Below, piece by piece: positions 1 to 64,000 of a stretch of 64,000 nt of DNA; positions within the stretch are counted from its first letter, which is position 1, and each line of letters opens with the position of its first letter. The notes under the pieces were generated by a model. That model saw only the letters and a list, made by a program, of their open reading frames with translations. It made no database searches and had not been told where the DNA came from. The stretch is from Pirellulales bacterium (GTDB taxonomy: Bacteria > Planctomycetota > Planctomycetia > Pirellulales > JADZDJ01): assembly GCA_020851115.1 (NCBI GenBank), contig JADZDJ010000278.1, positions 1 through 64,000 of the forward strand. The letters are read 5' to 3'. Position numbers and translations under genes: made by a program.

Positions 1-770
1 CAAACTTCAAAAACACTCGTAAATTCCCGATCCATTTCGCTTCCGCCCGCCGTTTTTTTGCGCACCCCCCCGGAAATGAACCGGAAATGAATGCCGCGAA
101 ATTCTTCACGGCGCTCGGGCAAAACGCACGTTTCCGATTCCTTCATTTCCACGCAAAAAATTTTTTTGAAAATCGCACGATGGCACCAATAATCAATCCT
201 GCGGAGAATGCGCGGACTGTCCAGACTGCCCTCCACCACGACAAAACGAAAAGCATTGGTCTGCAAGAAGGCACGATCAGCGCCGGCGCGATTGGCTTGC
301 CCACCCAAGAAGCTAACTGGTCGGCTACCGGGCAACCGCCGTCCCAACGGCACTCCTGGTACGAGTGGCGATTGGACAATGCTGCAGCAGGCCCGCGAAT
401 CGAAACGTCGAATGGCTTGACGCACCGCCGATGAAAACGGACACTGGGCAAATGAATGAGCCATTGGCGAATCTCTGGGTCGTGCGTCCATCGAGGAACT
501 CTTCGCGCTCTGCCGTATCAGGTGAACTGCGAAAACGCATCGATCCCGCTTCATCCTCAAGGCGGAATGTGAGGCGTACCCTTGGCGAAACTCCATAGGC
601 CCTGCGATTGGACGAATTCCGTTCTCCGAACTGATCATGAATTGACTCACGGCGAGAAGCAACGGTGGCATCGAGCCGGCGAAGTGCGAGAAAATCACCC
701 TCCTATCGGAGAGTGAACGCCGCCGCTGCAAACAGCACTCAACCTCTGAACCCTGAACTCTGAACCTTTC
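1..770. other. Intergenic leader with no supported gene
   Basis: I see no convincing coding region here on either strand: the short open frames have no recognisable domain and overlap one another. Two small repeats are visible. A perfect 11-bp tandem repeat (CCGGAAATGAA twice) lies at 70-91. Three copies of CTGAAC spaced exactly 7 nt apart lie at 746-765, immediately before the lpd start codon. An A/T-rich run lies around 155-175. No Shine-Dalgarno sequence precedes the downstream start at 771. Confidence 0.5.
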
Positions 771-2204
771 ATGTACTCTCCCTTGGTCGTTGTCGGTGGC
801 GGTCCCGGTGGATATGCCGCGGCTTTTATGGCAGCCGATCTCGGGATGCAGGTGACGATCGTCGAATCCAACTTGCGACTCGGAGGCGCGTGTCTGTTGC
901 GCGGCTGCATTCCATCCAAAGCGCTGTTGCACGTCGCCAAGGTCGTCAGCGAAGCCGGCGAAATGGCCGAGTGGGGCGTCGAATTCAGCCGCCCGAAGGT
1001 GAAGATCGAAGCCTTGCGGGCCCGCAAGGATAAAGTCATCGATGCGCTCACGGGCGGCTTGAAGCAGCTTGCCAAACGCCGAAACGTGCAAGTCATTCAT
1101 GCGAAAGCCTGGTTTCAAAACTCCACTTCGCTGCGTTTGGAACGGCTCGATCCGTCGGGCAAAACCGAAGAGCTGACGTTCGACCATTGCATTTTGGCCA
1201 CCGGTTCGCGACCGGTGAAGATTCCTCTGTTCGATCTGCCGTCGCCGCGCGTGATGGACTCCACGGGCGCGCTGGAACTTGCCGATGTTCCCGAATCGTT
1301 GCTGGTGGTCGGCGGCGGCTACATCGGCTTGGAAATGGGAACGGTGTACGCGGAGTTGGGGTCGAAAGTCACGGTTGTCGAGCTGACCGAGGGGCTGCTT
1401 CCCGGGGCCGACCGCGATCTGGTCAAGCCGCTGCACCAACGGCTGCAAAAGCGGTTCGCGTCGATCCTGTTGGGAACCAAGGTCGTCGGCCTGGTGGATC
1501 GAGGCGACTCGATCGAAGTCAAACTGCAAAACGCCGACGGCAGTCAGGAGCGTCGCGAGCAATTCAGCCGCGTGCTGGTTTCCGTCGGCCGCCGCCCGAA
1601 CAGCGACGGCATCGGATTGGAAAACACGAAGGTGACCATCGACCAGCGCGGCTTCGTCGAAATCGACGACCGCCAGCGAACCTCCGACGACCATCTCCTG
1701 GCGATTGGCGACGTGGCTGGCGAACCGATGCTCGCCCACAAGGCGTCTCACCAAGGCAAAGTGGCCGTTGAATCGTTGCACGGCGAAGGGGCGGTGTTCG
1801 AGCCGCGGGCGATTCCGGCCGTCGTATTCACCGATCCGGAAATTGCCTGGGCCGGTTTGACCGAAGACGAGGCCAAGCGCGAAGGCCGCGCGATTGAAGT
1901 CGCCCGCTACCCGTGGGCCGCCAGTGGCCGGGCCGTTTCACTTGGCCGCACCGAGGGTCTGACGAAGCTACTGATCGACCCGGACACCGACCGCATTCTC
2001 GGCATCGGCTTGGTCGGTCCCGGCGCGGGCGAACTGGTGGCCGAAGGGGTGCTTGCGATCGAAATGGGCTGTTCGCCGCGCGACGTGGCCGATTCGATCC
2101 ATCCCCATCCGACACTTAGCGAAACGGTGGCGTTTGCCTGCGAGTCATATCTCGGCACCGCGACAGAGATCTACAAGCCGCGCGCGACCCTGCGGGAAGC
2201 GTAA
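771..2204 (+). CDS. lpdA: Dihydrolipoamide dehydrogenase (E3)
   Basis: FAD-dependent pyridine nucleotide-disulfide oxidoreductase of 477 residues that reoxidises dihydrolipoamide in 2-oxoacid dehydrogenase or glycine cleavage complexes, passing electrons to NAD+. Seen: an N-terminal FAD-binding GGGPGGYAAAF motif (about residues 9-19), the redox-active disulfide in GGACLLRGCIPSK (Cys41 and Cys46), a second dinucleotide-binding GGGYIGLEMG motif near 183, an FAD-contacting LAIGDVAG near 310, and the C-terminal HPHPTLSE motif with the catalytic His446/Glu451 pair. Length is normal for the family. The ATG at 771 places the FAD motif at the usual distance from the N-terminus. No E1 or E2 genes are adjacent, so the partner complex cannot be inferred. 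It converges with the beta-helix gene downstream. Confidence 0.93.
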   Translation: MYSPLVVVGGGPGGYAAAFMAADLGMQVTIVESNLRLGGACLLRGCIPSKALLHVAKVVSEAGEMAEWGVEFSRPKVKIEALRARKDKVIDALTGGLKQLAKRRNVQVIHAKAWFQNSTSLRLERLDPSGKTEELTFDHCILATGSRPVKIPLFDLPSPRVMDSTGALELADVPESLLVVGGGYIGLEMGTVYAELGSKVTVVELTEGLLPGADRDLVKPLHQRLQKRFASILLGTKVVGLVDRGDSIEVKLQNADGSQERREQFSRVLVSVGRRPNSDGIGLENTKVTIDQRGFVEIDDRQRTSDDHLLAIGDVAGEPMLAHKASHQGKVAVESLHGEGAVFEPRAIPAVVFTDPEIAWAGLTEDEAKREGRAIEVARYPWAASGRAVSLGRTEGLTKLLIDPDTDRILGIGLVGPGAGELVAEGVLAIEMGCSPRDVADSIHPHPTLSETVAFACESYLGTATEIYKPRATLREA

Positions 2205-2345
2205 GATTCGCGCATCGCTAGGGATGATTCGCGTCGATCCGCCCAGCGAGTGAATCGAATTGCACAATCGAAGAAATTACGAGCGCAGATTTGTGTTGCC
2301 CACGCGTCTCGTACCATGCGTACAAAAAAGAGAGGCACATCTCGA

Positions 2346-5300
2346 CTACGCTTCGAACCACGCCATCGATGCGCTCAAGCCCCATGATTCGTCGACATCA
2401 AATTCGTCGAAATTCGCCGAGTGATGCATTGGCTCGCGACGATCGATCGGCAAGCTTTGTAGCCAATCATCGACGGCGGCCGGAGACAATTTCAATTGCT
2501 GGGGTGGAGCGACTAGATTACTTGCACGCGCAGCGCGCGTCGGCTTGGTGGACGCAAGACTCGTTGGCGACATTGCCTGCCCAAGGGCGGCCGCCACCGA
2601 ATTCATCCCGTGAGCAGTGCCGGAACTAGCGGAGATCGGCGGTCGAAGTGAGTGCAGTGCTGCCTTTCGTGGAGCAAGTGCTGCGGCGATGCTGGCGGCC
2701 GCGCTGTGGATTGGCTCCGTACCGACGGAGCCGTCGAGGTTTTCCGCGCGGGTCGGTTGCGCAACTCCCGGACTAGGCGTGTATGGAAAATTGATTTGCC
2801 AAATCACAAAATCCGCCCCATCCACATCACCGTCGCCGTCGGCGTCGCCGGTGGCCAAGGTTGCGCCGCTGGCCGTCGGATAGTGCGTTTGCCATGCGAT
2901 AAAGTCGGCCCCGTCGACATCGCCATCGCTGTCGAAATCACCGGGATGCGCCGCCACGACGATGCGGCCAGCGGAAAATTCGGAGGTTTCTAGCGGCATC
3001 ATCGGCGTGGCTAGGTTCTCGTCGAGATCGAACAGATACGTTGCCGTGGCAGTGATGAATTGCCCTGCCAAGACAACCATCGGAGCGATGAAATCAAACG
3101 ATGCATTGCCGTTGTTATCGGTCGTGACCTCGGTGAATCCAAGGAACTTTTCCCCTGGCCCGTGACCGGCCAATAGCAACTGCGAATTTGCGAACAGTTC
3201 GATGCGAAATGCACTATTGGGAACGCCATTGTACGTGCCATGAACACTCGTCGTTGCGTCGCTCGTCGCGGCGGACGTCAGCACGGGATAATTCCGCAGG
3301 TTGTTCGGGCCGCCGTCGGCGTCTTGAGCATCATTCGGCGTTATGCCGTCGCCGACCAGATCAATGCCCAGCGACTCGCCGAGATGACCGGGAACGTCCA
3401 TGACGAAGATTTGATTGCCCAAGAACGAATCGACTTGAGCGTAAAAATCTGGAATGCCTTGTTGAGAGGCCGCTTCGACGAAAGCCAGAACGGCGATGAA
3501 CACTCCCATCGCGTCGTCAAAAGTATTGGTGCTGAAAAACTGATCGCGGGCATCAAACACGGCTTGCGCCTCGTCGCGCAGCGGTTCGAGCGACACGATC
3601 GATGCTTCCGCAGCGCCCAGCGCTGGAAACTTATTGTCGAGCAATTGAATGGCGTCGGAGCCGTGGGTGGCAATAACGTTGCCCGCGCCCGCGGAAGTTC
3701 CTCCGATCATTTCGAACGGTGCCTGGACGAGCAGGATTCCCGTGCCCTCGTTGGTCCGGAATTGAGTTGCAGTACGATCCATGCCAATCAGGTTGCCTTG
3801 GAACTGATCGCCTCCGGAAAGGCGCTGTTCAATGCCGTTGGCCCCGTTTCCTGAGATCAGATTGCGCATGGCTGGATCGACGCCGCCGATGCGATTGAAT
3901 GCCGAACCTCGCAGCAAAACACCGTCTTCGCCGTTGCCAAGTTCAACCGTGCCGGAAACATCGGTGCCGAGGAAGCTGCCGTAAACTCGGTTTCCACCGA
4001 GCGATCTTAGATGAATCGCATTGCCACCAAAACGATTGATCACCAAACCTTGAACCAGGCTTACTTCCGCGCCCGAATCGAAATACAGCCCATCGGCGAC
4101 GACATTCGAGCCGTCGAGTTCAATCTTCAGCACCGTGTTCAGGCCACCAGGCGCAGGAGTCGTGTTTTGGCTGCTGCCGAGTTGCGAGTAGCCATCGATA
4201 TTTAGTTGCTGCGAAATCGCGGGCAGGTCGCTGCTGGTCCGAATGGAAAACCAACTATGCGGCCAGTCGGGATCGATCGCCGCGATGTTGGCGTCGTTGG
4301 CCTCGGTCGTGGTAGCGATCATCGCGAGGCTTACCTGCCCGGCCACGCCGTCATCTTGATAGAAAAAATGACGAGGATCAGTCGGTGGAATCGCAAACGT
4401 GATGGCATCGGCGCCGTCGCTCAATTCCGAAACAATGATTGCTTCGCGCAGCGAACCGACACCGGTATCACGAGTGTTTTTTACAATGGTGCTGTTCCCG
4501 CCCAGCGGGAAGATGCGCGAGAACTCCGAAGTACTGCTCCGCGGCCCACTACCGCTGTCTGTGATATCCGTGGCGGTGGCGGTCACGTATTGTTCGTCGT
4601 TGGGCAGCGCCGCGACATTGGCCGTAAAGCTGACATTGCCGCTGGAGTTAGTGGCGACGTCGACGAATCCCAAAAATGTTTTGCCTTCGCCATATTCGTA
4701 GGGACGACCAGGGTAGCTGAGCGAAGGCAGCGGGTCGCGCTCAACGTTGGCAAAAAATTCGATGCGGAAGTTCGAATTGGGCGTGCTAGCCAGCGTACCC
4801 TGAATTTCGGTGCCGCCGCCGGTGTCGGTAACCGCCGTCAGCACGGGTGAATTCTGAAGACCGTTTGCGCCCATGTCCTGATCAGGCGGAACGGATTGTG
4901 GCGGAATGTCGTTGGTGTCGTGTCCATTATTCCCCAGGTCGATGCCAATTCCCCAGTTCGAAAAAATGGAGTTCTGCGAGATCAGGTTGCCCGAGCCAAA
5001 GACGACGATGCCATCTGAACCGATGAACTCGTTGCCATGGAAGGCGATGGTGTTTTCGACGATGTCGTTGTTGTCGCTCTGGACAACTATTCCATTTCCA
5101 TTGCTCAGACCCAGCAGGCCGGTGACGTCGGGGCCGATAAAATTATGCTGAATCAGGTTGCCGTCACCGGCGTAGGAATTCAACAAAATACCCGTTTCGT
5201 TACCCGAAATGATATTCCCTGCGGCAGCCGTTGCCCCGCCGATTGTGTTGGCCGGCGCGTCAAGATAGATGCCAACGGTGTTGGTCAAGCTAATTGTGCC

Positions 5301-7811
5301 GGAACGGCCGGTGCCGATGAGGTTGCCTTCGATGAAATTGCTAGTCGCGGCATCGAACAGCCCGATACCAGCGGCATTGCCGGAGATCAGGTTGCGAGCT
5401 GCCGGCGTTGTGCCGCCGACCGTGTTGTTCGTCACCGCGACGGCCGATCCGCTAGTGCCGACGCCGGCAAAAGCGGGTTCGTAACCATAGGGAATGGCAA
5501 AGCCGATCGTGCCGGAAACATCGGTTCCGAGATAATTCCCCTCGATCTTGTTGCCGCTTCCCGATTGCAGTTGAATTTTCTGGCCGACGACACGGTTGAT
5601 CGCCAGCCCGCGAAGGGTGGCATTGCTGGTGTTCACGTGGATCATGCCGGTCAGCGCAGGGAGGCTGCCGCTCGCTTCGCCGTTGATTTCAATCTTCAAT
5701 ACGGAATTCAAGCCTTGTCCGACCGGATTGGTATTCGCGGCTGCTCCAGGTTGCGTGTAACCGTCGATCAACACGCTATCGGTGACGAACAACCGCGAAG
5801 CAAGTTCGATGGAATACCAACTGTGTGGCCAATCGGGATCGATGTCGCCAATACCGGCGTCGCTGGCTGCGCTCGTGGTGTTAATGCTCACCGGCGAGAG
5901 CTGACCCGCAACGCCGTCGTCTTGATAGTAAAGATGGTTGGGATCGTTGGCAGGAATCTCAAAACGAACCGTATTCATGCCGGCGACAAAATTAGCCGCG
6001 GTCAGCGCCTCGCGCAGCGAACCGCCGCCGCCGTCAGCCGTGTTGGTGACGGCGAAGACGGTATCGATCGGCACAGCGGCAGAGAATTCCGACGTGTTGT
6101 TGCGCGGGCCGCCGCCGGAATCAGTAATGTCGGTGGCCGTGGCCGTCACATAGGGCTGCCCAGCAGGCAGGGCCGGCAGGTCGATCGCAAAATTGATCGT
6201 ATTGCTGCCGCCGCCAATGTTCACATTGAGATCCCCCAGGAACGTTTGGCCCGGTCCAAAGCCGCTGCTGGAAGGCAGGGCGCTGGCGAAGAATTCTAAT
6301 CGGTAGTTCGAGTTGAGTTGACTGGAAAGCATTCCCTCGACGTGCGTCGTGGCGCCCTGGTCCGTGACGCTGGTAATGACTGGAAAATTCTGCAAATTGT
6401 TGGCGCCGATGTCGCTGTCGTCGGCGTCTTGTGGAAAATTCGGGCCGATCGTAGGGACCGCAAAATAAATCAGATCGATCGGCGCGGCCGCGGCAATCGA
6501 GTAGATCGAGTTCTGCGAGACGAGATTGCCGGTCGACGTCGCAGTGAAGCCAATCTGGATTCCGGCCATGCCAAAAGCGATGGTATTTCCTTTCACCACC
6601 GAGTGGTCGCCCGACAGGAAGATGCCGCTAAGATTGCCCAAATCCGCGCTGCCCGAGCTGTCAGTCCCCAGGTGATTTCCGACGATCGCGGTGCCAGTGG
6701 CGTTTTGGACATTGATCGCCGCGGCACCTTTCGCAATCAGGTTGCCTTCGCCCACTGCCATACCGCCGATCGTCGTGAACGAAGTAGATTCGATACCGAT
6801 TCCGTCATTGCCGTTGCCAAGCGGTTGTAGGCCAGTCCGGTCGGTGCCAATCAGATTGCCCTGAATGATCGCATGATGAGATTCATCGTCCAAATAAATT
6901 CCGTCATTGTCATTGCCGGAAATTAAGTTGCCTTCGCCCGCTGCACCACCGCCGATCGTGGTTCTTTCGGCATGGAAAGTGTAAACGCCATAAATCTTAT
7001 TGCCGAGATCCAGAGTGCCGGTGATGTCCGTGCCGATCCGATTACCTTGAATCACGTTATCATCCGCTGCTGCGGACACGATAGTGATGCCGTTGGTGCC
7101 GTTGCCGGAAATCAAGTTGCATTCGGCGGCATTGGCGCCGCCAATCGTGTTATTCGCCGACGAAATCAGCAACACACCATTGGCGGCACCGGCCATTGCC
7201 GCAGTGCCGGCGATATTCGTACCGATGAAATTACCGACGATGGTATTTCCGCTGGAGTCGATCCAAAGATTGTTGCTGAATCGATTCACCGCCAACCCGC
7301 GAATCGTGCTACCCCCGGATCCGGCAGCCAGGCGAAGGCCGGTTGCGCCGCCAGAAAGGATTCCCGCTAATTCAATTTTCAGCACGGTGTTGAGTGCTTG
7401 CGACGACCCGCCCTTGTTCACGCTCGCGCCAGGTTGAGAATAGCCGTCGATCGTGACCGGGTCGGTAATATTATCGAGCGCTGTTGCGGGGCTGATCGTG
7501 TGCGGACCTGCGCCGGCGATATTGAATCGAATCGTGTCGGCGTCGCCTGCGGTGGGTGTTCCGACGACCTGCGATTGCTCCGCGACGGTTAGCGTTGCAA
7601 ATGACAGCGTTCGATTGTTGATGAGAATTGCTTCGCGCAGCGTCAGTTCCGCATCCCGGAGATTGCTGTCGGCCGTTGTATCCACGGTGATTGTCGCGGC
7701 CAACATTCGGCGGTCTTCCAGTCGCTCGATGGACGACGCAAACCGCAGATCTCGCCTGCGAGTAGGACGACGGCGATTCCAACGACGTATGAAAGAGAGT
7801 TGTGACGCCAT
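2346..7811 (-). CDS. Giant secreted beta-helix protein with dockerin-like repeats
   Basis: Protein of 1821 residues. The N-terminus is Arg-rich and carries IERLEDRRMLAA (about residues 28-39), the planctomycete extracellular-protein signature that precedes export. The body has three tandem modules of about 500 residues, each opening with a CSLREA-like strand (TLREAI, SLREAL, SLREAI). Each continues as right-handed beta-helix rungs of the GNLISGN / GNxIGTDxTG type. Modules 2 and 3 share nearly identical openings (YQDDGVAGQ, DPDWPHSW). Near residues 1622-1675 lie two Asp-rich EF-hand-like repeats (GDFDSDGDVDGADF and GDADGDGDVDGADF), a type I dockerin pattern. A low-complexity Ala/Pro/Ser tail follows. 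Family knowledge suggests a cell-surface or extracellular role; ligand and function are unknown. The third module has a helix-rich insertion around residues 1395-1470 that departs from the beta-helix pattern. Confidence 0.85.
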   Translation of the reverse strand: MASQLSFIRRWNRRRPTRRRDLRFASSIERLEDRRMLAATITVDTTADSNLRDAELTLREAILINNRTLSFATLTVAEQSQVVGTPTAGDADTIRFNIAGAGPHTISPATALDNITDPVTIDGYSQPGASVNKGGSSQALNTVLKIELAGILSGGATGLRLAAGSGGSTIRGLAVNRFSNNLWIDSSGNTIVGNFIGTNIAGTAAMAGAANGVLLISSANNTIGGANAAECNLISGNGTNGITIVSAAADDNVIQGNRIGTDITGTLDLGNKIYGVYTFHAERTTIGGGAAGEGNLISGNDNDGIYLDDESHHAIIQGNLIGTDRTGLQPLGNGNDGIGIESTSFTTIGGMAVGEGNLIAKGAAAINVQNATGTAIVGNHLGTDSSGSADLGNLSGIFLSGDHSVVKGNTIAFGMAGIQIGFTATSTGNLVSQNSIYSIAAAAPIDLIYFAVPTIGPNFPQDADDSDIGANNLQNFPVITSVTDQGATTHVEGMLSSQLNSNYRLEFFASALPSSSGFGPGQTFLGDLNVNIGGGSNTINFAIDLPALPAGQPYVTATATDITDSGGGPRNNTSEFSAAVPIDTVFAVTNTADGGGGSLREALTAANFVAGMNTVRFEIPANDPNHLYYQDDGVAGQLSPVSINTTSAASDAGIGDIDPDWPHSWYSIELASRLFVTDSVLIDGYTQPGAAANTNPVGQGLNSVLKIEINGEASGSLPALTGMIHVNTSNATLRGLAINRVVGQKIQLQSGSGNKIEGNYLGTDVSGTIGFAIPYGYEPAFAGVGTSGSAVAVTNNTVGGTTPAARNLISGNAAGIGLFDAATSNFIEGNLIGTGRSGTISLTNTVGIYLDAPANTIGGATAAAGNIISGNETGILLNSYAGDGNLIQHNFIGPDVTGLLGLSNGNGIVVQSDNNDIVENTIAFHGNEFIGSDGIVVFGSGNLISQNSIFSNWGIGIDLGNNGHDTNDIPPQSVPPDQDMGANGLQNSPVLTAVTDTGGGTEIQGTLASTPNSNFRIEFFANVERDPLPSLSYPGRPYEYGEGKTFLGFVDVATNSSGNVSFTANVAALPNDEQYVTATATDITDSGSGPRSSTSEFSRIFPLGGNSTIVKNTRDTGVGSLREAIIVSELSDGADAITFAIPPTDPRHFFYQDDGVAGQVSLAMIATTTEANDANIAAIDPDWPHSWFSIRTSSDLPAISQQLNIDGYSQLGSSQNTTPAPGGLNTVLKIELDGSNVVADGLYFDSGAEVSLVQGLVINRFGGNAIHLRSLGGNRVYGSFLGTDVSGTVELGNGEDGVLLRGSAFNRIGGVDPAMRNLISGNGANGIEQRLSGGDQFQGNLIGMDRTATQFRTNEGTGILLVQAPFEMIGGTSAGAGNVIATHGSDAIQLLDNKFPALGAAEASIVSLEPLRDEAQAVFDARDQFFSTNTFDDAMGVFIAVLAFVEAASQQGIPDFYAQVDSFLGNQIFVMDVPGHLGESLGIDLVGDGITPNDAQDADGGPNNLRNYPVLTSAATSDATTSVHGTYNGVPNSAFRIELFANSQLLLAGHGPGEKFLGFTEVTTDNNGNASFDFIAPMVVLAGQFITATATYLFDLDENLATPMMPLETSEFSAGRIVVAAHPGDFDSDGDVDGADFIAWQTHYPTASGATLATGDADGDGDVDGADFVIWQINFPYTPSPGVAQPTRAENLDGSVGTEPIHSAAASIAAALAPRKAALHSLRPPISASSGTAHGMNSVAAALGQAMSPTSLASTKPTRAARASNLVAPPQQLKLSPAAVDDWLQSLPIDRREPMHHSANFDEFDVDESWGLSASMAWFEA

Positions 7812-8272
7812 CGGTAGGCAATCCTGTTGAACATTCGAGGCTACATAAGGAAATCGCCAAGTAGCGACATTCTGAGTCGAGTTGCATTTGCAGCTTCACT
7901 CTGCCCATCGGCGAAGCCGCGGTGGAGATTAACCGCGATTCCCTTCACTGTCGTTTTGCGTTGGCGTCTGCGGTCGCCCGATTGTGTCGCATCCAGCCGC
8001 CCGCTGGATAATCTACCCAGATGGTGGACCGAATGCCAGAATTTTATCACAAGGGGAAAAGAAATCCGCTTCGAATCGCTGTTTCTGATTGGCACTCCCT
8101 GCGTTGCGATTCGACGTTGGCTTTTCGTGAGCACATGCAACATCTGGTAGCAAGTCGCTCCCGCCCGAGACCGTCGTCGCGAACTTGGAGATCAGCGCAA
8201 ACTAGCATCGCGGCCGTTATAAAACAGATGATCACTTTCACGCAGCGCTCTGGCGGGTTGGCAATGCCGCGC
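7812..8272. other. Intergenic region upstream of the beta-helix gene
   Basis: This lies between the end of ftsH and the start of the beta-helix gene, both on the minus strand, so it should hold the promoter of the latter. I could not identify convincing -35/-10 boxes, a terminator hairpin or a coding frame. Short open frames on both strands lack recognisable features. Confidence 0.5.
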
Positions 8273-10369
8273 CTACATGCTGCCTTCCGCGGGATCGCAT
8301 TCGCGCGGTAGCGGCGCTTCGACGGCTGATGGTGAGTAGCGTTTACGTTCGGCCGTCGTGCCAGGAACGATTAGCGGGCTAGACGAAGTGTCGTCGATGA
8401 TTTCCTTCAATTCGTCGCCATCGATGACTTCGCGTTCGATCAACCGCTTGGAGAGCGCTTCGAGCGATTCCTTCCGCGCGGCAAGAATCTGCCGCACCTT
8501 ATCCATCGATTCGTCGATGATACGTTTCACTTCTTCATCGATCTCGCGGGCGGTCTGCTCGCTGTGCATTCGCGGCCGACCGACGTCACCGCCATTGCCG
8601 AGCAGAAAGGGAGAGCCGTTTGTTTCGCGGAAATTTACCCGGCCCATGCGGCTCATGCCGTAGTCCATCACCATCGCACGGGCAATGTCACTGGCGCGTT
8701 CCAGGTCGTTTTGCGCGCCGGTGGAAACATCGTCGAACGTCATTTCCTCGGCGATCGTGCCTGCCAACAACACTTGAATGCGACTTTCCAATTCGCTTTG
8801 CGTCATCAAATAGCGGTCGTCTTCAGGGCGCTGCATCGTATAGCCCAGCGCCGCCAATCCGCGCGGAATGATCGAAACTTTATGCACCGGATCGGTATTC
8901 GGCAGGCTGCACGCGACCAGCGCGTGTCCGGCTTCGTGATAGGCCACTCGCTGCTTTTCGTCGGCGTGAATTACGCGTTTTCGCTTCTCCAAGCCGGCCG
9001 TGACGCGTTCGACGCCTTCGTTGAATTCATCCATGCCGACGGAATTTTTCCCTTTGCGAGCCGCGAGCAGAGCGGCTTCGTTGACCAGATTTGCCAAGTC
9101 AGCGCCGACGAAGCCGGAAGTTAGACCGGCGATATCCTTCAGGTTGACGTCGCTCCCCAGCTTCACGTTTTGCACGTGGACTTTGAGGATGTCTTCGCGG
9201 CCTCGCACATCGGGGCGATCGACCAGGACGTGGCGATCAAATCGGCCTGGCCGCAGCAGGGCGGGATCGAGCGTTTCCGGCCGGTTCGTCGCGGCCATCA
9301 CAATCACGCCGCTGTTGGAGCGGAATCCGTCCATCTCGACGAGCAATGCGTTGAGGGTTTGTTCCCGCTCGTCGTGGCCGCCGACGACGCTGGTACCGCG
9401 AGTTTTTCCCAGGGCATCGAGTTCATCGATGAAGATGATGCACGGTGCCTTGGATTCGGCCTGTTGAAACATATCGCGCACCCGAGCCGCGCCAACGCCG
9501 ACGAACATTTCGACAAAATCGGAGCCTGACAGGCTGAAGAACGGCACGCCCGCTTCGCCGGCAATGGCTTTAGCCAGCAGCGTCTTGCCCGTTCCCGGCG
9601 GACCCACGAGCAACACACCTTTGGGAATCCGCCCTCCGAGCGCCTGGTAGCGTTCGGGCGTTCGCAAGAATTCAACGACTTCGCGCAATTCTTCGACGGC
9701 TTCATCGATGCCCGCTACGTCCTCGAACGTGATGCCGATATCTTCTTGCGCATACATCTTGCCGCGGCTACGACCGAAGGCCATTGGGCTGCCAGCGCCG
9801 CCGAGCCTTCGCAAGATGAAAAACAGCGCGATCAGCATTACGGCCGTCAGCCCCACCATCTGCATCAATCCGCGCCACTGGCTGGGGCCTTCGGCAATGT
9901 CGTAGCGGAAGCCGTATTTTGTCAGCATTTTTTTCAGCGTCTCATCCCCTGCATCTCCGGGCGTCTTGTTGACGTGGAACGAGGCCAAATTGGATTCGTC
10001 ACGCTGTTCGAAGTTTTGGGGAGTGCCGCCTGCGGTTTTCGTGAGCACGTCGCGATGGATCTTGCCTGTGATGTCGTGCGTGGAAATCAGAATCTCCGTA
10101 GGGTCGTAATAGCGCACTGCTTGAGGTTTTTCTTTCGTCCCTTCCTCGACGATAAAGCCGCCGCTACTACGAGATGCTTCCACGATCTTTTCAAAATCCG
10201 AGTACGACAATTCGTGAGGAGCATCTTGGCGCAGCCAGCCCAAAACGAGAACGATTCCTATTCCCAGCGCCAGGAGATACCAGACGAAGTTGTTGCCGAC
10301 TGGCGTGGGTTTCTTCTCAGGCCTGATTTTGCCGCCGTCGGGCCTGGTAGTTTTCGATTTTTTTTCCAT
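8273..10369 (-). CDS. ftsH: ATP-dependent zinc metalloprotease FtsH
   Basis: Membrane-anchored AAA+ protease of about 698 residues that degrades misfolded membrane proteins and regulatory substrates. Seen, numbering from the chosen start: a Lys-rich N-terminus, a first membrane segment near 25-45 ([16 protein letters not shown]), a periplasmic domain, a second membrane segment near 168-187, and Walker A GPPGTGKT (256-263). Walker B FIDELDA (about 313-319), the second region of homology ending RPGRFDR, and the zinc-binding HEAGH (478-482) follow. The chosen ATG at 10369 precedes MEKKSK; an upstream in-frame ATG at 10447 would add 26 residues of Arg-rich sequence with no family precedent. The periplasmic domain is somewhat long, as seen in planctomycete FtsH paralogues. 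It is divergent from dxr. Confidence 0.92.
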
Positions 10370-10889
10370 TCGAAAGTGCAATTCTCGTAAGTTCTTGGGC
10401 CGCGCACACCGACGACGGGCCGCGAGCCGATCCGATCTACCGCTCAAACTGTAGAATTAAGTCTACTGTTCATCGTATGCCGCCCCGTCGATTCGTACAA
10501 CTGAGCAGTATTTCGGACGAACTTACCGCCAATTCCTGCGGTAAAGTAGGCAAAATCGGCACCAATGCGATCAACCAATCGTCGATTTGCCCAATTCAAT
10601 TTGCTGCCCAAAGTTGTTGGGATATACGTCTTTCTGATTTTACCATTATCGATTAACACAACTCCGAGCCGCGCCGCTTGGAAGCGAGGTCACCCCAACT
10701 GCTTCCTGAAGTGCGCAGATCCGATTAGGGCATGCGACCGTGGCGGCTGTCGAAAACGATCTCAACGATTGGCTGTCGGGAGTATTTCTAACCCATGGTC
10801 CAGTTTCCAGTTGCCGCAAGTGCAGGGTACACTTAGAATCCCGATGGAAATCGCCTCTTTATCTTCGATCTCACCGCCAAACGCAGCGT
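10370..10889. other. Divergent ftsH/dxr intergenic region
   Basis: A 520-base gap between divergently transcribed ftsH and dxr, expected to contain both promoters. I see no consensus -35/-10 pair, RNA gene or supported coding frame. Frames that extend dxr upstream encode sequence unlike the family. Confidence 0.45.
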
Positions 10890-12041
10890 ATGACGAATAT
10901 CGCCGTTCTAGGTTCGACTGGCTCGATCGGGGTCAACACGCTCGAAGTGGCGTCAGTTTCTGAAGGGCGCTTTCGGCCAGTGGCATTAGCGGCACATAGC
11001 AAGACGCACCTTTTGTTAGAACAGGCGCAAGAGTTCCGTCCGCGATCGATTGTGGTAACAGACCCAAACGCGGCTGCACGACAAGACTGGTCGGCACTTC
11101 CTGCGGAAACCAATCTAATCGTCGGCGACGATGGGCTTGCGGAAATTGCTGCATCGCCCGACATTGAAACCGTTGTCGCTGCGATCGTCGGATCCGCCGG
11201 ACTGCAAAGCACTTGGGCGGCTGTCGAAGCCGGAAAACGAATCGCTTTGGCCAATAAAGAAACGCTCGTCATGGCCGGGTCACTCGTCATGCGGCGCGCC
11301 CGCGAAACTGGGGCCAAGATCTTGCCGGTCGATAGCGAACACAGTGCCGTGTTTCAATGCTTGCAGGCGGGCGGGAACCAAGAAATCAAGCGAATTGTAT
11401 TGACGGCCAGCGGCGGGCCATTTCGTGGATTTTCGCAAGATCAGCTCACTCGCGTCACAGTAGAACAAGCGTTGAAGCACCCGACTTGGGACATGGGGCC
11501 GAAAATCACGATCGACTCCGCCACGATGATGAATAAAGCCTTGGAAGTCGTCGAAGCCCGGTGGCTTTTCGATCTGCGTCCCGAGCTAATCGAAGTGGTC
11601 ATTCATCCGCAATCGGTCGTGCATTCGATGGTCGAATACATTGACGGCTCGGTCGTGGCCCAGCTCAGCCCACCCGACATGAAGCTGCCGATTCAGTATG
11701 CTTTATCGTATCCAGAGCGGCTGGCGGGGATTTCGCCAAAGCTGAACCTTGCCAGCGCGCTGCGGCTTGATTTTGAGCCGGCCGATCCCGAACGATTTCC
11801 GGCTCTGGAACTCGGCCACGAAGCCGCCCGTAGCGGAGGCACGACGGGAGCGGTTTTGAACGCGGCCAATGAAGAGGCCGTCAAAGGTTTTTTGGCCGGC
11901 GAGTTGGAATTTACCGAAATTGTGCCGGTTTGCCGTCGTATTGTTGAAAATCACACCTACGACGCGCAACCGACACTGGAACAATTGTTGCAGGTCGATC
12001 GCTGGGCCCGTGAGGAGGTAACACGTTGGGTATGCATTTAA
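10890..12041 (+). CDS. dxr: 1-deoxy-D-xylulose 5-phosphate reductoisomerase
   Basis: Second enzyme of the non-mevalonate isoprenoid pathway: it converts DXP to 2-C-methyl-D-erythritol 4-phosphate using NADPH and a divalent metal. The protein has 383 residues, a normal family length. Seen: the N-terminal NADPH-binding motif VLGSTGSIG, the ALANKETLVMAG segment, the metal-binding PVDSEHSA motif, TASGGPF, the substrate loop TWDMGPKITIDSATMMNKALE, and a helical C-terminal domain. The ATG at 10890 starts right at the conserved MTNIAVLGSTG; an upstream in-frame start would add 50 unrelated residues. Its stop overlaps the start region of the downstream rseP gene, an arrangement common in bacteria, implying translational coupling. 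Confidence 0.94.
   Translation: MTNIAVLGSTGSIGVNTLEVASVSEGRFRPVALAAHSKTHLLLEQAQEFRPRSIVVTDPNAAARQDWSALPAETNLIVGDDGLAEIAASPDIETVVAAIVGSAGLQSTWAAVEAGKRIALANKETLVMAGSLVMRRARETGAKILPVDSEHSAVFQCLQAGGNQEIKRIVLTASGGPFRGFSQDQLTRVTVEQALKHPTWDMGPKITIDSATMMNKALEVVEARWLFDLRPELIEVVIHPQSVVHSMVEYIDGSVVAQLSPPDMKLPIQYALSYPERLAGISPKLNLASALRLDFEPADPERFPALELGHEAARSGGTTGAVLNAANEEAVKGFLAGELEFTEIVPVCRRIVENHTYDAQPTLEQLLQVDRWAREEVTRWVCI
12012..12018 (+). promoter_or_regulatory. Strong ribosome binding site for rseP
   Basis: The GAGGAGG inside the 3' end of dxr lies 7 nt before a TTG at 12026 and 13 nt before the ATG at 12032. The spacing favours TTG as the rseP start. It is one of the few strong Shine-Dalgarno sites in the window. 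Confidence 0.6.
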
Positions 12042-12751
12042 GCATTTTCGCTGGAATCGATTGGATCTTCTGGCTAGCCAACCCGTCAAACTGGCTGGTC
12101 ATACTCGCCGTCGCCGCCGGGTTGGGTTTCGTAATTTTCGTTCACGAGCTAGGGCATTTCCTGGTCGCCAAGGCCTGTGGGGTGAAATGCGAGAAGTTTT
12201 ATCTCGGCTTCGACATCTACGGCCTTAAATTAGCCAAGTTTCAGTGGGGTGAAACGGAATACGGCATCGGAATCTTGCCGCTGGGCGGATACGTGAAGAT
12301 GCTCGGGCAAGACGATAACCCGTCGCGGATGGCGGAGGAAGCGCGACGATCCAAGCTCCCAGCGGAACATGCTACTGGGGCCGAGGCTAATTCGATGCCA
12401 GCGACGTCCTCTCCCACGGCCGACATTGCACCGACCGTAACCGATAGCGAGTTGCCGGCGGAGTCAGCTTCCGATCCAGGTGCAACCTACGATCCGCGCA
12501 GCTACATGGCCCAAAGCGTACCCAAGCGTATGGCGATCATTTCGGCCGGCGTGATTATGAACGTGATTTTTGCGTTCCTAATGGCCTCGCTGGCTTACGG
12601 GTTAGGCGTTCGAGAAACGCCCTGCACGATCGGAGCAGTCACGGCCGGTGGGGCGGCCTGGAAAGCGAATCTGCAACCAGGCGACGAAATCATTCGCATT
12701 GGCAGCCTCGATCATCCACGCTATCGCGATCTCAAGACGCGCGTTCCGTAG
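12026..12751 (+). CDS. rseP: RseP/M50 site-2 protease, N-terminal part ending at in-frame TAG
   Basis: N-terminal 241 residues of a membrane zinc metalloprotease that performs regulated intramembrane proteolysis (RseP/MmpA family). Seen: the first transmembrane helix bearing the catalytic HELGH motif (residues 40-44) followed by FLVAKACGVKCEKFYLG, a LGGYVKMLGQDD segment, a membrane helix near 170-190 (MAIISAGVIMNVIFAF), and the start of a PDZ domain (GGAAWKANLQPGDEIIRIG). The frame is then closed by TAG at 12749-12751. Reading in the same frame continues for another 525 codons with normal family sequence, so this is one gene interrupted by a nonsense codon rather than two proteins. This fragment lacks the LDG membrane motif needed for the active site. 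The start is TTG at 12026 or ATG at 12032. Confidence 0.85.
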   Translation: MGMHLSIFAGIDWIFWLANPSNWLVILAVAAGLGFVIFVHELGHFLVAKACGVKCEKFYLGFDIYGLKLAKFQWGETEYGIGILPLGGYVKMLGQDDNPSRMAEEARRSKLPAEHATGAEANSMPATSSPTADIAPTVTDSELPAESASDPGATYDPRSYMAQSVPKRMAIISAGVIMNVIFAFLMASLAYGLGVRETPCTIGAVTAGGAAWKANLQPGDEIIRIGSLDHPRYRDLKTRVP

Positions 12752-12760
12752 AGCGACTCG

Positions 12761-14329
12761 GTGGAAGGAATCGAAATTGAAATCAAGCGCCCCGGTGTTC
12801 CCAAACCATTTGTCGTACGGCTGCATCCCGAAAACCGCGTGGGGATTCCCTTGATCGGAGTTCAGCCCGAGTTGCAATTGCGGCTCGATGAAAAATACCC
12901 GACGAATCCCGATACGGCCGCCGCCCACGCGGTCCCCGCACTTCAAGGTGGAGACAAATTCTCCCAAATCGACGACCAACAGCTCGAAAATCACACCGAT
13001 GTTCTTAAGCAGCTGTTGCGGCGCGTCGATGAACCGCTGCGGGTTACAATTCTTCGCTCGTCGCCTGAATTGAGAAAATCGATTCACGAGTCCGCGGAAG
13101 CGGAGCAGACTTCCGAAGAAATCGAGCAGCAAATGGATGCTGCGTCCAAGTCGATATCTATAACGGTCCCAACCGCGCGCGTACACGATCTTGGTGCGGT
13201 GATGACGATGGGGCCAATCGCTGGGGTGCAAGCAGATTCCCCCGCGGCCAAGGTCGGAATCAAAGAGGGGGACGTCTTGCTGTCCATCGATGGTCAAAAC
13301 GTTGGCAATCCTCTGACGTTGCCCAATCGCATTGCGGCGATCGCGCAGAGCGATCAATCGCTGTCGCTGCAGGTCAAGCGGACCACGACGGATGGCAAGT
13401 CCACGACGCTCGATTTTTCCCTCAAGCCTCATCCGTCTCCATGGTATTATCCGTTGGGATTGCCCATGGATCCGATGATCGTTCAGAGCCTGGGAATTGC
13501 CTACTATGTCGAGCCTACGGTGGCGGCAGTGATGCCAGGTTCCCCTGCCGCAGAGGCGCAAATTGCGGCGGGCGACGTGGTAGCGAAGATTCAATTCTTG
13601 GCACCCAAGGAACAACCCAACGCCGAACAGCCGCAGGGAGTCAAAGCCGCAAAGCAAGACGGCGCGGAAGATCAAGAGCAGCCGCAAAAGAAGGACTCGG
13701 AAGTTCTTGATCTCTCCGAGAACAGCCTGCAGTGGCCGCAAATAGTCTTTCGCGAGTTTACGTCCAGCGAACCAGGCGCGAAAGTCAAACTGTGGGTTTT
13801 GCACGACGGTCAAGAGCGTGCGGTGGAACTAGTGCCCACGCCGGCCAAGCTTGAAGACGGTAGCGATTGGAATTTGCCCGATCGAGGGTTTAACTTCGAC
13901 CCCGTGACCTTTATTCAAATGGCCGGATCGGTTCCCGCGGCGTTCAAACTGGGGAGCCAAGAAACCGTCGATAACCTGCTGATGGTTTATCGTTTCCTAC
14001 AGCGGCTCGGTAAGAAAGACGGGATCTCGGTGAAAATGATGTCGGGCCCCGTCGGCATCGCCCAAATGGCAGGCATGAAAGTTAAGGAAGGGTTTTCGTC
14101 GTTCTTGCTGTTCCTGACAATGCTCAGCGCTAATCTCGCCGTCATTAATTTTCTCCCGATTCCGGTTCTCGATGGCGGGCACATGGTGTTTTTGATCTAC
14201 GAAGGGCTCCGCGGCAAGCCAGCCAGCGAGCGAGTGATGATTGCCTTCACCTACGCAGGAATGATTTTTCTGCTGACCCTGATGCTCTTTGTGCTATCGC
14301 TCGATTTGGGCTGGATTTCGCGGCGATAG
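12761..14329 (+). CDS. rseP: RseP/M50 site-2 protease, C-terminal part in the same frame
   Basis: This is the continuation of the rseP frame after TAG at 12749; a GTG at 12761 could serve as restart. It encodes 522 residues: the rest of the first PDZ domain, a linker, a second PDZ domain (GPIAGVQADSPAAKVGIKEGD, about residues 148-168), and a third PDZ-like unit (AAVMPGSPAAEAQIAAGDVV). A charged Gln/Glu/Lys linker follows, then the C-terminal membrane part with SGPVGIAQM and the LDGGH motif (NFLPIPVLDGGHMVF) that supplies the third zinc ligand, and a last membrane helix. Without the HELGH half it cannot be an active protease on its own. A point mutation, sequencing error, or stop-codon readthrough are all possible. 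Confidence 0.85.
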   Translation: MEGIEIEIKRPGVPKPFVVRLHPENRVGIPLIGVQPELQLRLDEKYPTNPDTAAAHAVPALQGGDKFSQIDDQQLENHTDVLKQLLRRVDEPLRVTILRSSPELRKSIHESAEAEQTSEEIEQQMDAASKSISITVPTARVHDLGAVMTMGPIAGVQADSPAAKVGIKEGDVLLSIDGQNVGNPLTLPNRIAAIAQSDQSLSLQVKRTTTDGKSTTLDFSLKPHPSPWYYPLGLPMDPMIVQSLGIAYYVEPTVAAVMPGSPAAEAQIAAGDVVAKIQFLAPKEQPNAEQPQGVKAAKQDGAEDQEQPQKKDSEVLDLSENSLQWPQIVFREFTSSEPGAKVKLWVLHDGQERAVELVPTPAKLEDGSDWNLPDRGFNFDPVTFIQMAGSVPAAFKLGSQETVDNLLMVYRFLQRLGKKDGISVKMMSGPVGIAQMAGMKVKEGFSSFLLFLTMLSANLAVINFLPIPVLDGGHMVFLIYEGLRGKPASERVMIAFTYAGMIFLLTLMLFVLSLDLGWISRR

Positions 14330-14447
14330 CGTATTGATCTCGTCCAATTCACAGTCGGTCGTCGCAAGCGGTGACGTATCGTTGCGTTGTTTCGACGCCC
14401 ATATATTGGGCCTGGAGTTGATTTTTCGTAAGTCCGTCGGTGTAAGC

Positions 14448-14480
14448 TTGACAAGCCCGACCGATAATGCCGACAATAAT
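14448..14480 (+). promoter_or_regulatory. Candidate sigma-70 promoter for the small secreted protein
   Basis: A perfect TTGACA lies at 14448-14453. Possible -10 elements, AATAAT at 14475-14480 or the overlapping ACAATA, are spaced 19-21 nt downstream, slightly longer than optimal. The next gene starts at 14541 behind a GGAGGT site at 14531-14536. Confidence 0.3.
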
Positions 14481-14540
14481 CGTTAAGCATTCTAGTTCAA
14501 GCATTTCTTTAGGGTTCGAATTTGGGCATCGGAGGTAATC

Positions 14541-14933
14541 ATGAAAAATCGATGCATTGGCTTGCTAGTCATGCTTTCAATCCTGATAACTGGTAAAGCG
14601 CTCTTTGCGCAACAGAAGGCGCCGTCTTATCGCTCGGCCAAGCCGACTTTAAGCCCATATTTATTCCTGACTCGGCCTCAAGTCGGCTTTTTTCCCAATT
14701 ACCACACTTTTGTTGAGCCGTATCGAAATCAGACACAAATCAACCAGATTCAGCAGACTCAGATTTCAAATTTGAATCAGGAAGTTCAACAGCAAAACAC
14801 GTTGCAAAACAAGCCTGCTGCCGTGGCACCAACTGGACATTCATCCGTTTACGGCAATCTGTCCCATTATTATTCCGCCAACCCAGGATCGGGCAGCGGA
14901 AATCGCCAGAGCAAACCAACTCGTGGTCGATAG
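14541..14933 (+). CDS. Small secreted Gln/Asn-rich planctomycete protein
   Basis: A 130-residue protein with a clear signal peptide (KNR, then a hydrophobic stretch to about residue 20, cleavage likely after ALFAQ). The mature part begins with SPYLFLTRPQVGFFPNYHTFVEP, a tyrosine/aromatic-rich pattern I recognise from short planctomycete exported proteins. A Gln/Asn-rich segment (about 70-95) that could form a short coiled coil follows, then a Gly/Ser-rich tail. A GGAGGT ribosome binding site four bases before the ATG and a possible promoter upstream support expression. It precedes the polysaccharide export gene by about 430 bases, so a link to the EPS locus is possible but unproven. No enzymatic motif is visible. 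Confidence 0.7.
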   Translation: MKNRCIGLLVMLSILITGKALFAQQKAPSYRSAKPTLSPYLFLTRPQVGFFPNYHTFVEPYRNQTQINQIQQTQISNLNQEVQQQNTLQNKPAAVAPTGHSSVYGNLSHYYSANPGSGSGNRQSKPTRGR

Positions 14934-15360
14934 CGGCTGATGCTCGACTCGCATCGGGCCATCGACGGTACACACTGGCTGAAGCGGCGGCGAGAGAAGC
15001 TTGCAGGCACTACTTCCATGCGACTCTGGATCGTTCAACACTGCGGTGGCCTTGTCCTATTCAAGTCGTTTGAATATTCGATGCCTGCGTGCTAGCAGCT
15101 AGCGAATCTCTCCCAATGTGCCGTCCAGCTAGCGAAGCTGCTGTTTAAACCGCTGGATCGTCCGCTGCCTCTACTCGCATGGCTCCAGTTCGCCGGTGCT
15201 AGCTGCGTCTGTAATTCGGTTCGTCGAATCGAATAATCTTTCTCTACGATTTGTTCCGATAATGCCAACTGCGGGGGATTGTATCGAAAGTCTGCCCCTC
15301 CGGAGTAAACGCAATAACTCCGGAAAATAGGCAGTCGCCGTTCCCAGAATTGATCATCGG
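14934..15360. other. Intergenic region before the EPS export gene
   Basis: I see no supported gene in these 427 bases. AGCTAGCGAA occurs twice (around 15098 and 15129) and related GCTAGC motifs recur between 15089 and 15205, but I cannot assign them a function. The promoter of the wza-like gene should lie here; no clear boxes were found. Confidence 0.4.
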
Positions 15361-16422
15361 ATGCAACGTCACGCAATCCAACCTTTGAAGTTGACCGCTG
15401 CGCTCGTCGGCTTCTTGGCGATGAGTGGTTGCGGAATTCTTCCGCATGCTGCTGCTCCAAATCGCCCTGCGGTGGATCTAGCCGTCCATCCGATGGCGCC
15501 GCGAGAGTTAACCAAGGTTATTCTGCCGACCTACCGCATCGAACCTCCAGATGTGCTGCAGATTGACGCAATCAATGCAGTTCCAAAGCCCCCTTACCGG
15601 CTGCGAACTTTCGACTCCGTCGTTCTGCAGGTTACCAACACGCTGCCCGATGCGCCGATCTCCGGGACGTTTGTGGTGGAACCAGGGGGCGTAATCAATC
15701 TTGGGTATCCGTACGGGCGCGTTAAAGTATCGGGCATGACGGTGGACACCGCTCGAACTGCGATCGAAACCCAACTCAAGCAGACGCTTAAGGATCCGAT
15801 TCTGAGCCTGGCACTGGGCGACATCGCCGGCAAACAACAAATCAGTGGGCAACACCTGGTTACTCAAGATGGCACCGTGACACTGGGCACCTACGGAAGT
15901 GTGCTGGTCGTAGGACAGACGCTCGCCGAGGCGAAACGCTCGATCGAGCAGCACCTCTCGCAGTCCCTAGAGGAGCCTGAAGTGTCGGTCGATGTCTACG
16001 CTTACAACAGCAAGAATTATTACGTCGTAACACAAGGCGCCCAACTGGGAGATGGAGTGAGCAAGTTCCCAGTTACCGGCAACGAGACGGTGCTCGACGC
16101 CATTTCTCAGATCAGTGGTTTGACGTCGGTTTCCTCGACCACGATTTGGATCGCTCGCCCCGGCCACAACGCGGAGGGATGCGACCAAATCATGCCGGTG
16201 GATTGGGTCGGATTAACCCAGCGCGGCGATCCCACCACCAACTACCAGTTGCTGCCCGGAGATCGAGTCTACGTTGCTCAAGATGAATTGGTGGCGACAG
16301 ACAATTTGATGGCAAAAATCATTTCGCCGATGGAGCGAGTTTTTGGAATCACGCTGCTGGGCAGCGGTACCGTGTTTAACTTAAAACGCGGCGGCTTTGG
16401 TGGCGGTGGCGGTGGTTTTTAG
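15361..16422 (+). CDS. Wza-like polysaccharide export lipoprotein
   Basis: Outer-membrane polysaccharide export protein of 353 residues. Seen: a lipoprotein signal peptide with lipobox LAMSGC (Cys24), then the Poly_export domain with the characteristic YRIEPPDVLQIDAINAVP near residue 60. Two SLBB-type segments follow (GTFVVEPGGVINLGYPYGRV and QHLVTQDGTVTLGTYGSV), then a further SLBB-like unit containing GQLG-type turns and the LLPGDRVYVAQDEL motif near 300. The C-terminus ends in a glycine-rich tail rather than the amphipathic helix of E. coli Wza, so how it crosses the outer membrane is unclear. It is the first recognisable EPS gene and likely works with the Wzz/BY-kinase protein encoded 5 kb downstream. 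Confidence 0.88.
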   Translation: MQRHAIQPLKLTAALVGFLAMSGCGILPHAAAPNRPAVDLAVHPMAPRELTKVILPTYRIEPPDVLQIDAINAVPKPPYRLRTFDSVVLQVTNTLPDAPISGTFVVEPGGVINLGYPYGRVKVSGMTVDTARTAIETQLKQTLKDPILSLALGDIAGKQQISGQHLVTQDGTVTLGTYGSVLVVGQTLAEAKRSIEQHLSQSLEEPEVSVDVYAYNSKNYYVVTQGAQLGDGVSKFPVTGNETVLDAISQISGLTSVSSTTIWIARPGHNAEGCDQIMPVDWVGLTQRGDPTTNYQLLPGDRVYVAQDELVATDNLMAKIISPMERVFGITLLGSGTVFNLKRGGFGGGGGGF

Positions 16423-16494
16423 CACTTTCTTGAGCGAACGGTATCCGACAAGATCGGCTGACCAGAAAAAGAACTTCGATTCGGTAAATCACAC

Positions 16495-17034
16495 ATGTCA
16501 TTTTCCGGGGGGAACAGGGGCTGGACCACCGCGAGCGTAGCGCTCGTGCTGCTGAGTGGTTGCATAAGCCATAACCAGGTCCACCTGAAGAATCCGTCTC
16601 CCTGCCGCATTCATTGCCACGCCGATTATGTCGCTCCTCTCGACCCTGAATGCCACGGCTATCATCCAACCTGCTGGCAGTCGTGGTCGTGCAATTGCCC
16701 TCCCTGTCCACCGCCGGCAGCAAATGCGGAGTGTCCCGAGTGGCCGCTCATGCCCTTTATGCATGAGCCTCCTGCGCAACCGATGATCAATGCACGGCCG
16801 CAAGAATCGGATGTGCCGCTCTTGCATCAGCGGTTTGAAGTCGTGCCCGAAGAAGTTCGGCCGCCATCGAAGCCCGTCATTCCCGCGGAAGAAGCCCCCG
16901 CGCCTCCCGACCTGTTCGACGATTCGCCGCGACCGGAACCAATGTCGAAAGTTTCCGCTGGATCTAGTTCGCGCTTGGTGATTGTCAGTCCAAAGCCCAA
17001 CGCCGAATCGCCGCGACCGCAGAGCAGTCGTTGA
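16495..17034 (+). CDS. Cys/Pro-rich planctomycete lipoprotein
   Basis: A 179-residue predicted lipoprotein: a hydrophobic signal with lipobox VLLSGC (Cys23). The mature N-terminus has regularly spaced Cys, His and Trp residues (CRIHCHADY, CHGYHPTCWQSWSCNCPPCPP), followed by a long Pro/Glu-rich unstructured tail. The YHPTCW pattern occurs in small planctomycete surface proteins encoded near polysaccharide or cell-envelope genes. No catalytic domain is visible. The cysteines could form disulfides or bind metal. It sits 72 bases after the Wza-like gene, probably co-transcribed. Confidence 0.68.
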   Translation: MSFSGGNRGWTTASVALVLLSGCISHNQVHLKNPSPCRIHCHADYVAPLDPECHGYHPTCWQSWSCNCPPCPPPAANAECPEWPLMPFMHEPPAQPMINARPQESDVPLLHQRFEVVPEEVRPPSKPVIPAEEAPAPPDLFDDSPRPEPMSKVSAGSSSRLVIVSPKPNAESPRPQSSR

Positions 17035-17216
17035 CCTTTCATGTGGCGCAGCACGACTATCGGGTCCGCACGGTCTAGGTATAATGGGCAGTTCGATCGC
17101 GCCGCGCTGCATGGTTGAATCGCGGCGTACCGGTTATACAGCAAGGGTGAATTGCCGGTTGGATCGGTGAAACTGCCTCCTCTTACGGCGCTTGCCAGAG
17201 TGCGCGCTTTGCAACG

Positions 17217-18173
17217 GTGAATCGAATTCTTGTCACGGGTGGTGCGGGATTCATTGGCAGCCATCTGATCGATCGGCTCGTTGCAACAGGTCGCGACGTG
17301 ACGGTCATCGACAACTTTGATGCTTTCTATTCGAGGGAAGAAAAGCAGCGTAATCTCCAGCCACATTTGCAGCTTGACCGCATTCGCTTGATTGAAGCCG
17401 ATATCGTCAACGACAATTTGAACGACCGCCTCGGCTCAGAGTCGTTCGACGCCATTGTGCATCTGGCAGCATTGGCCGGAGTGCGACCCTCGCTTGAACG
17501 GCCCATCGAGTATCAGCGCGTGAATGTGCTGGGGACAACTCAACTTCTGGAGTATGCGCGCCGGCGGACCGTTCGTCAGTTCGTATTCGCCTCTTCGTCT
17601 AGCGTGTATGGCAACAATTCGGACTTCCCCTGGCGTGAGGATTCTTCGGCACCCAGCCCAATCAGTCCCTATGCGGCCAGCAAGTTAGCCGGAGAAGCAC
17701 TCGGTCGCGTCTATTCCGCTTTGTTTGGAATTCGGTTTATCGCGCTGCGGTTTTTTACCGTCTATGGTCCTCGTCAACGACCAGACTTGGCGATTCGCAG
17801 ATTCGCCCAGTCGATTTTGGCCGATCGTCCAATTGCACTGTTTGGCGACGGTTCCAGTACCCGCGATTATACCTATGTAGACGACATCGTAGACGGCATC
17901 ATGGCAGCTATTTCGTATCAGCAATCCTCATTCGAGGCGATCAATCTTGGCAATCATCGCGATATTGGCCTGTTGCAACTAGTGCGCGAAATCGAATTGG
18001 CCTTGGGTCGCCGCGCGACGATTCAGTGGCTACCGGCTCAACCAGGAGACGTCGAGCGGACTTGCGCATCGATTACCAAAGCACAAGCGCTACTTCATTA
18101 CGACCCGCAGGTTTCGCTGCAGCGTGGCTTACAAAAGTTTTGCGAGTGGCTGCGGCCTCTGGTGATAAAATAG
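17217..18173 (+). CDS. NAD-dependent nucleotide-sugar 4-epimerase (UDP-GlcA/UDP-Glc type)
   Basis: Extended short-chain dehydrogenase of 318 residues that would interconvert UDP-sugars for EPS synthesis. Seen: the NAD-binding [10 protein letters not shown] motif at residues 7-16, the catalytic SSS with YAASK (Tyr152, Lys156), the substrate segment [16 protein letters not shown], and [15 protein letters not shown]. The latter two resemble UDP-glucuronate 4-epimerases and GalE-like enzymes. The start is GTG at 17217, right before the NAD-binding strand. The exact sugar cannot be decided from sequence alone. A TATAAT box at 17080-17085 lies upstream without a well-placed -35 element. The downstream gene is on the opposite strand, 67 bases away. 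Confidence 0.88.
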
Positions 18174-18240
18174 CCTTTGCTCGCCTGTTCGCGCCCTGGC
18201 TGCGGCCTCGTTTGCCAAAGGGACTTCCTACTGGCCCGAA

Positions 18241-19485
18241 CTATGGCCAATTCTGTCGGAGCATCTCGCCGTTTGTGGGCGATTCGTCGTCGGCGATTGT
18301 GCTGAGTCGCTCGGCGTTGACATCCGAACCACTGCGCATTCGCAGGCGGAATTCCGAGGGCGTTATCGTATACTGGCGGCGAAAGGCGACGCCAAAATGG
18401 GTCGAACTGCTGAATCCACATTGCTGCGCAATCTGCGCAATGGATTTGCGCTGGTCGCTGAGGAGCTTGCGCGAAGTTTCAAGGCGAAGCAATCGAATGA
18501 ATTCCATCGGCGTTTGCCGCAAATGTTCCAAAAACCGCAACTCTAAAACGCGACGCGACAAGGATGCCTTACGGGCGACGTCGGCGACCGTGATCGATCT
18601 GTGCAGATTCTGGCGAATATACGCCAAAGCCGTAACCAGATCTGCATCGGTGACGGCATAAGAATCTGTCGATTGCCGAATTCGCATTTCGACCTGAGGA
18701 GCGACAGTAACAACCTGCGCAGCAAGACTCGATTGCTGCAGATGACGATGTAGCAGTTGAGCAACTTCCATACCTAGCTGACGCCACGGAATCTCCACCG
18801 TCGACAAGGTTGGCAGCGATAGTTCCGAAATGCCCCGATGATCTCCGACCGCAACGATCGAAAAATCGTCGGGAATGCGGCGCTGTTGGCGCCTAGCGAG
18901 TTCGCAGAGTTGAAAACCAAGGTGGTCGGTCGCTGCAAAAACACCTATCGGCTGAGGCAACTCGAGTAAATCGACCGCGGAGCTCTCGCCAGTGCATGGC
19001 CGACCGTCCTCGAACAGACTCGAGCCCGTCATTTGGCAGGACCATATTTTCGAAATCGATTCCTTCTTGAGCAATTGGGTAAAGCCGTCCGCTCGTTCTT
19101 TTTGTTTTTCATCTCGACTGTTGAACACACACACGAATCGTCGATGCCCCTGGCCCAATAAATGCGTTGCCGCAGCGCGGCCAAGCGTTGCTTGGTCAAA
19201 TACTAATTGTGGCCAATTGCCGCGCAGTGGCTGGCAGCTTAGCGAAACCAGCGGACAGTCGAGCGTGGCAAAAGCGCGGTCGGTACGACCACGCTGAATG
19301 ATGGCGATTACGCCCTGCGGTTGCCAGCGACGAAGCTCCTCGAAGGAGCAATCGTCGCTACATTCCCAACGTACCAAACTTTGATTCGATGCCCGCCAGA
19401 ATTCCAGCGCCCCGGCAAGGGCGTCTTTCGTGCCTGCGGAATACTGCTGCAATAGGATTAATATTCGGTCGATTGGTGATTTCAT
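18241..19485 (-). CDS. XylR-like AraC-family transcriptional regulator
   Basis: Regulator of 414 residues with the XylR layout: an N-terminal periplasmic-binding-protein-like ligand domain (about 1-270; segments such as HLLGQGHRRFVCVFNSRD and GVFAATDHLGFQLCELARR match LacI-type sugar-binding folds) and a C-terminal AraC-type double helix-turn-helix (about 283-390; ITVADVARKASLSRRVLELRF and SIAQIAQQCGFSSSTHFGVAFRR). Family members sense a sugar and control sugar-use or surface genes. It is transcribed against the flanking EPS genes, converging on the epimerase and diverging from the region before exosortase. The local targets are therefore guesswork. The ATG start at 19485 fits the beginning of the ligand domain (MKSPIDRILILL). 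Confidence 0.85.
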   Translation of the reverse strand: MKSPIDRILILLQQYSAGTKDALAGALEFWRASNQSLVRWECSDDCSFEELRRWQPQGVIAIIQRGRTDRAFATLDCPLVSLSCQPLRGNWPQLVFDQATLGRAAATHLLGQGHRRFVCVFNSRDEKQKERADGFTQLLKKESISKIWSCQMTGSSLFEDGRPCTGESSAVDLLELPQPIGVFAATDHLGFQLCELARRQQRRIPDDFSIVAVGDHRGISELSLPTLSTVEIPWRQLGMEVAQLLHRHLQQSSLAAQVVTVAPQVEMRIRQSTDSYAVTDADLVTALAYIRQNLHRSITVADVARKASLSRRVLELRFLEHLRQTPMEFIRLLRLETSRKLLSDQRKSIAQIAQQCGFSSSTHFGVAFRRQYTITPSEFRLRMRSGSDVNAERLSTIADDESPTNGEMLRQNWP

Positions 19486-20634
19486 CGGAGGCTCTCAAGA
19501 TGCATCGCAAAATCGAGAATTTTTTGCGCAAAATCGGATTGCGAAAACGGCGCAAGCTTACCATATTAATTCAATCGAGCAAGCACTTTCGGGGGGAAGG
19601 GCGAGGCACCGCCGTCCTGGGAATGGAAAGGAACGGCAACATGGTAGCACAGCTATCACGATCGACGACCGGCTCGGCAGGTTCAGCATTGGCAGCCGAA
19701 ACTTGTCATTGCGGTGGATTTGCAGCCGTTGTGGATGCCTCGCTTGCCAGAGAAGTCTGGAAAGAGTACGGATGGGCAGAAATTCTGCCCATTGCTGGAA
19801 CAGTTTTCAAAATAGGCGCCAGCTTGCGATTCGAGATCGGCGCTCGGTTTCACCCCGCTCTGAAACTTGTCGAAGGCGAAACTGCGATCGCATTGCGGAT
19901 TTTACGGGACAAGGCGGCCGGTACAAGTCGATTGGGGCGGTGGTTATGCGACATTGGTGCTTGGCCGTAGGCTCGTTGCTGGTAATGCGCTGTGGCATGG
20001 CCGATGGTACCGAAGTTCGGTGAAAGCGAGATTGAATTAAAGTTGCGGTTGGTTTAACTGGAACCAGATTTCAGCTCAGTTGGGATGATCTGTTTGTGTG
20101 GATGTACGGACAAGAGAAATTGGCTTGCAACCAGGAGTTAGCGACGCTGAGTAAAACAAAGTTGTAATCATAAGCACGTTCCCTCACCAATTCCAAGTTC
20201 GCCGTGATCTTTGGCTGCCGTTAGTCGTCGGTATGGCGCCTGGTGGTATCGTGGCTAAGATCGAGCGAGTTGGAAGCTCCGATGTTTTCGTGTCGTGTTG
20301 GAATTGACGAGAAGTGCGTGATCAAGTTGCAGTGCAGGCCAAGGCAAGGCCATGGCTGCTGCTTGAAATTGATCGGGCCAAAAACGATCAGCATGAGGCA
20401 ACGAAGATTGCGGCAGGTGTGCCGCGCAGGGGAAAAACCCGTTTCACTCGCGAGGGATTGCGTTCAGGGATGACGCACATAGTTAGCAAAATTCGTGCAG
20501 AAAAATCGGTGTCGCGCAACCGACGGGAACGGAGTGCGCGCAGATAAAATAATTGACTCTTCGGGAAGCTGCGACAGTTGAACATCTGTAAGGATTATCT
20601 TGAGTTGGGGGTCTGTAGCAGTTGCTGATGCGCC
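19486..20634. other. 1.15-kb spacer before the exosortase operon
   Basis: No firmly supported gene. A 156-codon frame at 19501-19970 is listed separately at low confidence. Around 20296-20330 one frame reads RVGIDEKCV, weakly resembling the start of the catalytic region of ISL3-type transposases, but the following residues do not fit and I do not call an element. The promoter of the large plus-strand operon starting at 20635 is expected near the right end. A regulator gene faces into this spacer. Confidence 0.4.
19501..19970 (+). CDS. Doubtful small hypothetical protein
   Basis: A 156-codon frame starts with ATG ten bases after a GGAGG site (19486-19490) that overlaps the start of the divergent regulator. 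The product is basic at the N-terminus and has no signal peptide, membrane segment or motif that I recognise. Composition is only weakly coding-like. It may be a chance frame in the spacer. Confidence 0.2.
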
Positions 20635-21567
20635 ATGAAACGCGCTGCTGCTAAACTACCCAAGACTTCTGCTTTGCCTTCCGAAGCGGCAATTGCGCTT
20701 TCGCGGATCCAGGCAGCAGCGGTTGCGGCCATGGCGGCGATTTTGATCTGGGCGTACTGGCCCACGATGATCAATCTGGTAACCGCGTGGTGGAACGTCG
20801 ACGACTATTCGCACGGCTTCCTGGTCATTCCCCTTGCGGTGATATTTCTCTATTGGCGAGCCGCCTCGCGACCGAGCTTTGATGGACAGTTCCACGCCGC
20901 CGGCCTGGGGATGATCGCGGCCGCTGCGGCGCTGCGATGGATTGGAGCGAACGTCTTCATCGAAGCATTCGATGGTTGGTCGCTCATACTTTACGTGGTT
21001 GGCATTGTGTGGTTGGTGGGAGGTTGGCCAGTCGTTCGCTGGGCAATGCCGGCGCTGGGTTTCTTGTTTTTTATGGTGCCGTTGCCGTATCGCATGGAAA
21101 CTGCCCTCAGTTTGCCACTGCAAAAGATTGCCGCACGGGGAAGTTGTTGGCTGTTGCAGTCACTGGGGCAGCCGGCCCTGCAGGAAGGGACTACGCTCGT
21201 GATTCGGGATATCCATTTGGAGATCAGCCGAGCATGTTCCGGGCTGCGGATGTTTACTGGAGTCATCGCATTGGCGTACGTTTTTGCCGTGCTTTCGAAA
21301 CGACCGTGGTGGGATAAGGTGGTTATCCTGGTCGGTGCAATTCCGGCGGCCATCGTCGCCAACATCATTCGCATTACGGCTACGGCATTGCTATACCGAG
21401 TTTTTGCAGGCGAGGCAATCCGGCAATCGATTCACGACTTTGCCGGCTGGTTTACCATCTTCGTAGCCGCCATATTGCTGGGAATCTTGTCGCAGTATCT
21501 GAAGCGATTGATTGTCGAATCGCAAGTCGTTGGGAATCGCGAACTGCTCAGCTCAAGCGTTTCCTAG
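20635..21567 (+). CDS. Exosortase (EPS-associated transpeptidase-like membrane enzyme)
   Basis: Integral membrane cysteine protease/transpeptidase of 310 residues that recognises C-terminal PEP-CTERM-type sorting signals and is thought to transfer the processed protein to a surface carrier. Seen: about eight hydrophobic segments, an N-terminal DDYSHGFLVIPLAVIFLYW motif, and the catalytic triad Cys201 in SRACSGLR, Arg246 in VANIIRI and His267 in SIHDFAGW. The AC-SGLR motif is diagnostic of the exosortase/archaeosortase family. The EpsI domain often fused to or next to exosortase is supplied by the separate gene at 28351. It leads an operon with the Wzz/kinase, TPR and EpsI genes. The exosortase subtype cannot be fixed by eye. 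Confidence 0.9.
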   Translation: MKRAAAKLPKTSALPSEAAIALSRIQAAAVAAMAAILIWAYWPTMINLVTAWWNVDDYSHGFLVIPLAVIFLYWRAASRPSFDGQFHAAGLGMIAAAAALRWIGANVFIEAFDGWSLILYVVGIVWLVGGWPVVRWAMPALGFLFFMVPLPYRMETALSLPLQKIAARGSCWLLQSLGQPALQEGTTLVIRDIHLEISRACSGLRMFTGVIALAYVFAVLSKRPWWDKVVILVGAIPAAIVANIIRITATALLYRVFAGEAIRQSIHDFAGWFTIFVAAILLGILSQYLKRLIVESQVVGNRELLSSSVS

Positions 21568-21620
21568 TATGGATACATCTTGGATTTGCACCACTGCCCG
21601 ATTCTGAGGGTCAAACAGCC

Positions 21621-23831
21621 ATGAGTGATTTCCCCGACAAACGACCGCCGGCGCGTGCGCTGTCGATCGTGCCGAAGGCGTCGATCGCGCAGCAAGCCGC
21701 TGGTGGATCTTCCCTAGGCCCCAAGGATCCGTTGACGCTGAATTTCGTCTTGCGCGCACTGCAGCAATGGTGGAAAATCGCGCTACCGCTGGCGCTGATA
21801 TTGTCGAGCACTGCGGTGATTATCGCCTGGATATCGTTTGAACTAAGCTATCGTGCCTCCGCATGGCTGCAAATCAAGGAGCAACAAGAGTACTTGGCCT
21901 TTCGTTCCGAGCGCGATGGTCAGCGATTTTCGCAGACGCAGCTCGAACTGATTCGAGGCCCAATCGTGCTCGAGAGGCTACTGTCCACTCCCAAGATCTC
22001 CAAGCTTCCGGAAGTCAACGAACAGACCGATCCACTGGAATGGCTCAAAAAACGCCTGACCGTCAAGAACGTCGGAGGGTCGGAATTGTTTGAGGTGTCG
22101 TTCGCCGGCCCCAACCCGGAAAACTCGGCGATGATCGTCAATTCCATCGTGGATTCCTACCTGGATGTCACGAGTCGAGACAATGCTGCGCAGCGGATGA
22201 AGGTCGTCGAGTTGCTCAACAAACAAAAGGACCGCTGGGCCAACGAAGTGAAGAATGCCCGCGACACGGTGCGCAGCTTGGCCAAGCAAATCACCAACAA
22301 GGATCCATTCATCGATAACAGCGATCGCCAAACGACTGTCATCGGATCCCCGCTGGCGGTTTTGCAGGGCATGCTCATCCACGCCGAGGTGGACCGAACC
22401 ATTCTGGAAGCGGAGACGCAAGCACTCAAGGAGACGCTGAACAGTGAAAAATTAGAAGTTTCGGAGCAGCAACTTCAAGAGTCCATTGCCGAGCATCAGG
22501 AAATTCAGCATCTAAAGGCCGATTTGGAGGCCGATCAGAGCGCGCTAGTCGCGGTGGAAAAGAAGGCCGGTCCCGCAAGCAAGGAGTACGTCGAGCATTA
22601 CCGGCATAAAGTCGAAAATGACCAACAGAAATTAGCGACGCGAACGTCGCAGTTGCGCGAAGAAATGCGCCAAAAGATTTCTGCGCTCGACAAACTGCAA
22701 CGCGACCAACTGATTCACGATAAAGAAATACAATTGACCAATTTGATTCGGCAACATGCGTTGCTGCAAGATCGCGTGACTAAAGAACTCAAGAATCAAG
22801 TGCAATCGCAAGGTGACACCGTCGAATTGGAATTTGCCAAGGGAGAACTGGAGCAAGCAGAAGGGGTGTTTCAGCGAATTTCCGATCGCGTGCTTGCGCT
22901 CACGACCGAATCGGTCGCCCCGGAACGAGTGGTGCTGCAAAAACCGGCGAGCGTCCCGGCGGCGCCTGAAGAGAAATCGCCCTTGAAAATGGCCGGCATG
23001 GCCGGATTGGCCGCATTCTTCCTGCCGTTTGCCTTGGCGATCGCATGGGAACGGCGAGTCAAGCGAATTCTTGATGCCCAGCAAATTCTAGAGGAATCAT
23101 ACTTGCCGGTAGCGGGCGAAGTTGCCGCGTTGCCGATACGGCGACTCTTCGGTCGCGCGCGGGGGGCGCGCAATCTTTCGCGGGCGCGCTACGTGTTCGA
23201 GGAAAGCATCGACAGCTTACGGACGAGTCTCGTGTTGTCCGACGAACTACGCGATCTACAAATCATCGCAGTGGTCAGCTCCGTCAGCCGTGAAGGCAAA
23301 ACGAGCCTGTCGGCACAGTTGGCGGTCAGCCTGGCGCGCGCCTGCAATCAACCCGTGCTGTTGATCGACGCCGACATCCGCTCCCCCGATCTGCATCAGA
23401 TTTTCGAGGTGCCACTGGAGCCGGGCCTCGTCAAGGTGCTCAACGGGCAGAATCAGCCACCGGAGGCGATTCAGCTAGGAAAAAACCAACTGGTACACCT
23501 TCTGCCAGCGGGGCGGCTGCACAAGAGCCCGCATACCCTCATGGGACACGGCGCATTCAAGACGCTGCTCGATCAATTTCGGCCTAATTACCGCTACATC
23601 GTTGTCGATACGCCCCCCGTTCTTTCCGCCAGTGAATCGCTGGTAGTCGCCAAAGCCGCTGATGGTGCGCTGCTTTGCACCCTTCGAGAGACGAGTCGAG
23701 CACCGCAAGTCAAGCTCACCTACGACCGATTATTGCGCGCCGGCGCCAATGTCATCGGAGTAGTTCTGAGCGGGGTGCCTACGAGCCACTATGCTCACAA
23801 ATACGGATCGTACGCATATAACCACCGTTAA
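21621..23831 (+). CDS. Wzz-type chain-length regulator fused to BY-kinase
   Basis: Polysaccharide co-polymerase and bacterial tyrosine autokinase of 736 residues, inner membrane. Seen: an N-terminal cytoplasmic stretch, TM1 near 53-70, and a Wzz periplasmic domain with long coiled coils (about 190-430, Gln/Glu/Lys-rich). A second TM follows near 455-475 (MAGMAGLAAFFLPFALAIAW). The cytoplasmic kinase domain has Walker A SVSREGKTS (Lys560), Walker A' VLLIDADIRSPD and Walker B YIVVDTPPVL. The short tail YAHKYGSYAYNHR holds four tyrosines, a plausible small autophosphorylation cluster. It should regulate chain length and export together with the Wza-like protein. Its stop overlaps the next start by one base (TAATG), indicating coupling. 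Confidence 0.9.
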   Translation: MSDFPDKRPPARALSIVPKASIAQQAAGGSSLGPKDPLTLNFVLRALQQWWKIALPLALILSSTAVIIAWISFELSYRASAWLQIKEQQEYLAFRSERDGQRFSQTQLELIRGPIVLERLLSTPKISKLPEVNEQTDPLEWLKKRLTVKNVGGSELFEVSFAGPNPENSAMIVNSIVDSYLDVTSRDNAAQRMKVVELLNKQKDRWANEVKNARDTVRSLAKQITNKDPFIDNSDRQTTVIGSPLAVLQGMLIHAEVDRTILEAETQALKETLNSEKLEVSEQQLQESIAEHQEIQHLKADLEADQSALVAVEKKAGPASKEYVEHYRHKVENDQQKLATRTSQLREEMRQKISALDKLQRDQLIHDKEIQLTNLIRQHALLQDRVTKELKNQVQSQGDTVELEFAKGELEQAEGVFQRISDRVLALTTESVAPERVVLQKPASVPAAPEEKSPLKMAGMAGLAAFFLPFALAIAWERRVKRILDAQQILEESYLPVAGEVAALPIRRLFGRARGARNLSRARYVFEESIDSLRTSLVLSDELRDLQIIAVVSSVSREGKTSLSAQLAVSLARACNQPVLLIDADIRSPDLHQIFEVPLEPGLVKVLNGQNQPPEAIQLGKNQLVHLLPAGRLHKSPHTLMGHGAFKTLLDQFRPNYRYIVVDTPPVLSASESLVVAKAADGALLCTLRETSRAPQVKLTYDRLLRAGANVIGVVLSGVPTSHYAHKYGSYAYNHR

Positions 23832-26800
23832 TGATCTCTGGCGATTTCTCCGTCGATAGTTCCACCGCACGCGAAGATCTACACTCTGTGACGCGCTCCG
23901 TCAACAATATTCAGTACGTGCTCAATGTACCGCTGTTGATTGCGACCGCGCTCGTCGGCGCGCTTGCAATAGTGGGCGGGTATTTCTGGCACGGCTGGCA
24001 AGTGAACCAACTGGCTGCATCCCTGAAAGAGCGGTCGAAGCAGCTTGCGGAAGAGAAAAAATACGACGATGCCATCGGCGATTTGTTGCAATACGTTCAA
24101 ATTCGCCCTCAAGACGTCGAGGGAAGAATTGAGCTGGCCCAATTGTTGGACCGGATTGCAGTGGACTTGCGCGGGAAAACCCAAGCAATCGCACAATTTC
24201 GCCGGGCAGTTCTGCTAGCTCCAGAGCGGCACGAGGTGCGGCTACGATTGGCCGAGCTATTGCTGGAAACCGCCAAATTTGGTGATGCCAAAGTTCAAGC
24301 GAGTGAAGTCCTACGGGCCCAGCAGAAAGACTCGAAGGCTTCGCAAATCCTTGCTCTTGCAAGCTTTTTCGAATCGTTAAATAGTGCCAAAGCCGATTGG
24401 TCGTCGATTCGAGATCAACTCGTTCGCGCCTTACAGGAAAACCCTGCCGACTTGAAGCTGGCAGCCTGTGCGGCCGAAATCTACCGCAACAAGAAACTAA
24501 CGCTGGAGCTACAAAATACTGGCCAAGGCGGAAGCAACTCCGATTTGCTAAGAGACAAATTAGCGGACCAAATTATCGACCAATTGGTCGAGGCCAACAA
24601 TCAGTCGGCGGCAGCGTTATTGGCTCGATATCGTTATCGTCAACGCTTTGGCCTTGCCGGTTCCAACGACGATCTCGACGAGGCGATTCGCAAAGCGCCA
24701 GACGACCCCGCTGTGTTGCTGGCGGCGGGCGAGCGTGCCGCTCAAAACCAACAGAGAGACGAGGCTGAAAAGCTCTTTTCAAAGCTGGTCGTGGCGAGTC
24801 CGAAGGACCGACGCGGTTACATTTATTTGGCGCAGCTACAAAGTGAGCGCAAGGATCGTAGCGCCGCCATCAAATCGCTCCGCGCAGGTATTTCGGCTGT
24901 CGGCGGCACCGATCTATTACTCGGTTGGCGATTGGCGGATTTACTGATCGACGAACGAGATTTTGCCGCTGCCGATGCAGTGCTGAAGGATCTCGAGGCG
25001 AGCATTCAAAAAAGTCAAGCGATTTTACCGCAAGCGCTGCGCGATTCGATGCAGGCGGAAACGGATGTGATCCACGCCCGCTGGTGGGCCGCTCAGGGCA
25101 GGCTGCTCCGTGCAGCCGCGATCCTCGATCGACTGCTGAACTTGAAATTCACGCCCTTGGACGGCGAGCGGTACGTCACTGCTCCCATTCAGGTCATGCG
25201 GATGCTCGGCGAGATTCTGATGCGATCCGGCCAGTGGGATCGAGCAACGGTCGCGTATGAGAACCTATTAGCCGCGAATCCAGATCTTGCCGATGCTCGA
25301 GCGAACGCGGCGAAATCCAGCTTGATGGCCGGGCAAGTCGATGCCGCCATACGTCACCTCGAAATGGTGATCAAGCCGGCGGCGTTGCAAGGAAGGGCGT
25401 CTTCAGAACTCAATTTGCTCTATGCTCAAGCCTTGTTCCAACATGAGATCCGCCACCCTGAAGCAGAGCGCAATTGGGATAAGTTCAATGCCGTGCTGGC
25501 CCAGGAGGCGAAGGCACAGGAAGCGCAGAAGCGGGAGTTAAAGACAGCAGATGCTTCGGCCGAGATAGCAGAGACTGCGGAAGCAAGAAGCAAATCCTCC
25601 CATTGGCCATGGCTTGTCTTGAAGGCAGAATATGAGATGGCCAGCGGAAGTCGCGAGCAGGCAATTGCCGACCTCAATAAAGCCGAGCAAGAAAATCCGG
25701 CTGACGATGCGTGCTTGCGAGCGATTGCTACTGGATACGAACGCTTAGGGCAAACCGTCGATGCCGATCGCGTGCTCGACGCGTGGCAAAAATTGAATCC
25801 CGCTCGGCCGGATGCGCTCTTGGCGAAAGCGACCGTACTGGTCCGGCGTGGAATGGTGGACGAGGCCCGCGCGCTCTTGGCCCCCGTGAAAGATTCGCTG
25901 CCGGAACCGGGACGATCGGAAGTGTTGCGTCAGCTTGCCCGCATTCAGGCTCACCAGGGGAACCTCGTTGCTGCCCGCGATGCAATGGCCGAATTATCGA
26001 CCGCTCATCCGGACAACCTTGAATGGCTCAAAGAGCTTGTCGAGTTGGCGTTTCAGACTGCGGATTTCGCGACGATCGAGAAATGCGAGCAGCAACTGAA
26101 AAACGAATTTGAGGGGGAGGATGGAGCCTGGTGGCGGTTTTATCGCGCGCGGCGTTTGCTCGAGGTGGCTAAAGGCGAGAAAAATGAAAACGGTGCCTTG
26201 CTCGCAGAAGCGCAGCAACTAGCTCAATCGCTGGAAACGGCTCGCCCCACCTGGCCGGAGTCGCATTTGCTGCGAGGCAAAGTTGCCGAGCAAATCGGCA
26301 AGCCGCAGGATGCAATTGCCGCCTATCGTCTTGTTCTCGAACTCGACGATCAGCGGACGGCAGTCCGCGAGCGACTCATCGAACTCCTCTTGAGCAACCA
26401 ACAAATCGCCGAGGCTGAGAAAGCGCTTGCGCAGATGCGAGAAAGTGAAAAGTCCGCGAGGTTGTCGCAATATGAGATCGCTTTGTCCACTCAGCAGGGG
26501 AATACCGATCGCGCGGTCGATTTGGCTGAGTCGATGGTGCGACGCGACCCCAATAGTCCGCTTTCTCATATCTTGCTTGCGCAATCGCGCCTACTGCAAA
26601 AGGAGAATGACAAGGCTGAGGAGGAACTGCGAAAAGCCGTTGAACTAGGGCCGGCAGACTATCGAGCGTGGGGCGCATTGTTGCTGTTCTACGTCCATAC
26701 TCAACGTCCTCAGCAAGCGCGACATGCGCTTGAGCAAATCGAAAAGAAGGTCGATCTGCCCGCCGACGCGAAAGCTGCACTGTTAGGACAAGGATATGAA

Positions 26801-28354
26801 TTGATCGGCGACGTGGCTGCCGCGGAAAAATATTACAAGACTGCCACTTCGCTCAATCCCGACAGCTTGAAGCTCAAACAGCGACTCACATCGTTGTTGG
26901 TGCGAACTGACAGCAGCGAAGCCGACGCCGCTCTGGAAACACTTGAACGACTGGCTTCCCGCGGCGAAGATCGTCGACGGGTGGCCGCTCTGTTGAGCAG
27001 CCAGCGAGATAATCCGCAATCGATCGAGAGAGCGCTTGCGGAATTGAGCTATCCTGAAAAGGATGCGGCCGAAGCAGCGCAGAATCATCGCCTGAAAGTC
27101 AAGATCTTGCTCGATCGAAATGCGCCCGGCGACCGCGATCAAGCTATTGAGATCCTCTCCAGTTTGACTGAGCAGCCCGCCTTTGCCGCACCGCAAGACC
27201 ATCTGTTTCTGGCTGGCTTGATGGAGGCGAAAGGAAACCAGTCTGTTGCCCGGCAACAATTTGAAGCCGCGGCAACGTCGCCTCGCGCTGAGCCGATGCA
27301 TTGGGGACTATTTGCCGACTTTCTCTTGCGGCACCATTTCCCTAACGAAGCCGCTACTTGGATTCGCCGACTGGAGGAACAAGAACCCGGTCGCTTCGCT
27401 ACCATTGCGCTGCGCGCCCGGCTGACGCATCGCCAAGGAAAAAGCGAGCAGATCGAACAGCTCGTTAAGCCGGTGATCGATGCGCTGCTGGCCGCTGCGG
27501 AAGAGAAAAAAGATGTCGCACAGAAGGCCAATATCAATTTGGCGACCGGCCAACTCTATTTGCAAGTCGAACAGCCGAAAGCCGCGCTTCCGTATCTACA
27601 GAATGCCTACGAAGGCGTCGCGACGGCCTATGTGCCCTTAGTCTCGACACTTGTGCAATTGAAACAAATCCAAGAAGCGATGGACATCTGCCGCAAAGTG
27701 GCGGAAGATCGCGCCAATGCACAGCCGGCAGTCATTCTTGCGACCGCGCTACTGACCACCGGGGCGACTCCAACGGACATGGAGATCGGCGAGCCGATCT
27801 TTTCTACGGCCTTGCAAAAATATGGCGACAATATCGAATTGCTCATGGCACTTGCCAGCATCCGTTTCATGCAAGGAAGATATTCCGACGTGATTTCGTT
27901 GAGCCAGCAAGTACTGGATCGCGATCCAAATCACGTCCTGGCAATGAACAACTTAGCCTCGTTGTTGGCCGAATCCGACGATCGTGCAAGTCGGGCGCGA
28001 TCGATCGAGATTATCGAGCGCGCATTGAAAATCGAAGGCCGCCTGCCCACATTGCTTGACACCAAGGGCATGGCACTCTTTCATCAAGGACAAACTGACG
28101 AGGCCGTTAAATATTTAAAAGAGGCTGTTGCCGGATCGCCCAGCGAGCCGCGTTTCCTGTTCCACTTGGCTGTAGCCTATCATCGACTAGGCGATCGTGA
28201 GCAGGCAAAATCAAATCTCCAGTTGGCACGGGAAAAAAAACTTCCCCTCAATCAGTTGACGCCAACCGAGAAGCGCCTGCTGGAAGAGCTGATCGATCAG
28301 AATGCTCGCAATCTTCAAACATCCAACCCACGGACCTCCGGCGGCGCACGTTGA
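23831..28354 (+). CDS. Giant TPR-repeat protein of the exosortase/EPS operon
   Basis: Protein of 1507 residues. An N-terminal cytoplasmic stretch is followed by one transmembrane helix (about residues 34-53) and then almost continuous helical repeats. Many match the TPR pattern (for example KKYDDAIGDLLQYVQIRPQDVEGRIELAQLL and DEAVKYLKEAVAGSPSEPRFLFHLAVAYHRLGD). Layout resembles the TPR proteins (PrsT-like) found in exosortase/PEP-CTERM EPS loci, though those are often lipoproteins and this one is membrane-anchored and longer than most. Probably a scaffold in the periplasm for the EPS synthesis or export machine; partners are unknown. The start ATG overlaps the kinase stop, and its stop overlaps the EpsI start (TTGA). 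Confidence 0.85.
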   Translation: MISGDFSVDSSTAREDLHSVTRSVNNIQYVLNVPLLIATALVGALAIVGGYFWHGWQVNQLAASLKERSKQLAEEKKYDDAIGDLLQYVQIRPQDVEGRIELAQLLDRIAVDLRGKTQAIAQFRRAVLLAPERHEVRLRLAELLLETAKFGDAKVQASEVLRAQQKDSKASQILALASFFESLNSAKADWSSIRDQLVRALQENPADLKLAACAAEIYRNKKLTLELQNTGQGGSNSDLLRDKLADQIIDQLVEANNQSAAALLARYRYRQRFGLAGSNDDLDEAIRKAPDDPAVLLAAGERAAQNQQRDEAEKLFSKLVVASPKDRRGYIYLAQLQSERKDRSAAIKSLRAGISAVGGTDLLLGWRLADLLIDERDFAAADAVLKDLEASIQKSQAILPQALRDSMQAETDVIHARWWAAQGRLLRAAAILDRLLNLKFTPLDGERYVTAPIQVMRMLGEILMRSGQWDRATVAYENLLAANPDLADARANAAKSSLMAGQVDAAIRHLEMVIKPAALQGRASSELNLLYAQALFQHEIRHPEAERNWDKFNAVLAQEAKAQEAQKRELKTADASAEIAETAEARSKSSHWPWLVLKAEYEMASGSREQAIADLNKAEQENPADDACLRAIATGYERLGQTVDADRVLDAWQKLNPARPDALLAKATVLVRRGMVDEARALLAPVKDSLPEPGRSEVLRQLARIQAHQGNLVAARDAMAELSTAHPDNLEWLKELVELAFQTADFATIEKCEQQLKNEFEGEDGAWWRFYRARRLLEVAKGEKNENGALLAEAQQLAQSLETARPTWPESHLLRGKVAEQIGKPQDAIAAYRLVLELDDQRTAVRERLIELLLSNQQIAEAEKALAQMRESEKSARLSQYEIALSTQQGNTDRAVDLAESMVRRDPNSPLSHILLAQSRLLQKENDKAEEELRKAVELGPADYRAWGALLLFYVHTQRPQQARHALEQIEKKVDLPADAKAALLGQGYELIGDVAAAEKYYKTATSLNPDSLKLKQRLTSLLVRTDSSEADAALETLERLASRGEDRRRVAALLSSQRDNPQSIERALAELSYPEKDAAEAAQNHRLKVKILLDRNAPGDRDQAIEILSSLTEQPAFAAPQDHLFLAGLMEAKGNQSVARQQFEAAATSPRAEPMHWGLFADFLLRHHFPNEAATWIRRLEEQEPGRFATIALRARLTHRQGKSEQIEQLVKPVIDALLAAAEEKKDVAQKANINLATGQLYLQVEQPKAALPYLQNAYEGVATAYVPLVSTLVQLKQIQEAMDICRKVAEDRANAQPAVILATALLTTGATPTDMEIGEPIFSTALQKYGDNIELLMALASIRFMQGRYSDVISLSQQVLDRDPNHVLAMNNLASLLAESDDRASRARSIEIIERALKIEGRLPTLLDTKGMALFHQGQTDEAVKYLKEAVAGSPSEPRFLFHLAVAYHRLGDREQAKSNLQLAREKKLPLNQLTPTEKRLLEELIDQNARNLQTSNPRTSGGAR

Positions 28355-29031
28355 AGCAGGTCGGACAAATTAGCATTGTCGTCTTGGCAATCGGAGTAAC
28401 GGTTGCGGCAGCCATTCACCAGGGACACCTTACCAATCGCTGGGGAGCATCACAGCGCATGGAGGCCGCAGTCCCGGTGTTGCAATCGCTGCCAAAGGAC
28501 TTGGGACCATGGCGTCTCGATGCGCCCGACAAATTGCCGCCAGAGGTGGTGAAAACCCTGCAGTGTCCCGTGTACGCAGGCGGCCAGTATTCGAACCGAG
28601 AGACTGGGGAAACGGTGCTGGTTAGCGCACTGTTGGGACCGCCCGGTACCATGTCGGTGCATCGACCGGAGATTTGCTTCTCCGCCATTAGCTTTCCCCA
28701 GGAGACCGACCGCCAGCGCACGGTAATCCTATCGGATGGCATCGAACATTCTGCTTGGAAAGTGCAGTTCCGCGATATGAACTCCACCGACGGCGGCATC
28801 ATGCGAGTGTACTACGCCTGGAGCGACGACGGCGTATGGTCGGCAGCCGAACAACCGCGAATTGCCTTCGGCACCAAGCCATTCTTATTTAAGGTTCAGG
28901 TAGTGGTGCGACTTTCTGAAGCGGCCGCTTCACAAGCCAGCGACCCTGGACAGTCGTTCTTGAGTGAATTCATACCGGTCTTTAGAAAACTCATCGACCG
29001 GCACAAATTAGGTAGGGGCAACAAGCAGTAG
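28351..29031 (+). CDS. EpsI-family exosortase-associated protein
   Basis: A 226-residue protein with one N-terminal membrane helix (about 5-22) and an EpsI domain. Seen: the family-typical DLGPWRL near 50, CPVYAGGQYSN, and the conserved HRPEICF segment around residue 109. EpsI proteins accompany exosortases, either fused at the C-terminus or as separate genes, and are implicated in EPS production; the biochemical role is not established. The start is TTG at 28351, overlapping the stop of the TPR gene by four bases, so the two are translationally coupled. Confidence 0.85.
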   Translation: MKQVGQISIVVLAIGVTVAAAIHQGHLTNRWGASQRMEAAVPVLQSLPKDLGPWRLDAPDKLPPEVVKTLQCPVYAGGQYSNRETGETVLVSALLGPPGTMSVHRPEICFSAISFPQETDRQRTVILSDGIEHSAWKVQFRDMNSTDGGIMRVYYAWSDDGVWSAAEQPRIAFGTKPFLFKVQVVVRLSEAAASQASDPGQSFLSEFIPVFRKLIDRHKLGRGNKQ

Positions 29032-29076
29032 CAACGAGGCTCGATCTGGGATGTACCTAAAATAGGAGTTATTCAT

Positions 29077-29973
29077 ATGTCATCTACTACGATTACCAGA
29101 AAACATACCGAACGATTGCGCGGAACAGAACCGATTTCGGATACGCTTAAACCAGCGCTTATCCCAGCGCGATATTTTGCCTGGAAGCCCTGGATCGAGC
29201 GACCGATGGCTGCGATTCTGCTGCTGCCAGCGGCAATGGTCATTGCGGCGTTGGTGATTCTCGTCCGCTGCACTTCTTCGGGACCGGCCATCTTTCGCCA
29301 ACAACGTGTGGGGCGAAATGGGCGAATCTTTACGATGTATAAAATCCGAACCATGCGGCAGGATGCCGAAACTCTCACCGGTGCCGTGTGGGCGCAGCAG
29401 GGCGATCCACGGATTACGACGGTGGGCCGCGTTTTGCGAAAGCTTCATTTGGATGAGTTTCCGCAACTCATCAACGTGCTTAAGGGAGATATGTCACTGA
29501 TCGGCCCACGCCCCGAACGCCCCGAGTTCACTCAGCGGCTCGGCATCGAAGTCCCCGGCTATCTCGATCGCTTGCAGGTGCTGCCCGGCATCACCGGACT
29601 GGCGCAAATTAACCTTCCCCCAGACACGGACATTGAAAGCGTGCGCCGCAAACTGCACCTCGACTTGCGCTATGTATCCGAGGCTAGTTTATTCCTCGAT
29701 CTGCGCATGTTCCTCTGCACGGCGACACGCATTGTCGGCGTTCCCGGCGATCTGGCGATGCGAAGCTTCGGCCTACGCCGCCCCGTGCCCCTGCATTTGG
29801 AACATGCTCAACAATTCCAGGTGCATCAGGGCGTTAACGGCGCAAATCATTATTCAACAAAGCGAGCAGCGATTCATCCTCACAACGGTCATTCCACCAA
29901 CGGCAGCGGGCATCTAGATGAGTCGACCGTCAACCGCGTCGTCGAGGCCATTTCTCAAACGGCGGATTCTTAG
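29077..29973 (+). CDS. Priming undecaprenyl-phosphate sugar-phosphate transferase
   Basis: Initiating enzyme of EPS repeat synthesis (bacterial sugar transferase family, WcaJ/PglC-type), 298 residues. It transfers a sugar phosphate from UDP-sugar to a polyprenyl phosphate. Seen: a single membrane segment near 45-67, then the catalytic domain with FRQQRVGRNGRIFTMYKIRTM, the conserved RKLHLDEFPQLINVLKGDMSLIGPRPERPEF, LPGITGLAQIN, and DLRYVSEASLFLDLRMF. This is the short monotopic form without the extra N-terminal helices of WbaP. The C-terminal tail after about residue 245 is unusual: His/Asn/Gly-rich (HPHNGHSTNGSGH). A GGAG ribosome site precedes the ATG. It is probably in the operon begun by exosortase. 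Confidence 0.9.
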   Translation: MSSTTITRKHTERLRGTEPISDTLKPALIPARYFAWKPWIERPMAAILLLPAAMVIAALVILVRCTSSGPAIFRQQRVGRNGRIFTMYKIRTMRQDAETLTGAVWAQQGDPRITTVGRVLRKLHLDEFPQLINVLKGDMSLIGPRPERPEFTQRLGIEVPGYLDRLQVLPGITGLAQINLPPDTDIESVRRKLHLDLRYVSEASLFLDLRMFLCTATRIVGVPGDLAMRSFGLRRPVPLHLEHAQQFQVHQGVNGANHYSTKRAAIHPHNGHSTNGSGHLDESTVNRVVEAISQTADS

Positions 29974-30028
29974 CGGGTGGGTGGATTCGCCAGTTTGTCC
30001 CTTGAACCTTACGCCACGCTGCCGGTAA

Positions 30029-30913
30029 ATGCTCAACGCTTTGACGATCGACGTGGAAGATTACTACCACGTGAGCGCTTTCGAGCAATACGTCGATCGA
30101 AATCGTTGGGATCAGTACGAAAGCCGAGTGGTTCCATCCACGCGGCGGCTGTTGGAAATCTTCGATCATCACCAAGTGCAAGCGACGTTTTTCGTGTTGG
30201 GCTGGGTCGCGCAGCGCCATCCGCAGCTCGTGAAGGACATTGCCGCGGCGGGACATGAAGTCGGCTCGCATACGTATTGGCATCGCTTGATCTATCAACA
30301 ATCGCCGGCAGAATTTCGTGAAGATTTGCGGCGGTCGCGCGATGTGCTGGAAGATATCCTTGGCGTTGCGGTCACGCTGTTTCGCGCGCCGAGCTTTTCG
30401 ATAACCGCGCAGTCTCTCTGGGCGTTGGAGGTACTCGTGGAAGAGGGATTTCAAGCCGACTCGAGTATTTTTCCCGTGCGCCGAGGTCGATATGGCATCG
30501 TGGGCGCGCCGCAATGCCTTTACCGGCTGCAAACGAAATCAGGCCCAATTTGCGAATTCCCTCCCTCCGTTCTGCGGATTGCTGGCAAGAATGTGCCGGT
30601 TTGCGGCGGAGGCTATTTCCGCTTGTACCCCGGCCTGGTCACGCACACCTGCCTGGCGAGGTTTAATCGGCAACACGCAATGCCGTTCGTCTTTTATTTG
30701 CATCCCTGGGAAATCGATCCTCAGCAGCCACGCTTGGGCGTCGGCACGGCGATCAATCGACTGCGCCATTATGTGAACCTGCGCCGAACCGAGAAAAAGT
30801 TCAACAACTTGCTCGAGCGATTCCAGTTCGGCACCGTATCGGCAGCGATCGCGGCTTCCAACTTTGATCCATTTGAACCGGCTTTGCTCAGCCGTGAACT
30901 GACCGCCGCATGA
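30029..30913 (+). CDS. Polysaccharide deacetylase of the exosortase-EPS type
   Basis: NodB-fold carbohydrate esterase of 294 residues. Seen: motif 1 LTIDVEDYYHV (Asp pair at the N-terminus), ATFFVLGWVAQRHP, motif 2 GHEVGSHTYWHRL (metal-binding His), FRAPSFSIT, and the C-terminal DUF3473-like FYLHPWEIDPQQPR. This architecture is that of the XrtA-system polysaccharide deacetylase, which probably removes acetyl groups from N-acetylated sugars of the polymer. No signal peptide is apparent, consistent with cytoplasmic action in this subfamily. It overlaps the next gene by four bases (ATGA). Confidence 0.9.
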   Translation: MLNALTIDVEDYYHVSAFEQYVDRNRWDQYESRVVPSTRRLLEIFDHHQVQATFFVLGWVAQRHPQLVKDIAAAGHEVGSHTYWHRLIYQQSPAEFREDLRRSRDVLEDILGVAVTLFRAPSFSITAQSLWALEVLVEEGFQADSSIFPVRRGRYGIVGAPQCLYRLQTKSGPICEFPPSVLRIAGKNVPVCGGGYFRLYPGLVTHTCLARFNRQHAMPFVFYLHPWEIDPQQPRLGVGTAINRLRHYVNLRRTEKKFNNLLERFQFGTVSAAIAASNFDPFEPALLSRELTAA

Positions 30914-32238
30914 TGCTTCACGAAACCATCTTGGTTGCAGGCAAAGCCGGTGAATCGCGCGGCGCGCTGCGTCCAAAGATTCTGTATCTCACTCATCGCG
31001 TTCCCTACCCGCCCAATCGCGGCGATCGGATTCGCTCGTACCACACACTGAAATATTTAGCCGAGCGGGCAACGGTCGATCTTGCGTGCCTGGCCGATGA
31101 GCCGGTCGAAGACGGGTCGATCGATGTGCTGGCGGGCTTGTGCCGCCGGGCCGCCATTGCGCCGCTGGGAAAACTCGACCGCTGGAGACGCGCGTTGGCG
31201 TCATTGGCGCGCGGCCGTTCGGCGACAGAAGGATTGTTCTATTGCCCTCAACTATTTCGCACGCTTGCCAAATGGTCCGTGGACACTCAGTACGACGCCG
31301 TCCTGGCGTTTTGCTCGAGCATGACCCCCTACTTAGATGCCGGTCGCCTTCCCGACATGCCGACCTTTGTCGATCTAGTCGATGTCGATAGCCAAAAGTG
31401 GTTCGATTATGCTGAATTAGCTCACTGGCCGAAGAGCTGGCTCTATCGACTTGAAGGACGCCGCGTGCGTCGGCTCGAGCAGCAGCTAGCAGCACGCTCG
31501 AATGCAGTCTTCGTCGTGAGTGAAAACGAAGCCAACGTGCTGCGCAGCTTTTGCCCAAACCGCGACATCCACTCTATTCCCAACGGAGTCGATCTCGATT
31601 ACTTCAAGCCCTCGCAATACAAACAAGAGCCAACCGATCCGGAATGTGTGTTTGTCGGCGCACTCGATTACCGCGCGAATATCGACGGCGTAACGTGGTT
31701 TTGCCGCGATGTTTGGCCACAAGTTCGAGCGAAACATCCAACCGCCCGATTGAAGTTGGTGGGCCGGTGCCCCTCCGATGCGGTTCGGCAATTGGCTAAA
31801 TTGCCCGGCGCCGATGTGGCCGCCGACGTGCCCGACGTTCGGCCGTATCTGCACTCGGCTCAGGTGGTGATCGCCCCGCTCCGCATCGCCCGCGGCGTAC
31901 AAAATAAGGTGCTCGAAGCGTTTGCCGCCGCCAAACCGGTGGTTGCGACTTCCGCGGCACTGGTTGGCATTCCGGCCACCGCAGGCGAGCACGTTTACCA
32001 GGCAGACGACCCGGCCCAGTGGCTGACGGCGCTTTCCGAGTTGTTTGCGCAGCCCGCTCGCCGGCAGCAACTGGCCGCTGCCGCTCGGCGATTTGCCGCG
32101 GCCCACTACGACTGGTCAACTTGCCTTTCGCCGCTCGAATCGATCCTTTCCCTCGCACCGCAATCGTGCAATACGGCCGACAGCAAACTGTTCGGTCGCT
32201 CCCCAATCTCAGCTCGTCGGCTGCCGCAGCCAACTTGA
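30910..32238 (+). CDS. XrtA/PEP-CTERM-type glycosyltransferase (GT4-like)
   Basis: GT-B glycosyltransferase of 442 residues. The segment ILYLTHRVPYPPNRGDRIRSYH near the start is the hallmark of the PEP-CTERM/XrtA-associated glycosyltransferase family. The C-terminal donor-binding half shows CVFVGALDYRANIDGVTWF, PTARLKLVGR, and APLRIARGVQNKVLEAFAAAKPVVAT. The glutamate in VLEAFAAAKPVV is the usual donor-binding position. Donor and acceptor are unknown. The start overlaps the deacetylase stop, and the ABC permease gene follows after 22 bases. Confidence 0.88.
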   Translation: MMLHETILVAGKAGESRGALRPKILYLTHRVPYPPNRGDRIRSYHTLKYLAERATVDLACLADEPVEDGSIDVLAGLCRRAAIAPLGKLDRWRRALASLARGRSATEGLFYCPQLFRTLAKWSVDTQYDAVLAFCSSMTPYLDAGRLPDMPTFVDLVDVDSQKWFDYAELAHWPKSWLYRLEGRRVRRLEQQLAARSNAVFVVSENEANVLRSFCPNRDIHSIPNGVDLDYFKPSQYKQEPTDPECVFVGALDYRANIDGVTWFCRDVWPQVRAKHPTARLKLVGRCPSDAVRQLAKLPGADVAADVPDVRPYLHSAQVVIAPLRIARGVQNKVLEAFAAAKPVVATSAALVGIPATAGEHVYQADDPAQWLTALSELFAQPARRQQLAAAARRFAAAHYDWSTCLSPLESILSLAPQSCNTADSKLFGRSPISARRLPQPT

Positions 32239-32260
32239 CAGCAATCCTCTGTCTAGCTCC

Positions 32261-33166
32261 ATGAGCATCGACCTGGAAACAACGCCCCTCCCTGCCGAAG
32301 CCGATCCCACGGCTCCGGTTGCGCACGAAAATGCACCCCCGGCTTCCCAGCACGTCACGATCATCGAGGCCCGGCCTGGCTGGAAATTTGTTGACTTCGC
32401 AGAATTGTGGCGGTATCGCGAATTGCTCTATTTCCTCGTCTGGCGCGATGTCAAAGTGCGTTATAAGCAAACGGTGCTGGGCGCGCTGTGGGCGATTCTG
32501 CAGCCGGTGGCCACGATGCTCGTCTTCAGTTTGTTTTTCGGGCGGATGGCGGAAATGCCGTCCGACCTGGTTCCCTATCCGCTGTTTGTGCTGGCCGGCC
32601 TCGTTCCCTGGACGTTTTTCTCCAACGCCCTCAGCCAGGCCGGCGGCAGCGTCGTCGGCAGCCAAAACCTAGTCACCAAGGTCTATTTTCCGCGGCTGTT
32701 CATTCCGCTGGGGGCAATCGGTGCCGGGCTGGTCGATTTTGCCATCGCCTTTGTGGTGCTGATTGTGCTGATGCTCGGTTACGGAGTGCTTCCTAGCGCT
32801 GGCATGCTACTCATGCCGCTGCTGACGCTCGATCTGATCGCGGCGGCCCTAGGGGTGGGCGTGCTGCTCTCGGCGTTGACGGTGGCCTACCGCGATTTTC
32901 GCCACGTCGTGCCGTTCATGGTGCAGTTGTGGATGTTCGCCACGCCCTGCATCTACATGAGCACGCAAACCTTCGGCCCGCGGTGGAATGCCATCCTGCC
33001 GCTGAACCCGGCCTTCGGCATTATTTCCAACATGCGAGCGGCGGTGCTGAGTAAGCCGCTCGATTTGTACTCGCTATCGATTTCGACGGCAGTAGCGCTG
33101 GCATTTTTGGTAATCGGCTGCATGTATTTCCGGCGCGTGGAGCGGTCGTTTGCGGATATTATTTAG
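32261..33166 (+). CDS. wzm: Polysaccharide ABC transporter permease (Wzm-like)
   Basis: ABC-2-type permease of about 301 residues that would move lipid-linked polysaccharide across the inner membrane. Seen: a cytoplasmic N-terminus with WRYRELLYFLVWRDVKVRYKQTVLGALWAILQP, the conserved entrance of the family, followed by about six transmembrane segments, and YFPRLFIPLGA. The chosen ATG at 32261 follows the previous gene; longer upstream starts would overlap that gene with unrelated sequence. Its ATPase partner is the gene at 35321, separated by a methyltransferase and an O-ligase-like gene. Confidence 0.9.
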   Translation: MSIDLETTPLPAEADPTAPVAHENAPPASQHVTIIEARPGWKFVDFAELWRYRELLYFLVWRDVKVRYKQTVLGALWAILQPVATMLVFSLFFGRMAEMPSDLVPYPLFVLAGLVPWTFFSNALSQAGGSVVGSQNLVTKVYFPRLFIPLGAIGAGLVDFAIAFVVLIVLMLGYGVLPSAGMLLMPLLTLDLIAAALGVGVLLSALTVAYRDFRHVVPFMVQLWMFATPCIYMSTQTFGPRWNAILPLNPAFGIISNMRAAVLSKPLDLYSLSISTAVALAFLVIGCMYFRRVERSFADII

Positions 33167-33178
33167 ACAGAACAAGGT

Positions 33179-34006
33179 TTGACGACCATCATTCAACACT
33201 CGTCGCCGTCTCGTCATCGCTCCGTGGAAGTGCGCACACCCCTTACAAACGAACTAAATCGGGTGTTCGACCAAAAATACGGCCCCGCCGAAAAGGCTGG
33301 CCCCAACGTACGGCTTTGGAAACGTGTCGGGTACTATACGCCCGATGAGCACTACGAAGCACTCGTCAGCACCTTAGTCAACGAAAAAACAGTATGGCTC
33401 GACGTAGGTTGTGGTCGCGGCCTGTTTCCGACGAACCTGAAATTGGCGGCGGAGTTGGCCGGTCGGTGTGCACGATTGGTCGGAATCGATCCGGACGATA
33501 CAATTCACAAAAATTCGCTCGTCCATGACTATGTTCAAGCCACCGTCGAGGATTTTACTACGGAAGAGTGCTTCACGCTGATCACTATGCGAATGGTGGC
33601 CGAACATATTTCCGACCCGCAAGCGGTGCTGACAAGTCTTCGCAGGCTACTCAGCCCCGGTGGCGTCGTCGTGCTCTTCACACCTTTCCGCTGGAGCCCC
33701 CTTTCCCTCGCGGCGCGCCTGCTTCCCCACCGCTTGCATCACCCTATTAAGCACCTGCTTTGGCGCACCCAAGAAGAAGACACGTTTCGAGTCGAGTACA
33801 AACTGAATACCAGGCGCCAATTGAGGCGGATATTTAGTCGCAACGACTTTGAAGAGGTTTCGTTTCAAAGGTTGGCGGATTGCGCCTCAACTTGGCGCTT
33901 TCCCAGGCTGCACCTTGTAGAGCTCGCTTTTTGTCGGGCAATTCAGCGGCTGGACTTGCCGTATCCTGAACACTGCATTTTGGCCGCCTTCCAGAAGAAG
34001 TCGTGA
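33179..34006 (+). CDS. Class I SAM-dependent methyltransferase
   Basis: A 275-residue methyltransferase. Seen: motif I VWLDVGCGRGLFPTNL (about 71-86), an acidic motif II region (RLVGIDPDDT), LITMRMVAEHISDPQAVLTSLRRLLSPGGVVVLFTPF (motif IV/post), and a C-terminal substrate-binding part. By context it may methylate a sugar or polymer end, which in ABC-exported polysaccharides can act as a chain-termination signal read by Wzt. That role is inference. It starts with TTG at 33179 and overlaps the next gene by four bases (GTGA). Confidence 0.85.
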   Translation: MTTIIQHSSPSRHRSVEVRTPLTNELNRVFDQKYGPAEKAGPNVRLWKRVGYYTPDEHYEALVSTLVNEKTVWLDVGCGRGLFPTNLKLAAELAGRCARLVGIDPDDTIHKNSLVHDYVQATVEDFTTEECFTLITMRMVAEHISDPQAVLTSLRRLLSPGGVVVLFTPFRWSPLSLAARLLPHRLHHPIKHLLWRTQEEDTFRVEYKLNTRRQLRRIFSRNDFEEVSFQRLADCASTWRFPRLHLVELAFCRAIQRLDLPYPEHCILAAFQKKS

Positions 34007-35310
34007 AGGGCCTGCTATTCACCTACGCTCTGACCTACGGCGGCGCACTGGCGTCGCTCGTGAATCCCTTCATTGGCCTGCTGATCTACGTCTGCTTTGC
34101 GATCATTAAGCCCGAATCGCTCTGGCACTATTCGGTTCCCGCAGGCAACTATAGCCGAATCGTGGCGGCTGCCCTTTTGGCGGGCTGGGCGTTTCAGGGG
34201 TTTGGCGATTGGAACTTCGGCCGGGCGCGAGTCGTCGTCTGGTCGCTGCTGGGGTTTATGGCTTGGTACATGCTGAGTGCCATTTTCGCGATCAATCAAG
34301 AAGTCGCCTGGGGCGATGTCGAAGCGAAAGGCAAGGTGGTGCTGCCGTTTCTCGTCGGCATCACGATCGTCCGCTCGCCGGCGCAGCTCAAGCAGCTCGC
34401 CTGGGTAATCATGCTCAGCCAGGGCTTTGTCGCCTACGAAGCCAACATGTCGTACCTTACCGGCGGCTTTAATTGGATTCGCGAAATTGGCTTCGGCGGC
34501 ATGGATAACAATTGCTGTGCCATCGCAATGGTCTGCGGAACCGGCTTCGCTTTCTTTCTGGGCCTGGCCGAAACGGGCTGGAAGCGCTGGCTGGCGTTTG
34601 CGGCAGCCGCATTCATGGCGCACGCCATCATGATCTCCAATTCCCGCGGCGGCATGTTGGCTCTGATGATCACCGGCGGTGCGTCGTTCGTACTGATTCG
34701 TAAGCAGCCGGTGCATTACGTATACCTGCTGCTGGCGGTCATCGTCGGTGTGCGGATGGCCGGTCCATCGGTCTGGGAACGGTTCAACACGACGTTTGCC
34801 GCCCAAGAAGACCGCGACGAGTCGGCTCAAAGTCGCATCGACCTGTGGAAAGTTTGCCTCCAAATCACCGCCAGCAATCCAATCTTTGGCATCGGGCCGA
34901 ACAATACGCCGCTGGTGACGCACGAGTACGGCTTCACAAAGGGCAAATCGCCCCACACGCTCTGGTTGCAAACAGCTTCGGACTTAGGGCTGCCCGGCAT
35001 TGCCATGCTGCTCACGTTCTACTTCTCGGCAATTCTGGGACTTTGGCGTCTGGCAAAAGAGTTCGATCCGCTCGCTCCAGAACTTGCCGATAGCTGCCGC
35101 ATGGTGATTGCCGCGCTGATAGGTTTCATGGTGGCCGCCCAGTTTGTTTCGCTCTTGGGGCTGGAGCTGCCGTTTTATGTGGCGCTTGTGGGGGCCGGAT
35201 ACTTGAAGTTTTCCGGCGCGCTGCTCGCGTCGTTCTCTGCTGCGCATTACGAAGAGCCGAACGAGATCGACACAGCGGCGGAGCACTCCTTGCTGGCTGC
35301 GACTTCATGA
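34003..35310 (+). CDS. O-antigen ligase-like membrane protein (exosortase-associated type)
   Basis: Polytopic membrane protein of 435 residues with about 10-12 hydrophobic segments. The N-terminus (NPFIGLLIYVCFAIIKPESLW) and the periplasmic loop with SQSRIDLWKVCL-like and FGIGPNNTPLVTHEYGF segments, with a conserved His in KSPHTLWLQTASDLGLPG, match the Wzy_C/O-antigen ligase superfamily. In particular they resemble the putative O-glycosylation ligase of exosortase-A loci. Function could be polymerase, ligase or protein glycosyltransferase. It begins with GTG at 34003 and overlaps the methyltransferase. Confidence 0.85.
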   Translation: MKGLLFTYALTYGGALASLVNPFIGLLIYVCFAIIKPESLWHYSVPAGNYSRIVAAALLAGWAFQGFGDWNFGRARVVVWSLLGFMAWYMLSAIFAINQEVAWGDVEAKGKVVLPFLVGITIVRSPAQLKQLAWVIMLSQGFVAYEANMSYLTGGFNWIREIGFGGMDNNCCAIAMVCGTGFAFFLGLAETGWKRWLAFAAAAFMAHAIMISNSRGGMLALMITGGASFVLIRKQPVHYVYLLLAVIVGVRMAGPSVWERFNTTFAAQEDRDESAQSRIDLWKVCLQITASNPIFGIGPNNTPLVTHEYGFTKGKSPHTLWLQTASDLGLPGIAMLLTFYFSAILGLWRLAKEFDPLAPELADSCRMVIAALIGFMVAAQFVSLLGLELPFYVALVGAGYLKFSGALLASFSAAHYEEPNEIDTAAEHSLLAATS

Positions 35311-35320
35311 AGTTCTTCTG

Positions 35321-36706
35321 ATGCCTCCTGCCATTCGTATCGAAGGGATCTCCAAACAGTACCGCATCGGCACGGCCCGCGGCGGCTATCGCACATTGCG
35401 CGAGTCGGTCAACGATAGCGCGGCTGCCCTGTGGCGGCGGGCGCACCGGTTGGCCCGCCGAAATGGCCATCTCAACGGCCACGCAAAGCTGCCCAGCGGC
35501 ACGCTGGCGCACGAGTCAAACGGCCACGCCGCCGGCCATCTCGCTGCGGCGTCAGCTCCGGGCAACCACAGCATGGAACAAAACGGGGCTACCCCCCCCG
35601 AGCGCCCCGGCACATTTTGGGCGCTCAAAGATGTCTCGTTCGATGTCGAGCACGGCGAAGTCGTCGGCATCATCGGTCGCAACGGAGCGGGCAAGAGCAC
35701 CCTACTCAAAATCCTCAGCCGCATCACGGAGCCGACGAAGGGCAAGATTACGCTCAACGGCCGCGTGGCGAGCCTCTTGGAAGTCGGCACGGGTTTCCAC
35801 CCCGAGCTCACCGGGCGCGAAAACATCTACTTGAACGGCGCCATCCTCGGCATGACGCGCCGCGAGATCTCCCGCAAGTTCGATGAGATCGTCGATTTTT
35901 CTGGGATCGAGAAATTTTTGGAAACACCCGTCAAGCGATACTCCAGCGGCATGCACGTCCGTCTGGCATTCGCCGTTGCGGCGCATTTGGACCCCGAAAT
36001 TCTTCTGATTGATGAAGTGATTGCCGTCGGCGACTATGAGTTTCAAAAGAAATGTCTCGGCAAAATGCGTGATGTAGCCAAGGGCGGTCGCACTGTACTG
36101 TTTGTCAGCCACAACATGGCCGCTGTTGAATCGCTCTGTGACCGAGGCGTTGAATTGGAGCGCAGTAGGATGATGATGACTGGAGATATCAGCTTGGTCA
36201 TAAACGATTATCGACGCCGACTACTCGACGGCAATGCCGGCTGCACAATTGATTTCTTGGACGCTCGTAATATCAAATCAGTTACCATCTACGACTTCGG
36301 CGGTGAACCAGCCGCCACCGTTCCAATCGGGCGAGACGTTGAAATACGCATCGTCTTTGGTCCCAATGCACATATTGCGTATCCGCGGATATTTGTTCAG
36401 TTTGACGACCTATTTGGGAGCCGGGCTTTAACAATCCAAACTCCCGCCAACGCTGATCCGATTGGAATGATTTGTGGTGAAACCGAAGCGGTTTGCTTAA
36501 TACGCGAATTGCCACTGGCGCCTGGGCAATATAACCTCTCGATCATGTTGATGGAGAACCGGCAGATATTGGAACAACGCCGTGACTGCCTGCGATTGAC
36601 CGTCGAAAACGCGGAAGTATTCGAAGAAGGTCGCGGCTTTGTTCGAGGAACATGCGTTGCGCGGTCATCGTGGTCATGTCGGCACGCTGCGAAGCCCACT
36701 TTGTAG
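35321..36706 (+). CDS. wzt: Polysaccharide ABC transporter ATPase with C-terminal domain (Wzt-like)
   Basis: ATPase of 461 residues. Seen: Walker A GRNGAGKST (119-127), signature YSSGM (207-211), Walker B ILLIDEV (227-233), and a switch His in FVSHNMAAVE. A C-terminal beta-rich domain (about 290-461) corresponds to the Wzt carbohydrate-binding domain that recognises the modified polymer end. The N-terminal half is interrupted before Walker A by about 55 residues of low-complexity His/Asn/Gly-rich sequence (RRNGHLNGHAK, HESNGHAAGH; residues 45-95), longer than usual for Wzt. Together with the permease at 32261 it forms an ABC exporter. Confidence 0.9.
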   Translation: MPPAIRIEGISKQYRIGTARGGYRTLRESVNDSAAALWRRAHRLARRNGHLNGHAKLPSGTLAHESNGHAAGHLAAASAPGNHSMEQNGATPPERPGTFWALKDVSFDVEHGEVVGIIGRNGAGKSTLLKILSRITEPTKGKITLNGRVASLLEVGTGFHPELTGRENIYLNGAILGMTRREISRKFDEIVDFSGIEKFLETPVKRYSSGMHVRLAFAVAAHLDPEILLIDEVIAVGDYEFQKKCLGKMRDVAKGGRTVLFVSHNMAAVESLCDRGVELERSRMMMTGDISLVINDYRRRLLDGNAGCTIDFLDARNIKSVTIYDFGGEPAATVPIGRDVEIRIVFGPNAHIAYPRIFVQFDDLFGSRALTIQTPANADPIGMICGETEAVCLIRELPLAPGQYNLSIMLMENRQILEQRRDCLRLTVENAEVFEEGRGFVRGTCVARSSWSCRHAAKPTL

Positions 36707-36733
36707 TTTCCGCCGCACGATAAACTTGACGTG

Positions 36734-37474
36734 ATGAAAAAGCTTATTAAGTTGATTGTTCAACGCCTTGGCTATGACATTCGACCGCTTCAAAAGCATA
36801 CGAGTACTAGGTTCGGCGAGTTGCTCAACCCACTTTACCTTTCTCAAATCTGCCAGCCGAAGACCGTAATTGACGTAGGAGTTGGGATCGGTACAGATTG
36901 GCTTTATGAATCCTTTCCTTCTGCACATTTTTTCCTTATCGAGCCATTGAAAGATTACGATGAATCAATACGAAAGATTGCGAATCAATACGAATGTGAA
37001 GTTTACAACTTCGCCGTCGGTGAGAAGGATGACATTTGTGAAATTAAAGTTGATCCAACCAATTTGCACTTAACTTCATTTAGTGAGCGGTGCGCACTTA
37101 CAGCGAAGTCATACAATCTTGAAAAGCGGACCGTAGCTGTTACCACACTCGACAATATCTATCAAGAAAGCAGGACGATTCGCACGCCAGTGCTGGTCAA
37201 AATTGACACGGAAGGACATGAGCTGCAAGTGTTAAAAGGTGCCGTCTCACTTCTTCAAATATGCGACACGGTCATTGCCGAAGTTTCCATTGCTCAACGG
37301 TTTCACAATGGCTATGTCTTTGAAGAGATAATCCGTTTCATGGAACAAAATGGCTTCTATTTATACTCCTTCTTGAGCATCCATCATGTGCCAGGAGAAC
37401 TGCGTCCACGTTTTGCCGACGTGATTTTTAAGCGTTCTATTATGACGAAAGGAACAACAGTGGAGTGTGCGTAG
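36734..37474 (+). CDS. FkbM-family methyltransferase
   Basis: SAM-dependent methyltransferase of about 246 residues. Seen: motif I TVIDVGVGIGTDWLYESFP (about 45-63), FLIEPLKDYDESIRKI, and the FkbM-typical LVKIDTEGHELQVLKGAVSLL with a downstream VIAEVSIAQRF. Probably O-methylates a sugar or a lipid-linked intermediate. The gene is visibly richer in A/T than its neighbours (many AAA, TTT, ATT codons), which suggests separate acquisition. The start is ATG at 36734, three bases after a GTG; both are possible. Confidence 0.83.
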   Translation: MKKLIKLIVQRLGYDIRPLQKHTSTRFGELLNPLYLSQICQPKTVIDVGVGIGTDWLYESFPSAHFFLIEPLKDYDESIRKIANQYECEVYNFAVGEKDDICEIKVDPTNLHLTSFSERCALTAKSYNLEKRTVAVTTLDNIYQESRTIRTPVLVKIDTEGHELQVLKGAVSLLQICDTVIAEVSIAQRFHNGYVFEEIIRFMEQNGFYLYSFLSIHHVPGELRPRFADVIFKRSIMTKGTTVECA

Positions 37475-37657
37475 TTCATGGGCGACTCCGCTCGCGTGTG
37501 GTACCTCGAAATATTAGCAGTCCCTTAATGGAAAATGTGGCCTTTTGACCCTACAAGTGACGGGTGAATCGAACATACGGAAAAATTATGCGACTGAAAG
37601 TTGTTCGAGTGGCTGCACCGACAGTGCTGTTCTCTCCATCGCAAAAAAATTAGTCCG

Positions 37658-38596
37658 ATGGCCTCTCGCAAGCCCAACCTATTCATTGTCGGCGCGATGA
37701 AGTCTGGCACGAGTTCGCTCCATAACTACTTGGGCGACCATCCTGAAGTCTTTATGTGCGAACCGAAAGAGCCGTGCTACTTTGTTGCGAAAGAAGAACT
37801 CAACTGGCCGGCCATTGAAGCTTGGGGTTTTTGGAAAGGTGAGCAGAACTATCTCAAGTTATTTGAAAACGCCGGCCACGCGACGATCATCGGCGAATCG
37901 AGCACACTGTACACCAAGGCTCCGCACATCAACGGAGTTCCAGGGCGAATTGCCCAATTCAACCCCGAGGCGCGCTTGATCTATGTCATGCGCGACCCGG
38001 TTGAACGTACGATCAGCCACTACTGGCACCATGTGAATCACAACGACGAATGGCGCGAGCCGCTGGCGGCCATCCGCGATTCGAGCCTGTATCGCGACGT
38101 CAGCAACTATGCGATGCAATTGGATCCGTATGTTCGGCTATTTGGGATCGATCGTATCTTTGTATTGACATTTGAAGAACTGACGGCGGCTCCCGCGCGT
38201 ACGTTGGCAAAGGTCTTCCACTGGCTCGGCGTAGACGATCAATTCACACCGCGCAATTTGAACGAGCGAGCCAATGTGACTCCCGAGCAAATCGACCAGG
38301 TGCGGTTCCGAGGGTGGTTGAAGCGATTGCGCTTTTCGCCGTTTTGGAATCGTGTCGGGCCATGGGTGCCAAAACAACTCCGCATGGCCGCACGCAGCTA
38401 TTCCACAAGAAAGGTCGACCGAAAAGTAGAGCAAATGAACGAGGTACGCAGTTATTTGCGACCGTTGCAAGCGGACCAAACATCTGAGTTATCGCGACTA
38501 TTGAAGCGGAAGTTTCCCGAATGGGAAAGCCTACTTTCCGAGCCGTCCAGCGCGGCAATCTGTAGTTCGCGGGAAACGGTCGAATGCAACAGCTAG
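37658..38596 (+). CDS. Sulfotransferase (PAPS-dependent)
   Basis: Sulfotransferase of about 312 residues related to heparan-sulfate-type enzymes. Seen: the 5'-phosphosulfate-binding loop VGAMKSGTSSLHNYL near residues 10-24, the 3'-phosphate motif LIYVMRDPVERTISHYWHHV near 110, and FVLTFEELTAAPARTLAKVFHWLGV. It would transfer sulfate from PAPS to a hydroxyl, here most likely of a sugar in the EPS. The ATG at 37658 starts just before the conserved loop; a TTG 57 bases upstream is a less likely start. No PAPS-synthesis genes are in the window. Confidence 0.88.
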   Translation: MASRKPNLFIVGAMKSGTSSLHNYLGDHPEVFMCEPKEPCYFVAKEELNWPAIEAWGFWKGEQNYLKLFENAGHATIIGESSTLYTKAPHINGVPGRIAQFNPEARLIYVMRDPVERTISHYWHHVNHNDEWREPLAAIRDSSLYRDVSNYAMQLDPYVRLFGIDRIFVLTFEELTAAPARTLAKVFHWLGVDDQFTPRNLNERANVTPEQIDQVRFRGWLKRLRFSPFWNRVGPWVPKQLRMAARSYSTRKVDRKVEQMNEVRSYLRPLQADQTSELSRLLKRKFPEWESLLSEPSSAAICSSRETVECNS

Positions 38597-38612
38597 TCAG
38601 TGGCGAAACCGT

Positions 38613-39533
38613 ATGAAAATTAGCGTTGCCATCTGCACTTGGAATCGAGCGGACTTGTTGGACCGCACACTGAGGGAAATGCGCACGTTGCAAATCCCCT
38701 GCGAAGTTGAATGGGAACTATTGATCGTCAATAACAATTGCACCGACCAGACAGACGAGGTGCTTGCCAGGCACAAACAGCACTTGCCCATTCGGCGATT
38801 ATTTGAGCCGATTCAGGGCATTGCCCGCGCGCGGAATTTCGCAGCTCGAGCGGCAACGGGCGAATTGCTGGTGTGGACCGACGACGATGTATTGGTTGAG
38901 CCGGGGTGGTTAGTAGCATATTACAATGCATACGTGCAGTTTCCGGAAGCCGGCTTTTATGGAGGAGCCGTTGAGCCCTGGTTTGGTGCCGAGCCGCCCA
39001 AATGGATTCGGGACAACTTATCTCGCGTCGAGGGCGCGTATGCCATTCGGCGTTTGACAAGCGAAACTCGCTGGATGAATGACCAAGACTTGCCTGTGAA
39101 TGCAAATATGGCGGTAAAGAGGTCGCTGATGGAGGCGTTTGCATACGCGAATCATTTGGGAGCGCAAGGCGATAGCTTGATGCGGGGCGAAGAAACGGAG
39201 CTGGTTCATCAATTCCGTTCTTCTGGGTTTCAGGGGATGTGGGTGTCAGGTGCAGGAGTGCGGCACTATATACCGCGGGATCGCTTGACTGCTTCCTACA
39301 TTTGGCGGCTGTCGTACGGCAGTGGTCGGACTAGCGTGCGCATGAACGGTTCACCTCCTTGTCCTTGTTTTCTGGGAGCACCCCGGTGGGCCATAAAGCA
39401 GTACTGCCAAAAGCGGCTTTGGAGCTGTTTGCTCACACCGTGGAAATCCACACGCTGGCTAGACGCGTTTATTAGTGCTGCGCAACTGAAGGGCTTTATT
39501 GACGAGTGCCGCGCTTCCACCATTAGCCATTGA
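38613..39533 (+). CDS. Glycosyltransferase family 2
   Basis: GT-A glycosyltransferase of 306 residues. Seen: the N-terminal nucleotide-binding strand ISVAICTWNRADLLDRTLREM, the metal-binding acidic triplet in VWTDDDVLVEPGWL near 93, and GAEPPKWIRDNL with a downstream GEETELVHQFRSSG (conserved acidic pair). Predicted to add one sugar to the growing EPS unit, inverting linkage. The acceptor is unknown. No membrane helices. It follows the sulfotransferase after 16 bases. Confidence 0.86.
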   Translation: MKISVAICTWNRADLLDRTLREMRTLQIPCEVEWELLIVNNNCTDQTDEVLARHKQHLPIRRLFEPIQGIARARNFAARAATGELLVWTDDDVLVEPGWLVAYYNAYVQFPEAGFYGGAVEPWFGAEPPKWIRDNLSRVEGAYAIRRLTSETRWMNDQDLPVNANMAVKRSLMEAFAYANHLGAQGDSLMRGEETELVHQFRSSGFQGMWVSGAGVRHYIPRDRLTASYIWRLSYGSGRTSVRMNGSPPCPCFLGAPRWAIKQYCQKRLWSCLLTPWKSTRWLDAFISAAQLKGFIDECRASTISH

Positions 39534-39578
39534 AAAAACTGGCGCAAGCCAAAAAGCCGTAGTTGGAAGGTGACCGCA

Positions 39579-40334
39579 ATGACCAAAATATCGGGCGAAT
39601 CTGCAATTCGAGAAGCGTATCGGGACGATGAGCGTGTCGCCCGGTATATTTGTGACCGATATGACTCGGACCCAATGGGCCGATCGTTTTGTCTTCGGCA
39701 AGGACGCATCCTCGCATCGACAATACGGACTTTAAAGCCGTCGAGCATTCTCGAGATTGCTCCTGGCCCTGCTCGCCTGACGGTTTATATCCCGGATGTG
39801 CCCAAAGCTGTTGCAATCGAACAGAGCCCAGCAATGCTGGCCGCGGCACAAAAGCGCCTCTCAGAGTTTGGAAAGTCGCATTGGACACTAGTCGAGGGAG
39901 ACGCTTTTGATATGCCTTTTGCGGAGGCGGAGTTTGACGTCGTTTTGGCCTTTAAGCTGCTTCGTCACTTTAACACTTTTGACCGCAATCGTTTGGCACG
40001 AAACATTCGTCGAGTGCTACGTCCTGGTGGTCACTTTTTGGTTGATGTGGCAAATGAAGTTGCGAATCGATGGTTGTATTCCAAATGGGGAATATCCGAG
40101 GGATGGATTGACGATTTTTGGTATACTCCGACGAGTTTCCACCATGAGATGACTGCTCAAGGATTTGCTGTCATTCGGATGCTGCCGGTACAGGTTCCAA
40201 TTTCAGCCCAGTATCATCTCTTCAGTCGCTTTGGCAACCGCCTGAAGTTCCTGGCGAATGGCACTTCACATTTGTTGAACCTGCTCGGAAAGGGAGAGCC
40301 ACTCGAATGGGTAGCGATTTGTCGATGCGAATAA
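39579..40334 (+). CDS. Class I SAM-dependent methyltransferase (UbiE/type 11 like)
   Basis: A 251-residue methyltransferase: motif I SILEIAPGPARLTVYIP (glycine-rich but with Pro in place of one Gly), VAIEQSPAMLAAAQKRL (motif II), VEGDAFDMPFAEAEFDVVLAFKLLRHF (motif III/IV), and RRVLRPGGHFLVDVANEV. The ATG at 39579 has a GGAAGG site eight bases upstream and is preferred over the GTG at 39570. It overlaps the start of the next glycosyltransferase. Substrate unknown; probably a sugar or lipid-linked glycan. Confidence 0.82.
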   Translation: MTKISGESAIREAYRDDERVARYICDRYDSDPMGRSFCLRQGRILASTIRTLKPSSILEIAPGPARLTVYIPDVPKAVAIEQSPAMLAAAQKRLSEFGKSHWTLVEGDAFDMPFAEAEFDVVLAFKLLRHFNTFDRNRLARNIRRVLRPGGHFLVDVANEVANRWLYSKWGISEGWIDDFWYTPTSFHHEMTAQGFAVIRMLPVQVPISAQYHLFSRFGNRLKFLANGTSHLLNLLGKGEPLEWVAICRCE

Positions 40335-41362
40335 GCTATTGGACCGGCTGGCTCGACCCGAAAATGGTCGCCGTATCGAAGGAGGTTTATCAATTACTGC
40401 CTCACTTTCCCGGCAGTCGTGTCTTTGGGGTATCGCCAAAGTATTTTTTGCGATATTCAAGAATCCACCGTTCGTTTGGCGTGCATTTGGGGCTATATCC
40501 AATTTTTCGGCACATGATGCCGATGGTAGAGCGGCGATTTGACGTGAGCCACGTCTATACGAGTTTAAGCGATTGGCACTTCCTGAATGCACTGGGGGCT
40601 CGGCCAATTGTGCTAACTGCGACGGAGAATGCGATCGATTCGAGCAATTCGCTGCTGCAAAAAGTTGCGCATGTAGCCGTAGAAACGGAGCCAATGGCCG
40701 CATCCGCCGTCAGAGCCGGCGTGCCAAAGGAGCGATTATCAATCATCTACCCGGGAGTCGACCTAAGTCAGTTTCGCGAACTTCCACCACCGCCGCAGCC
40801 TTGGCGCTGTGTATTCGCATCCAGCCCGGAGAATGAGTCTGAGTTATATACGAAAGGGGTTGACCTGCTGCTCGACCTTGCTGCGGCGGAATCAACTTTG
40901 GAGCTGACGATACTTTGGCGTCCGTTCGGCCGCGAAAGTGATCGCGCACTTGCGATTGTACGAGACCGTAGCTTACCCAATGTGAAACTTGTCACAGAAC
41001 GTGTCGCGAAAATGCACGAAGTGTTGCCACAATTTCATTTTGCTATTGCACCGTTTCGTAGCGTTGGAAAACCGTGTCCGAACTCGATTCTTGAAAGTTT
41101 GGCTGTAGGCCGTCCAGTTTTGGTGTCGTCCTATGTCGAAATTGCGAGCCTTATTGAACGCGAAGGCGTCGGGATCCGCTTTCTACCGCAAATCGACGAG
41201 TTGCGGCGGGCATTTCATCAACTATGCGATCAATATGTGCAATTGCAACCCAATGCGCGGCCGTGCGCTGAGCGTCATTTCGACTTGAGAAAGACAGTGG
41301 CGAGCTATGGTCGGCTCTATGCTCAGGTTAGCCAAGTCAATTCGTCGAGTGCGCGGTTATAA
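40307..41362 (+). CDS. Glycosyltransferase family 1/4-like
   Basis: GT-B glycosyltransferase of 351 residues. The N-terminal half is divergent (SYWTGWLDPKMVAVSKEVYQL). The C-terminal half has the family signs: RAGVPKERLSIIYPGVDLSQF, LLLDLAAAESTLELTILWRPFGRE, and FAIAPFRSVGKPCPNSILESLAVGRPVLVS, where the Glu in ILESLAVGRPVL is the donor-binding residue. The start is ATG at 40307 or 40325; both overlap the previous gene. GC is lower than in the operon core. Confidence 0.8.
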   Translation: MGSDLSMRISYWTGWLDPKMVAVSKEVYQLLPHFPGSRVFGVSPKYFLRYSRIHRSFGVHLGLYPIFRHMMPMVERRFDVSHVYTSLSDWHFLNALGARPIVLTATENAIDSSNSLLQKVAHVAVETEPMAASAVRAGVPKERLSIIYPGVDLSQFRELPPPPQPWRCVFASSPENESELYTKGVDLLLDLAAAESTLELTILWRPFGRESDRALAIVRDRSLPNVKLVTERVAKMHEVLPQFHFAIAPFRSVGKPCPNSILESLAVGRPVLVSSYVEIASLIEREGVGIRFLPQIDELRRAFHQLCDQYVQLQPNARPCAERHFDLRKTVASYGRLYAQVSQVNSSSARL

Positions 41363-41368
41363 ATCTAC

Positions 41369-42544
41369 ATGCGAATAGGAATCTATGCTGACGCGGCGAA
41401 TGAGTCGCATCCACGAGGAATTGGCCTGTATGTGGCAAATCTGATTCGTGCACTTAGCCGTTGTGACGAGTCGAACGATTACTTGCTTTACTATGATTGT
41501 CGGCTGTTTCAAGGTAACAGAAGTTTTCTGCACAATCCAAGCACATCCAATTTTCAACCGCGGCCTGTACGCTGTCCGATGAATGCGAAGTCAACCTATC
41601 CAAATCTGTGGTGGAATCATTGGCTACCTTGGATAACTCGCCGCGATCGATTGGACGTTTTTCATGGCCCAAATTTTTTTCTCCCAGCTAATGCGAGATT
41701 TAAGTCAGTTGTGACAATTCACGATCTTGCATTTTTCAAGATGCAGCTTTATACGCCTGGGATTACGGAAGAACTGAAGTCACGAACTTTGAGTGCTGTT
41801 CGGCGCGCAGATCGTGTAATCGCTATCTCACAGCATACTCGGGACGACCTAAGCGAGCTGGGAGTCAACCTGGAAAAAATCCGGACAGTATACAGTGGCG
41901 GAAATATCGTTCCCGATGAGCGGATTCGGTCAGGAGACAAAAAACAAGTTCGCGATCAATACCGTCTACCAGAAAAGTACGTGCTATACGTCGGCACCTT
42001 ACATCCGCGGAAGAACATCCCACTGCTATTGCATGCTTTCGCAAGAATGAAGCATTCCGGAAACATACCACATGGCCTAGTCCTTGCGGGACTCCGTTCC
42101 ACCGCTGGCGATGAAATAGATCGACTTGTGGGCGAGTTGAAGATTGGTGGCGACGTAGTTATTACAGGGTATGTCGAGGATTGGCAGCTACCACACTTAT
42201 ACCGAATGGCGGATTTATTCGTACTTCCTTCGAAGTATGAGGGTTTTGGAATGATAATCGTCGAGGCGATGGCCTATGGGGTACCGGTAATTGCTACGGA
42301 TACAAGTTGCATTAGTGAGGTATTAGGCGACGCCGGAGTGTTGGTACCACCGGACAACGTTGACAAACTTGTCGCTGCAATGCAAGCATTGATTCAGTCT
42401 CCTCAATCACGGGAAGATTTTGTGCGACGTGGTCTTGAGCAAGCAAAAGCATTTACTTGGGAGCGCTGCGCGATTGAAACGATTTCCGTTTACGAGGATG
42501 CGTATCATTCCTCAGACTGTCGAGACGTAGTTTGTAGTTCGTGA
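41369..42544 (+). CDS. Glycosyltransferase family 4
   Basis: GT-B glycosyltransferase of 391 residues. Seen: HPRGIGLYVANLIRALS near the N-terminus, DVFHGPNFFLP, the GT4 hinge YVLYVGTLHPRKNIPLLLHAF, VITGYVEDWQLPHLYRMADLFVLPSKYEGFGMIIVEAMAYGVPVIATD (Glu-x7-Glu type motif), and LVPPDNVDKLVAAMQ. A retaining mannosyl/rhamnosyl-type transferase is typical, but the donor cannot be fixed. It is A/T-richer than most neighbours, like the previous gene, suggesting that the two were acquired together. Confidence 0.88.
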   Translation: MRIGIYADAANESHPRGIGLYVANLIRALSRCDESNDYLLYYDCRLFQGNRSFLHNPSTSNFQPRPVRCPMNAKSTYPNLWWNHWLPWITRRDRLDVFHGPNFFLPANARFKSVVTIHDLAFFKMQLYTPGITEELKSRTLSAVRRADRVIAISQHTRDDLSELGVNLEKIRTVYSGGNIVPDERIRSGDKKQVRDQYRLPEKYVLYVGTLHPRKNIPLLLHAFARMKHSGNIPHGLVLAGLRSTAGDEIDRLVGELKIGGDVVITGYVEDWQLPHLYRMADLFVLPSKYEGFGMIIVEAMAYGVPVIATDTSCISEVLGDAGVLVPPDNVDKLVAAMQALIQSPQSREDFVRRGLEQAKAFTWERCAIETISVYEDAYHSSDCRDVVCSS

Positions 42545-42613
42545 ATATGTCGCCGTTGGTTCAAAATCTGATTTGCGAGTCTAAAGTGACGGTTGCCGGT
42601 AGGACTACGACAG

Positions 42614-43861
42614 ATGGCAGGTAGTCAGTTACTTGTTACTCACATGTTTCCTCCCAAGCCCGGTGGCAGCGGGCGCTGGTTTTGGGAGCTGTATCGGCGC
42701 TTGCCGCGCGAGCAAGTGGTGATCGCGGCCGGAAATCAACTTGGATCCGTCGAGTTCGACCAGACGCACGATTTACACGTGGTTCGGATGTCGATTGCTC
42801 TGCCGTCGTGGGGTTTTTTTGGTGTACGGCGGGCGACGGACTACCTGCATCTGATACGTCGGCTGGCGAGTGTTTGCCGTCGATACAAGGCGGATGTGAT
42901 TCATGCCGGCTGCTGCATTCCGGAGGGTTTCGCGGCCTGGTTGCTGAGGAAATTCACTGGCCGGCGATATTTATTATTCGTGCATGGCGAAGAAATGCGA
43001 ATTGCCGGCGGCAGCCGCGAGCTTGTTTGGATGGCGCGGCAAGTGCTTTGCGGGGCAGATCGAATCATCGCCAACAGCCATAACACCGCCCGCATCTTGC
43101 GCGAGGAATGGCAAGTGGCCGATGACAGAATCGCAGTGTTGCATCCGGGAGTTGATACTTCCCGGTTCCGCCCGGCAGCGCGCGATCTGGCCGTCCGCGA
43201 GTCGCTGGGCTGGGGCCAGCGACCAGTGGTGCTCACCGTCGGACGCCTGCAGAAGCGGAAAGGGCACGACATGCTGATTCGTGCCCTGCCGACGATTCGG
43301 GCGGCTGTGCCGGATGTTCTCTATTCCATCGTCGGCGACGGCCAGGAGCGCCGAACGCTGGAGACGCTCGCTCGCGAGTTGGGATTACATGATCACGTGC
43401 AGTTCCGCGGCGAGCCAAACGACGCTGAGCTTGTGCGGTGCTATCAGCAGTGCGACCTGTTCGCCCTGCCCAATCGCGAAGTTTGCGGCGATATCGAAGG
43501 CTTCGGCATGGTCCTCGTCGAAGCCCAGGCATGCGGCAAGCCCGTGATCGCGGGTAGATCGGGCGGAACCGCCGAAACGATGAACGTGCCGGAAACAGGC
43601 CGCTTAGTCGATTGCGATCGTCCAGAGCCGCTCGCCGAGATGCTCGCGGATCTGTTGATCGATCGCGAGCAATTGAACCACATGGGTAAAGCAGCACGAG
43701 CATGGGCGGTGGAGCGTTTTGATTGGGAACCACTAACGCATCTGGCCAGCGAGATTTTTGAAACGGCAGGCCGCCGACCCGATTCTAGAGCGGCGATGCC
43801 AGGCAGCGCGTCGCCGGCCGCGTGCGAATTCGATCGAGAATCGTTGAGCCATTGCGGATGA
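42614..43861 (+). CDS. Glycosyltransferase family 4 (PimB-like)
   Basis: GT-B enzyme of about 415 residues. Seen: LLVTHMFPPKPGGSGRWFWELYRRL, the EEMRIAGGSRELVW segment, AVLHPGVDTSRFRP, TVGRLQKRKGHDMLIRAL, and FALPNREVCGDIEGFGMVLVEAQACGKPVIAGRSGGTAE, which is close to PimB-type mannosyltransferases. The ATG at 42614 starts directly at MAGSQLLVTHMFPP; a TTG 21 bases upstream is less likely. The gene overlaps the acyltransferase start by four bases (ATGA), so they are coupled. Confidence 0.88.
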   Translation: MAGSQLLVTHMFPPKPGGSGRWFWELYRRLPREQVVIAAGNQLGSVEFDQTHDLHVVRMSIALPSWGFFGVRRATDYLHLIRRLASVCRRYKADVIHAGCCIPEGFAAWLLRKFTGRRYLLFVHGEEMRIAGGSRELVWMARQVLCGADRIIANSHNTARILREEWQVADDRIAVLHPGVDTSRFRPAARDLAVRESLGWGQRPVVLTVGRLQKRKGHDMLIRALPTIRAAVPDVLYSIVGDGQERRTLETLARELGLHDHVQFRGEPNDAELVRCYQQCDLFALPNREVCGDIEGFGMVLVEAQACGKPVIAGRSGGTAETMNVPETGRLVDCDRPEPLAEMLADLLIDREQLNHMGKAARAWAVERFDWEPLTHLASEIFETAGRRPDSRAAMPGSASPAACEFDRESLSHCG

Positions 43862-44514
43862 AAGAATTTTTTAAACAGGCTGCAAATTTGGCTGCGCTGC
43901 TGCTAGTGCTTGTGCCGTGGGCATTGTATCGGCTGCAATGCCTCGTCGGATCGCCGACTCGAGCGTTTCCCGGCTGGTCGCAGCTTTTCAGCCTGCTTCC
44001 CGGGCAATCAGGAGTGTATCTGCGGCGCGCCTTCTATCGCTTGATCTTGCCTCGCTGCGGCACGGATTGTTGCATTTCATTCGGCACCATCTTTTCCCAT
44101 CCAACGGCCAGCATTGGAGAGCATGTCTATGTTGGTTCCTATTGCGTGATCGGCGACGTGACCTTGGAAGATGATGCGCTCGTGGCGTCGAATGTTTCGA
44201 TTGCTAACGGCCCCGCTCAGCACGGCATCGAGCGGCTGGATATTCCGGTGCGGGAGCAGCCGGGGGATTGGCCACGGATCACGATCGGCCGCGATACGTG
44301 GATCGGCGAGCGGGCGGTGGTGCTGGCAAATCTCGGCCAGCATTGCGTCATTGGCGCCGGTGCAGTAGTGACTCGCGAGATTCCTGATTACGCCATTGCC
44401 GTTGGAGTGCCGGCGAAAGTGGTCAGTTCGCGGCTGCCGCCGGGGTTGGCCGAAGCGATAGAGGCAAACACAGATCATCCCAGAGTGCAGCGCGACGCAG
44501 GAGTGTATTCGTAA
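43858..44514 (+). CDS. Hexapeptide-repeat acyltransferase (WcaF-like)
   Basis: A 218-residue acyltransferase with an N-terminal hydrophobic segment (AALLLVLVPWALYRL) and a left-handed beta-helix of hexapeptide repeats (PTASIGEHVYVGSYCVIGDVTL, ITIGRDTWIGERAVVLANLGQHCVIGAGAVVT). It ends with the typical AVGVPAKVV. It probably O-acetylates a sugar of the EPS using acetyl-CoA. It starts at the ATG overlapping the previous stop. The next gene, an amidotransferase, starts three bases after its stop. Confidence 0.85.
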   Translation: MKEFFKQAANLAALLLVLVPWALYRLQCLVGSPTRAFPGWSQLFSLLPGQSGVYLRRAFYRLILPRCGTDCCISFGTIFSHPTASIGEHVYVGSYCVIGDVTLEDDALVASNVSIANGPAQHGIERLDIPVREQPGDWPRITIGRDTWIGERAVVLANLGQHCVIGAGAVVTREIPDYAIAVGVPAKVVSSRLPPGLAEAIEANTDHPRVQRDAGVYS

Positions 44515-44517
44515 CCG

Positions 44518-46467
44518 ATGTGTGGCATCGCAGGAATGTTGTATGCCGATTCGAGCCGGCCGGCCAACAGGCAACTGCTGCAAACCATGGGGGCCGCGAT
44601 TGCGCATCGTGGTCCGGACGCCGAAGGGATTTGGAGCGACGCCGGCGTTGGCTTGGTCCATCGCCGGCTGTCGATCATCGATATCGACGGCGGCGATCAG
44701 CCCATCGGCAACGAAGACGGCTCGATTCAGGTCGTTTTCAACGGAGAAATCTACAACTATCGCCAATTGCGCGACGAATTGATCGGCAAGGGGCATCGTT
44801 TGCAAACACAGTCCGACACCGAAGTGCTGGTTCATCTCTACGAGGAATTAGGCGAACGGCTGGTTGAGAAGCTGCGAGGAATGTTTGCACTGGCGCTGTG
44901 GGATTCGAATAGGCGGCGACTGGTCTTGGCCCGCGATCGCATCGGGCTGAAACCACTGTATATCTATCGCGATGGCGAGAAGTTGCTCTTTGGTTCGGAA
45001 TTGAAAGCGATTCTGGCGCATCCCCAGGTTGACCGAACGGTGGATGTCGAGGCACTCGAAGACTATTTGACGTTCGGCGTGATACCCGGTCATCGTTCGA
45101 TTTTTCGGCGAGTCGAAAAGCTACCACCGGCGCATGTGCTGGTCGTGACCGCCGACCATCTGAACGCTTCGCCGCGGCGTTATTGGTCGTACCCCACGGA
45201 CGCAACCGTTTCCAGAAGCGTCGAGGACTGGAAGTCGGCGATCGACGACAAGATTCGGGAGACGGTGAGCGCGCATTTGATTGCCGATGTGCCGGTGGGC
45301 GCATTTCTCAGCGGCGGCATCGATTCGAGCCTCGTGGTTGGCATCGCCGCAGAATTGTCGCCTGGTCGGCTGCCGACCTTTTCGATTGGCTTTCGGGAGC
45401 ATGCCTTTAGCGAGCTGCCCTATGCGAGGCAAGTCGCCGAACAATTCAATTGCCTGCATACCGAAGAGATCGTGACGGCCGACGCCGCAGCGGATTTAGA
45501 CGACTTGGTGACGTATTTTGATGAACCGTTTGCCGATAGCTCGGCAATTCCCACTCTACGAGTGTCGCGATTGGCGCGCCGCTCGGTGAAGGTAGTCTTA
45601 TCGGGCGACGGGGGAGACGAGGCCTTTGGCGGCTATCGACGATACGTTCACGATCTGCGCGAAGCGCGACTTCGTGCCGCCATTCCTCGATGGGCTTGCC
45701 GCCAACTTGTCGGGCCATTGGCTCGCGCTTGGCCCAAGGCCGATTGGTTGCCCAAAGCGCTGCGACTCAAAAGCACGCTTACAAATCTTTCGCTGTCGCC
45801 GGCCGAGGCTTACGCCCATACCCTGTCAATTTGCCGGCTCCCTTGGCGGCGCGGCTTGTTGTCTGGCGAAGTTCGGTCAATGCTCAACGGTCATCGCCCA
45901 GAGCGAGAGGTCATTTGGCATTACGAGAACGCGCGCGGCCGCGACGAATTGACGAACATGATTGCAGCCGACGTCAATCTGTTGCTGCCCGATGATTTTT
46001 TGACAAAAGTGGACCGGGCTAGCATGGCGTGTGGATTGGAAGTTCGACCGCCATTGGTCGATCATGAGTTCCTGGAACTGACCGCCCAAGTTCCATCGTC
46101 CCTCAAAGTGCGCAACGGCCACGGTAAGTGGATTTTGAAGGAAATCATTCGCAATCGGCTACCGGAGGCTATCTGGAATCGCCCGAAGCAAGGGTTTGAA
46201 ATTCCCGTTGACGAGTGGTTACGGAGTTCGCTTCGTTCGTCGTTTGAAGACAAAGTATTGTCGCGGCGTTCGACGATCGTGGACCTGATCGATCAACGAG
46301 CCGTGCGAAAATTGTACCAGTCTCATCAACAAGGGGTAGGCTACCACGGCAATGGACTCTGGAGTCTCTTAGTACTCGCAAACTGGGCTGCGGCGTATCT
46401 TTCGCCAACCGGCGAATGGGTGCGGCCAAATTCGCGAAGCGCCGCTTTGAACGAATTTTCAGCGTAG
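44518..46467 (+). CDS. Asparagine-synthase-type amidotransferase (exosortase-associated)
   Basis: Glutamine-dependent amidotransferase of 649 residues. Seen: N-terminal nucleophile Cys2 (MCGIAGM), AIAHRGPDAEG, FNGEIYNYRQLR, DRIGLKPLY, and the synthetase-domain ATP-pyrophosphatase loop FLSGGIDSSLV near residue 265, plus LSGDGGDEAFGGYRRY and KVDRASMACGLEVRPPLVDHEFLE. It is a typical AsnB fold, and in EPS loci with exosortase such enzymes (amidotransferase 1) are thought to amidate a uronic acid or other carboxyl group. Whether it makes asparagine or modifies sugars cannot be decided by eye; context favours the latter. Confidence 0.88.
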   Translation: MCGIAGMLYADSSRPANRQLLQTMGAAIAHRGPDAEGIWSDAGVGLVHRRLSIIDIDGGDQPIGNEDGSIQVVFNGEIYNYRQLRDELIGKGHRLQTQSDTEVLVHLYEELGERLVEKLRGMFALALWDSNRRRLVLARDRIGLKPLYIYRDGEKLLFGSELKAILAHPQVDRTVDVEALEDYLTFGVIPGHRSIFRRVEKLPPAHVLVVTADHLNASPRRYWSYPTDATVSRSVEDWKSAIDDKIRETVSAHLIADVPVGAFLSGGIDSSLVVGIAAELSPGRLPTFSIGFREHAFSELPYARQVAEQFNCLHTEEIVTADAAADLDDLVTYFDEPFADSSAIPTLRVSRLARRSVKVVLSGDGGDEAFGGYRRYVHDLREARLRAAIPRWACRQLVGPLARAWPKADWLPKALRLKSTLTNLSLSPAEAYAHTLSICRLPWRRGLLSGEVRSMLNGHRPEREVIWHYENARGRDELTNMIAADVNLLLPDDFLTKVDRASMACGLEVRPPLVDHEFLELTAQVPSSLKVRNGHGKWILKEIIRNRLPEAIWNRPKQGFEIPVDEWLRSSLRSSFEDKVLSRRSTIVDLIDQRAVRKLYQSHQQGVGYHGNGLWSLLVLANWAAAYLSPTGEWVRPNSRSAALNEFSA

Positions 46468-46473
46468 CACCGA

Positions 46474-49158
46474 ATGACGTTTACTCATCGGACCATCGAC
46501 GAATCGATCAACGACAACGCAACCGGCGACCTAGCCCTATCGACTGGCGCTGTGGCTAAGGGCAGAGGCCATCCGTGGATCGCACCGATTGCAGTTCACT
46601 CGGAACGAGAGATTGCCGCGCCGTGTCCGATCACAGTCGGAGTGCCGTTTCCGATTGGGTTGCTGCGAGACGCCGCCGATGTCGCCCTAACGGATAGCTG
46701 CTCAGAGCAGCTTCCCGTGCAGACTACAACACTGGAAAAATGGCGAGACGGCAGTGTGAAATGGCTGCTAATCGATTTTATTGTGCGACACCTGCGCGCT
46801 AGCAGCAACACCTTCCTGTTGACTCATCACTCCGATCGCCGGCCGTTGCAAGACTCTTCGTTTCAGGTCGATCAGGTCGATGGATTCATGAGAATCTCGA
46901 CTGGGCAGTGTACTTTCGAGATTGACCAGGACAATTTACGCCCGCTGAACAGTGTGCAAATTGATGGTAGCGAACTGCTCGATACGGTGGGTTCTACTAT
47001 CGATTTGATTGACCGGCGAGGAAAGTTGCGGCAGGGAATAGTACGTGCGTCAGAGTGGGAAGCGATTGGGCCGATTCGAACCACATTGTTGCTTCGCGGC
47101 GACATTGCTGGCTGTCGCGGATTGCATTTCTCTTGCCGACTTTGTTTCTTCACTGACACCGGCATCGTCCGATTGCGCGTTACACTTCACAATTCAAGAT
47201 GTGCGAGGCATCCCGGCGGCGTCTGGGATCTCGGGGATCGTAGCTCGTTCTTTTTTCGCAGTTTCTCTTTGAAATTGTCACTCAACGGTTTTCCTTCCGT
47301 CCAGTGGGCTGACTCGGCCTACGGCGACGTTCATGCGCTCACTAGCCGCGATTTGGAAATCTATCAGGATTCGAGCGGCGGCGAAAATTGGCAAAGCCGC
47401 AATCACATAAACTGCGCAGGGCGTGTCCCGTGCCAGTTTCGAGGCTTTCGCGTCCGAGCGAATGGAAGCGATCGATTTGGATTGCGCGCGTCTCCATCAA
47501 TTTCGATGACTACAACCGCAGGCCGCTTGACGGTCTGCGTTCCTGAATTTTGGCAGCAGTTTCCCAAATCGTTAAACCTCGATGGAAAGTCTTTGGTCAT
47601 TGGACTCTTTCCAATGCAGTGGGGAGACACATTTGAACTGCAAGGCGGGGAGCAAAAGGCCCATACAGTTTGGTTGCATTTTGGTAGTTCGTCGGATTTG
47701 TGCAGTTCGTTGCAATGGGTGCATCAACCGCCGCGGCCCATTCCGGATGCAGCTTGGTGCGCAGCGTCGGCAGCAATCCCCTGGCTGCTTCCGCAAGTCG
47801 AAGATGCCGATAACCGATTGAGTCATTACTTGGCCGGGGCCATTCGAGGTTGCCGAAGTTTGCAGGCGCGTCGGGAAGTAATTGACGAGTATGGCTGGCG
47901 AAATTTCGGCGATCTCTACGCTGACCATGAGGCGGCCTACTATCGCGGCCCGACGCCGGTCATTTCTCATTACAACAATCAGTTCGATTCAGTTCTTGGT
48001 TCGCTCATTCAGATGCTGCGGACCGGCGACCCCGAATGGTGGCAGATTGCCGATCCACTGGCACGTCACGTGATCGACATCGATATTTATCGAACCCATA
48101 AAGACCGTGCAGCTTATAACGGCGGCCTATTCTGGTTCACCGATCATTACTTAGACGCTTTCACGAGCACGCACCGTTGTTACTCGCGAGTAAACCGTCC
48201 GGGGTGCCGCGATTATGGAGGGGGCCCGGCGAGCGAACATAATTTTACGTCTGGGTTATTATTGTATTTTCACCTAACCGGTGATCATCAAGCGCGAGAA
48301 ACTGTTCTTTCTCTTGCTGATTGGGTTATTGATATGGATGATGGCCGGTTGAATGTGCTTGGAATCGTCAACTGTGCGCCTACTGGAATCGCGAGTCGGG
48401 GAGGCGCATCCCGCAGTACGGGAAATTCAATCAATGCCTTGCTGGACGGCTGGCATGTAACTGGAGAACGCCGATACCTCACAAAGGCCGAGGAATTGCT
48501 TCTGCGCGTAGCAAAACCGACAGACGATGTCGAATCGCTCGACCTTCTAGATGTCGAGCGTCACTGGTCTTACACCGTGTTCCTGTCGAGTTTGATTCGC
48601 ATCCTGCATACCAAGCTCGAAGCTGGCGAGAACGATGTAGTGTACGGCTACGGTCGGAAATGCCTTTTGACGTACGCACGCTGGATGGCGTTGCACGAAC
48701 GTCCGTACTTCGATCAAACCGAGCGACTGGAGTTTCCTACAGAGGCATGGGCCGCCCAGGAATTCCGAAAGGCGAACGTGCTGCGTTGCGCAAGCGCCTT
48801 TGCCGACGATAATTTGGGCGCATTGATGCAGGCGCGAGGTCGAGAAATTGCCGAACGAGCGTGGTCAGACCTGTTGCGATTTGAATCCCGCGATACGTCA
48901 CGTGCGTTGGCGATTCTAATGGTCGAAGGCACGATCGATCAGTGGCTCCGTGTGCGGCCGCTTGTTCGAGGGGACAAGCCCATGGTCGAAGACACAACCA
49001 TCAACTCGTCAACATTTACTTCGCAGAAAGAACAAGTACTAAACGACATGCGTTCGATCGGCGGGCTATTGCGACTATCGTTGCGAGTGTTAAACATTCA
49101 ACGGATTCTGCAATTTGTGCGCGCCCGAAACAAACCACGAAGAAACCGTTCGATTTAA
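46474..49158 (+). CDS. Probable PcRGLX/YetA-like polysaccharide lyase or related protein
   Basis: An 894-residue protein. The N-terminal part contains CPITVGVPFPIGLLRD and VQTTTLEKWRDGSVKWLLIDF, a pattern I recognise from the N-terminal RIFT-barrel domain of the PcRGLX/YetA group of rhamnogalacturonan/rhamnose-glucuronate lyases. A beta-sandwich region follows (about 200-400), then an alpha/alpha-toroid region (about 460-790) with His/Tyr-rich segments such as YADHEAAYYRGPTPVISHYNN, FWFTDHYLDAF and ASEHNFTSGLLLYFHLTGD. No signal peptide is visible, so its location is uncertain. Within the EPS locus it could trim or edit the polymer. Family assignment is from pattern only. Confidence 0.6.
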   Translation: MTFTHRTIDESINDNATGDLALSTGAVAKGRGHPWIAPIAVHSEREIAAPCPITVGVPFPIGLLRDAADVALTDSCSEQLPVQTTTLEKWRDGSVKWLLIDFIVRHLRASSNTFLLTHHSDRRPLQDSSFQVDQVDGFMRISTGQCTFEIDQDNLRPLNSVQIDGSELLDTVGSTIDLIDRRGKLRQGIVRASEWEAIGPIRTTLLLRGDIAGCRGLHFSCRLCFFTDTGIVRLRVTLHNSRCARHPGGVWDLGDRSSFFFRSFSLKLSLNGFPSVQWADSAYGDVHALTSRDLEIYQDSSGGENWQSRNHINCAGRVPCQFRGFRVRANGSDRFGLRASPSISMTTTAGRLTVCVPEFWQQFPKSLNLDGKSLVIGLFPMQWGDTFELQGGEQKAHTVWLHFGSSSDLCSSLQWVHQPPRPIPDAAWCAASAAIPWLLPQVEDADNRLSHYLAGAIRGCRSLQARREVIDEYGWRNFGDLYADHEAAYYRGPTPVISHYNNQFDSVLGSLIQMLRTGDPEWWQIADPLARHVIDIDIYRTHKDRAAYNGGLFWFTDHYLDAFTSTHRCYSRVNRPGCRDYGGGPASEHNFTSGLLLYFHLTGDHQARETVLSLADWVIDMDDGRLNVLGIVNCAPTGIASRGGASRSTGNSINALLDGWHVTGERRYLTKAEELLLRVAKPTDDVESLDLLDVERHWSYTVFLSSLIRILHTKLEAGENDVVYGYGRKCLLTYARWMALHERPYFDQTERLEFPTEAWAAQEFRKANVLRCASAFADDNLGALMQARGREIAERAWSDLLRFESRDTSRALAILMVEGTIDQWLRVRPLVRGDKPMVEDTTINSSTFTSQKEQVLNDMRSIGGLLRLSLRVLNIQRILQFVRARNKPRRNRSI

Positions 49159-49159
49159 G

Positions 49160-49732
49160 ATGCCTACTTGGATTACTACTTGCGCTCGTCCCGACCTCTA
49201 CTTGAACAGCGTGCTAGACTTGAAGCTTAACAGCCTTCGGCAGTTCAACATCTGCGCACTTTTCTTGGACGTCGATTGCACACTTAAGAACCACGGCTCT
49301 CGTACGCTCAATGCGGGAGTTCAAGATTGGATCGATTCACTTCGCAACGAGGGAATCGAGATGTGCTTGCTTTCCAACGGCCGGCGAGCGCGTATCGAGA
49401 AATTAGCGAAGCAAATCGACCTCCCATTTGTTTCACTCGCATTCAAACCATTTCCCTTCGGTTGTCGCAAGGCAGCCCGGAAATTAGGAGTTTGCACCCG
49501 AAACTCGGCGATCGTTGGAGATCAGGTATTCGCCGACGTCATGGCTGGAAAACTTGCAGGCCTATTCACAATCTTGGTTTGTCCGACGAGTACGGCAGAA
49601 CCTTGGTTTACTCGCGTCAAACGCCCCATCGAGCGGTTTGTATTGGCACGCATGGCATGCCAACCCCGTTCGACAGTTCAGGCAACCTACACTCCTCAGA
49701 ACAACAAACCGGTGGGGAACAACAGCAAGTGA
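49160..49732 (+). CDS. HAD-family phosphatase (YqeG-like)
   Basis: HAD hydrolase of 190 residues. Seen: motif I LFLDVDCTL (nucleophile Asp in DxDxT), LLSNGRRARIEKLA (motif II, Ser/Asn), the Lys of FKPFPFGCRKAARKLG (motif III), and VGDQVFADVMAGKLAGLFTILV (motif IV), followed by RVKRPIERFVLARM. Layout matches YqeG/GEP4-type phosphatases, which dephosphorylate lipid or small phosphates. The ATG at 49160 is two bases after the previous stop. It precedes the DPPR-synthase-like gene, so it may dephosphorylate that enzyme's polyprenyl-phosphoryl-phosphopentose product; this is inference. Confidence 0.82.
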   Translation: MPTWITTCARPDLYLNSVLDLKLNSLRQFNICALFLDVDCTLKNHGSRTLNAGVQDWIDSLRNEGIEMCLLSNGRRARIEKLAKQIDLPFVSLAFKPFPFGCRKAARKLGVCTRNSAIVGDQVFADVMAGKLAGLFTILVCPTSTAEPWFTRVKRPIERFVLARMACQPRSTVQATYTPQNNKPVGNNSK

Positions 49733-49810
49733 AGCTGGAGGTTTGATTAATATGACTGGGCACTTCACACCAATTCGCAGCGAGATTGTCACTACTTTCG
49801 GAGCGGCTCC

Positions 49811-50896
49811 ATGTACGACACTTCAGCAAATTCATCAATACCGTTGACCCCATCAAACTCTGATGTTGCCGCCCTTGCGTCCAGCGAGGCAAGACATTCG
49901 CTGCAAGGTTACACTGTTGCCGATGAGCGCTCGACTTGGCGCCAAGTCGGTTCGTATGTATCGATCGCGCGTCCCGACCATTGGTTTAAGAATGTCTTCA
50001 TGCTGCTCGGCGCACTGCTTGCCGCTTTTTATCATCCAGAGCTGCTTTCTTGGAGCATGGTTCCCGATCTATTTTTGGGCCTCGTGGCCACATGCATTGT
50101 CGCGTCCAGCAACTATGTGATTAACGAGATCCTGGATGCCCCGACCGATCGCAGCCATCGCGTCAAACGACGCCGGCCCATTCCATCGGGAATGGTGCGG
50201 TTGCCCATCGCCTACGCGGAATGGATCTCGTTGGGGATTATCGGCTTAGGGCTGGCGTCGATGGTCGGGTTTTCTTTTTTTGTCGCCGCCGCCGCCTTGT
50301 TGGTGATGGGCTTAGTTTACAATGTGCCGCCGTTGCGCACGAAGGAATGGCCGTACATCGACGTGCTTTCGGAATCGGTCAATAATCCGTTGCGTTTATT
50401 GTTGGGTTGGTTTGCGGTCAGCGGCCATGAAGTTCCGCCGATGTCGCTGCTGGTCTTCTACTGGATGATCGGCGCATTTTTTATGGCGAGCAAGCGATTT
50501 GCAGAATATCGCTCGATTGCCGACAAGGCTAGCGCCGGCCAATATCGCAGCTCCTTCAAGTATTACGACGAAAACCGTCTGCTGGTGAGCATGTTCTTTT
50601 ATGCGACGGCCGCTGCGCTGTTCCTGGGTGTTTTCATTATCCGCTTCAAGCTTGAATTGTTGCTTAGCATCCCTTTGATTGCTGGTTCTTTCAGCTACTA
50701 CCTTCTCGTTGCATTGAAGCCGGAAAGCGCTGCCCAAGCCCCTGAGAGACTTTACCGCGAGCGCGGCCTAACGGTCTATTTAGGTATCAGCGTACTAGTC
50801 TTTGTGGCCCTTATGTTTACGCAGATTCCAGCGTTATATCGGTGGTTTAACGTCGAGCCTGCGCGCGTCCCGGCGCTCTGGAAATTCGAACCGTAG
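49811..50896 (+). CDS. UbiA-family prenyltransferase, DPPR-synthase-like
   Basis: Integral membrane prenyltransferase of 361 residues with about eight or nine membrane segments. The motif ASSNYVINEILDAPTDRSHRVKRRRPIPSG near residue 100 matches decaprenyl-phosphate 5-phosphoribosyltransferase (DPPR synthase, Rv3806c-like), which transfers phosphoribose from PRPP to a polyprenyl phosphate. It also has ARPDHWFKNVFMLLG before it, as in that subfamily. In mycobacteria the product leads to arabinose donors. The flanking HAD phosphatase and GT39-like transferase suggest a polyprenyl-phosphate pentose pathway for EPS decoration. Confidence 0.83.
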   Translation: MYDTSANSSIPLTPSNSDVAALASSEARHSLQGYTVADERSTWRQVGSYVSIARPDHWFKNVFMLLGALLAAFYHPELLSWSMVPDLFLGLVATCIVASSNYVINEILDAPTDRSHRVKRRRPIPSGMVRLPIAYAEWISLGIIGLGLASMVGFSFFVAAAALLVMGLVYNVPPLRTKEWPYIDVLSESVNNPLRLLLGWFAVSGHEVPPMSLLVFYWMIGAFFMASKRFAEYRSIADKASAGQYRSSFKYYDENRLLVSMFFYATAAALFLGVFIIRFKLELLLSIPLIAGSFSYYLLVALKPESAAQAPERLYRERGLTVYLGISVLVFVALMFTQIPALYRWFNVEPARVPALWKFEP

Positions 50897-50990
50897 CTGG
50901 ATCACGGCAATACCAACCGCGCGCTTGCCGCGCCGAATTCCCATTCGGTCGATAACTTTGGAAACGGAACGAATCCATTCAATTCGAGCC

Positions 50991-52361
50991 ATGATTGCTT
51001 CTCGCGGAATCTGGCTGATTTTGGCGGCAGGCACTGTGGTGCGCGTGGCGATTTGGCTGTGGCTGGGCAATGCGCCTCCCGCCGTCGGCGATGAGCGCGA
51101 TTACGATACTCTGGCGGTGAATCTGGTGGAACATCAAGTATATGCCTTTCAACCCGACGTTTTGACGTCGCTGCGGCCACCCCTCTATCCGTTGCTCGTG
51201 GCTGGAGTGTACGAAGCGTGCGGAGTTCGAAATTGGCAAGCGGTGCGCGGCCTGCAGATCGTCATTAGCTTGGCGACGGTTTGGCTGATTTATCAGCTCG
51301 GCAAGGCGATTTATTCACCGCCGACTGCACTTCTGGCGGCGGGTTTGACTTGCTTTTATCCTTCGCTGATTGCATACAATTCCCTCCTTTTGACGGAAAC
51401 CTTGTTTACATTTCTGTTGTGCGCGAGTTGCTTGGCGATTATCCGAGCATTTCAGAGCAATCGTGCGACTATGTGGGCCGCTTCCGGCGTGCTACTGGGG
51501 CTGGGATCGCTGACTCGAAGCATCCTTTGGTTGCTGCCGCCGCTGTTGGTGCTATGGATTCTCGGCTGCGGCCAGAGCAATCTCGCGCATCGATGCAAAG
51601 CGGCTGCCGCAATGTGCTTAGCGTTTTCGATTGTCATCGTGCCGTGGTCGATTCGAAACACTCGCCTGCAGCATACTTTCATCACGATTGACGTGATGGG
51701 AGGCCGGAATTTGATGATGGGAAACTATGATCACACGCCGCTCTATCGGGCCTGGGATGCGATCGGCGTCTCTGGCGACAAAGCTTGGCATCGCGTTCTC
51801 AAGGCCGAGAATCCTCAGGCAAAGAATCTCACCCAAGGGCAAATCGATAAGCTGGCGATGGCCAGCGGGCTGAAGTACATGTTGGCGCATCCGCAACTCA
51901 CCGCACAGCGCTGTCTCATCAAGTTCATCAATTTTTGGCAACTAGAGCGCGAAATTGTTGCAGGCGCCAAGGAAGGAAACTTTACTCCACTTCCTAATTC
52001 GGCAGTTGTCGCATTGGCGACGATGATCGTCGGCAGTTATTGCCTCGTGGCCTTTGCGGGAGTGTTTGGATTGCTGCTTGTTCCTCCCAGCAACCGAATG
52101 ATTCATTACTTGTTGCTGTTGCTAATCGGATTTACCTGCGCATTGCATACCTTGACCTTCGGCCATTCGCGTTATCATTTGCCGTTGATTCCCATCGTGG
52201 CACTGTACGCCGCGGCAGCGATTGTTTCGGCAAAAACCATCTGGCAACAGCGGCTTTCCTGGCGATTCGCTACTGCCATCACACTTTGCACTTTGCTGGC
52301 ACTCAGTTGGGGATGGGAATTCATCTGGGCCGATCCTCAGCGTTACTTTGGGGCACCGTGA
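50991..52361 (+). CDS. GT39-like membrane glycosyltransferase (ArnT-like)
   Basis: Polytopic membrane protein of 456 residues with about 10-12 hydrophobic segments. The early GDERDYDTLAVNLVEH loop resembles the acidic first-loop motif of GT-C enzymes (GT39/ArnT, PMT family), which use polyprenyl-phosphate sugars. It also has SLRPPLYPLLVAGVYEACG and the LTRSILWLLPPLL segment, and a large periplasmic part is absent. It would transfer the sugar from a lipid donor to the glycan outside the membrane. The start at 50991 is chosen because upstream frame residues overlap the previous gene and are unlike a signal or membrane start. Confidence 0.82.
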   Translation: MIASRGIWLILAAGTVVRVAIWLWLGNAPPAVGDERDYDTLAVNLVEHQVYAFQPDVLTSLRPPLYPLLVAGVYEACGVRNWQAVRGLQIVISLATVWLIYQLGKAIYSPPTALLAAGLTCFYPSLIAYNSLLLTETLFTFLLCASCLAIIRAFQSNRATMWAASGVLLGLGSLTRSILWLLPPLLVLWILGCGQSNLAHRCKAAAAMCLAFSIVIVPWSIRNTRLQHTFITIDVMGGRNLMMGNYDHTPLYRAWDAIGVSGDKAWHRVLKAENPQAKNLTQGQIDKLAMASGLKYMLAHPQLTAQRCLIKFINFWQLEREIVAGAKEGNFTPLPNSAVVALATMIVGSYCLVAFAGVFGLLLVPPSNRMIHYLLLLLIGFTCALHTLTFGHSRYHLPLIPIVALYAAAAIVSAKTIWQQRLSWRFATAITLCTLLALSWGWEFIWADPQRYFGAP

Positions 52362-52424
52362 TCGCCTTCAGCCGAGCCTGCTGTCAATGACTATTCGTTC
52401 TTCTGATCGAACTTAAGAGATCTT

Positions 52425-54320
52425 ATGCCTGGACTTTACGGCATCATCCATCAACCACACTCAGCCGGCATAAACGAACTGGCCGATACGATGCAGGCGC
52501 GGATGATGCACCATCCCTGGTATCGCGTCGACGCACACCGCGATGTTGTTGCGGGAGTCGCTCTTGGTCGTGTATCCCTTGGCTTCGTCCAAACTGCCAT
52601 TCAGCCCGTCTGGAGCGCCGATCGTCAAGTGTGCCTCGTCATGCACGGAGAGCTTTTCGACGTCGGCCAGTTGCAACACCGACTTGCGAAGCGTGGATCG
52701 GTGAAGTCAAATTCGGATGCTGAATTGCTGTTGCAAGGCTACTTGCAAGAAGGCCGCAGCTTCTTTGCCGACACGAACGGCGCTTTCGTCGCCGCAATCT
52801 GGGACAATCGCGCCGATCGCTTGGTCCTCGTCAACGACCGCTTCGGTTCGAAGCCGCTATACTATGCACACACCGACCAAAGGTTGGTATTCGCCGCGGA
52901 GATCAAGTCGATTCTTGTCGACACCGCCGTTCCGAAAGACCATCACGCCCGCGGCATTGCGCAGTTCTTTTCCTTTGGTCAGCATCTTTGCGAAGATACA
53001 TTTTTCTCAGCCGTACAGGCGCTGCCAGCCGCCGCGTGGATCGTCTACGATCGAACAGCGGACACCTTGCATCTCGATCGCTACTGGCGCCACTCAGACG
53101 CCTCTCTTGCCGCGCCTGTATCCAAAGCGGATTTTCAAGAACGAATTGATGGCGCCATTGCGCGTGCCGTCCAGAATCGAACCAACGATGCCGCTGCGCT
53201 GGGGATTTCCCTTTCTGGCGGCCTCGATTCGCGGACCATCCTTGCGCTAGTCAATCCGGAAACGTCGGTGAAGTGCGTCAGCATGGGCATGCACGGCAGC
53301 CTCGATCACGCCTGTGCCGCTCGGCTCGCGAAGTTGTCGCGGCAAAAGCATCATCACTGCATTCTTGACCATACTTTTCTGGCCAATTTTGAGCATCATT
53401 TGCGACACATGGTCCACTTGACTGATGGTCATTATTTGGACCAATGCATCGTCATTCCGACACTGCCAATGTACCGCGACCTTGGCATCGAAGTGCTGCT
53501 GCGCGGACATGCCGGCGAATTGATGCACATGGACAAGGCCTATAATTTCTCACTCGATCGCGCAGGATGGGCCATCCACGACGAAACGTCGCTGCAGGCG
53601 TGGCTGAAATCGCATTTGAGTGGATACATGATGGGCGGCTTGCCCGGCCCCTTGTTCAAGACGATGACGCAGCAGGAGGCGGCATCTCTGGCGGACGATT
53701 CGCTGGATGACTGCCTTCAGCAATCGGCAGACTCCAGCGAGCCGCTGCATCGAGTCTGGCGGCTGTTTATCTCCCAGCGTTTGCGGCGGGAAACCGCGAT
53801 GTCGATGGCAAAAATGGGCACTCTCGTGGAAACTCGCCTGCCGTTTTTGGACAACGAGGTGGTGGACTGCTTGTTGTCGGCGCCACCGCACTGGAAGCGT
53901 GACGACGAAATCCAACTTAGCATCCTGCGAAAACACTTTCCGACGTTTCTATCCGTCGTGAATGCCAACACGGGAACGTCGATCGGCGCTGGCCGCTTGC
54001 GCCGCCGGTGTTCGGTTTTGCGGATGAAGATTCTCGGCAAGTTGGGCTTGCCGGGATATCAACCCTATGAGCGGCTCGGCCTGTGGCTTCGCCGTGAGCT
54101 GCGCGCATTGGTGACGCGTATCTTGCTCGATGAACGGACGCTCGACCGCGGCGTCTTTCAAGCCGACACGGTGGCGAAGGTCGTCGCCAATCATTTTGAG
54201 CAGCGACACAATCATACGGCGTTGTTGCTGGCGCTACTGATCTTTGAAATCGGTCAGCGCGAGTTTTCGGATGGCGAACAATTCGCGGCAAGTCCAGAGT
54301 TGACGACCGCGGCAAACTGA
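52425..54320 (+). CDS. Asparagine-synthase-like protein lacking the N-terminal Cys
   Basis: A 631-residue homologue of asparagine synthetase B. The N-terminal half keeps the glutaminase-fold pattern (VCLVMHGELFDVGQLQ, NDRFGSKPLYY, LVFAAEIKSIL) but starts MPGLYG, with Pro instead of the catalytic Cys2, so glutamine-dependent activity should be lost. The synthetase half has the ATP-binding loop SLSGGLDSRTI near 265, and RGHAGELMH replaces the usual GDGGDE segment. Members with this change (beta-lactam synthetase and others) use the domain for adenylation with other nucleophiles. It could ligate an amine or act with ammonia. It differs from the full amidotransferase at 44518. Confidence 0.85.
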   Translation: MPGLYGIIHQPHSAGINELADTMQARMMHHPWYRVDAHRDVVAGVALGRVSLGFVQTAIQPVWSADRQVCLVMHGELFDVGQLQHRLAKRGSVKSNSDAELLLQGYLQEGRSFFADTNGAFVAAIWDNRADRLVLVNDRFGSKPLYYAHTDQRLVFAAEIKSILVDTAVPKDHHARGIAQFFSFGQHLCEDTFFSAVQALPAAAWIVYDRTADTLHLDRYWRHSDASLAAPVSKADFQERIDGAIARAVQNRTNDAAALGISLSGGLDSRTILALVNPETSVKCVSMGMHGSLDHACAARLAKLSRQKHHHCILDHTFLANFEHHLRHMVHLTDGHYLDQCIVIPTLPMYRDLGIEVLLRGHAGELMHMDKAYNFSLDRAGWAIHDETSLQAWLKSHLSGYMMGGLPGPLFKTMTQQEAASLADDSLDDCLQQSADSSEPLHRVWRLFISQRLRRETAMSMAKMGTLVETRLPFLDNEVVDCLLSAPPHWKRDDEIQLSILRKHFPTFLSVVNANTGTSIGAGRLRRRCSVLRMKILGKLGLPGYQPYERLGLWLRRELRALVTRILLDERTLDRGVFQADTVAKVVANHFEQRHNHTALLLALLIFEIGQREFSDGEQFAASPELTTAAN

Positions 54321-54352
54321 ATCACACGCAGCGAATTTCGATAAGCAACGAA

Positions 54353-55042
54353 GTGACAGCTATCGCCACTAGGCCGAAAACATCCTTGAAGCGCAAGGAC
54401 GCACCCGCAAATAAACGGTCCAAGCCGGCGGCGCGCCTCAAAACTGCGTCGCGCGCAGATCAAATCGCCCGTGCCGGTGAGATGACTCTCAGCGCCGATG
54501 CCGATGTACTGTTGGTGGGGAGGTGCCTCAACGGCGACAAGTCGGCTTGGCAAGAAATGTACGATCAGTGTCAACCCAAGCTGCTCTTATCGGTGCGTTC
54601 GCTCATTGGCCGAAATGGGCACGGCGTCAATCTTGCCGAAGAAATAGCAGCCCGTGTATGGCTTTCCTTGGTCGCCGCCAATGGCGTACTGTTGAATCGA
54701 TACGATGCCAATCGAGGTAGCCGATTAACCACGTTTCTCGCCTCACTTGCCCGGCACGAGCTACTGAAACATTGGCGCGGCGAACAGCGACGCGAAGATC
54801 GCGAACGCAAGGCGCTTCGCAACCGGCCCTATCGGCAGATTGATGGCCTCGATCGCACCCAGATTTATTGGCATGAATTCTTGACAACCCTGTCGGCCCG
54901 CGAACAGCAGTTCGTTCAAGAGGTGCTGCTCGCGTCGCCAGATCAAGATTCCGCGTCGAACTTCACGCCAACCAATGCCTGGCAACTGCGGAAGCGCGTG
55001 ATGGCAAAGCTGCGGCGTTACTTCAACGGCCGCACGGTCTAA
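54353..55042 (+). CDS. ECF-type RNA polymerase sigma factor
   Basis: Sigma-70 family factor, up to 229 residues: Arg/Lys-rich N-terminus, then the sigma region 2 pattern VGRCLNGDKSAWQEMYDQCQP... NLAEEIAARVWLSLV with FLASLARHELLKHWR (about 110-140). Region 4 is predicted near the C-terminus (LSAREQQFVQEVLLA, NAWQLRKRVMAKLRRYF). The start is GTG at 54353; an ATG at 54482 would remove 43 basic residues and is plausible. No anti-sigma gene is adjacent. It sits within the EPS locus and may be a local regulator, which is inference from position. Confidence 0.85.
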   Translation: MTAIATRPKTSLKRKDAPANKRSKPAARLKTASRADQIARAGEMTLSADADVLLVGRCLNGDKSAWQEMYDQCQPKLLLSVRSLIGRNGHGVNLAEEIAARVWLSLVAANGVLLNRYDANRGSRLTTFLASLARHELLKHWRGEQRREDRERKALRNRPYRQIDGLDRTQIYWHEFLTTLSAREQQFVQEVLLASPDQDSASNFTPTNAWQLRKRVMAKLRRYFNGRTV

Positions 55043-55064
55043 GCCCTCTGGCAATCAGGTTCTT

Positions 55065-56192
55065 GTGACCCTTCCCGTCGTTTGCCAGGTCTTGCATAGC
55101 CTGAATGTCGGCGGCGCCGAGATCCTGGCGGCGAACCTGGCAAGAAAATTACGCGACCGCTTCGACTTCGTGTTTGCCTGCCTTGACGAACGGGGAACGC
55201 TAGGCGAGCAACTGCAGCGAGAAGGCTTCGAAGTTGAAGTGATCGGTCGTCGAGCGGGCGTCCATTGGACGTGCATGCGGCGGTTGAGCGCTTACTTTCG
55301 ACAGCGGCAAGTTCAATTGATCCACGCCCATCAATACACGCCCTTCTTCTATTCGGCGGCCAGTGGCCTGTTCGGTCGTCGACCGGCGCTGCTGTTTACT
55401 GAACATGGCCGCTGGTATCCAGACTGTCGCAGCCGAAAGCGGGTCTTCTTCAATCGAGTCATGCTTCGCCCACGCGACCGCGTCGTCGGCGTGGGAGAGC
55501 ATGTGCGCCGTGCGCTGATTGAAAACGAGGGCCTCGACGCCAGCCGCGTCGCGGTGATTTACAATGGCGTCAGCTCGCGTCCCGCCGCTCATGATGCCGA
55601 GGAGAACACCCTTCGCGCGCAGGTTCGAGCGGAACTTGGAATCGCGAAAAGCGAGTTTGTTGTCATCCAAGTCGCCCGGCTCGATCCCCTCAAAGACCAC
55701 CTTACGGCAATTGAAGCGCTGGCAGAAATCGTCGAGACGCGAAGAAACATTCACTTAGTGTTGGTTGGCGCCGGCCCGGAGCAGCCATCGATCTTGTCCG
55801 CCGTCGGTAAACGATCCTTAACGAGCTTCGTCCATTTGCTGGGCCTTCGCGCCGACGTCGATCGGCTATTGAAGGCCGCCGACTGCTTCCTCTTGACCAG
55901 CATTAGCGAGGGAATTCCGCTTACCGTCATCGAAGCAATGATGGCTGGCCTGCCGGTCGTGGCAACATCCGTTGGAGGGGTTCCGGAAGTTGTGCAACAC
56001 AATTTGACCGGTTTGCTGGTCGCGCCACGATCGCCACGCGAGGTTGCCGCAGCGCTATTGCAATTGGCCGATGATCCCAATCGCTGCACGGCGCTGGGCG
56101 CTACTGGCCGCAACCGGGCGCGCGATCATTTTTCCGACAATCGAATGAACGCTAGCTACGCCAAGATGTATGAAAACATGCTCGGCGGTTGA
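55065..56192 (+). CDS. Glycosyltransferase family 4
   Basis: GT-B glycosyltransferase of 375 residues. Seen: VCQVLHSLNVGGAEILAANLARKL (start of many GT4 proteins), LIHAHQYTPFFYSAAS, LLFTEHGRWYPD, the hinge VIQVARLDPLKDHLTAIEAL, VHLLGLRADVDRLLKAADCFLLTSISEGIPLTVIEAMMAGLPVVATSVGGVPEVV (donor-binding Glu), and GLLVAPRSPREVAAAL. Starts with GTG at 55065. The final codons overlap the start region of the next glycosyltransferase. Confidence 0.88.
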   Translation: MTLPVVCQVLHSLNVGGAEILAANLARKLRDRFDFVFACLDERGTLGEQLQREGFEVEVIGRRAGVHWTCMRRLSAYFRQRQVQLIHAHQYTPFFYSAASGLFGRRPALLFTEHGRWYPDCRSRKRVFFNRVMLRPRDRVVGVGEHVRRALIENEGLDASRVAVIYNGVSSRPAAHDAEENTLRAQVRAELGIAKSEFVVIQVARLDPLKDHLTAIEALAEIVETRRNIHLVLVGAGPEQPSILSAVGKRSLTSFVHLLGLRADVDRLLKAADCFLLTSISEGIPLTVIEAMMAGLPVVATSVGGVPEVVQHNLTGLLVAPRSPREVAAALLQLADDPNRCTALGATGRNRARDHFSDNRMNASYAKMYENMLGG

Positions 56193-57396
56193 TCTCGTGC
56201 CAATTGGACAACCCACGAAGCGCGACGGCAATTCGAACCGCCAGTCATTGTTGGTGTTTGCGGACGATTGGGGGCGGCATCCCTCCAGTTGCCAGCATCT
56301 GATTCACCGACTTCTTGCAAATCATGATGTTTGTTGGGTTAACACGATCGGAACACGTAGCCCTCGAATCGACTTCGCGACGGTGACTCGCGGACTCGAA
56401 AAATTCACACAATGGTTCGGACAGCGAAAATCAATATTGACCTTGCCAGATCGACTGAAGGTTATCAACCCCAGAATGTGGCCGTCGTTTAAGTCTAAGT
56501 TCGCGCGAAGCCTCAATCGTCACCTCTTGTTGAATCAATTGTCGTTGCAAATTAAATCCATGCCCTGTCCAGTTATCGCCATTACTACTCTTCCTGTTAT
56601 GGCCGATATGGTCGGTAAACTTCGAGTTGCTCGATGGATTTACTATTGCGTTGATGATTTTGGGGAGTGGCCGGGACTAGATCATGCGGTGCTTCAATCG
56701 ATGGAAGTTGATTTGGTTTCAAAGGTCGATGAAATCGTCGTGGTCAGCAGCACGCTACAAGCAAAAATAACGTCGATGGGAAAGCGATCAACGCTAATTA
56801 CCCACGGTGTTGATTTGAAACATTGGCAATCGTGCCCTGCTAATCTTCCCCAAGATATTGCCGCACAACTCGACGCTCTTCCGAAACCGTTGGTTACATT
56901 TTGGGGTGTCATAGACCAACGATTGGACATATCGTTTCTTTCGCGTTTGTGCGATGATTTGCAGCAAGGCACCGTTCTGTTGGTCGGGCCGGAAGATAAC
57001 CCGCGTGCTGAACTCAATTATTTGCCGCGATTTGCCCGCTTCGGACCGCTTGCCTACCGTTGGCTACCATACGTTGCGAGTACGTCGGCAGCCATGATTA
57101 TGCCCTATTTGGATTTGCCGGTCACGCGGGCGATGCAACCTCTAAAACTCAAGGAATATCTTGCGACCGGCAAACCCGTGGTTGTGCGCGACCTTCCGGC
57201 CTGTCAGGAGTGGAGTGCATGCATGGATCTTGCGCACACGCCTGAGGAATTCTCGCTGCTAGTTCGGCAAAGAATTGCAAGTGGAATACTAAACGAGCAG
57301 CGAGTGGCTCGGGCGCAATTAGAGTTGGAATCGTGGGATTCAAAGTCAGATCAGTTTGAGCAGGCGATGGTTAGTTCACAACACTGTTTGGCTTAG
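56170..57396 (+). CDS. Glycosyltransferase family 1-like (TuaH-like)
   Basis: A 408-residue protein. Seen: LLVFADDWGRHPSSCQHLIHRL, VCWVNTIGTRSPRIDF, ARWIYYCVDDFGEWPG, SKVDEIVVVSSTLQAKI, TLITHGVDLKHWQ, VTFWGVIDQRLDISFL, and MIMPYLDLPVTRAMQPLKLKEYLATGKPVVVRDLPAC. These match a group of GT-B enzymes including TuaH. The start at 56170 overlaps the previous gene by 23 bases; a later start is possible because the first 25 residues look unlike the family. The donor sugar is unknown. Confidence 0.8.
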   Translation: MKTCSAVDLVPIGQPTKRDGNSNRQSLLVFADDWGRHPSSCQHLIHRLLANHDVCWVNTIGTRSPRIDFATVTRGLEKFTQWFGQRKSILTLPDRLKVINPRMWPSFKSKFARSLNRHLLLNQLSLQIKSMPCPVIAITTLPVMADMVGKLRVARWIYYCVDDFGEWPGLDHAVLQSMEVDLVSKVDEIVVVSSTLQAKITSMGKRSTLITHGVDLKHWQSCPANLPQDIAAQLDALPKPLVTFWGVIDQRLDISFLSRLCDDLQQGTVLLVGPEDNPRAELNYLPRFARFGPLAYRWLPYVASTSAAMIMPYLDLPVTRAMQPLKLKEYLATGKPVVVRDLPACQEWSACMDLAHTPEEFSLLVRQRIASGILNEQRVARAQLELESWDSKSDQFEQAMVSSQHCLA

Positions 57397-57482
57397 CCTA
57401 TATCGGCTTGAATAAACTAGTTGCCACAAGCGAGGCGCGCGGTGTAGAAGACAATGGCGCGAACGCGCGCACTTCAACTGAT

Positions 57483-58640
57483 ATGATAGAAAACGGCCGC
57501 TATACCAAAGTCATCGAAACCGTCGCACACGTCCGCGTAGTTACTGGCCAGGGAGGCGGTCCGGAAAAGACTATTCTCAATTCACCGCGTTTTCTGGAAA
57601 GGTATGGATTTCGGACGATTTGTGCCTACATGCATCCTCCGTCAGATCCGGGCATTGAGCATATTAGAGCGAAGGCAAAGTTGTGGAACGCCAAGCTCGT
57701 CACTTTACCGGATCGTGGTCTACGAGATATCGGCATTTTCTGGAAACTGCTGAACCTGTGCCGACAGCACCGTGTCGGCATTTGGCATGCTCACGACTAT
57801 AAGAGCAATCTCTTCGGTCTGATGTTAAAGCCATTTTGGTCGATGAAACTCGTGACAACTGTCCACGGCTGGGGGGCGTCTGGCCGTCGAACATCCTCGT
57901 ATTATCAGCTTGATCGCCATTTGCTGCGGTACTATGAGCGAGTAATTTGTGTTTCGGAAGATCTAGTCAAAGAGTGCCTCGAATATAAAGTTCCGTCCGA
58001 TCGGTGTATCCTGGTTCACAATGCGATTGATACTGGAGAATTCAAGGTACAACGTGATAAGAGGATCGCTAAACAGCAGGCCGGAATCGACCCTAATCGC
58101 TTCATGATTGGCGCTGTGGGGCGACTTGCTCCAGAAAAGGCGTTCGATCTCCTGATTCACTCCATCGACCAACTTTTGAAGGAAGGTCAAAACGTTGGGT
58201 TAATCATCGTCGGTGAAGGAGCTGAGCGATCTCAATTAGAGGCGCTAATCGGTCAACTCGATCGTGGAGATCGCGTAAAGCTACTTGGATTTCAGCGGGA
58301 TGTCATTCCAGTATACAGAATGATGGATGCGTTTGCGCTCAGCAGTTTGCGAGAAGGGCTGCCGAATGTGGTCCTCGAAGCCTTGGCAACCGGTGTGCCG
58401 GTTGTTGCAAGTAGAATTGCCGGAGTGCCACGACTCATTCAAGACGGTTGCACCGGCCTGCTGATAGATCCTGGAAATACCGAGCAGTTAACAACCGCAT
58501 TACGCCAGATGATCCTCGATCCAGGATTGTGCGACCGGTTAGCCGTTGCCGGTCGTAAGGTGGTGGAGGCTCGATTCTCGTTTGAATTTCGAATGGAAAA
58601 AATACGCAACATCTATGAACAACTCATACGACGAGAATAA
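57483..58640 (+). CDS. Glycosyltransferase family 4
   Basis: GT-B glycosyltransferase of about 385 residues. Seen: VAHVRVVTGQGGGPEKTILNSPRFL, GIWHAHDYKSNLFGLMLK, LVTTVHGWG, CILVHNAIDTGEFK, IGAVGRLAPEKAFDLLIHSI, VKLLGFQRDVIPVYRMMDAFALSSLREGLPNVVLEALATGVPVVASRIAGVPRLI (Glu of the donor motif), and GLLIDPGNTEQLTTAL. An upstream in-frame TTG at 57408 would add 25 residues; the ATG at 57483 is preferred because the conserved core begins soon after. The gene is A/T-richer than the operon core. Confidence 0.86.
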   Translation: MIENGRYTKVIETVAHVRVVTGQGGGPEKTILNSPRFLERYGFRTICAYMHPPSDPGIEHIRAKAKLWNAKLVTLPDRGLRDIGIFWKLLNLCRQHRVGIWHAHDYKSNLFGLMLKPFWSMKLVTTVHGWGASGRRTSSYYQLDRHLLRYYERVICVSEDLVKECLEYKVPSDRCILVHNAIDTGEFKVQRDKRIAKQQAGIDPNRFMIGAVGRLAPEKAFDLLIHSIDQLLKEGQNVGLIIVGEGAERSQLEALIGQLDRGDRVKLLGFQRDVIPVYRMMDAFALSSLREGLPNVVLEALATGVPVVASRIAGVPRLIQDGCTGLLIDPGNTEQLTTALRQMILDPGLCDRLAVAGRKVVEARFSFEFRMEKIRNIYEQLIRRE

Positions 58641-58878
58641 TTGTATTGCACCGTAGTCTTGGCTACTCGCAATGTTGCTGAGCACTTCTCGGTAGAGCGA
58701 TGAAAAAGCCACGTAAGGTCGAACGCTTTCGAACCTGTTCCGCATCAACATTGTTTCAGTGATTCGTCCTATGCCTTCTTTGCCACGCTGATTCGTTTGG
58801 CAACCATATCGACGTCGATGCCTAATATTGAAATTTATGGTTATGCCGGATTGTAAAAATCAAGTCTGGAACTTTGTA

Positions 58879-59529
58879 ATGCCTACTGGGCCAAAGCTAA
58901 ATCTTGGGTGTGGGCCTGTGCAACCGATCGGCTGGATCAATATCGATGGAAGTAATAGGGCGAAATTCGCAGCGAGGTTTAGTTGAGTAGACCACCTGCT
59001 AACGAAGACAAGGATTCTACCGCCAACCGAATTTGGTCCGCATGTCAAGATCTGCAACCTATTAAAACCCTTGCCATACGATACTTCCACAGTGTCGGCA
59101 GTATACGCTGGCGAAGTGTGGGAGCATTTTGAACTCGACGACGCAGTTCTCTTAACCAAAGAGTGCTGCCGGATTCTCCAGCCCGGTGGAGTTCTCCGAG
59201 TGTGTGTTCCAGATGGCGTTGAATTTTGGAGCAACTACTTGCAGTTGGTGAGTGAAGAGATGAGGAAGGCAGAAGGCGACCGAAGTGCGCAGCGCCTGCG
59301 AAATCACGTAGCAATGTACTTTCGTGAAATTTGTACTCGCAAGAGTTATTTTAGATCGATGGGCCATACTCATAAATGGCAATTTGATGAGATTCAGCTC
59401 GTCGAGTTATTTGAGAGCTGTGGATTAGCCGACGTAAGCCGCATGAAGTTTCATCATAGTCGAATTCCCAGCATCTGCGAGGTGGAATGCTCGCCGTTTC
59501 TGATTGTTGAGGGAGTCAAATCTGCATAG
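58879..59529 (+). pseudogene. Methyltransferase (type 11 like) with in-frame TGA
   Basis: SAM-dependent methyltransferase frame broken by one stop. From the ATG at 58879 it reads PKLNLGCGPVQPIGWINIDGS (motif I of small methyltransferases common in glycan loci), then TGA at 58984-58986. It continues in the same frame with VDHLLTKTRILPP, ICNLLKPLPYDTSTVSAVYAGEVWEHF, and CCRILQPGGVLRVCVPDGVE to the stop at 59529. The downstream part (59071-59529, 152 residues from a TTG) alone lacks motif I and should not bind SAM. A single base change (for example TGA from TGG) would restore about 216 residues. It could be a recent mutation or a sequencing error. Confidence 0.75.
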
Positions 59530-59625
59530 CATGAATAGCACTGCTCATTCGCCTGATGACACCTATCGCACCACGTTGCGGGCGAACTGCCAAGCGCAAA
59601 ATGCTTTCGGAATCGATGAGTTGCA

Positions 59626-59699
59626 ATAGTCCAGGACTTTCGGACAGCGGCGGGGGCCGGATCATGGTTCCCCAAGGAGGTCCGAAAGTCCTGGGCTAT
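59626..59699. repeat. 20-bp inverted repeat with 34-nt loop
   Basis: The arm at 59626-59645 (ATAGTCCAGGACTTTCGGAC) is the reverse complement of 59680-59699 with 19 of 20 bases matching. The loop is G-rich. It lies between the broken methyltransferase and the FemAB-like gene. It could be a small mobile-element remnant (MITE-like), a dispersed repeat or a transcription-terminating hairpin; no U-tract follows. Confidence 0.75.
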
Positions 59700-59734
59700 C
59701 GCAGAGTCTTCGCAACCGTCTTAGCAATTCTGCG

Positions 59735-60799
59735 GTGAAACCGCTCGTGCAAGAGCTTGATGTACAAGTTTACGACAATATAAATATCGAGAAATCCTTA
59801 CCTCAGTTGGCTGAGACAGCGGATCAAATCCAAGACTGCCAACAAGTACATGACCTCACTTGGCTGATAGCGCTACGCGATGGATTTGCACATCAGCCAT
59901 ATTTATGTAATGTGCAGCAAGATTCCAGAACAGTTGGTTTATTACCTCTTTGCTTCGTGCGCAGTGCCATATTCGGCCGCTTCCTAGTGAGCTTGCCCTA
60001 CCTCAATTCCGCTGGCGTCGTTGCAACAAGCGACGACGTGGCTCGATCGCTCATCGATCGCGCAGTCCAATTGGCCGATGAACTCGACGTGCGATATTTG
60101 GAACTGCGGCACGAGCAGCCTGTCGAACATCCGGCGCTCCAGCATCAATCGACGAGTAAAGTTCACATGCGGTTGGCTCTGTCGGCATCGGCCGACGAGC
60201 TTTGGAGCCGCCTCGACCCCAAAGTTCGCAATCAAATCCGCAAAGGCCAAAAGCAGGAATTGACCGTTCACTGGGGCGCCAGCGAACTCCTGGGCGAATT
60301 CTACGACGTCTTTAGTCGCAACATGCGCGACCTGGGCACGCCAACGTTCGGGCGAAAGCTGTTTCGCTCAATGCACAGGCACTTTGCCGACGCACTTGAA
60401 TTCTGCGTCGTCCGCCAAGGCCGCCGCCCTGTGGCCTCGGCAGTATTAATCCACGGCCGCGGAACGACGCAAGTCCCCTCCGCCAGCTCGCTGCGAAAAT
60501 ACAATTCGACCAATGCCAACATGCTAATGTATTGGCATCTGCTGCAGCGCTCGATCGAACGCGGCCAACACACTTTTGATTTCGGCCGAAGCAGCCCCGA
60601 CAGCAACACCTACCGCTTCAAAAAACAATGGGGCGCTGCGCCGACTCCGGCAGTGTGGCAATACTATTTGCGCCGCGGCAGCATCGACGACATGCGCCCA
60701 ACCAGCCCGCGCTATCGGCGAGTGATCCAAACCTGGCAGCGGCTGCCGCTGTGGCTCACCCGCCTCGTCGGCCCCATCATCGTTCGAGGAATTCCGTAA
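59735..60799 (+). CDS. FemAB-like GNAT protein of the exosortase/EPS type
   Basis: A 354-residue protein with the FemAB/GNAT double fold. Seen: GLLPLCFVRSAIFGRFLVSLPYLNSAGVV near residue 75, YLELRHEQPVEHP, LDPKVRNQIRKGQKQ (conserved KVRNQIRKG), GTPTFGRKLFRSMHRHF, and FDFGRSSPDSNTYRFKKQWGAAP. These match the PEP-CTERM-system-associated FemAB family. Such proteins may transfer an amino acyl group or acyl group to an EPS sugar, but biochemical proof is lacking. Starts with GTG at 59735. This is the last gene clearly tied to the EPS locus. Confidence 0.87.
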   Translation: MKPLVQELDVQVYDNINIEKSLPQLAETADQIQDCQQVHDLTWLIALRDGFAHQPYLCNVQQDSRTVGLLPLCFVRSAIFGRFLVSLPYLNSAGVVATSDDVARSLIDRAVQLADELDVRYLELRHEQPVEHPALQHQSTSKVHMRLALSASADELWSRLDPKVRNQIRKGQKQELTVHWGASELLGEFYDVFSRNMRDLGTPTFGRKLFRSMHRHFADALEFCVVRQGRRPVASAVLIHGRGTTQVPSASSLRKYNSTNANMLMYWHLLQRSIERGQHTFDFGRSSPDSNTYRFKKQWGAAPTPAVWQYYLRRGSIDDMRPTSPRYRRVIQTWQRLPLWLTRLVGPIIVRGIP

Positions 60800-60873
60800 T
60801 TCGTTCGATCGAGAATTTTGATACGGACAATGGCAAGATTTTATTCCAACCTGCACTGGTCGATTCTCGATTG

Positions 60874-61122
60874 TCATAGCTCGATGAACAACCGCGGGCC
60901 GAAGACAATGGCGGCTACGACAGCAGCTATCACTAGCGTCCAAATTGCGCAGCCCAGCAGCATCCGTCGATAACGTCGTCTCCGTTCCATGTGTTCCATG
61001 CGGCCGAGCACGCGGTCGAACAGCTCGTCGCCGGCTTCTAGTCGGCGGTTGACCGACAGCCGGATGGCGATTCCCTTCTTGGCGGGTTCCGTTGGTTTGC
61101 GACCGGATGGAGCGTCGGACAT
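60874..61122 (-). CDS. Small single-helix membrane protein
   Basis: An 82-residue protein: a charged N-terminus (Lys/Arg/Glu-rich, RLEAGDELFDRVLGRMEHMERRRRYRR) followed by one C-terminal membrane helix (about 55-77, LLGCAIWTLVIAAVVAAIVFG). The strongly asymmetric amphipathic/basic-then-hydrophobic layout supports a real gene on the minus strand, convergent with the FemAB gene. No family recognised. It may be a tail-anchored membrane protein. Confidence 0.55.
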   Translation of the reverse strand: MSDAPSGRKPTEPAKKGIAIRLSVNRRLEAGDELFDRVLGRMEHMERRRRYRRMLLGCAIWTLVIAAVVAAIVFGPRLFIEL

Positions 61123-61470
61123 GCGTATTGATCCGTCGATTGCAGCGCCAAAAATTGGACGGCGGTGTTACGGTGGATGCTCCATTATTATAATTGCAAA
61201 TGCCAGGCAGAAACCAGAACGCCGTTTGCCAAGACGAAACCGATTGCGATTTCAAACGACACCGACTTGGAAGCTCGCTGCGTCAGCAAGGTTGTTGCAG
61301 AACAACGCGGGAAAGTCAACGCGGGCGCATCCTCGCCGATGTGTCGGGTTTCCGCCCATGCTTATCAAAGGTCGCGAAGTGCGAAGCCCCAATTGAATGG
61401 CGAAAGGTGGTCCGTTGGTTTTTCTGGCCACCTGTCGAGATGAAAGCGCCGCCGTTACCGAAGGCCTGCC
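61123..61470. other. Divergent intergenic region
   Basis: 348 bases between the small minus-strand membrane-protein gene and the VanZ-like gene on the plus strand, so both promoters should lie here. I see no RNA gene, clear promoter boxes or coding frame that I can support. Confidence 0.4.
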
Positions 61471-62973
61471 ATGTCCCTCGCGAGCATTGCTCCCTGGTTT
61501 TTCGGCATTCTGCTATTGTTGGCCGCCGTGGGGCTGGGGGGCAATCTTCTGCGAATGGGCCGGCCGGGCGCGGCCGCTTGCCCAATTGATCGCGAAGACG
61601 GCCCGCGGTTTCGCGGGTTTCTGTTGAGCCTGCTGGCTCTGTTTGCCCTGGTGCCGCTCTACGGATCGCTCGTCCCGTTCGAACGGATCCCGGTCGATTT
61701 CTCAACGGCCGTTGCCGCCTTTCACCGACTGTGGCATAGCCCGCTGCAATTCTATTCGCGAACCGACACGGTCGCCAACGTACTACTGTTTGTTCCTGTC
61801 GCGTTTTTTGCTGCCGCGACGTGGGATATACAGCGGTCGCAGATTTTCCGGCTTACGTGGCAGACCGCCGCGATCGTTGCGATTTGCTTTCTCTATAGCA
61901 ACATCTTAGAGTTTGCACAATTCTGGTTTCCTCTGCGGACGCCGTCGCAGACCGATATCGTCGCGCAGACGATTGGTACGATGGTGGGCATTACAGTCTG
62001 GATTCTGGTCGGCCATCTCTTTACTCGAGCGCTCGCTTCATTTTGGTCGGGTCGCGGTCGCACGGCTTCCACTCAAGTCGCCCTATATGTTTATCTGGCC
62101 GTGCTGTTGTTTTACTCGATCTTACCGCTCGATCTGACGCTGAGTCCCGCTCAAATCTATCACAAGTACAAACACAACCAATTCGTTCTCTCGCCGCTGC
62201 CGGCCAGTGAATGGCAACTCGATCGTTGGCCCAAAACGCTGGCCAGCGCGCTGATGTTTTGCACAGTCGGTGGTTTGGCGGCGATCGTCTATCGAGGCGC
62301 AGCTCGCCGCGCGATTGGATTCGCAGCAGCTTATGGATTCGCGACTGGTTCCGCGATCGAATTTGCGCAGTTTTTCGTCGTGAGCCGCTATTCCAAGGTG
62401 TTCGATGTACTGGTCGCTACGGTCTCGGCGCTTCTTGGCGGCCTGTTCGTTTTCTGTCTGATCCTTGGTGAGCCGCTCGGTCGGCGCGAGCAATCCAACG
62501 CACGGTCAACGCGGTTTCACGGTTGTCGCTGGTGGTGTTTGGCGGCCGCGTTTGCCATTGCGCTGCTTTTCGTCTATTGCGCCCCGTTTGAAGTTTTAAG
62601 AGATTCGCCACGAATTGCCAAACGCTTGCACGGAATGGGCCGAACTCCCTTCAGCGCGCTTTACTGGAGCAATCAGCTCGGAGCCTTAGACACCGTGTTG
62701 CAAAAATTCTTACTATTTGCGCCGCTCGGATTGCTGGTAGGATGCGCCGTGGATTGCTCACCCATCGGAAAAGGGTATCAAGCCACCGCAAAATGCGCAG
62801 CCCTCGTAGGAATTTCCCTATTAGCCACCTTGATCGAGTTCTTGCAAGTTTATCTCCCGCCACACATTGCCGATCTGACGGATGTCGGCCTCGCCACCTT
62901 GGCGGCTGCGGTAGGGCTGCTTGCGTCCGGTAAAATCTCCGGAAAAATGGCTGTCGATCCACTGACTGAGTAA
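61471..62973 (+). CDS. Triple VanZ-like membrane protein
   Basis: A 500-residue membrane protein containing three successive VanZ-like units. Unit 1 (about 50-190): VPLYGSLVPFER, NVLLFVPVAFF, SNILEFAQFWFP. Unit 2 (about 205-330): ILPLDLTLS, ALMFCTVGGL, GSAIEFAQFFVVSRYSKVFD. Unit 3 (about 365-495): FVYCAPFEV, KFLLFAPLGLLVG, ATLIEFLQVYLPPHIADLTD. Each unit has the family's P-F/L entry, a membrane helix ending F-x-P-(L/V)-(A/G), and the E-F-x-Q motif before a last helix. VanZ-like proteins are common near glycan loci but have no proven biochemical function. The N-terminus has one or two extra hydrophobic segments. Confidence 0.85.
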   Translation: MSLASIAPWFFGILLLLAAVGLGGNLLRMGRPGAAACPIDREDGPRFRGFLLSLLALFALVPLYGSLVPFERIPVDFSTAVAAFHRLWHSPLQFYSRTDTVANVLLFVPVAFFAAATWDIQRSQIFRLTWQTAAIVAICFLYSNILEFAQFWFPLRTPSQTDIVAQTIGTMVGITVWILVGHLFTRALASFWSGRGRTASTQVALYVYLAVLLFYSILPLDLTLSPAQIYHKYKHNQFVLSPLPASEWQLDRWPKTLASALMFCTVGGLAAIVYRGAARRAIGFAAAYGFATGSAIEFAQFFVVSRYSKVFDVLVATVSALLGGLFVFCLILGEPLGRREQSNARSTRFHGCRWWCLAAAFAIALLFVYCAPFEVLRDSPRIAKRLHGMGRTPFSALYWSNQLGALDTVLQKFLLFAPLGLLVGCAVDCSPIGKGYQATAKCAALVGISLLATLIEFLQVYLPPHIADLTDVGLATLAAAVGLLASGKISGKMAVDPLTE

Positions 62974-63210
62974 TACCGTGTACGGTAGCCCGCGGAGACT
63001 GCTTGAGAAATTATTGCGGCTTGCTCAATAATCGTCGAAACTTGCCTATACCGTTGGTAAAAGTTTATCTTGAGCAGTTCGAAAGCGCGACTGCTCGAAG
63101 CCCAGAGTAAATCGACCACTTTGCCGAGCGCTCGCTTTGCCAGTAGCACTAGCAGTCAACAATATTGGATACCAGCCACTGGCAATTGACAACTAACCAC
63201 GGACGGAACC
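62974..63210. other. Spacer with three small hairpins
   Basis: Three inverted repeats are visible: TACCGT/ACGGTA around the end of the VanZ-like gene (about 62974-62988), ATTATTG (63010-63016) with CAATAAT (63026-63032), and GAGCAGT (63072-63078) with ACTGCTC (63090-63096). None has a clear U-tract, so they are only candidate terminators. The segment ends with no strong Shine-Dalgarno site before the ATG at 63211. Confidence 0.3.
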
Positions 63211-64000
63211 ATGGCTCGTGCTTTAGTTACTGGGGCAAGTGGGTTTATCGGGAAGCGACTCGTTGAAACACTCGCGTCCCGTGGCGATACGGCAGTTTGC
63301 CTGGTACGGCCGACTTCCGACGTCGAGCGGCTCAAGCAACTGGGCGCAATGCTAACGCTTGGAGACGTGGCCCAGCCCGATTCGCTGCCGGCGGCCGTGG
63401 CCGATATTGATGTCGTCTACCACGTTGCCGGACTGACGAAAGCGAATAGCTACGACGCCTACCGCCGAGTCAATGAAGTAGGCGTACAAAACATTCTCGC
63501 TGCCTGCGCCAAGCGAACCACTCCACCACGGGTGATTTTGGTTTCGTCGTTGTCGGCGGCGGGGCCATCGCCCGACGAGCGGCTGCGGGTGGAGAGCGAT
63601 CCGGCGCAGCCAGTCTCCAATTACGGCAAAAGCAAGCGGGCCGGCGAACTAGCCGCCGAAGCACGGGCCGCCGACATGCCGATCACCGTATTTCGCCCGC
63701 CGATTGTCCTGGGGGGGGGCGACGAGCAAGGCTTCGCGCTATTTCGCAGTGTGAAGCGGCTGGGGATTCATCTGGTTGGGGGCTACGGCAAACGCTTTTC
63801 AATCGTGTACGTCGACGACCTCGTCAGTGCGATGATCTCCGCGGCCGAAAAAAGCGAGCGGCTACCGCCCCGAGCGACGCGATCATTAACAACTGAAGAA
63901 ACCGGCAATGAACCAGGCTGCGGTTACTATTTTGTTGCAGGCCCCGAAAACCCGCTGTACTCCGAATTGGGAACTTTGGTCGGCATCGCGTTGGATAAAC
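63211..64000 (+). CDS. NAD-dependent epimerase/dehydratase (partial, runs off the end)
   Basis: The first 263 residues of an extended SDR enzyme, with no stop before the window ends. Seen: the NAD-binding ALVTGASGFIGKRLVETL at residues 4-21, VYHVAGLTKANSYDAYRRVNEVG, the catalytic VSSLSAAGPS with YGKSKRAGE (Tyr and Lys of YxxxK), FRPPIVLGGGDEQGF, and FSIVYVDDLVSAMI. It resembles hopanoid-associated/dihydroflavonol-reductase-like SDRs (NAD-dependent epimerase family); the substrate is not clear. The ATG at 63211 is right before the NAD-binding strand. Confidence 0.85.
   Translation, partial: MARALVTGASGFIGKRLVETLASRGDTAVCLVRPTSDVERLKQLGAMLTLGDVAQPDSLPAAVADIDVVYHVAGLTKANSYDAYRRVNEVGVQNILAACAKRTTPPRVILVSSLSAAGPSPDERLRVESDPAQPVSNYGKSKRAGELAAEARAADMPITVFRPPIVLGGGDEQGFALFRSVKRLGIHLVGGYGKRFSIVYVDDLVSAMISAAEKSERLPPRATRSLTTEETGNEPGCGYYFVAGPENPLYSELGTLVGIALDK

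Follow-up and report, generated by a model that had tools for sequence, protein, structure and literature searches.

The synthesis of ribofuranose side chains from lipid-linked donors was proven biochemically only in 2024 (PMC11127046), when the logic of a UbiA-type PPPRS, a HAD and a GT-C was demonstrated in Citrobacter (Kelly et al. 2024, PMC11127046). The Citrobacter youngae O1/O2 system comprises ORF15, which combines PPPRS and PRP, a flippase and the GT136 protein ORF12 (PMC11127046). Among the known systems, arabinofuranose requires DprE1 and DprE2 and xylofuranose requires an SDR, whereas ribofuranose requires neither (PMC11127046). For the mycobacterial entry enzyme Rv3806c of M. tuberculosis (Mtb), the contacts to PRPP, Mg and pyrophosphate are R22, K28, Y70, N73, D77, K87, R90, Q135, Y138 and K143 (PMC10994848).

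The window analysed here (the whole 64,000-nucleotide stretch from a Pirellulales bacterium) carries three consecutive genes on the + strand, which had been recognized in a sequence-only reading as HAD, UbiA and GT-C and were found exactly so. They encode a YqeG-type HAD-IIIA phosphatase, proposed to be a polyprenyl-phosphoryl-5-phosphoribose 5-phosphatase (49160–49732; assigned by TIGR01668, motifs and synteny), a UbiA-fold protein resembling PRPP:polyprenyl-phosphate phosphoribosyltransferases (49811–50896; PRPP residues, tree and AlphaFold) and a GT-C membrane glycosyltransferase of Pfam PMT_2, proposed to be a pentofuranosyltransferase (50991–52361; PF13231 and orthologues). For the last gene, the ATG at 50991 was preferred to the alternative TTG at 50802 because the orthologue alignment favours it. 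The EPS locus containing the trio starts with an exosortase gene (20635–21567, +; TIGR02602, 146 bits, above the cut-off), and the genes for a Wzc-like kinase, an XrtA-type deacetylase, an O-ligase and XrtA-type glycosyltransferases lie nearby; the earlier description of an exosortase EPS locus is therefore correct. Directly upstream of the trio, as in most related loci, lies a gene (46474–49158, +) whose product has a PcRGLX (PL26-like) domain at its N-terminus (PF19501) and a weak GH127 match, and is possibly a polymer-processing enzyme. Downstream of the GT-C gene, in an order kept in relatives, is a gene for an asparagine-synthase-like protein (52425–54320, +; PF00733/PF13537), whose N-terminus reads MPGLYG instead of the MCG typical of class II amidotransferases. 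The nucleophilic cysteine of the glutaminase thus seems to have been lost; the other asparagine-synthase-like protein of the locus (44518–46467) retains MCGIAG.

We propose, with a probability of roughly 0.7 for the pathway as a whole, that the trio supplies a ribofuranose donor and its transferase. The UbiA protein would transfer phosphoribose from PRPP to polyprenyl phosphate at the cytoplasmic face of the membrane, the HAD protein would strip the 5-phosphate to leave polyprenyl-phosphoryl-ribofuranose, some other protein would flip this lipid, and on the outer side the GT-C protein would attach the ribofuranose to a surface glycoprotein or the exopolysaccharide. In this scheme we infer the lipid acceptor, the phosphatase substrate, ribofuranose rather than arabinofuranose, the flipping and the final acceptor. 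The core of the pathway idea in the sequence-only reading, a PRPP-type UbiA with a linked HAD, was borne out by the protein families, the residues of the PRPP site, the fold, the linkage of the genes and the repeated recruitment of a HAD, but its arabinose arm found no support, DprE1 being absent. As for the flipping step, no small ORF with 3–4 TM segments that could encode a dedicated flippase (SMR/MATE-like or GtrA) was found at 18–64 kb of the window, and GtrA domains in the genome occur only in open frames of 437–528 aa on another contig, outside the locus.

The UbiA protein matches PF01040 (E 2e-25), carries the sequence pattern NYVINEILDAPTDRSHRVKRRRPIPSG quoted earlier, and has the Mtb DPPR synthase (8j8j, 1e-13) as its best characterized PDB sequence match. 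We aligned it with 44 members of its clade, 34 further PRPP-type UbiAs, DPPRS references, E. coli UbiA, CyoE and MenA, and the genome's four remaining UbiA paralogues; in the 34 further sequences K28 is biased, because the retrieval motif covered it, and the other contact residues are unbiased. Nine of the ten Rv3806c contacts (R22, K28, Y70, N73, D77, K87, R90, Y138 and K143) are identical in the window protein and in 44/44 aligned clade members, and the tenth, the ribose contact Gln135, is replaced by Gly in all of them; NE also replaces the ND motif in the clade. K28, Y70 and K87 are not kept jointly in E. coli UbiA, CyoE or MenA or in the four paralogues. In a maximum-likelihood tree of 75 rows, with long outgroup branches, the clade (support 100/99) falls on the DPPRS side, apart from the quinone and heme enzymes. 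The AlphaFold model (pLDDT 88.7) has donor-bound Rv3806c (8j8j) as its top PDB structure match (E 8e-9, TM 0.82 by target), and archaeal UbiA structures rank lower. Tree, residues and fold thus agree on the PRPP-using type that had been suggested. The profile check for a DPPR synthase was less clear-cut: PF01040 was matched, but the protein stays below the NCBIfam cut-offs for both DPPRS (87.5 bits, cut-off 207) and PRK08238 (93.8 bits, cut-off 351). Since phmmer scores also leave a gap between the clade (at least 189) and all other sequences (about 90 or less), we regard the clade as a sister of DPPRS and not an equivalog, most likely with the same activity.

The clade comprises 46 loci from many phyla. 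Members were found in 6/294 genomes sampled across the phylum and 20/197 of the order, and record titles, which can be wrong for metagenome bins, place others in planctomycetes, acidobacteria, gemmatimonads, proteobacteria, actinobacteria and further groups. Plasmids of rhizobia, Rhodobacter, Paracoccus and Sphingobium carry clade genes, and phage records contained no relative. The sporadic presence combined with high identity suggests that the clade moves horizontally.

YqeG/GEP4-like HAD-IIIA phosphatases remove phosphate at membrane-lipid head groups, by known or presumed function. The window HAD scores above the cut-off of TIGR01668 (108 bits, cut-off 89.1), and its motifs D37xD39xT41, S72, K96 and G120D121..D126, a complete set of HAD motifs I–IV, are invariant in five linked orthologues. 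In 24/46 loci a HAD gene lies no more than 3 kb from the clade UbiA, compared with 2/248 ORFs farther off in the same loci, and three subfamilies take this place (HAD-IIIA YqeG, HAD-IA and HAD-IB). Among 17 planctomycete-type EPS loci, YqeG is immediately upstream of UbiA in nine, HAD-IA is present in four (about 11 kb away in two) and HAD-IB in one; exactly one HAD type thus occurs in 14/17, two kinds never occur together, and none was found in the available sequence of the remaining three. Rhizobial loci are arranged as UbiA, HAD, GtrA, and one clade protein (L071) is itself a HAD-UbiA fusion. The swapping of different HAD subfamilies at one position, together with this fusion, points to the UbiA product as the probable substrate that the HAD dephosphorylates. 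The expectation of a phosphatase beside UbiA was thus met by repeated recruitment, and its family does differ from the mycobacterial PAP2 type, as had been remarked for actinobacteria. In Rhodobacter (L042, 7278–9935), a clade UbiA and GtrA are directly preceded by the gene of an 885-aa protein that has a HAD domain at its N-terminus and matches UbiA weakly.

The GT-C protein matches PF13231 PMT_2 (E 2e-16). The label GT39-like, given earlier, holds loosely through this match but is too narrow, because PF02366 (PMT), the true GT39 model, was not reported at E ≤ 0.01. Orthologues are 45–49% identical, with an invariant HSRYHLP and an invariant D34 after TM1, where an acidic residue is usual for GT-C. 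The low-confidence structure model (pLDDT 59) matched GT-C folds (oligosaccharyltransferase, ArnT and Pmt), which at this confidence is suggestive. The gene is present in 14/17 related EPS loci. Direct succession of HAD, UbiA and GT-C was seen in 6/17 related loci, and some HAD in 14/17, indicating that the linkage of the three genes surveyed is recurrent but that the full trio is not obligatory.

These data allow several other readings to be weighed. The UbiA protein belongs to the same superfamily as the prenyltransferases for quinone, heme or other aromatic acceptors and is only about 24–30% identical to DPPRS-type enzymes, but such a role is contradicted by the tree, the PRPP-site residues and the structural match. 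Grouping with quinone or heme prenyltransferases had been named as one of two outcomes that would speak against the module; the clade stands separate from them, and with the PRPP-site residues we reject this role, its probability being very small. The other such outcome, a lack of conserved linkage of the three genes in relatives, was not borne out in full either. It is improbable as well that the HAD serves ordinary lipid metabolism as a phosphatidylglycerophosphate phosphatase and lies here by chance: it has kinship to the mitochondrial enzyme (PF09419, E 0.0015, below the cut-off), and YqeG genes without such linkage are frequent in one family (f3) of the order, but the three YqeG genes outside that family in the sampled order are all UbiA-linked, the linked genes cluster on a weakly resolved YqeG tree (3 changes versus 8 expected), and other HAD subfamilies occupy the equivalent place in sister loci. 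In addition, the genome encodes PgpA, and the YqeG-like HAD is therefore dispensable for phosphatidylglycerol. A more serious, though still unlikely, reading is that the clade, with its fixed Gly at the ribose-contact site and NE for ND, is a functionally distinct phosphoribosyltransferase family, horizontally spread between phyla, whose acceptor lipid differs or whose pentofuranose donor is linked or modified in another way. Some clade loci have methyltransferase, SDR or GMC neighbours. In three of them (L073, L074 and L078), a class I methyltransferase of one sequence cluster (Methyltransf_23 in L074) adjoins the clade UbiA, hinting at a methylated pentofuranose.

The remaining two readings concern the transferase and the sugar. 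UbiA and HAD might form one unit, and the GT-C might draw on a different lipid-phosphate sugar, such as a hexose, and be a mere neighbour in the EPS locus. The breadth of the PMT_2 family would allow this, and three loci (L025, L028 and L184) retain HAD and UbiA without this GT-C or any other obvious GT-C near UbiA. However, wherever the gene occurs (14 loci) it lies directly after UbiA, and various GT-C proteins adjoin clade UbiAs in other phyla as well. We hold the separate role of the GT-C to be a minority possibility, and its assignment as the transferase of the pathway to be plausible. For the sugar, we used as DprE1 probe a Sinorhizobium protein that scores 403 bits against the DprE1 model and adjoins a DprE2-like gene. 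No DprE1 was found in the 98.8% complete genome, the only match (25% over 136 aa) lying in an FAD-protein frame beside a GlcD-like gene, and none of the 46 clade UbiAs has DprE1 or DprE2 beside it, whereas DprE1/DprE2 adjoin several DPPRS-side UbiAs. Because of these absences, ribofuranose is favoured over arabinofuranose as the predicted sugar, and the arabinofuranose decoration once considered loses its footing. The same absences weigh against an epimerase encoded elsewhere that would turn lipid-linked ribose into arabinofuranose or xylofuranose before transfer, with the entry chemistry unchanged. SDR epimerases do adjoin clade UbiAs in three loci (L072, L080 and L051), one of which (L080) has GMC oxidoreductase, SDR, UbiA, GtrA and HAD in a row, and an SDR-like gene begins at 63211 of the window, about 12 kb downstream, but the latter is outside the conserved neighbours of the trio. 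We regard this conversion as doubtful, slightly more so than a separate GT-C.

Two neighbourhoods found in other bacteria are described here in their own right. In a Spongiibacteraceae MAG (L080, 1102–5933), the row of genes for a GMC oxidoreductase, an SDR epimerase, a clade UbiA, GtrA and HAD-IB is a candidate epimerising system assembled without the DprE1 family. On the nodule plasmid of Sinorhizobium alkalisoli (L129, 5764–9402), UbiA (PRK08238), GtrA, DprE1-like and DprE2-like genes stand in a row that, judged by its gene content, is a complete arabinofuranose-donor set.

The ribofuranose pathway proposed for the trio adds to the known systems a separate, previously undescribed clade of the entry enzyme, scattered across many phyla, and predicts ribose in glycans of unknown chemistry, including planctomycete exosortase EPS. 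The swapping of HAD subfamilies at one step also provides a simple genomic marker for more pentofuranose systems. Our literature search found no biochemistry for any member of the UbiA clade; among papers accessible without subscription, it found neither a report connecting YqeG with lipid-linked sugars nor a description of such a pentofuranose pathway in an exosortase locus.

Of the known systems, the three-component pentofuranose pathway (Kelly et al. 2024, PMC11127046) comes nearest to the trio. As in C. youngae O1/O2, a UbiA-type phosphoribosyltransferase, a HAD phosphatase and a GT-C occur together in a surface-polysaccharide locus, and the ribose version there also lacks DprE1/E2. The components differ, however: the HAD, of YqeG type (HAD-IIIA), is a protein of its own here but a capped domain fused to UbiA in Citrobacter; the small flippase of the Citrobacter system is absent from the locus; and the host locus is exosortase-linked, unlike that of Citrobacter. 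The GT-C here is PMT_2-like, with an Asp after TM1, and may or may not share the GT136 family of ORF12. The UbiA clade probably also differs from that of ORF15, which is presumably close to PRK08238-type proteins. The mycobacterial DPA pathway (Rv3806c DPPRS, Rv3807c, DprE1/DprE2, Rv3789 and Emb/Aft) shares the first step and the PRPP-binding residues, whereas here Gln135 is exchanged for Gly, a HAD replaces the PAP2 phosphatase, and neither DprE1 nor an Emb/Aft-type partner was seen. The HAD-UbiA proteins of PRK08238/NF006088 follow the same logic of a HAD with a PRPP-type UbiA, but the window UbiA reaches only 94 bits against their model (cut-off 351) and belongs to a separate clade. The window HAD, although above the cut-off of the YqeG/GEP4-like family (TIGR01668), adjoins a phosphoribosyltransferase rather than phosphatidylglycerol synthesis. 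The trio is probably a variant of the three-component pentofuranose pathway rather than a new principle.
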